Source of the DNA: Defluviitaleaceae bacterium
GTDB taxonomy: Bacteria > Bacillota > Clostridia > Lachnospirales > WQUN01
Length of the DNA: 32,258 nt
NCBI GenBank assembly: GCA_009785665.1
Contig: WQVV01000004.1
Location: forward strand, 1 to 32,258
Direction: 5' to 3'
Shown here: positions 1 to 32,258 of the stretch, in pieces
How the letters are laid out: each line of letters starts with the position of its first letter
Position numbering within the stretch: the first letter of the stretch is position 1
Notes under the pieces: model-generated
The model's input: the letters and a program-made list of their open reading frames with translations, nothing else
Databases searched by the model: none
What the model was told of the DNA's origin: nothing
Position numbers and translations under genes: made by a program

Positions 1-156
1 ACCTGCGGTCAATAAAATTGCGCCGAAGTGGCGTAAAAACGGAATCTTTCAGCGGTTTTGTGACGACGACGCGTGCTGGAGGCACGCTAGGAGTTGCAAA
101 ATTGCTGAAAGGTTTCGTTTTTACGTCAATTCGGTGTGATTTTATTGACCGCAGGT
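1..156. repeat. Long near-complete inverted repeat / hairpin element (MITE-like), possibly cut by the window edge
   Basis: Positions 1-18 acctgcggtcaataaaat are the exact reverse complement of 139-156. Inner arms gcgtaaaaacggaatctttcagc and gctgaaaggtttcgtttttacg pair with few mismatches. Apical hairpin gcgtgc...gcacgc. Confidence 0.8.
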
Positions 157-157
157 T

Positions 158-208
158 CTAAGCCCCCTTCACGAATTTAGTTGCCGCGAAGGAGGCTTAT
201 TTTTATGT
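158..208. terminator. Rho-independent-type terminator hairpin
   Basis: taagcccccttcacg ... cgcgaaggaggctta followed by ttttt. Confidence 0.6.
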
Positions 209-278
209 TTAAAGATTGTCAATTTCAAAGTCATCGAAAGCTCATAGCTACATTCGCAATCAAATTTTGCCATCATAT

Positions 279-758
279 TCATATCCCAAACTGCGCAACA
301 GCATCTTCCCAATTGCTAACAGAAACCCAAGCATCAAACGTAAAAGGAGCAGTTACATATGGTTTTGTGTAGCAGTCTATAAACGCAATTCCTTCGCATT
401 GTATGTGTGCTTTTCCTGTTTTTGTGTTTATATCGGCTATTTTCATTTTTAGTTTTTCAAAGGGTTCATGCTCCCAGACGTAAAACATATCTTCCCTATT
501 GAATGATTCTTCTGCCGTGTTTACCTCGAATATCATTCCAATAAGTTCTGATATTTTTGTTTTATTTGTTTCAAAGAAGCTGAGGATAAACGATGGTTGA
601 ATTTCTTCGTCATCAAGGGTGTTTTTGTTAAATGCAGCATTTAGTGAAATTCTTATCATGTCTTCTTCTTCATAACTTTCGCAAATCCAAAATTTCGTAT
701 CTATAGGATAAGATTTATCGGTGCAAATTGAAAACGGTACATCTTTTAAAATTAACAT
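279..758 (-). CDS. Hypothetical protein (159 aa)
   Basis: Intact ORF immediately downstream of the rluD-like gene (overlapping start). No family recognised. Confidence 0.6.
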   Translation of the reverse strand: MLILKDVPFSICTDKSYPIDTKFWICESYEEEDMIRISLNAAFNKNTLDDEEIQPSFILSFFETNKTKISELIGMIFEVNTAEESFNREDMFYVWEHEPFEKLKMKIADINTKTGKAHIQCEGIAFIDCYTKPYVTAPFTFDAWVSVSNWEDAVAQFGI

Positions 759-1780
759 GTTACCTCCAGTATTGCAGTTGTGAAATATTCTGGTAGGGGC
801 GAAGCAAAATCCATTTCTTCGCGGGTTGACGGGTGAGTGAAGCGTATGTTTGTTGCGTGCAGAATTTGCCCATTAAAGTGGGATTGCCGCTTTGCGTTGC
901 CGTATACTTCGTCACCTAGAATGGGGTGGCCTATGTGGGATAGGTGTACTCTTATTTGATGCGTGCGACCTGTTTCCAAATGGGCGACTATTAGTGTGTG
1001 ATTTCGGTATCTTTGTAAAATTTCTATGTTTGTGACGGCGTTTCTTGCGCGGGGGTGGGTTTGCGTGGGGGATAGAGCCGTCATTTTTTTTCGGTCGTGG
1101 GGGTGGCGGGTTATTGGCAGGTCTATTTTTAGGCGGTCGTTTTTTATTTTGCCTAGGCAGATTGCATTGTAAGTACGCCCCATAGTGCGTGCGTGCAATT
1201 GCTGCGATAGTGATAAATGTGCCGCGTCGTTTTTCGCAACAACAAGCAGCCCTGATGTGTCCTTATCTAAACGATGGACTATACCAGGGCGCAATACGCC
1301 ACCTATTCCCGATAATTCGCAGTGATGCAAAAGGGCGTTCACTAAAGTTCCAGTAGAATGACCCGCCGCTGGGTGTACCACCAGCCCACGCGGTTTGTCA
1401 ATAACAAGTAAATCCGAGTCCTCGTAAACAATATTAAGCGGAATATCTTCCGCCGCCGCCGCCAAAGGCACAGGAGCAGGAATTTCGCAAACCAAAATAT
1501 CCCCTGCTTTTACGCGATACTTCTTATCAACAGCCGCAAATGATAAAGTTTTTTGAAGAGGGGGTGTGGGGGAGAAACTTTTGTTCACATTCCTTTCGCT
1601 TCGCATTAGGGAATGTGACATCACAAAAGTTTCTCCCCCACGGTCTTCTCTTTTAATCTTTCCATCATTCAAAAGCCTCTGTGCCGCGCTTCTTGTTGGT
1701 ATTTCTTCTAAGCTCGTTAGAAAAATATCTGCGCGTTGGTTAGCGGCTTTGGGAGGGACTTCTATTTTTATTGTCTTCAT
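752..1780 (-). CDS. rluD: RluA/RluD-family pseudouridine synthase carrying an in-frame palindromic-repeat insertion
   Basis: S4-like N-terminus, HRLDKDTSGLLVVAK catalytic motif, GRTHQIRVHLSHIGHPILGDEVYG. About 37 extra codons between the S4 region and the catalytic domain. Confidence 0.9.
   Translation of the reverse strand: MKTIKIEVPPKAANQRADIFLTSLEEIPTRSAAQRLLNDGKIKREDRGGETFVMSHSLMRSERNVNKSFSPTPPLQKTLSFAAVDKKYRVKAGDILVCEIPAPVPLAAAAEDIPLNIVYEDSDLLVIDKPRGLVVHPAAGHSTGTLVNALLHHCELSGIGGVLRPGIVHRLDKDTSGLLVVAKNDAAHLSLSQQLHARTMGRTYNAICLGKIKNDRLKIDLPITRHPHDRKKMTALSPTQTHPRARNAVTNIEILQRYRNHTLIVAHLETGRTHQIRVHLSHIGHPILGDEVYGNAKRQSHFNGQILHATNIRFTHPSTREEMDFASPLPEYFTTAILEVTC
1542..1663. repeat. Copy D of the palindromic repeat family (right-half hairpin), inside rluD
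   Basis: aaagttttttgaagagggggtgtgggggagaaacttttgt ... acaaaagtttctcccccacggtcttctcttttaatcttt. Perfect 19-bp stem 1566-1584/1623-1641, 38-nt loop nearly identical to the loop of copy C. Confidence 0.85.
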
Positions 1781-2271
1781 GGGAATGGGAAATCTTTTAC
1801 TATGAATAAGCCTACTATCATTAGGGCAAATACGCCTACTGTTACGTAAACGTCGGCGAGGTTGAAGATTGCGAAGTTTTCCCAGAATAAGAAACGTAGC
1901 ATGTCGCGAACGTAACCTAAAGCTACGCGGTCTACAAGATTGCCTACGCCGCCTGCGAAAATTAGGATTATTGGCACGCGCATGTACCAGAATTTTCTTT
2001 CTGTTGGAAGGCGGTGATAGTACCAGCCCAGACCGCCTAGAATTACAATTTTTAAAACAGACAGCAAAATTTGCGCACCGCCAAAATTTGCTAAAAATCC
2101 GAAAAAGCCTCCGTGGTTACGTAAATAACGTAACCCCAGAAGCCCCTCAATTAAAACGCGGTCGGGCTGCCCCTGTAAATTGGCGGCAGCCCAGTGTTTT
2201 AGCCATAAATCCAACGCTAATAAAACAACGACGGACACGGCAAAAATTAACCAAACTAATTTTTTAGTCAT
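1777..2271 (-). CDS. lspA: Lipoprotein signal peptidase (signal peptidase II)
   Basis: Multi-TM protein with NHGGFFGF, GGVGNLVDR and FAIFNLADVYV motifs; adjacent to rluD. Confidence 0.92.
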   Translation of the reverse strand: MTKKLVWLIFAVSVVVLLALDLWLKHWAAANLQGQPDRVLIEGLLGLRYLRNHGGFFGFLANFGGAQILLSVLKIVILGGLGWYYHRLPTERKFWYMRVPIILIFAGGVGNLVDRVALGYVRDMLRFLFWENFAIFNLADVYVTVGVFALMIVGLFIVKDFPFP

Positions 2272-2340
2272 GCAATAAAGCCTCCGGCTTCGAGACGTAC
2301 TTGTACATATGAATACATTTCCACGGCATAAGCTTGCCGC

Positions 2341-3462
2341 TTAGGCATCGGCGAAGCTTATGCCCATTGCTTTTGCTACGCGCACCATTTCGCCGTTGGG
2401 GTCAACGGTTTTCGCGCCGCCTGCGGAAGTTTCGCCCATGCTACCGCCGCCAACAACTTCTTCTAGCTTGATGAAGTCCATGTGGCCGTCGCGTAGACAT
2501 ACCATGTTGCCGAATTGCCCATCGCGAATCATTTCGGCGGCTTTTACGCCGTAACGTGCGGATAGGATTCTATCGGCTGGCGAAGTGTCGCCGCCGCGTT
2601 GAATATGCCCTAACACGCAATGACGAACTTCGTGACGCACTAGCGGTTCAAGTTTGTTCGCAATTTGCGCGGCAACTCCGCCGAAACGCACAGAGTCGGG
2701 GCTATCTTCCACTATTTTTCCAATTACTGCTGTACCTTCTTTTTCCACTGCGCCTTCGGTTACGGCTACAATTGTAAAAGGCTTGCCGTGGCTTTCGCGC
2801 TCGGCAACTTTGTCAACAATGCCTTGAATTGAATATGGAATTTCTGGAATTAGCACAACGTCTGCGCTTCCAGCAATTCCCGCATGAAGACATATCCAAC
2901 CAGCCGAACGCCCCATAACTTCAACCACTAATACGCGGTGATGACTTTCGGCGGTGGTGTGAAGCCGTCCAAGGTTGTCGGTAACTATGTTCACGGCGGT
3001 GTCGAAACCGAAGGTTGCTTCGGTGGCGGTGAGGTCGTTGTCGATTGTTTTTGGCACGCCAATTACTTGCACGCCTTTACGCGCAAAGTCACGCGCACTG
3101 GTTAAAGTGCCGTCGCCGCCAAGCACTACCAAGACATCTACGCCCTCTTTTTTCATGTTTTCGATAGCAACATCGGAAACGTCTTTGCGAACTGAAACGC
3201 CGTTCTCAACAACGGTGTAATCGAACAAATTATCCTTGTTCGAGTTGTACAGAATCGAACCACCTTTGTGTAAGATTCCTGATGTTGTGTTGCGGTCTAG
3301 CGGCATGAAATCGTTGTTGTAAAGCCCGCGATAACCAAATTTGTACCCAACTAGCTCGCAGTCCATCATGCCTTGGCAAGCGCGTACCATTGTGTAGATT
3401 ACCGCGTTAAGCCCAGGCGCATCTCCGCCGCCTGTAAGTATTGCAATTTTTTTCTTCCCCAT
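2341..3462 (-). CDS. pfkA: 6-phosphofructokinase
   Basis: TGGGDAPGLNAVI, GGDGTLTSA, PKTIDNDL, GRSAGWICLHAGIA motifs. Confidence 0.92.
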   Translation of the reverse strand: MGKKKIAILTGGGDAPGLNAVIYTMVRACQGMMDCELVGYKFGYRGLYNNDFMPLDRNTTSGILHKGGSILYNSNKDNLFDYTVVENGVSVRKDVSDVAIENMKKEGVDVLVVLGGDGTLTSARDFARKGVQVIGVPKTIDNDLTATEATFGFDTAVNIVTDNLGRLHTTAESHHRVLVVEVMGRSAGWICLHAGIAGSADVVLIPEIPYSIQGIVDKVAERESHGKPFTIVAVTEGAVEKEGTAVIGKIVEDSPDSVRFGGVAAQIANKLEPLVRHEVRHCVLGHIQRGGDTSPADRILSARYGVKAAEMIRDGQFGNMVCLRDGHMDFIKLEEVVGGGSMGETSAGGAKTVDPNGEMVRVAKAMGISFADA

Positions 3463-3554
3463 GTGTGTATCAGTTCCTTCCTTTTATTATGCATGTCTAT
3501 TGTCGCGCTCAAGCTCGCGCAATTCTTATTATGCCACAAAAAAACAATTTTGTC

Positions 3555-3583
3555 TTGACTTTTTCTAATAGTTGCTCTAAACT
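3555..3583 (+). promoter_or_regulatory. Candidate sigma-A promoter for rplM-rpsI
   Basis: TTGACT - 17 bp - TAAACT, 45 bp upstream of the rplM start. Confidence 0.5.
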
Positions 3584-3627
3584 ATCTTTGAAATCTTAGC
3601 CCCGATTAAGATATTTGGAGGTAACAC

Positions 3628-4065
3628 ATGCGTACCACCCACATTACTAAACCCCTAGAAGTCACGCGCAAATGGCTTGTCATTGACGCGGCTGGACAAA
3701 ACTTGGGTCGTCTTTCAAGTCAAATCGCTCATATTCTACGGGGGAAGCATAAACCCACTTTTAGCCCCTCTGTTGATACTGGTGATTATGTTGTTGTTGT
3801 AAATGCGGAAAAAGTTAAAGTAACTGGCCGCAAACTAGACCAAAAGACCTATGTCAGACATTCTGGTCATATCGGTCGCAGAAAAGAAACTAAACTCAAG
3901 GACATGCTTACTGCAAAACCAGAGTTTGTTCTCACCCATGCCGTAAAAGGTATGCTTCCCAAGAATAATCTTGGTCGCCAAATGTTCACAAAGCTTCATG
4001 TGTACGCAGGGCCAGAGCATAAACATCAGGCGCAAAAGCCCGAAGTTTTTGAGTTAAACAACTAG
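3628..4065 (+). CDS. rplM: 50S ribosomal protein L13
   Basis: [51 protein letters not shown] ggaggt upstream. Confidence 0.97.
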
Positions 4066-4084
4066 ACCATAAGGAGTAGACTAT

Positions 4085-4477
4085 ATGGCAGCAGTTTCTT
4101 ACTATGGCACGGGTAGAAGAAAAAGCGCGGTAGCCCGCGTATACCTTATGCCAGGCAAGGGTAACATTATCATCAATAAAAGAGGCATCGACGATTATTT
4201 TGGGCTTGACACCCTCAAGCTTATTGTGCGTCAACCACTAGAATTGACCAGCACAACTGGTAAATTTGACGTGAAAGTGAACGTATATGGCGGCGGCTAC
4301 ACTGGGCAGGCTGGTGCTATTCGTCACGGAATATCTCGCGCACTTCTCGTTGCTGATGACGATTTCCGTCAACCTCTTAAAAAAGCGGGTTTCCTTACAC
4401 GCGACCCCCGCATGAAAGAGCGTAAAAAATATGGATTGAAGGGTGCAAGACGTGCGCCACAATTCTCAAAACGCTAA
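4085..4477 (+). CDS. rpsI: 30S ribosomal protein S9
   Basis: [16 protein letters not shown] ... [25 protein letters not shown]. Confidence 0.97.
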
Positions 4478-4528
4478 TTGCCAATCCCCCCCTGCTCTTT
4501 GTGTGCAGGGTTTCAAATCCCCCCTCAA

Positions 4529-4559
4529 TGACCCCCAGTCACCCGCTGGGGGTTTTGTA
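4529..4559 (+). terminator. Intrinsic terminator after rpsI
   Basis: acccccagtcacccgctgggggttttgt: GC-rich stem plus T tract. Confidence 0.7.
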
Positions 4560-4562
4560 AAA

Positions 4563-5474
4563 ATGCAAGCCTTTGCCAAAATTAACCTATTTTTGGAAGT
4601 CTTGGGCAAGCGACCAGACGGTTATCACAATCTAGTTTCCATCATGCAAGCAATAGACTTGCACGATGATTTAATTTTTTCCTTTGATGATGAAAACGAG
4701 GAAAACATTTGCGACAAAGGCGGTAATATCCGCCTAGTTTGCGACAATGATGTCGTTGATATGCCCACAGATGACAGCAATCTAATTGTCAAGGCGGCAA
4801 AAGTTTTGGTGAATGAATTTAATATTCGCCAAAATTTAAAAATTAATCTTACCAAGCGCATTCCCATGGGTGCTGGGCTTGCTGGCGGTAGTTCTGATTG
4901 CGCCGCCACTCTCCGCGGAGTAAATCAGCTTTTGCAACTAAACATTCCCAACAAAAGATTATTGGAAATTGCAAAAACGCTGGGTGCAGATGTTCCGTTC
5001 TGTTTAACAGGCGGCACGGCACTAACAGAAGGTATAGGTGAAAAAATTACCATGTTACCGCCGCACCCTTCGTGCTATATTATGTTAGCTTGCCCAAAAA
5101 TCCACATATCAACAGCGGAAATTTTTTCACGGCTTGCGCCGTTGCTAACGCCGCTAAAAGATAGTTGTAGCGGTGGGTCGAAGTTAGTTTCCGTTGAGGG
5201 TGCTGTGAATGCTATTCATAGTAGGGATATTTCGCGAATTGCTTCCTCTTTCTACAATGTGTTTACTCCCATCACGGCAGGTATTCACCCAGAAATACAG
5301 GATTTAATTTCCGAAATGATTAGCCTTGGCGCGATTGGTGCTTCCATGACTGGAACAGGGTCAGCGGTTTTCGGTTACTTTGAAAATGAAAATATCGCCG
5401 GAGCGGCGTTTAAAAAGATACAAAAACACATAGCAAACACTTTTGTTTGCAAACCTATTTCCCGAGAGGACTGA
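4563..5474 (+). CDS. ispE: 4-diphosphocytidyl-2-C-methyl-D-erythritol kinase
   Basis: AFAKINLFLEVLGKRPDGYHNL, PMGAGLAGGSSDCAATL. The ATG at 4563 is a better start than the 4443 ORF start. Confidence 0.92.
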   Translation: MQAFAKINLFLEVLGKRPDGYHNLVSIMQAIDLHDDLIFSFDDENEENICDKGGNIRLVCDNDVVDMPTDDSNLIVKAAKVLVNEFNIRQNLKINLTKRIPMGAGLAGGSSDCAATLRGVNQLLQLNIPNKRLLEIAKTLGADVPFCLTGGTALTEGIGEKITMLPPHPSCYIMLACPKIHISTAEIFSRLAPLLTPLKDSCSGGSKLVSVEGAVNAIHSRDISRIASSFYNVFTPITAGIHPEIQDLISEMISLGAIGASMTGTGSAVFGYFENENIAGAAFKKIQKHIANTFVCKPISRED

Positions 5475-5481
5475 TTTAGAA

Positions 5482-7425
5482 ATGAAGCTTAAAAAAATTT
5501 CATTCGCGACTGTCTTACTTATTGCAATTTTAGCGGTCGCACCTGTTGTTGCCTTTGCGCAAACTTCAACATTCCGTGATGTACCACCTACGCATTTTGC
5601 CTATGAAGCGGTAAATTGGGTATCAGACCCAGCCAATGGCGCGTTTATGGTTGGTAACGCAGAAAGCAATTTCCAACCAGGTCGCCACTTAAACAAATTT
5701 GAAGCCGCGCAAGTTTTTGCAATGGCGGCAGGATTCCGCCATGTAACCGATAATCTGCCAACCGCAGAGCGCGAAGTTTTCTCACGTTCCTTTGACACAT
5801 GGCGGCCATTCCTAGATACAATGGCTAACGAGTACTCCACATGGAACAGAACCGTTGACCGTGAAATTGCATTTTTGTTGTATCGTCAAATTTTGACTAC
5901 TTATGATGTGGAAACATTCGTAACCCGCACAGGCAACGAGGAAACACGCCCATTAATCACCCGTGAAGAAGCCATCGTTTGGATAATTCGCCTAATGGGG
6001 CAAGCACCATACGTGCCTTCCGCCGCCCCGCAAAATCTTTTTAGTGATGACTCTTCCATTACTGCCGCGCTTCGTCCTTATGTTTATCACGCCCGCGAAC
6101 TTGGGCTTTTCCAAGTAACTGACGGAAATTTCAATCCACAAGCGCATTTCACACGCGCAGAAATGGCAGTAGTTTTCTTCAACGCGCTTGCCGAAGATGA
6201 GGAAGAAGCGGCTACAGCAACAGCCGCCGCCGCAGGTACACCCACCACGATTACAGGCACAATTTCTAATGTTTTCCTTGATACTCACGTTAGCATTGTA
6301 ATGGCAACTGGTACGCAATCTTTCGCAATCGCGCCTAACGTTGTGATTATGGTTGACAATGTGCATCGTTCTGCCGCGTTCTTGCGCGAAGGAATGACTG
6401 TTATGGGTTTGGTTGACGCGAATCGTCAAATCATCAACCTAGTGGCTCGCTCCGAAGAACCCGAAGAAGAAGCACCAATTGCCGCGCCCCCACGCCCCGA
6501 AGGTCTATCCCTGTACTCTGATGAAGGATTCATCACGGGCATTACCGCGCAAAACATAACCATTCGTATTCAACGCGTGCGTATAAGCGGGCAGGTAATT
6601 GACGAAGAACGCACTTTTACATTCGCCCCAAGCCTTACAGTCACCCATGGTGGCGAACCAGCCGACCTTGATGAAATTCAACCAGGCGATATTGCTTTCT
6701 TCAACTTCAACGGCACTATAATTTACGACCTTGACCTTATGCTTCGCGAACGCACAATCGAAGGCATTCTAATAGAAGCCCGCCCACCAGAAAACGTAGG
6801 TGGAATCCCCGTGCTAGTAATAGAAGAATCATACGGGCGCACATATGAATTACGCGCCTTTCCAGCAACAGAATTTACACGCGGAACAACCGCAAATCTT
6901 AACTGGTACGACCTAAGAATAGGTGACGCAATAACCGCCGATGTAGAATTTGACCGCCTAGTAAAAGTAGAAGCAACAGGCGAACGCGCAACAGTATACG
7001 GTCGTCTAAACGAAATCCGCATAACAGAACGCAACACAGAAGTAACAATAACCAACCAAGATGGCACAATTTCAAGTTACTTCATTCGCCCAGGCGTGCT
7101 AGAAGTGTACAACTTGCGTATAGGAATGCAAATTCGCATAAGCCTAGACAGCCGCGAAGTAATGTACATTCAACCACAAGAAGGCACAAGTCCAGCCTAC
7201 CTACTAGGCTTCATACAAACGGTACGCAACGACGGCACAATTGTAGTAGTAGAAGGTCAAGGCGCAACAGCCAGAACCCACACAATAACACTAAACAACA
7301 ACACTCTAATAACCAGAGGCGGCGCAGTACTAGCCCCCTCCGAGTTAAGGGTAAACATGAACGTATACATCCTACAAACAGCGGCACAGTCCAACGTAGC
7401 AAGATATATAACAATTCTGCCGTAA
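5482..7425 (+). CDS. S-layer homology (SLH) domain protein
   Basis: Signal peptide MKLKKISFATVLLIAILAVAPVVAFA, then SLH-like repeats (FRDVPPTHFAYEAVNWV..., ITREEAIVWIIRLMG, FTRAEMAVVFFNAL). Confidence 0.85.
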   Translation: MKLKKISFATVLLIAILAVAPVVAFAQTSTFRDVPPTHFAYEAVNWVSDPANGAFMVGNAESNFQPGRHLNKFEAAQVFAMAAGFRHVTDNLPTAEREVFSRSFDTWRPFLDTMANEYSTWNRTVDREIAFLLYRQILTTYDVETFVTRTGNEETRPLITREEAIVWIIRLMGQAPYVPSAAPQNLFSDDSSITAALRPYVYHARELGLFQVTDGNFNPQAHFTRAEMAVVFFNALAEDEEEAATATAAAAGTPTTITGTISNVFLDTHVSIVMATGTQSFAIAPNVVIMVDNVHRSAAFLREGMTVMGLVDANRQIINLVARSEEPEEEAPIAAPPRPEGLSLYSDEGFITGITAQNITIRIQRVRISGQVIDEERTFTFAPSLTVTHGGEPADLDEIQPGDIAFFNFNGTIIYDLDLMLRERTIEGILIEARPPENVGGIPVLVIEESYGRTYELRAFPATEFTRGTTANLNWYDLRIGDAITADVEFDRLVKVEATGERATVYGRLNEIRITERNTEVTITNQDGTISSYFIRPGVLEVYNLRIGMQIRISLDSREVMYIQPQEGTSPAYLLGFIQTVRNDGTIVVVEGQGATARTHTITLNNNTLITRGGAVLAPSELRVNMNVYILQTAAQSNVARYITILP

Positions 7426-7429
7426 GGAA

Positions 7430-7650
7430 ATAAAAGAAAAAAGAAAGACCTTGGGGGCGTTGCCCCCAATCCCCCACAAGGGGACACAGTCCCCTTGACC
7501 CCTTCTTTTGCGGCGATACAGCTTCACTAAATTTCCACTCATGTATAGGCGCAAATAAAAAGTTTTTTGGAGAGGGGGATTGGGGGAGAACCTTTTCTTC
7601 AGAAAAGGTTCTCCCCCAAGGTCTTAATCTTTTAATCTTTAATCAAATCA
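7430..7650. repeat. Copy A of composite palindromic repeat
   Basis: aagaccttgggggcgttgcccccaa; caaggggacacagtccccttg hairpin (7477-7497); ttgggggagaaccttttct-tc-agaaaaggttctcccccaa perfect hairpin (7580-7619); ggtcttaatcttttaatctttaatc terminal block. Confidence 0.9.
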
Positions 7651-7674
7651 CTAAATCTCAAAGGGGGTCTTGTT

Positions 7675-9111
7675 GTGGCTAGAGCTAAACAGAGTTCTTA
7701 TTCTTCAATGCCTGCGCCAGTTAGCCTTGACGTGCCTAATTATGTTCCTGATGATTACTATGCGCCGCCTAAACGGAAGCGTGTTAGAATGCCTGAGTTT
7801 GATGGTGCGCCGTTGCGGGACGAGCCTTACGACGACAGTGTGCTTGATGACTTCCGTGCATCGCATGGGTACGCGGAGGATTATTATGATGAAGACGCAC
7901 CCCGTCGGAATATGCCGCCGCCGCCACCACCTTTGAGACCTGGGGAAGTTCCACGCCGCAAGCGACCGCCTGCGGCTGGTAATCGTGGGCGCAAGAAGGT
8001 TGCGCCGCCGCGTGCTAAACGTAGCGTTAGGCGTAACGCACCTCGTAGGCAGAACGCGTCCTTTCAGTTTAGTTTTTCCGAGATTATCGCTCCGTTACGT
8101 CGGGTTACTCGGCTTCGTCCAAACGTGAATGTAAATACTAAAATCGTTAGCATTTTTAGCTGGTGTGTTGCTGGTGTTGCTTCAATAATTATTGGGGCTT
8201 GGTTCATAATAAACATGTTCAGCTATAATGCGTTTGCGGTGTACTTAAACGGAGTTCACATGGGGTATATCCCCAACACGCAGGCCGATTTAACATCTGC
8301 GGAGCTTCATGATTACGCTGTGCAAGCATTACAGGCGGCACGGGCAGGTTCAATGGTAACGGTTAATGAACGGGTGACAATTGAGGAACGGCGCGTTCCC
8401 AATAGCGAAAGAATACAACGTGGTGATATGCTTCAGGTTTTGTCGCGTTCGTTTACGTATGAAATGACGGCACTTGCAATCTACGTAAACGGAAGTTATG
8501 AGGCAACAGTACGCAATCAAGCCGCGGTTGACCAAGTTTTGCTTTTGCTTGGGCAGAACTGGGCGAATGAAAACACTGTAAGAACAGAAGTCGTAGAGCA
8601 GTGGGAAATTCGGGAGGTATCTGTCTGTGCGGTTGAACATGAGTTTCTCACGCCAGACCTAGTATATAATCGCCTATCGCGCAGGGTTAATCGAATTTAC
8701 ACATACAGAGTGCAGAGCGGAGACACGCTTAGTCGTATTGCAACAAGGTTTGATACTTCTGTGCAAGCTATTTCGGCGCGTAACGGCTTAACCACTACGA
8801 ATATTTTTCCTGGCGAGCGTTTGAATATTTATACACAAATGCCACTTTTGACAATCCGCACAGTAGACCATATTGCATCAACCGAACCAATTGAAATGCC
8901 TGTGAAAACGCGGAATAATCCAAGCTTGCCGCAAGGGCAAGTGTATACAATTCAAGCTGGGCAACCTGGCGAACAGCAAGGTATTTTAGAAATCATTCGT
9001 GAAAACGGCATTGAGCGCGAGCGGCATATGCTAGAGCCAGTAGTACTACGCGAGCCAGTGTTGGAAATAATATATGTAGGAACAGGCCCAGCACAAGCAG
9101 GTGTACGATAA
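7675..9111 (+). CDS. Membrane-anchored LysM-G5 domain protein with basic/proline-rich N-terminal region
   Basis: GTG start; TM segment VAGVASIIIGAWFIINMFSY; LysM YRVQSGDTLSRIATRFDTSVQAISARNGL; C-terminal G5-like region. Confidence 0.8.
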   Translation: MARAKQSSYSSMPAPVSLDVPNYVPDDYYAPPKRKRVRMPEFDGAPLRDEPYDDSVLDDFRASHGYAEDYYDEDAPRRNMPPPPPPLRPGEVPRRKRPPAAGNRGRKKVAPPRAKRSVRRNAPRRQNASFQFSFSEIIAPLRRVTRLRPNVNVNTKIVSIFSWCVAGVASIIIGAWFIINMFSYNAFAVYLNGVHMGYIPNTQADLTSAELHDYAVQALQAARAGSMVTVNERVTIEERRVPNSERIQRGDMLQVLSRSFTYEMTALAIYVNGSYEATVRNQAAVDQVLLLLGQNWANENTVRTEVVEQWEIREVSVCAVEHEFLTPDLVYNRLSRRVNRIYTYRVQSGDTLSRIATRFDTSVQAISARNGLTTTNIFPGERLNIYTQMPLLTIRTVDHIASTEPIEMPVKTRNNPSLPQGQVYTIQAGQPGEQQGILEIIRENGIERERHMLEPVVLREPVLEIIYVGTGPAQAGVR

Positions 9112-10055
9112 TGGATATGATTGCAGGTATCGTGGTGTGGATTCTAACTGCCGCGTTTGGCTACAATGCGTTTGCGGTTTACATGGACGGGCAACACATT
9201 GGGTACATTCCTATACAGGCGGAATTAACTTCCGAGACGCTTCATGAGTACGCTGTTATGGCGTTACAAGCTTCACATGGAGGTATATCAGTTCGTGTTA
9301 ATGAACAGGTGACAATTGAGGAGCGACGTGTTCCCAGCGGTGCAAGAATGACGCGTGGGGAAATGCTTGGGTTATTAAGTCGTAATTTTTCATTTGAAAT
9401 GGAAGCACTTGCGATTTATGTGGACGGAAGCCATCAAGCAACAATGCGCAACCAAGCTGCTGTTGCTGCGGTTGAACTTATGTTACAAGAGCCATTTTTC
9501 TCAGAATACACAGTGCGAGCAGAATTTGTTCAAGACTGGGAAGTAAAACCAGTATACGTTTGTTTCAGCGAGGTATGTTCGCGTGGTACGCGTGTGTACC
9601 CAATTGACTCACCCGAAATCGCGCATTTACGGCTATCACGCGAGGTGCGTAATCCAAATTATTTTCACACTATACAAACTGGAGATACGCTTAGTCGTAT
9701 TGCAATGCAGTTTGACGTATCGGTAGAAAGCATACTCCACGCAAACCATATAGAAGCTAGCATGGTCATATTTCCTGGGAGGAGCTTGGTTATTCCCAAT
9801 TATCCAACACCAGTTTTGATGGTGCGTACATTCGACCATATCACTGTGCTTGAGCCAATTAAAATGTCTGTGGAAATGCGAGAAAACCCAACATTGCCGC
9901 AAGGTCATGAGTATATTTATCAAGAGGGGCAAGCTGGTTTAAAGGAAGTTATTTGGGAAGTTGTTCGCGAAAACGGCTTTGAAATTTCGCGGAATCACTT
10001 GGAAACAACTGTGTTAATCGAGCCGATAGTGGAAATTATAATAGTAGGGTCTTGA
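9111..10055 (+). CDS. LysM-G5 domain protein (tandem paralogue of the upstream gene)
   Basis: FHTIQTGDTLSRIAMQFDVSVESILHANHI. Extensive similarity to 7675-9111. TAATG overlap. Confidence 0.8.
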   Translation: MDMIAGIVVWILTAAFGYNAFAVYMDGQHIGYIPIQAELTSETLHEYAVMALQASHGGISVRVNEQVTIEERRVPSGARMTRGEMLGLLSRNFSFEMEALAIYVDGSHQATMRNQAAVAAVELMLQEPFFSEYTVRAEFVQDWEVKPVYVCFSEVCSRGTRVYPIDSPEIAHLRLSREVRNPNYFHTIQTGDTLSRIAMQFDVSVESILHANHIEASMVIFPGRSLVIPNYPTPVLMVRTFDHITVLEPIKMSVEMRENPTLPQGHEYIYQEGQAGLKEVIWEVVRENGFEISRNHLETTVLIEPIVEIIIVGS

Positions 10056-10073
10056 ATTTGATGGGAGGCAGAA

Positions 10074-10784
10074 ATGTCTGCAAGGATTCTGGTAGTTGAC
10101 GATGAAAAGACTATTGTTGACATAGTAACATACAATTTGCGCAAAGAGGGTTACGAAACAATTGAAGCGCATGATGGTAAATCTGGGTTGGAGTTAGCGT
10201 TGTCGCAGAATCCAGACTTGGTGATTTTGGACATAATGATGCCGGGGTTGGACGGCTACGAAGTTTGCACGCGCTTGCGCAAGGTAAGCCAAGTGCCTGT
10301 AATCATGCTTACTGCGAAGGCGGAGGAAGCCGACAAGGTATTAAGTTTCGAGTTGGGCGCAGATGATTATATTACAAAGCCATTTGGGGTGCGGGAATTA
10401 CTTGCGCGTGTTATGGCGAATTTGCGGCGTGGGAATATGAATGCGCCTGCGTCTGGCGGGTCGAATAAACTTGTGTTTGGTGAACTTAGTATTGACCTTG
10501 ATATGTTTGAAGTGCGGCGCGGGTCGGACGTAATAGACCTTACGCGGCGCGAATTTGAACTTGTAAAATTTCTTGCAACGCAGAATAATCAAGTGTTTAC
10601 CCGCGAAGCATTGTTGGAAAAAGTTTGGGGCTATGAGTATTTTGGAGACGTTCGCACGGTTGACGTTACCATTCGACGGTTACGCACAAAGCTTGAAGTC
10701 ACGCCCGATACGCCCACTTATATTCTAACAAAACGCGGGGTTGGTTATCATTTTACGCAGGCATTTGGCGATGCGCTCAATTAA
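10074..10784 (+). CDS. walR: OmpR-family response regulator, WalR/YycF-like
   Basis: ILVVDDEKTIVDIVTYNLRKEGYE, DIMMPGLDGYEVC, winged-helix DVTIRRLRTKLE; followed by WalK/YycH/YycI order. Confidence 0.9.
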   Translation: MSARILVVDDEKTIVDIVTYNLRKEGYETIEAHDGKSGLELALSQNPDLVILDIMMPGLDGYEVCTRLRKVSQVPVIMLTAKAEEADKVLSFELGADDYITKPFGVRELLARVMANLRRGNMNAPASGGSNKLVFGELSIDLDMFEVRRGSDVIDLTRREFELVKFLATQNNQVFTREALLEKVWGYEYFGDVRTVDVTIRRLRTKLEVTPDTPTYILTKRGVGYHFTQAFGDALN

Positions 10785-12540
10785 AACAAAATTAATTACT
10801 ATTTATGCCGCTGTGGTTTTAGTTGTTATGACCGTTAGCGGCACGTTTATGTTGTTTACAGTTCGTAATATGGAAATTGACCAGACAGAGGATAATTTGC
10901 GACAGCGTGCCGAGACTATTAATAATCATATCGTGCAGGTGTATGGGCGTGATGCTATTCTTCGTGCGCAGGGTTGGCATTTGTTTGGACTAAGTGAGCA
11001 TGAACATGATATAGAGGGCGTGTTGTTAAGCGACTTGGGGATTCCAATTGCACCATGGGAATTTGTTGAAAACGAAGTGCGTTTTAATGACCGTTCGCTT
11101 ATGGAAGCGTTGACGGGTTCGGAATCGTTTAATGTGGGCAGTTTGGGGCTTGATATTACTGGCGCGGAACATCAATGGTTTACTTTCGCAATGCCCGTTA
11201 CCGTTGACGACGATAATTTTATAATTTACACCCGCGTGCGCATGTCTTATATGAATGAAAGCCTTAGCCGCCTAACGCTTAACCTCGTGTTGACTGTGCT
11301 GGTCGCGCTGGTGATTACGGTGGTTTTTTGGTTCTTTTTAGGAAGCACCATTACAAATCCTATTGTCGCGCTTACTCGCCATGCGAAGGCTATTGCTTCG
11401 GGCGATTTTTCTCGGGAAATTGAAGTTGTGGGCAATGATGAAATCGGGCAACTTGCATACGATTTCAACCACATGTCGCAGGAACTTCGCGCATCATTGA
11501 GTCGCATTACCAGCGAAAAAAACAAACAAGAGGCGTTTTTGCAAAATACTTCGCACGGAGTATTGGCATATGATGCCACGGGAAAACTGATTCATGCGAA
11601 CAACGCCAGCGGCGAACTTCTGCATGGTATGGATTTAAACACTGTGAATGTTCATCATACGTTAAAACTTTTGGGTTACGACCCAGACGATATTTTCAAA
11701 ATGCGCCCTGGTGAAGTTCGCGAATCCGTTCACGAGGAAGAGGATTATTTTCTCTACGCGACAATTACCCCTTACACCAGTGAAACGGGTTTGGTTGACG
11801 GATATGTTATAGTTCTGCAAGACATCACCCGCCAACAAAAACTTGACAATATGCGCAAGGAATTTGTAGCCAATGTGTCACACGAACTTCGTACTCCACT
11901 AACCAACATCAAAACATATTCCGAGACGCTATTAGACGGCGCAATCGAAGACCGCGAAATTTCCATGAAATTTCTAAAGGTAATCGACGACGAGGCTTCG
12001 CGAATGTCTCTGCTAGTCTCCGACCTTCTGGAACTTTCCCGCATAGATTCAAAACACGTAGCGTTGGAAATGGACATGGTAGACCTAGTGGCTCTACTTC
12101 GCTTATCAATACGGCAGGGGCAAATTCTAGCTGAACAGAAAAACCAGAAAATCACCTTCACTCCACCAGAGGGCGCGTGTTTCATAGAGGCCAACGCAGC
12201 CCGCATAAATCAAGTAATTTCAAACATTTTATCCAATTCCATAAAATACAGCCCCAACTCAACCACTGTAAAAATAACAATGGAAACCACCGAAAAGTAC
12301 TACCGCATTTTCATACAAGACCAAGGAATGGGAATCCCTCCCGAAAGCCTAAACCGCGTATTCGAGCGTTTCTACCGAGTAGACAAAGCCCGCGCCCGCG
12401 CCCTAGGCGGCACAGGCTTAGGTTTAGCCATAGTAAAAGAAATAATGGAAGAACACGGCGGCAGGGTATACGCTTCAAGCAACCCAGGGCAGGGAACAAC
12501 AATGGTACTAAGATTCAACAGGCTTGCGGAGGAGATATAA
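10771..12540 (+). CDS. walK: Sensor histidine kinase, WalK/YycG-like (HAMP, PAS, HisKA, HATPase)
   Basis: VANVSHELRTPLTNIKTYSETLLDGA, GTGLGLAIVKEIMEEHGGR. Confidence 0.9.
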   Translation: MRSIKTKLITIYAAVVLVVMTVSGTFMLFTVRNMEIDQTEDNLRQRAETINNHIVQVYGRDAILRAQGWHLFGLSEHEHDIEGVLLSDLGIPIAPWEFVENEVRFNDRSLMEALTGSESFNVGSLGLDITGAEHQWFTFAMPVTVDDDNFIIYTRVRMSYMNESLSRLTLNLVLTVLVALVITVVFWFFLGSTITNPIVALTRHAKAIASGDFSREIEVVGNDEIGQLAYDFNHMSQELRASLSRITSEKNKQEAFLQNTSHGVLAYDATGKLIHANNASGELLHGMDLNTVNVHHTLKLLGYDPDDIFKMRPGEVRESVHEEEDYFLYATITPYTSETGLVDGYVIVLQDITRQQKLDNMRKEFVANVSHELRTPLTNIKTYSETLLDGAIEDREISMKFLKVIDDEASRMSLLVSDLLELSRIDSKHVALEMDMVDLVALLRLSIRQGQILAEQKNQKITFTPPEGACFIEANAARINQVISNILSNSIKYSPNSTTVKITMETTEKYYRIFIQDQGMGIPPESLNRVFERFYRVDKARARALGGTGLGLAIVKEIMEEHGGRVYASSNPGQGTTMVLRFNRLAEEI

Positions 12541-12803
12541 GGTCAAAAGATTTAAAGTCAAAAGATTGAAGGTCAAAAGATTGAAGACCTTGGGGACGCT
12601 GTCCCCAATACCCCTGCAAGGGGACACAGTCCCCTTGACCCCGTTATTTTGCGGCATTACAGCTTCGTTAGATTTTTACTCAACTAAAGGCGCAAATGTT
12701 AAAATTTTTTGGAGAGGGGGTTTGGGGGAGAACCTTTTGTTTTACAAAAGGTTCTCCCCCAAGGTCTTAATCTTTTAATCTTTCAATCTTTTAATCTCTA
12801 AGG
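12538..12803. repeat. Copy B of composite palindromic repeat
   Basis: ggtcaaaagatttaaagtcaaaagattgaaggtcaaaagattgaagaccttgggg at the left; caaggggacacagtccccttg (12617-12637); perfect hairpin 12722-12762; inverted ccaaggtcttaatcttttaatctttcaatcttttaatctc at the right. Confidence 0.9.
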
Positions 12804-12810
12804 GTGCTTT

Positions 12811-14103
12811 ATGAAAAAGAATGAAATTTTTGCTGGTTTTAAATCTGTTTTTATTTTGGCATTGGCCGCGCTTGCGGTTTTGCAGCTTAGTCAGCTCTGG
12901 TTGGTTAATTTGACTAATCGTAGCTTTTTTATGTATTTGCAGGCTCGTTTTCCGCCAGCCGCGCCAGATGGTCAAGGGGCTTGGGCGCGACCGTTTCGGG
13001 TTGTTTTTGGAGATGGTTATTTTGATATGCGATATAGCGGGATTGCGGATTCTTGGGAGTGGGAGTTTGGCGAAAGGGTCTTGGTTGCTGTATTGCAGGA
13101 CGGGGATTTTGTTGGTTCTGGCGAGGTTGACATGTCGCGTGTTTTGTCGCGGGCTGTGTTGGTTTATGAGTATGCGTTTCCTATGTGTGCAGAGCAGTTC
13201 GCGCAGGCGTTGGGTCGGCGTAATGGTGCGTTGCTTACCGACGCGGGCATAGGTACGTTTTCTAGTGTGGCAATTCAGCCGCCTTGTGAGGGTGATAACG
13301 CGTTACGTGTGTTTTTTATGGACGATATTTACATGTGGGAGTTTGTATTGCCGTTTAATAGGCGGCATGTGTTGGAGGATTTTGTTGTTTCTATACCTCC
13401 AGCAAATCCTTTGCGATTGCATTTTGTGGCTACGGATGATGGTTTTTTACCTGTGGCGGAAAATGGGTTCGCGTATTTTACGATTGTGGCGGAAAATCCA
13501 TTTCGTGATGCAAATGGAATGCTAACAATCACAAGTATGCGTGGGCAGGTTGAGTCGTTTTTTGGGAATCCAGCAACAATTATTCCAGGGGTTAGTGCTG
13601 ATGGGATTCTTACGTTTTCCAACATAAACACTATGGTGCGATACCTTGAAAATGACGTGTTGGAGTATGCAAGTTTCCGTACAATTGGGCGAACAACGCA
13701 ACAAAATCTTATGGTAGATTTTTCGGCGGCGTTGGCATTTGTATTGGACGACCCGCATGTTACCAACGAAGTATTTTTGAGAAATTACGAGCAACGTGGA
13801 CGCGAGAATGTCTTTTGGTTTGATTATGTAATAGATAATCACCCATTGATTTTGGAGGAAGAATGGCCAACTCGGCCGCATTGCACAGACCCATTACGTG
13901 CGCCAATAGAGGTAGTTGTAGACCATGGGCGAGTTGTGCGTTATCGGCGGATTGTGTATACATTTCGTACCAGTTCGACGCTGACATGGAAGAATGCGGT
14001 GGAATATGATGAATTTTTCACGTTAGGTTTTCCGATTGGGGAGGGGCCAGATATTGGGCTAGAGATGTTGGTGGAGGTTGGCAATGGAATGGGAGCGCGC
14101 TAA
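12811..14103 (+). CDS. yycH: YycH-like WalK regulatory protein
   Basis: Position directly after walK and before a YycI-like gene; N-terminal TM anchor; large extracytoplasmic domain. Confidence 0.75.
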   Translation: MKKNEIFAGFKSVFILALAALAVLQLSQLWLVNLTNRSFFMYLQARFPPAAPDGQGAWARPFRVVFGDGYFDMRYSGIADSWEWEFGERVLVAVLQDGDFVGSGEVDMSRVLSRAVLVYEYAFPMCAEQFAQALGRRNGALLTDAGIGTFSSVAIQPPCEGDNALRVFFMDDIYMWEFVLPFNRRHVLEDFVVSIPPANPLRLHFVATDDGFLPVAENGFAYFTIVAENPFRDANGMLTITSMRGQVESFFGNPATIIPGVSADGILTFSNINTMVRYLENDVLEYASFRTIGRTTQQNLMVDFSAALAFVLDDPHVTNEVFLRNYEQRGRENVFWFDYVIDNHPLILEEEWPTRPHCTDPLRAPIEVVVDHGRVVRYRRIVYTFRTSSTLTWKNAVEYDEFFTLGFPIGEGPDIGLEMLVEVGNGMGAR

Positions 14104-14926
14104 GAATATTTTGCTCATTGCGTTTGTGATTTTGAATTTGGGGCTTGCAGGGCTGTTGTTTTTGGAAGACCGCCGATATACGCTATCGTCGGACAGGGTT
14201 AGTCATATTAACATGGTGTTGTCGGAGAACAATATAAATTTGTACACTACGTTAATGCGGCGGTTCGCGCCTATGCGGCATTTGGATATTTCGGGGTTTT
14301 ATTATGACATTGACATGTTGCTGGAAATTTTTTTCGAGGACGTTACTGATGTTGTGCAGGAAGAAGCGTATCTTTTCACCAGAGGTTCACAGCGGCTAGA
14401 AATATCTAACGGATTTATTTCCTTTGACAATAACCATAATTTAGGCGAGAATAGAACAGCTATTTCGCGTGCGGAAGCGATTGCCACTGCGGAAAATTTC
14501 GTGATGCAACATTTTCCAGATTTCGTGCGGGACATAGTGTTTGACGAAGACAGGGGCATTTGGGTAATTTACAGGCAAGAGTATCGCGGGCAGTTGATTT
14601 ACTCAAATCGTATAGAAATTTTTGTTACTTCGTATGGAATTACACTAATCGACATGCAGTTTGGGCAGGTGTTGGGGCATGGTGCAACGCCACGCATGAT
14701 TTTCGCGCCTGATGAAGTGCTGCTTACTTTCATGCAACGAATGCGGTATTATCGCGCAATTCACGACCCTATTTTCATAGTTAGCATGGATATGGTATAT
14801 TTGCAGGAGTTCGCGTCCGACCAGCCAGAGCAAATATATCCTGCCGTGCCATTTTACAGGATTTTCATACATGACACCGATTTACCATTTTTAATAAACG
14901 CGTATACAAATGTAATGACAGAGTAG
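14084..14926 (+). CDS. yycI: YycI-like WalK regulatory protein
   Basis: MEWERAKNILLIAFVILNLGLAGLLFLEDRR N-terminus typical of YycI; overlaps yycH. Confidence 0.8.
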   Translation: MEWERAKNILLIAFVILNLGLAGLLFLEDRRYTLSSDRVSHINMVLSENNINLYTTLMRRFAPMRHLDISGFYYDIDMLLEIFFEDVTDVVQEEAYLFTRGSQRLEISNGFISFDNNHNLGENRTAISRAEAIATAENFVMQHFPDFVRDIVFDEDRGIWVIYRQEYRGQLIYSNRIEIFVTSYGITLIDMQFGQVLGHGATPRMIFAPDEVLLTFMQRMRYYRAIHDPIFIVSMDMVYLQEFASDQPEQIYPAVPFYRIFIHDTDLPFLINAYTNVMTE

Positions 14927-14967
14927 GGTGTGTTCTCGCGCTTTACTTATCCCAAGGGGGCTTTTTT

Positions 14968-16068
14968 ATGCGGCACACGGTAATGATAGTTGATGATGTT
15001 TTCACAAATTTATTGCAGCTTGAAGAAATTTTGAAAGATCTTTATGAAATAATTCCAATGTCCAGCGGCGAGCGGGCGTTGCAACGGCTGGCGAAAGGCG
15101 CAATGCCTGATTTAATTTTATTGGACTTGGTAATGCCCAGAATGGACGGCTTCGAGCTATTAGAAAAAATTAGAGAAAATGATGCATATGTAGATATTCC
15201 AGTAATTTTTGTAACCAGCGACGACGATGCTTTTTCTGAAGAAAAAGGGTTAAGAATGGGTGCGGTGGACTATATCAAAAAGCCCTATGAAGCCAATATA
15301 ATTCGCATAAAAGTGCGCAACCACGTAGAACTAAAATCCTATCGCGATAATCTAACCGATAAAGTAAACGAGCGCACGCAACTACTAGAAGAACGCACAC
15401 GAGAACTACAAGCAACCCACAACGCAGTAATAATGGGAATGTCCTTACTTTCCGAGAGCCGCGACAAAGAAACTGGTTCGCATTTGCTACGCATTCAGTC
15501 GCTAACACGCATAATTGCTACAAAAATTTCACATTGGTATCCCGCAATCTTAAACAAAGACATGGTTGACCTTGTGGCCACATATTCCCCTCTTCACGAC
15601 ATAGGCAAGGTAAGCGTACCAGACGCGGTGCTAAAAAAAAGCGGCAAACTAACCGCCGAAGAGTTCGAGCAAATGAAGTCACATACTCAAGGTGGCGGCG
15701 ACCTTCTGCGTCAAATATCCAGCTTCATGCCAAATGAGTATAGCCAACTAGGCATAGCAATAGAAATAGCCGAAAACCATCACGAACGCTTCGACGGAAC
15801 AGGCTACCCAGCCCGCCGCGCAGGCGAAGAAATTCCCCTATCCGCCAGAATAGTAGCAGTAGCAGACGTATACGATGCACTAAGAAGCCCCCGCACCTAC
15901 AAGCGCGGTCTATCCCACAAAGAGGCCCTAAGCATAATCCTAAAAGGCGACGGCAGAACTCAACCAGCCCATTTCGACCCCTTAGTACTAAAGGCATTCG
16001 CCGAGACTCACGAAACAATACGCCAAGCCTACGACAGCAACCCCGACCCGTCGCTGATAGGGAGTTAA
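14968..16068 (+). CDS. Response regulator with HD-GYP domain (putative cyclic di-GMP phosphodiesterase)
   Basis: Receiver VMIVDDVFTNLLQL/LLDLVMPRMDGFELLE; HD-GYP motifs SPLHDIGKVSVPD and HHERFDGTGYP. Confidence 0.92.
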   Translation: MRHTVMIVDDVFTNLLQLEEILKDLYEIIPMSSGERALQRLAKGAMPDLILLDLVMPRMDGFELLEKIRENDAYVDIPVIFVTSDDDAFSEEKGLRMGAVDYIKKPYEANIIRIKVRNHVELKSYRDNLTDKVNERTQLLEERTRELQATHNAVIMGMSLLSESRDKETGSHLLRIQSLTRIIATKISHWYPAILNKDMVDLVATYSPLHDIGKVSVPDAVLKKSGKLTAEEFEQMKSHTQGGGDLLRQISSFMPNEYSQLGIAIEIAENHHERFDGTGYPARRAGEEIPLSARIVAVADVYDALRSPRTYKRGLSHKEALSIILKGDGRTQPAHFDPLVLKAFAETHETIRQAYDSNPDPSLIGS

Positions 16069-16275
16069 GGTCAAAAGATTTAAAGTCAAAAGATTTTAAA
16101 GTCAAAAGATTTTAAAGTCAAAAGATTTAAGACCTTGGGGACGCTGTTCACAGTGGCGCAGCGAGCGCAAGCGAACGTTTCCCGCGCCAATACCCCTGCA
16201 AGCTTTAAAAAAGCTTGACCAAATTTTGACGTTGGAATTTAAAAATGAGTGGGGAATTTTTTTGAGGTGATTGTT

Positions 16276-16485
16276 ATGGTTGCATATCAGTTTGAGGCTA
16301 CGACTGAAAATGGATTTATACGAATACCTGACGAGTATAGTCGGAAAATCGGAGCAAAAATAAAAGTCATCGTTTTGGACGATGACGGTGATATTGATGT
16401 TGACTGGGACGAACTATTCCCTCCGACTGTAGATACAAGCGTTTGGAAGTTCGATAGGGAGGAAGCTAATGCCCGTATTCCTTGA
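16276..16485 (+). CDS. Putative antitoxin of PIN toxin
   Basis: Small ORF MVAYQFEATTENGFIRIPDEYSRKIGAKIKVIVLDDD... overlapping the PIN ORF start. Confidence 0.75.
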   Translation: MVAYQFEATTENGFIRIPDEYSRKIGAKIKVIVLDDDGDIDVDWDELFPPTVDTSVWKFDREEANARIP

Positions 16486-16900
16486 TACAAACGTGCTGGT
16501 GTATCTATATTCAAATACAGAATCTCAAAAGCGTGACGCAAGTATATCTCTGTTCAAAAAATATACCTGTGTAACAAGTACGCAGGCACTAAATGAATTT
16601 TGCAATGTGTATATCCAAAAGTACAAAATTTCAAGCAAGGAATTGAAAAAATTCATAGGAAACATAATCAAATCGTGTGATGTGCGATTAGTAACCGAAC
16701 AAATTATCATAGACGCAATAAACTTAAACAACAAATATGGATATTCTTACTACGACTGCCTAATATTAGCGTCGGCACTGGACAGCAACTGCAACACCCT
16801 ATTTTCTGAAGACCTCCACAACGGACAAACAATAGAATCCAAACTAAAAATAACAAACCCATTCACCAACCTCCCCACTCAAGTACAGGCGCAGAAATAA
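16469..16900 (+). CDS. PIN-domain ribonuclease toxin (VapC-like)
   Basis: FLDTNVLVYLYS, ALNEF, YGYSYYDCLILASALDSNCNTLFSEDLHNGQ acidic motifs. Confidence 0.88.
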   Translation: MPVFLDTNVLVYLYSNTESQKRDASISLFKKYTCVTSTQALNEFCNVYIQKYKISSKELKKFIGNIIKSCDVRLVTEQIIIDAINLNNKYGYSYYDCLILASALDSNCNTLFSEDLHNGQTIESKLKITNPFTNLPTQVQAQK

Positions 16901-17025
16901 AGTTTTTTGGAGAGGGAGGATTGGGGGGAGAACCTTTTCTTCACATTCCTTTCGCTTCGCATTAGGGAATATGACATCAGAAAAGGTTCTCCCCTCAAGG
17001 TCTTAATCTTTTAAATCTCTAATCT

Positions 17026-17424
17026 TTATCCTTTAAATTTTCGATAGTGGTTTGCCATTAGCTTGTCGCTTCCTAGTACGTGGTCTACTAGCCAGTTTAC
17101 TATTACGTTTTTTATTTCTGTTTCTATTTTCGCACGGTCTGTCTCGGCGGCTACGCGGGCGCGTAGGGCTACTACTTCTTGTACGAAATCATCGTGTTGC
17201 TTTTTGTGAATTGGCATTGCTGGGTAGCTGGATTCTGTCATTAGGGATTCTTCGTTGGCAAAATGGTTTAGGGTGTAGTTGGCTAAAAAGTCTATTGTGT
17301 CTTCTACTTTTACGTCTTCGTCGCTTAGGGCTGCATCAGTTACTTTTTGCACCAGACGGAAGATTTCTTGATGTTCGTTGTCTACTTGTGTGTTGCCTGT
17401 TTCGTAGGTTTTATTCCATATCAT
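17026..17424 (-). CDS. Bacteriohemerythrin
   Basis: DNEHQEIFRLV, HFANEESLM, HKKQHDDFV, WLVDHVLGSDK iron-ligand motifs. Confidence 0.92.
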   Translation of the reverse strand: MIWNKTYETGNTQVDNEHQEIFRLVQKVTDAALSDEDVKVEDTIDFLANYTLNHFANEESLMTESSYPAMPIHKKQHDDFVQEVVALRARVAAETDRAKIETEIKNVIVNWLVDHVLGSDKLMANHYRKFKG

Positions 17425-17480
17425 GATGGTACCTCCAGAGGATTTTATCTATAAACCTTGTTTGAAAGGCTGATAGTACT

Positions 17481-18305
17481 ATGAGAATTAAAGTTTATGG
17501 GTGTCGGGGGTCGTTGCCCACAACACGAGAGATTGCATCTAAGTACGGTAGTAACACATCTTGTATAGCTGTTGAAACTAAGGAACAGGTGTTGATTTTG
17601 GACGCTGGTAGTGGGATTGCGCAAATGGATAGGTTGACAAAGATTTTTTCGCGTAAGGACAAACCATTTGAGATATTGTTAAGCCATTTGCATGTAGACC
17701 ACTTGATTGGGCTAACGGTGTTTAGTAAGGTGTGGATAAATAGTCCCGACGAGCTTGTTCGGATTTACACGTTAAGCCGCGACGAAAGACCACTTAAAGA
17801 GCAGATTTTTGGGTTGTTCCAGCCGCCATACTGGCCTGTTTCTATGGTGAAGTTTGCTAATGTGGAGTGTATCGAAATACATGCAGATGTGCCGTTTCAA
17901 GTTGGTGACTTTACGGTGACACCGTTTATGGCGGCGCATCCCGACAAAACTATATCATTTCATATAACAGATGGCAACTGGTCTGTGGTGCATTTGTTGG
18001 ATAGCGAAACGCCTGCGTTGTCGTCGGAGGACTGGGACGTGTTGGTTGAATATTGTAAGGATTCGGACTTGGTAATCTTTGATGCGGCGTATTCGGATAT
18101 TGATTATCTGGATAAGAAGGGCTGGGGTCATTCCACTATGGAGGACGGGTTCAAGTTGGCGGAGGCATCTGGGTGTAAGAAGATGATGTTTACGCATTTG
18201 GGCTTTGAGTACGGCGACCAAGAGTTGGAAATTTTTGAATCGCAGGCGGTGGCTATGGGGGATAAGTATATTTTTGCGCGTGATGGTTTAGAGTTGGCGT
18301 TTTAG
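17481..18305 (+). CDS. MBL-fold metallo-hydrolase
   Basis: LSHLHVDHLIGL metal-binding motif, LILDAGSGI, MMFTHLGFEYGD. Confidence 0.85.
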   Translation: MRIKVYGCRGSLPTTREIASKYGSNTSCIAVETKEQVLILDAGSGIAQMDRLTKIFSRKDKPFEILLSHLHVDHLIGLTVFSKVWINSPDELVRIYTLSRDERPLKEQIFGLFQPPYWPVSMVKFANVECIEIHADVPFQVGDFTVTPFMAAHPDKTISFHITDGNWSVVHLLDSETPALSSEDWDVLVEYCKDSDLVIFDAAYSDIDYLDKKGWGHSTMEDGFKLAEASGCKKMMFTHLGFEYGDQELEIFESQAVAMGDKYIFARDGLELAF

Positions 18306-18468
18306 GAACTGTCAAGAAATAACTTGGACAGATTCCGCAGGATTTTTGTGCGAGGGCAAGGAAGCGGAAACCGCGCGTGCCCAAAGGCACGTAAGGCTTT
18401 CCGCTGACGCAGACATCGTGCAAAAAGACAAGGAAGATGTTCAAGTTATTTTTTGACAGTTCCTTAGT
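18303..18468. repeat. Long hairpin MITE-like element between convergent genes
   Basis: ggaactgtcaagaaataacttggaca ... atgttcaagttattttttgacagttcc; nested gcggaaa/tttccgc and cgtgcc-caaa-ggcacg. Confidence 0.8.
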
Positions 18469-18469
18469 G

Positions 18470-19585
18470 TTATTCGCGGGGTGGGCGTGGGCCCCAACGT
18501 GGGTTTCTTGTTCCTGTGAACTCAAAACCAGCGTCGAAATGTCCGTATACATGATAAATTACTTCGGATGCGGTTACAAGTTCAAACCCTTGGTAGAGTA
18601 ACGAGGGGATTACCATTGCCATTGCGTCGATAGTGGATTGGCGGTTGTCGTGTAGCACGATAATCGCGCCGTCGCGAGCGTTGTACATAATTATGTCGTA
18701 GATGATGTATTCGTCGCGGTGATACCAGTCTTGAGGGTCTATGCCCCAGTTAAGTATGGAGTAGCCAAGTTCGTGGGCTGTGTCGAACACACGGGTGTTT
18801 ACTGCGCCATATGGTGCGCGGAACATTGACGGTGGTGATTGACCTGTTACATATTCAATAATCGCGCTGGTGTCGATAATTTGTGCAGTGATTTCTTCTT
18901 CGGTAAGCCGTGACATGTTTTGATGATTCCACGAATGCCCAATTATTTCATGCCCTGCGTTAAATGCGCGTAAGATGGTGTTTGGGTTGCGCCCCACGAG
19001 GTTGCCAATTACGCAGAATGTAACGCGCACATTGTACTCGTCTAAGATGTCTAGTAGGTATGGGGTTAGCCATGTTGGGCCGTCGTCAAAGGTAAGGGCT
19101 ATCATTGGAGCGCGATACTGACCTGCTATCCGTGTGGGAATTGTTCCTTCTGATGTTGGGTATGCAGGGAGGTAATACTCTTCTTCGTAATTGTAGTACT
19201 CGGAAGAATCTGCATACTCGTATGAATTTTCGTAGTCTTCGTAGTTCTCATCATAGTTGTAGTAATCCTCGTTGTTGTCCAACTCCGAATAATCTAAATC
19301 ATTTGGGGGATTTTCCTCAACAATATATTCGTAACTGGCTTCGAGACGCACATTTGGCTCTGACTGCATGTAATCGGTGTAAAGCGGCTGTGCCGCTGTC
19401 GCTGCTGCTGGAAAATCTGCTAAGGGTACAGCCGTAGGCACGCTGTTTCTACCATTGCCATTCTCCGCCCCAATAGAATACTGTAGTGCCACAACGCCCC
19501 CCACCGCAAGAACAATCATTGTAAATAACGCAAAATATTTTACTCTTCTTTTTAAAATCACTTTATCCGCCCTTTTTGAACGCAT
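18470..19585 (-). CDS. Polysaccharide deacetylase (NodB-like), membrane-anchored
   Basis: APMIALTFDDGPTWLTPYLLDIL, GHEIIGHSWNHQNMSRL, MFRAPYGAVN, IIVLHDN; N-terminal TM and Tyr/Asp/Glu-rich linker. Confidence 0.92.
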   Translation of the reverse strand: MRSKRADKVILKRRVKYFALFTMIVLAVGGVVALQYSIGAENGNGRNSVPTAVPLADFPAAATAAQPLYTDYMQSEPNVRLEASYEYIVEENPPNDLDYSELDNNEDYYNYDENYEDYENSYEYADSSEYYNYEEEYYLPAYPTSEGTIPTRIAGQYRAPMIALTFDDGPTWLTPYLLDILDEYNVRVTFCVIGNLVGRNPNTILRAFNAGHEIIGHSWNHQNMSRLTEEEITAQIIDTSAIIEYVTGQSPPSMFRAPYGAVNTRVFDTAHELGYSILNWGIDPQDWYHRDEYIIYDIIMYNARDGAIIVLHDNRQSTIDAMAMVIPSLLYQGFELVTASEVIYHVYGHFDAGFEFTGTRNPRWGPRPPRE

Positions 19586-19736
19586 AATACATTACCCCCG
19601 AATCTCAAAAATGCTGAATCTTGTAGAAAAAAAGTATAAACGACAACTCTACATTAGTCAAAGACACATTATGCTATGCGCGATTCTTTCTGTGCGTGAG
19701 ACTTTTTTCGCCGATGACATGCATTGGTAATCTCCG

Positions 19737-19861
19737 TATACATCTCAAAGCCATGAACAATTTCCTAGCCTATAAAAAAACCTTGGGGTAGAACTTTTTC
19801 ACAAAAGTTCTATTGCCCAAGGTTTTTGTTTAGGAAATGGTATCTGGCTTCGAGATGTATA
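19737..19861. repeat. Extended inverted repeat with terminator-like core, downstream of gyrA
   Basis: tatacatctcaaagcc...aatttccta / taggaaatgg...ggcttcgagatgtata outer arms; inner aaaaccttggggtagaactttt/aaaagttctattgcccaaggtttt. Confidence 0.75.
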
Positions 19862-19870
19862 TGAAGCCTG

Positions 19871-22408
19871 CTAATTCATGTTATCGGCGAAAGGCGGCTG
19901 TGCCGCTGTCTCTGTCGCCTCAACTTCAGCTTCATTATTATCGCTATCGTCGTCGGGGATTTTGGCTATTGAAACTACTGTTGTTTCTGCGTCCATGTTG
20001 ATTAGCTTTACGCCCGACGCATAGCGACTTTGTACAGAAATATCGGCTATTCGGATACGGATTACTACGCCTTCGGAGTTTATCAGCATTAGCCCGTCGT
20101 TTTCGGATACGGCTTCTATGCCTATTAGGCTACCTACTCTTTCTTTTGGCTTGTAAACGATTAAACCTTTACCGCCGCGGTTTTGCCCTCTGATGTCTTT
20201 TACGGGGGTTACTTTTCCGTAGCCATTGGTGGAAACTAATAGGACTTGGCCATCTGCTACGGTCGCGCCTATTATTTCGTCGTTTTCGCGTAGAGTCATG
20301 CCCTTTACGCCCATTGCCATTCTGCCTACGGCGCGGGCTTGTTGCTCTTGGAAGCGGATTGCCATACCATGTCTGGTGGCTAGGAATAACTCGCGTTCGC
20401 CATCGGAGCGTAGAACTTCTATCAAAGTATCATCTTCGCGGAAGACTATTGCGTTTATGCCGCCCTTGTGTATGCGGGAATACTGGCTTAATGGGGTGCG
20501 TTTTACTAGACCTTTGCGCGTCACCATTATTAGGAAGCCGTCCCAATCGTTTTTGGTTACGGGAATCATTGCGGCTACTGTTTCGCCATTGCTTAGGTTT
20601 AGCAGGTTTACTAAGGGCATTCCTTTTGCTTGTCGCCCAGCTTCGGGGATTTCAAAGGCACGCAAGCTGAACGCCCGCCCGCGTGTTGTGAATACTAGAA
20701 TATGGTCGTGGGTGTTTGCAACAAATAGGTCTATTACCCAGTCTTCTTCGCGGGTTTGCATTCCTATTACGCCGCGTCCACCGCGCCCTTGACTGCGATA
20801 TGTGTCTAGCGGGATTCGCTTGATGTAGTTCAAATGAGATAGGGTTATTACGCTTTGTGCATCGTCGATTAGGTCTTCTAGGTTGATGTCCCCTGCGTCG
20901 AAGACTATTGCAGTGCGGCGTGGGTCGCCGAATTTATCCTTGATTTTGGTTAGCTCTTCGTCTAGGACTTGTAGTAGATAGTTTTCGTCGCTTAGGATTC
21001 GTTTTAGCTCGGTTATTAGGGCTTGTAGTTCGGCGTATTCTTCTTCTAGCTTTTTCTTTTCAAGACCAGTCAAGGCGCGCAGACGCATGTCCACGATTGC
21101 TTGCGCTTGAATTTGCGTGAACTCAAATTTTTCGATTAAGCGGTCGCGGGCTTGCGTGCCGTCACTGCTTGCGCGGATTAGCGCGATTATTTCGTCAATG
21201 TGGTCTTGGGCACGCAGTAGACCTTCTACTATATGGGCGCGGCGTTCGGCTTTGGCTAGGTCAAACTGTGTGCGTCGCGTGATTACTTCTTTCTGATGGT
21301 CAATGTAATGCTCAATTATTTCCGATAGATTTAAAATTTTCGGCTCGTTTTTGACAAGGGCGAGCAAGATTATGCCGTGGCTTTCCTGTAACGGCGATAG
21401 CTTGTAAAGCTGGTTTAGCACTACGGATGCGTTAGCGTCTTTGCGAAGCTCTATGATTATACGAACACCGTTTCGATTGGACTCGTCGCGAATATCGGTT
21501 ATGCCGTCAATTTTTTTGTCTTTTACTAGGTCGGCCATTTTTTTGACTAAATTGGCCTTGTTTACTTGGTACGGAATCGCCGTGACGCGAATTTGCTCGC
21601 GTCCAGATTGCCCAGCGAGTGGCTCAATTGTTGCGTCGGCGCGCAGAATTACCTTGCCGCGTCCAGTGCGGTAGGCATCACGAATGCTTTCTGTGCCAAG
21701 AATCGCCCCGCCTGTTGGATAGTCGGGGGCTTTTACTATGTCAATCAAATCCTTGATTGGAGTTTCTACGCCCTCGCGCATGTCGGCTATTCGTTTCAAA
21801 ACGGCGGTAATTACGTCCGTCAAATTGTGCGGCGGAATATTCGTTGACATTCCCACCGCGATTCCCGTTGAACCATTTACCAGCAAATTCGGGAAACGGG
21901 CAGGCAAAACGGTTGGCTCAGAAAACTGCTCGTCGTAGTTGGGCGCGAAGTCTACCGTTTCCTTTTCGATGTCGGTTAGCATTTCCATAGAAAGCCGCGA
22001 CAAACGCGCTTCGGTATAACGATGCGCCGCCGCTGCGTCGCCGTCCATAGAACCAAAGTTTCCATGCCCATCAACCAATACATAGCGCATGGAAAATTCC
22101 TGCGCCATACGTACCATTGCGTCATAGATAGAAGAATCGCCGTGCGGGTGGTACTTACCCATGGTATCGCCCACAATACGCGCCGATTTCTTATACGCCG
22201 CATTGGGCGCGAGGTTTAACTCGCTCATTGCGTACAAAATCCGTCGGTGAACAGGCTTTAACCCGTCACGTACATCTGGCAACGCACGCGCCACAATAAC
22301 ACTCATTGCATAATCCAAATACGACTTCTGCATCTCTTCTGTAATGTCTATTCCCTTTATGCGTGGGTTGTCCACGACATCTTGATTAGTATTATCCATA
22401 TCGCTCAT
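19871..22408 (-). CDS. gyrA: DNA gyrase subunit A
   Basis: [44 protein letters not shown], Tyr-containing [11 protein letters not shown]. Confidence 0.96.
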
Positions 22409-22751
22409 TCAACTCATGTCTCCCATTTCATTAGAGTTTTCCGCTTTATCTCCCTAATTATACCAAAATTTTAATTAAATTGATAGTCTTTTCGTTGACG
22501 GTTTTGTAAGCGTAAAATCTTTGGGGTGCGCCAACTTTTTCTTGTCTTTCTAGCCCCTACTTGGAAAGACACGCTTTGGGAAAAACTTGTTGACATACAC
22601 ACGCATAATGTTAAAATACATTTCGGACTTATACTTATATTTTGTCGAACTTTACTTGTAAAAGGTTACAAACATGAGCAACATTATAGGAAAAATGGGA
22701 ACACGCCCTAGCAGAAGAATGCAACCGCCCTTTGGAAGACATTGAAAAAAT

Positions 22752-23342
22752 TCAGCGCGAATTGCTGACGGTGTAGTTTATTCCAAGATAGACGGCATTT
22801 TGGTCGTCTTGCGAGACACCAATGTATCTTTTGGTGATGGCGTAGGAACTGTGATTGTAAATTTCCATTAGAATTACGGGGGACATTCCGCCACTCCATG
22901 AGTGGTAGCCGAAAGTTTTGCGTAGTGAGTGACAGCCTACCTTGTGTATTACGCCTATTGCGTCGGCGGCTTCGCTTATTAGGCGGTATGCATGTACTCG
23001 GCTGATTGATTTTCCTGTACTTAGATTGATTATTAGTGCTTCGCCTTGTTTTGCTTGCGGGTAGTATGATTCTAATGCTTTGATGATGTTTTTGTGTAGG
23101 GCTATGATTTTGTTTTTGCCTGTTTTCTTTTCGGTGAGGGTGAGGGTGATGCTTTTGCGAATGCGGCAGTTTGCGAAGTCGTAAACGTCTTCGCATTTTA
23201 GGCGAAGAATGTCGCTTATGCGTAGTGCTGTGTGCAGTGCTACTGTGACTAATACTTGGTTACGTAAATGCCCTTTGTTACGGTAATACGCGAGAAACGC
23301 TTGTACTTGACGCGGGTCGCGGATTGGTTCTGTTAGTGCCAT
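22752..23342 (-). CDS. Minimal tyrosine recombinase / site-specific integrase (catalytic domain only)
   Basis: TALRISDILRLK, HSLRKTFGYHSW, NHSSYAITKRYIGVSQ: R..HxxR..H/W..Y arrangement in 196 aa. Confidence 0.85.
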   Translation of the reverse strand: MALTEPIRDPRQVQAFLAYYRNKGHLRNQVLVTVALHTALRISDILRLKCEDVYDFANCRIRKSITLTLTEKKTGKNKIIALHKNIIKALESYYPQAKQGEALIINLSTGKSISRVHAYRLISEAADAIGVIHKVGCHSLRKTFGYHSWSGGMSPVILMEIYNHSSYAITKRYIGVSQDDQNAVYLGINYTVSNSR

Positions 23343-23477
23343 GATAGTTCCTCCTAAGATTTAAGTTAATTAAGTTGATAGTCTCCCATGTAACATAATA
23401 TCTATTGTGTTACATAGTTCGAGCAAAGCCCCAATTTTGCAGGGGTTTGCACAATATAATTCCGACCTCTCCGCGAA

Positions 23478-23505
23478 GATGAAATTCATCTTCGCTTTTT
23501 TTTGT
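23478..23505 (+). terminator. Terminator-like hairpin
   Basis: gcgaagatgaaattcatcttcgcttttttttg. Confidence 0.65.
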
Positions 23506-23658
23506 TGATTTTACTGAACCGCTGGACATGTAACACAATGATTTTGCTCCATTTTCAAGAGCATTTGCAACATGATTTAATCCATGATAGCATATGAAAA
23601 ACACAGCAATGGAGCGGAAAACGGAACTTTTGCGGTGTACCCCTTGATGTATCAATAT

Positions 23659-23714
23659 CGTAAGCGTCAAATAGAGCCGCGTATGTACAGAGGCGGCTCT
23701 ATTTGACGCTTACG
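23659..23714. repeat. Perfect 22-bp inverted repeat with 12-nt loop
   Basis: cgtaagcgtcaaatagagccgc gtatgtacagag gcggctctatttgacgcttacg. Confidence 0.9.
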
Positions 23715-23836
23715 CGGTATCGCCCGCAATTTGCGACATATAAAAACCGCCCGAAGGCGGCAATTATTGACGTAGGCGCATTGACTAACGTATAATGTTA
23801 TCTATAAGGTTATAGACCTATAAAGGAGTGATTTCA

Positions 23837-24046
23837 ATGTCCCAAGCATTTGCGGTCAGATATGATAATCGCCGTCCTAATATACCAAACGCTGAAACAT
23901 CTGTAGTGCCTGTTGAAAATTTTCAAAAAAACAACACTACAAGACAATACGACAGTCTTAGTGAGTTGTTCGATGGATATGTCGGTGAATTAAAATGTGA
24001 TGAATATGACTTTGGTGATGATGTAGGACGTGAAAAAATATGGTGA
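23837..24046 (+). CDS. Antitoxin of MazF/PemK-type module
   Basis: Small acidic ORF ending YDSLSELFDGYVGELKCDEYDFGDDVGREKIW, immediately upstream of the MazF-like gene. Confidence 0.75.
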   Translation: MSQAFAVRYDNRRPNIPNAETSVVPVENFQKNNTTRQYDSLSELFDGYVGELKCDEYDFGDDVGREKIW

Positions 24047-24078
24047 AATATAACCCAACATAAGGCGATATTATAATT

Positions 24079-24381
24079 ATGGATTTCAACCCAACAAAAG
24101 GGCGCGAACAAAAAGGTTTGCGCCCTGCACTTGTAATAAGCAATGCAGAATATTACCGCATGACAAAACTTATAATCGTATGCCCAATCAGCAATACTGA
24201 AAACACTTTTCCGTTAGACTTAAAATTAGATGCAAGGACGAAAACTACAGGCGTAATTTTATGCCAGCATATTAGAACTGTTGACCCAGAGGTTAGAACT
24301 GTATCATTTATAGAACGTCTACCAACTGACATTTTGAAAAATGTGTTGAATAGAACGGGATTGTTTTTCATACATAAATAA
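24079..24381 (+). CDS. MazF/PemK-family toxin (mRNA interferase)
   Basis: PTKGREQKGLRPALVISNAEYYRMTKLIIVCPIS, GVILCQHIRTVDPEVR. Confidence 0.88.
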   Translation: MDFNPTKGREQKGLRPALVISNAEYYRMTKLIIVCPISNTENTFPLDLKLDARTKTTGVILCQHIRTVDPEVRTVSFIERLPTDILKNVLNRTGLFFIHK

Positions 24382-24513
24382 TCCAGCTTTTTATAATAAT
24401 TATGTTATGGTGATTACAATGCCGCTAAAATACAGGGCTTTGTGATTGTTTTGTTACTAACCCGTTATTGATAATCAAAAAAGTACCCTGCATTTTTGCA
24501 AAAGTAATCGCAT

Positions 24514-24753
24514 TTACTCGACACGGTCTGAATCAAATTCGTTATTGGTGTCGTATTTTTCGGCTAGGTCAATACCTGTTCGTATTGCTTCGTCAACCTC
24601 TTTTTCCAGTTCCTCAATTGTGATGCTTTGCGGTATTATTTGAAGCGGAATCCAATGTTCAAAAATATCGAAATAGCGGTTGTCTATTTCATTGTACTTT
24701 TCAGAATTTATGTCAACCGTCCAATCTGCGAAAAACTCATCTCTACTTGTCAT
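24514..24753 (-). CDS. Small acidic protein, candidate immunity protein for the upstream MuF-type toxin
   Basis: 79-aa acidic ORF overlapping the end of the HEXXH-containing phage protein by 4 nt. Confidence 0.55.
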   Translation of the reverse strand: MTSRDEFFADWTVDINSEKYNEIDNRYFDIFEHWIPLQIIPQSITIEELEKEVDEAIRTGIDLAEKYDTNNEFDSDRVE

Positions 24754-26482
24754 TGTATCAAACCTCCTAGAATATCATCGAATTTTTTAATAGTTTCGGG
24801 AAAGTATTGTTGCAGAACCGCAAGGCGTGCGGGGTCAAATTGCGCTTCAAACAAATGCGCGAAAGCTTCCGTACTTGGTAGAATACTCTTCCAGTAGCCT
24901 TTGTCCCAATGCCCGTAATACCCTTTTATCTTACTTGTGTTTCCCGTACTGCTTAACCCGTGTAAAATATCAGAAACAGAAGATAGCAATTCCCTATCTT
25001 CTCCCCGCATTACTTCCCCTAAAATCCTATATGCATCCGTTTTGCGCTTTGTTCCCGCCGTCCTCATCGTATTTCTTATTAAATTATTGTAATCCAAGTT
25101 AAGCGTACTATCAAGCGCGGAAATATGCTCACTGCTTGCACGGTTGGCATAGTCAATTAAATGCCCTTGTTCATGGAAAAAGGTTGTACCGCTTCCACGT
25201 TTATTGCTTAGGTCGTTGACAAAGTTCATGTGAATACGCTTTTCGCGAGGGCTATACCATGCACCCTTCGCCGTTCCTGTGGAAACGCTGTTGTTTGGTA
25301 CGAAGCGATTGAAAACTTCTTTCGCTTTGTTTGTACCGTTGTTGAAACGCTGGATAAGTACTTCCCTATATCCGGGGGTAATGCCGCTTATACTATCCAC
25401 TTTTTCGGTGAAGGATTTAAGCGTAGAATCCATTTCTTGCAGGTTGCTTTTATCGCCGCCGTCAACGAATGTTTTCTTCCATTCGGGATATTTCATTTCG
25501 TTTGGTACATAGTATGTTTTGCCGCCTTCGTCCCGTGCCGCCCGTTGTCCTACGTTATCGTCAAAGTGGGGAACGGTCGTGCTTCTGCACCATGGGTGAA
25601 ATGGAGGCACGGTAACGCCAACTTTGTAATCATCTATTCGGATAACAATACCGTCCATTTTGCGGCATATCTCCGAAGTTTTTTTGTCCAGCGTTGCAAG
25701 GATTCTAATTAATTCAACTTCTAATTCACGATATACCGCTTCTTTCGCGATTGCGACAATCGCCGCCGATTCAGTCATAACAAGCCGTGCGGCGTTGCTC
25801 TTACTGGTATTTAGCTTGTCAGCAAGGTTATTAATTAACACATTTGACGGCGTTCCTGTAATCAAACCTTGTGTTAGCTGTGTTTGCAATTCATTTACAA
25901 GCTGGTCTTTATCTCTCCAAATTCTATCCGAAAATGTGAGATTATCCAACGTCCACGGTTTGCGTAGCAGGCTTTCAATTTGTGTTTCGTCTATGCCAGC
26001 AATATCCCAGCCGATATTAAAACCGCTTTGAACTTCAAAAATTGGGTGATAAAAGTTGTCAAGGAATTGCCGTTTCATAAGACTATCCACGGAATCTAAC
26101 TGATTGCCAAATAACCGCTCCATCGTGTGCTGGGTCTGGAGTTGCAGGGCTTCAAGGCGGGAAATATGCACCCGTGCGGATGCGTTTCAAGTTGTCTTAT
26201 CCATTGCCCGCTTACCGTGTTTTGTTTCGCATAGTCAATGTATTCTTCAACAGTCCAGCGAAATTCTGCTAACTCATTAGCATTTAACAGGCGGCGAGCT
26301 TCTGCAAGGTCAATTTGATTGTTTGTTGCAAAGCGATTATACCAGCCCGATATTTGATTTTGTAAATCCATTTGCGCGTTGGAGAAAATGCGTTCCATGC
26401 TTTGAATATGATTTTCGCCCGTTGTTGTTGTCATTTCCTCTATTGCTTCAAACCGTTGCTGCCAATAGTCGGTGTTTCTCAT
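24750..26482 (-). pseudogene. Phage minor head (MuF/SPP1 gp7-like) protein with C-terminal HEXXH domain; one apparent frameshift near 26183-26190
   Basis: ORFs 26096-26482 and 24750-26171 join as ...QWIRQLET|NASARVHISRLEALQLQTQ...; MuF region PPFHPWCRSTTVPHFDD; C-terminal TTFFHEQGHLIDYANR. Confidence 0.75.
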
Positions 26483-26607
26483 ACTTCATCAATTTCAATC
26501 GTTTGCACAAAAATATTGTCATTACTGTGCCTTTTTCCGATTTTAATAACACTTTCGTAAATTCCTAAATGCGGATTATCAATGTCAAGTTGTACAAGAT
26601 AGTTCAT
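26479..26607 (-). CDS. Small phage ORF (42 aa) upstream of the MuF-type gene
   Basis: MNYLVQLDIDNPHLGIYESVIKIGKRHSNDNIFVQTIEIDEV; stop overlaps the start of the MuF-type ORF (ATGA). Confidence 0.5.
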   Translation of the reverse strand: MNYLVQLDIDNPHLGIYESVIKIGKRHSNDNIFVQTIEIDEV

Positions 26608-26816
26608 TAAGCACTTGCCCCTGCGGTATCTTCATATTTACGCTTCATCTCAAAAGTTTTTAGTATATAGTTAGCATAAAATTTCTAAACTTAACCGCAG
26701 GTTGATTTTTTAATTGAAAACGCAACCTACCCAGTATGGTAAGTCCATTTAATTTTTGCTAACATGGATTTGTCCGAAAGGTAAGTGCGAAAGAAACAGA
26801 ATGCGGGAGGTGCTTC

Positions 26817-27647
26817 ATGTTAGATAATATTAGCGTAGGCAACCAAATTTTATTGCTGCGTAAACGAAACGGATTTACTCAAGATGAGTTGGCAGAAAAA
26901 TTAGGTATCAGCGCACAGGCAATCAGTAAATGGGAAAACGGTCACACTTTGCCAGAAACAGCATTGCTTCCGTTGTTGGCAAAACTCTTAAATTGCTCAA
27001 TTGATTCGATATTATCGCCAAACACGGTTAAAGAGGGTGACTTAATGAATTTTGGAAATTATGAGTGGCGTGTGTTGCAAGCAAATAATGACAGCGTACT
27101 TATTATCACGGAAACCACAATCGGCAAAGCCCCTTATAACGACCACATGGCTGACATCACATGGGAAAATAGCAACATAAGGAAATATCTAAACAACGAA
27201 TTTTACGACAAGTTTGTTCCAGCAGAAAAATCACAGATAGTAAAAACAAAACTGAGCGACCGTAATAATCCGTGGTATGACGCAAGGTGCGGCAATTCTA
27301 CATTCGATAAAATATTTTTGTTAAGCTATGATGAGGTTGTCCGATATTTTGGCGATAGTGGCGATTTGCAAAACAAAAAAGGCTGGTACTGGAAAGAACA
27401 TGACGGAATTGCGCCCTGCGATGATAACTGTCATTTGCAATATGGCGATTGCATCTACGACCAATATAATGATGCGCGAAAGGTTCAAAATGCTAAGGGG
27501 GAAGATAATTGGTGGTGGCTACGCTCTCCCGGTCATGTGAGCCATACTGCTGGCAGCATAGGATATGTAGGCGAGTTGTTTCTTTGCGGTGATGATGTGT
27601 ATAGAGTTGACGGCGGTGTTCGTCCTACTCTGTGGTTGAGCCTATGA
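26817..27647 (+). CDS. XRE-family HTH fused to DUF6273-like domain
   Basis: HTH GNQILLLRKRNGFTQDELAEKLGISAQAISKWENG; C-terminal WWWLRSPGHVSHTAGSIGYVG...GGVRPTLWLSL. Confidence 0.85.
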   Translation: MLDNISVGNQILLLRKRNGFTQDELAEKLGISAQAISKWENGHTLPETALLPLLAKLLNCSIDSILSPNTVKEGDLMNFGNYEWRVLQANNDSVLIITETTIGKAPYNDHMADITWENSNIRKYLNNEFYDKFVPAEKSQIVKTKLSDRNNPWYDARCGNSTFDKIFLLSYDEVVRYFGDSGDLQNKKGWYWKEHDGIAPCDDNCHLQYGDCIYDQYNDARKVQNAKGEDNWWWLRSPGHVSHTAGSIGYVGELFLCGDDVYRVDGGVRPTLWLSL

Positions 27648-28393
27648 CAGCTTATGAGCTAATGATTAAGACCAACCGCGCCCTTATTAGGGGCATGACG
27701 TTTAACGATGTGCAAAAATTAAACATTGCTCGTCAGTTACGTGAAAACAGAATAACCGACGGACGCAAAAGAACCTTTGATGCGTATGCGTATCCAAAAT
27801 TTTATATTCCGCCGCACAATAATGGAAAGAAACTTCAAACGATTATTCCCATGTCGCCTAAAACAAATATCGTTGCTGACAATGCTTACGAGTTTGAGAT
27901 AATTCGCCTATTGCATTTATTCCAACCAGACGATGAAGTTGCCCATATGATTGAGGTGACAACAGACCGCTTGAAGCAAACTTGTTTTGGCTACCAAAGT
28001 TGCCATTATGCAGACTGCTTTGACGCAGGAATGATGGTGTTGCGCTTTTTATCTTTTGCCGTCACAGATGACCGCGATTGGATTAAAAAGCAAATTGATA
28101 TGTACAACAATCACTTTGATGATAAACGTCGCCATAATGGTGTTCAGAAATATTATTGGCTCATTCTTTCCGATATGCCTTTTGAAATTGCAGAGCCGGA
28201 AATTATGCTCCAAAAAGAATATATCATTGACCACTTAAACCGCACTTACTTAATAAAAAACGGCAATGAGGATGTAGCCTTATATACAATGCGCAACGCA
28301 TTATCTCGTTTGCCGGAGTATGCGTATATCAAAGACCGCAAGCCTTATGTTTGCGAGAAAACCGGGCGTTTTCAATTTAATTTGAGCAAGTAA
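27644..28393 (+). CDS. Uncharacterised protein, translationally coupled to XRE-DUF6273
   Basis: ATGA overlap with the preceding gene; long intact ORF; no family recognised. Confidence 0.7.
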   Translation: MTAYELMIKTNRALIRGMTFNDVQKLNIARQLRENRITDGRKRTFDAYAYPKFYIPPHNNGKKLQTIIPMSPKTNIVADNAYEFEIIRLLHLFQPDDEVAHMIEVTTDRLKQTCFGYQSCHYADCFDAGMMVLRFLSFAVTDDRDWIKKQIDMYNNHFDDKRRHNGVQKYYWLILSDMPFEIAEPEIMLQKEYIIDHLNRTYLIKNGNEDVALYTMRNALSRLPEYAYIKDRKPYVCEKTGRFQFNLSK

Positions 28394-28418
28394 ACCAGCC
28401 AAAACAAGGAGGCATGAA

Positions 28419-29765
28419 ATGAACAAACAATGGCTTTCACAGCTTGCTGATGCTGTTGAAACGAAATATGGCAAAGATGCGCGTGAGCGTATTTTTGGTG
28501 ATATTGAAAGTATGGTAAACAAACATGAATGTTTGTCGGATTGGTTTGGAAAATTCACAAATAGCTTGGATGAACTTAATGATAAAGATTTTTTGCAAAA
28601 GATGATGGCAAACTTTTGTCCTTGCGGCGGTGATTACGAAAAAATCGGCAAGGCATACAGATACATTTATGACAAAAGCAACAGCTTGGCGGAGTTTGTA
28701 GATGCTCAAAGGCAATGGCATCTTGATGAATACGGAGATGCAGATGTCATGGAACTTCGTGGTAATGTATTGTATATGACAAAGCCGCTGGGTGATTCTA
28801 CGGACATAGGAGGCTGCGGTAAGGGTTGCCATTGCTGGCTTGCTAAACATACAGATACTGTGGTGTCAGATATATTTTGCCATTGCTGCACCATTGGACA
28901 TACAGGCCGCCCTTTCCAAGTTGCGTTCGGTGATGATATTAAAATGGAACTTGTCGAGAGCATTGTTTGCGGCGGCAATAAATGCGTAATGACAATTCTA
29001 TTGCCTGAAAAAGAGAAGGTTAATATAGACGATTTAACACTATGCAAACATGGGTTCAACATATATTGCGAAATGCTGGCAGCACCCACCGGCTTTGAAG
29101 TTGTGCGGGAAAGAAACTATTCATACATCACGAGAGAAACATTAAGGCCAACCATGGTTATTTTTAATGTGACCGTTAAAAAAAATCATCATGAATTTGC
29201 AAGTAATCTAACACATCTCATTAAATCTGAAAAGGTTGGCAATCATTATGAACTCGTAAAAGATGACATCTTATTTGAAGCCTTGAAGAACAGTGGGTTT
29301 TCTATAAGCCAAGAGGATTCAATGTTAATAATGGATATAGCAGATTATGGAGTGGATTTGTCACAAGATAGCAAAATCAATATTTCTGTGGTGCGTACTC
29401 TGGAGGAATTGAAGCATTGGACGGCAATAAATCGTGGATATTTCGGGGATTTATATACTGATGAAGAATGGGAAGAAATCCACGACCAAAACAACGTCAC
29501 CATGTATCTGGCAAGTTCCGCAAGCGTTCCAGCGGCATCCATGCTTACGATAACGGATGGCTCGGCGTGTATTGAACTGCTGCATACCCTTCCTGACTAT
29601 AGAAAGAAAGGGCTTGCTTCGGTTATGATTAAACGAGCATTGTCTGATTTGTCAGCTCAAGGCGTATCCAAAGTAACCGTACAAACAGGTGCGGTTGACT
29701 TGTTTGCAAAAATCGGATTTTCGGTTGTTTGCGATAAATATGTAGCAAGATTAGCAAGCCCATAA
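28419..29765 (+). CDS. Two-part protein: Cys-rich N-terminal domain fused to C-terminal GNAT acetyltransferase
   Basis: CPCGG, GGCGKGCHCWLAKH, CHCCTIGHTG, CGGNKC; C-terminal ELLHTLPDYRKKGLASVMIKRAL GNAT acetyl-CoA motif. RBS aaggagg. Confidence 0.75.
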   Translation: MNKQWLSQLADAVETKYGKDARERIFGDIESMVNKHECLSDWFGKFTNSLDELNDKDFLQKMMANFCPCGGDYEKIGKAYRYIYDKSNSLAEFVDAQRQWHLDEYGDADVMELRGNVLYMTKPLGDSTDIGGCGKGCHCWLAKHTDTVVSDIFCHCCTIGHTGRPFQVAFGDDIKMELVESIVCGGNKCVMTILLPEKEKVNIDDLTLCKHGFNIYCEMLAAPTGFEVVRERNYSYITRETLRPTMVIFNVTVKKNHHEFASNLTHLIKSEKVGNHYELVKDDILFEALKNSGFSISQEDSMLIMDIADYGVDLSQDSKINISVVRTLEELKHWTAINRGYFGDLYTDEEWEEIHDQNNVTMYLASSASVPAASMLTITDGSACIELLHTLPDYRKKGLASVMIKRALSDLSAQGVSKVTVQTGAVDLFAKIGFSVVCDKYVARLASP

Positions 29766-29819
29766 AATTTGGTGTGGTAGTGGTTCTATTCGCCGGCATA
29801 AGAAATTAAAACATCCCGC

Positions 29820-29866
29820 AAAGCCCCTAATTTACACGGTTTGATGTGTGAAATAGGGGTTTTTTA
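29820..29866 (+). terminator. Intrinsic terminator of the XRE-DUF6273 operon
   Basis: cccctaatttacac ... gtgtgaaataggggtttttt. Confidence 0.75.
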
Positions 29867-30086
29867 CATTTTCAAGAGGATATATTTTCGGAAAGCACTT
29901 GACAGCGGTACAACCCCAAATATTGCGATGTTATCGTACAACGGTTTATAAATTCAACTGATTGCACGGAAAATATATTTTTATTGCGAAACGGTAAAAA
30001 ACTCTGCTATCCCAATTTAGAGTTGTTGGGCGATGCAGATTAAGAGCGCGATGAATACGCAACAGCTAATACGATAATAACCAAGG

Positions 30087-30110
30087 TTGCCCCATGCGGG
30101 GCTTTTCCTT
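30087..30110 (+). terminator. Short terminator-like hairpin
   Basis: gccccatgcggggcttttcctt. Confidence 0.4.
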
Positions 30111-30139
30111 GTGCAATGTATTAAAAGGCAGGTGAGGTG

Positions 30140-30982
30140 ATGCCAAGGCAACGAAGTCCCAACAGAGATAACAAAACTCGAAGCCGTAAATCCAATCCCG
30201 AAGGGCGTAGCCTCCTTCGCAACGCATATCAAGATTGGTACTTCAAACGGCGCGTTCGCGAATATGAAGGAATTGGAATTGAACGCGACCTCGCAGGTTA
30301 TCCCTATATTCAGCCACCTGTAGGCGTAGAACTATACGACCACGAAGGCAACCCCACCGACCAATTGGTCGCGGCTGAAAACATTGTGCGAAAAATACGC
30401 CGTGACGAAAGCGAAGGACTTGTATTACCTCACGGCTGGAACTTCCAACTCGTTTCTACAGGGGGAAAGCGACAGTTTGATACTAATGCAGTTATTCAGC
30501 GTTACGACAATCGCATTGCAATGACATTTTTAGCCGATTTCATTTTACTTGGACATGAGAAAGTGGGCAGTTTCGCGCTTTCAAGCGACAAGACACAACT
30601 TTTCGGCATAGCAATGGGAACTTTTCTAAACATGATATGTGAAGTGTTCAACAGCCAAGCCATACCACGCCTAATTCAAATGAACGGCGACGCATTCAAA
30701 GGCATAACCGCATACCCAGAACTCATCAACGGTCAGATTGAAACCCAAAACCTAGGTGAACTGGGCGAGTTCTTGAAGCACACAGTTTTGAGCGGTCTAA
30801 TCACTCCAGACGAAAATCTTGAAGACCACCTGCGCATGGTTGCCGACCTTCCCGAGCGCGACCCAATGACTGCATATGGCAATACATCAAGAACACCCGA
30901 AGCGCAGTTCACGCGAACAGGAGGATTGACACCTACCGTACCACCACCTGTGACCACTGAAAGCAAGAACGTGCCGCATTAA
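30140..30982 (+). pseudogene. 5'-truncated phage portal-like protein (C-terminal part)
   Basis: NPEGRSLLRNAYQDWYFKRRVREYEGIGIERDLAGYP resembles the C-terminal half of phage portal proteins; starts mid-domain. Confidence 0.65.
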
Positions 30983-30995
30983 GGAGGGGTAATCC

Positions 30996-32169
30996 GTGGC
31001 ATTATTTAAAATAAGAAAACCCATAGTTGCCCGAAAACCCTCTAGTAGCTACTTCACCATAAGAAAATCAAGCGACATCAAAGAAGAAACCCTTCAACGC
31101 CTTCGCTCATTTTTAGACGTTGAAGAACCAAAGGCGATTGAATTTCTAGTAAGCTTCTGGGCAGAGCAACAATCTGCAATAAGCTACGCCGAAATAAAAA
31201 ACATGATTGCTTCGTGGAATCCGTCGAATGAAATTCTCTCGCAATGGCAACAAGAATATGCCGCGCTGGTCAATAACCACCTCGCGCCCCAATGGGAACG
31301 AACAATGTTACATGCGGCGGAAGAACGGCGGCGGCAATTCCCACTTCTGCTATACGACCCTGCAATAATCGCAACGCAGGAATATATTCAACAACGCGGC
31401 GCGGAATTAATCACAATGCTATCGAACGAGCAACGCGACGCAATCCAAGCAATTAAAGCAATGATAGCGCAAGCCTCGCACTACGAAGCAATGCCCCCAG
31501 ACACACTTGCCCGAATTATCCGACCTACAATTGGATTAGGGCGTGTTGCCACTACGCAAACGGCACGATTTTTGCGGCAATTTTTCGCCAATCAAGGAGG
31601 ATTTCGCGCCGCGTCCTAGACGGACGCAAGTGAAATCCCGACGCAGAGTGGCGGAAAATTGACCAAAAAGCGTGCCGTTTGCGTAGTGGCAACACGCCCT
31701 AACTGTTCCGCAAGCGCAAGCAAACTTTCGATATTGGAATGCAGTCTGGCTTGCAGGTGTAGAATCGGGCATATCTTCCCGCGCCGCAGAAGAACGCGCA
31801 AACCGATTAGCGGCAACATACGCGGCAAGGCAACACCGCTACCGCTCCATGAGCATAGCCCGAACAGAATTAGCAATGGCGTACAACGAAGGAGCATACG
31901 GCGCAACAATAGCCGCACAAGAACAAGGCTTCCTAGGAGATGTTCGTAAACGCTGGCTAACCGCCGCCGATGAGCGCGTATGCCCCATATGCGCACCGCT
32001 AGACAACACAATTGTAAATTTGAATGCGTTCTTCCCAAACGGAATTAAATTACCACCTGCACACCCACAATGCCGCTGTGCAATCGCCTTTGAAGAAATC
32101 ACAGAAAACTTGCAACCAACAACAGGCGGAAGTATAATAGACCTGTCCGACAACCGTAAAGTTTGGTAA
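30996..32169 (+). pseudogene. Phage head morphogenesis (MuF/SPP1 gp7-like) gene interrupted by a MITE-like hairpin
   Basis: ORF 30996-31619 ends inside the hairpin. After removal, ...IIRPTIGL|TVPQAQANFRYWNAVWLAGVESG...MSIARTELAMAYNEGA...DERVCPICAPLDN...PPAHPQCRCAIAF reads as one protein. Confidence 0.85.
31539..31699. mobile_element. 161-bp MITE-like palindromic element flanked by TA
   Basis: gggcgtgttgccactacgcaaacggcacg and exact reverse complement at the ends; TA at 31537-31538 and 31700-31701; nearly full-length pairing with apex gcgtcc-tagac-ggacgc. Confidence 0.88.
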
Positions 32170-32190
32170 AATGGAGCAGGGTGAGAAAAA

Positions 32191-32258
32191 TGAACGCATA
32201 CGAAAAAATAGAAAAATTGAAAGATAGCGAGTTTAAGCTAATAACAGGGGTTACTCGC
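32191..32258 (+). CDS. Partial ORF, possible N-terminus of a DDE transposase (IS5-like HTH)
   Basis: MNAYEKIEKLKDSEFKLITGVTR... runs off the window; resembles N-termini of IS5-type transposases. Confidence 0.4.

Follow-up and report, generated by a model that had tools for sequence, protein, structure and literature searches.

The rluD gene of the genome under study (G000) harbors an in-frame palindromic insert which, in our judgment, is very probably a module of a non-autonomous composite element of the MITE/REP type that behaves like the Rickettsia palindromic elements (RPEs), its in-frame insertions into protein loops being kept and translated. The gene encodes a pseudouridine synthase of the RluD/YlyB type, 342 amino acids long with the insert, and lies on the minus strand at positions 752 to 1780 of the 32,258-nucleotide stretch of DNA analysed here (the window). 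The initial annotation had proposed a protein-invading palindromic element in a Firmicute, comparable to RPEs, a proposal supported by the empty orthologues and the many copies described below. The phenomenon is wider than that annotation could see, as many core genes of the genus contain other modules of the composite element in frame.

The insert corresponds to the right module of the composite element (1532 to 1647, minus strand), which runs from the terminus AAGACC (1647-1642) to a conserved ATTTGCGGCT end and codes for about EDRGGETFVMSHSLMRSERNVNKSFSPTPPLQKTLSFAA. Its outer hairpin is formed by two 19-bp arms at 1566-1584 and 1623-1641 (plus strand), which are 100% complementary, and between them lies a nested inner palindrome, TCACATTCC...GGAATGTGA (1585 to 1618). 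A perfect 19-bp stem in a frame that stays open had been claimed for this repeat, and both points hold, no stop being found across its whole length; the interval given, 1542-1663, does overlap the element but misplaces its borders, taking in a few native codons at one end and leaving out about 10 bases at the other. The extra codons are likewise real, although relative to G007, the nearest orthologue, they amount to a net gain of about 33 residues and not 37. Folded as RNA, the repeat region reaches -49.9 kcal/mol (z = -8.6), a value as low as which was obtained in none of 200 shuffles. Translation of the insert is inferred, as there are no expression or peptide data; NVNKSFSPTPPLQK is an example of a peptide that spans its border.

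An AlphaFold model of RluD built from 23 sequences had a mean pLDDT of 85, the catalytic domain being mostly well predicted, with residues 50-62 and 64-67 below 50. The insert falls in a beta-hairpin of the S4 domain, with strands 42-45 and 81-83 on either side, and is modeled as an unstructured segment on the loop of that hairpin. The earlier placement in a domain linker is therefore wrong, since the loop is inside the S4 domain and does not connect it to the catalytic domain.

The three intergenic copies named in the initial annotation, at 7.5, 12.7 and 16.9 kb, are all present, and their comparison reveals that the repeat, while multicopy as stated, is not a complete unit, being one of several modules of a composite with inverted ends, AAGACCTTGGGG...CCCCAAGGTCTT. 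Full composites, holding both left and right modules, are found between genes at 7445-7625 and 12584-12768 (both plus strand); as seen in the latter, the order is the AAGACCTTGGGG start, left module, spacer, right module and CCCCAAGGTCTT end, and the left module read from the other strand gives GGGGTCAAGGGGAC..GTCCCCTTG.... The terminal inverted repeats expected of a MITE are present in the full composites, whereas solo modules have only one such end. One of these solo right modules, at 16878-17014 (plus strand), overlaps the last codons of the ORF at 16469-16900 and matches the rluD repeat end to end with 85% identity; it alone among the three copies shares the inner palindrome, which is missing from those at 7.5 and 12.7 kb. 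Elsewhere in the genome this palindrome, CACATTCCTTTCGCTTCGCATTAGGGAATATG, occupies the loop of some right modules and may point either way (opposite to most in L022 and L025), which suggests, as an inference, that it is itself a nested insertion; its core gave 34 matches with up to 2 mismatches, against 1 for the reversed control.

Other features of the window were recorded along with the element. Short tandem repeats of 15-16 nt, TAAAGTCAAAAGATT-like, lie just outside composite elements at 12538-12582 and 16066-16127. The ORF at 16469-16900, PIN-like by eye, stands between a left-end-like stretch at 16111 and the solo right module (16111-17014 overall), and may sit within a split composite. 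The start of the contig (1-156) holds an inverted repeat with 60-nt arms that are 85% complementary and a 36-nt spacer, apparently another palindromic family. At 22752-32169 an integrase-like ORF is followed by ORFs that look by eye like head-morphogenesis genes, a likely prophage or remnant, and a further inverted repeat (31536-31702, 39-nt arms, 97% complementary) lies at the end of this phage-like region. A search of the window against Rfam returned no known RNA family.

The high copy number of the repeat was observed directly. A 121-base query yielded 68 matches in the 3.03-Mb genome, and the pattern of the hairpin arms, allowing up to one mismatch, was matched 126 times compared with 0 for the reversed control. 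Once overlapping matches were merged, 69 distinct copies of the right module, each 70 bp or longer, remained in the loci retrieved, which sample parts of the genome. Most of them lie between genes and only two are inside protein genes, those for RluD and HemW, both in frame, the latter gene being cut off by its short contig. The peptides they encode are nearly the same (EDRGGETFVMSHSLMRSERNVNKSFSPTPPLQKTLSFAA versus KDLGGETFVMSYSRMRSERNVNKSFPPNTSPLKNFYVAA). Occurrence of a multicopy hairpin repeat both between genes and inside ORFs is one mark of protein-coding palindromes, and it is seen here. None of the 69 copies breaks the frame in the interior of a gene or separates two halves of one broken gene; L015, L106 and L108 were considered as broken genes and rejected, the copies there lying between two different genes. 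Several long ORFs containing the repeat (e.g. L003, L088, L093, L123, L251 and L252) were not counted, being antisense readings or extensions of gene ends.

Comparison with orthologues identified empty sites, as had been anticipated. Six of the nine other RluD proteins in the genus (G001, G002, G004, G006, G007 and G009) and the family outgroups lack the insert, the alignment including 14 other family members, one of which (G034) has a longer loop of different sequence. The same loop is filled in two other species, in G005 by a left module in frame (GVKGTMSPCGGIGGETPKVLKN) and in G003 by a different palindromic insert. The HemW site is empty in G001, G003, G004, G007 and the outgroups, while G002 and G006 retain shrunken relics starting with AAGACCTTGG there, and G005 a relic of the right end. 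That conserved proteins unrelated to one another carry in-frame insertions which their orthologues lack is thus established by observation.

These sites can be read in another manner, namely as one ancient insertion of a full composite at each site followed by differing loss of modules (for instance in RluD of G000, G003 and G005) without recurrent invasion. The single HemW site at which four species have a copy or a relic, and in-frame copies with several modules in MutS2, MnmE and an RlmI-like methyltransferase, speak for it. Nevertheless, a tree of the RluD core does not group the carriers into a clade and requires 3 changes, with several forks within the genus unresolved; moreover, the RluD insert of G005 is 95% identical to another copy in the same genome and that of G000 has 89% identity to a second copy in G000, although modules from other species come fairly close to both as well. 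We consider a single old insertion at every site unlikely, yet a real possibility, and at some sites the differences may reflect divergent decay of one old insertion and not repeated insertion. Such a history is a variant of our preferred explanation, a mobile module tolerated in protein loops, and not an alternative to protein invasion.

A search across the genus, whose genomes are all multi-contig drafts, extended the observation to 32 in-frame interior cases (gene by species) in 23 genes. Cases were found by single-module peptide searches and inspection of the matches; since peptide searches rank open frames, frame-breaking insertions in other species would go unseen. Besides RluD and HemW, G000 has a case in MiaB. 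In G003, with 19 cases, the modules are found in RluD, a radical SAM protein, an acyl-CoA dehydratase activase, a P-type ATPase, MutS2, three ABC transporters (one at a contig edge), PrmC, a CodY-like regulator, RsmF, MnmE, an LD-carboxypeptidase, an RlmI-like methyltransferase, a glycosidase, LigA, a MetH-like protein, AddB and Tgt. The remaining cases are the HemW relic, MnmE and QueG in G002; RluD, the HemW relic, the acyl-CoA dehydratase activase, RimO and an RlmI-like methyltransferase in G005; the HemW relic in G006; and an ABC transporter at a contig edge in G009. Most names come from family models, the RlmI-like protein of G003 being named by its likeness to that of G005 and the glycosidase by reading alone.

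Solved structures delimit several of these inserts. Chains of MiaB align on both sides of the left module, 42 residues of the query facing 3 in the chain (net insertion ~39), and solved homologues flank in the same way the inserts of Tgt (~47 residues net) and MnmE (~58 residues net); in LigA, too, the alignment is interrupted where the repeat lies, across a broader region. Readings of the right module cover at least three frames and both strands, and some orthologous loops hold different modules in different species. It is possible, and we advance it only tentatively, that in different species of one Clostridia genus this modular palindromic family keeps entering the same permissive loops of core enzymes, each time independently, with interchangeable modules read in several frames, and so continues to supply new protein segments outside the Rickettsiales.

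In the RlmI-like methyltransferases of G003 and G005 (L376 and L260), different modules end at the same point before the conserved NLFAYTG, both giving PKVLNLFAYTG, which suggests either a site preference or shared ancestry. Weak left-module-like peptide matches (L220, L233, L242) were seen in G022, from another genus of the family, with 27 matches in its genome.

It could also be argued that the repeats are retained for a function, as terminators or mRNA stabilisers between genes and as useful binding or regulatory segments within them. The strong hairpins between genes are in keeping with this, as is the conservation of the left module across species, the best copies in G000, G003 and G006 matching the one in G005 RluD at 85-89% identity. 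Tolerance fits better than a shared function, because the enzymes that carry inserts are unrelated, several frames and both strands are used, and sister species have the inserts shrunken or not at all; function is accordingly an improbable explanation. Even less credible is that the ribosome skips the hairpin, or that it is removed from the message, in such a way that the protein never contains the insert. Translational bypassing elements exist in some yeast mitochondria, and a very stable hairpin within a coding sequence would suit such a process. Skipped elements need not keep the frame, though, and both interior copies among the 69 of G000 do so, none being in a broken-frame gene; the interior cases of other species are also in frame, but these were found by an open-frame search. 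An assembly artefact or pseudogenes can be practically dismissed, for in spite of draft assemblies and repeats that are often at contig ends, inserts occur at the same site in separately assembled species and well inside contigs, with intact frames and conserved catalytic motifs.

Under the explanation that we favor, a short composite palindromic element, multicopy in a Clostridia genus, would occasionally insert into protein genes. It would have inverted ends and be non-autonomous, an enzyme not identified here copying or moving it in trans, so that its mobility remains an inference. Insertions that break genes would be purged by selection, which would leave most copies between genes, whereas those in frame in surface loops would survive and be retained; the ribosome would then read through the hairpin and produce a hydrophilic, probably disordered peptide, whose near-neutrality for protein function is likewise inferred. 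As for the mover, a RAYT/IS200-type transposase was rejected, as the 90.7% complete assembly has no match to Y1_Tnp (PF01797), the only transposase family searched. The flanks of the elements were listed and no clear target duplication was established, and searches of phage, plasmid and viral collections did not turn up the element.

The many filled and empty sites over ten genomes constitute a natural data set on the tolerance of loops, the decay of inserts and the gain of function, and they warn annotators that such peptides derive from repeats.

Protein-coding palindromes have so far been described as a trait of Rickettsia; they are also reported from Wolbachia, and a few MITE fusions are known from other groups. 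No report of such elements in Clostridia was found in the open-access literature, the coverage of which is incomplete. RPEs are hairpin repeats that occur as in-frame fusions in many protein genes (Ogata et al. 2000, 2002; PMC2229807, PMC10969869), and a translated insert in a functional protein was reported for the guanylate kinase of R. conorii, the one enzyme tested (PMC2229807). The element described here resembles them in being ~100-150 bp long, hairpin-forming and multicopy, with several families per genome, and in occurring both between genes and in frame within many unrelated conserved proteins; it differs in its modular composite structure with inverted ends and nested palindromes, and in its host, a genus of Clostridia whose draft genomes measure 1.7-3.0 Mb. 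The placement of this host in the Clostridia rests on a scan of genome contigs in which no relative exceeded 56% identity and the best were mostly Clostridia. Seven insert peptides had no match in NCBIfam at E≤10, although the presence of RPE models there is unconfirmed and no RPE DNA was compared; on this evidence no sequence relation to RPEs was detected, and we do not place the element within the Rickettsia families. The palindromic repeats within protein genes of Wolbachia (Ogata 2005, cited in PMC2229807) are alike in their location inside host genes and belong to another lineage, no sequence comparison having been made. With ERIC, Correia/NEMIS and other bacterial MITEs, for which ORF fusions have been listed, it shares the short length, non-autonomy, terminal inverted repeats and occasional in-frame fusions (PMC2229807); it departs from them in the large number of insertions inside conserved enzymes seen in at least one species (19 cases found in G003), and in that target duplication was not shown. 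Like REP elements with their RAYT transposases it forms multicopy intergenic palindromes (PMC3733652), but the genome lacks the Y1_Tnp match that would define a REP/RAYT system, and the elements here also enter proteins. As the same behaviour is seen in a Clostridia genus with an apparently unrelated element sequence, the comparison suggests more than one origin for the invasion of proteins by short palindromic elements, and that the lifestyle of the Rickettsiales is not needed for it.
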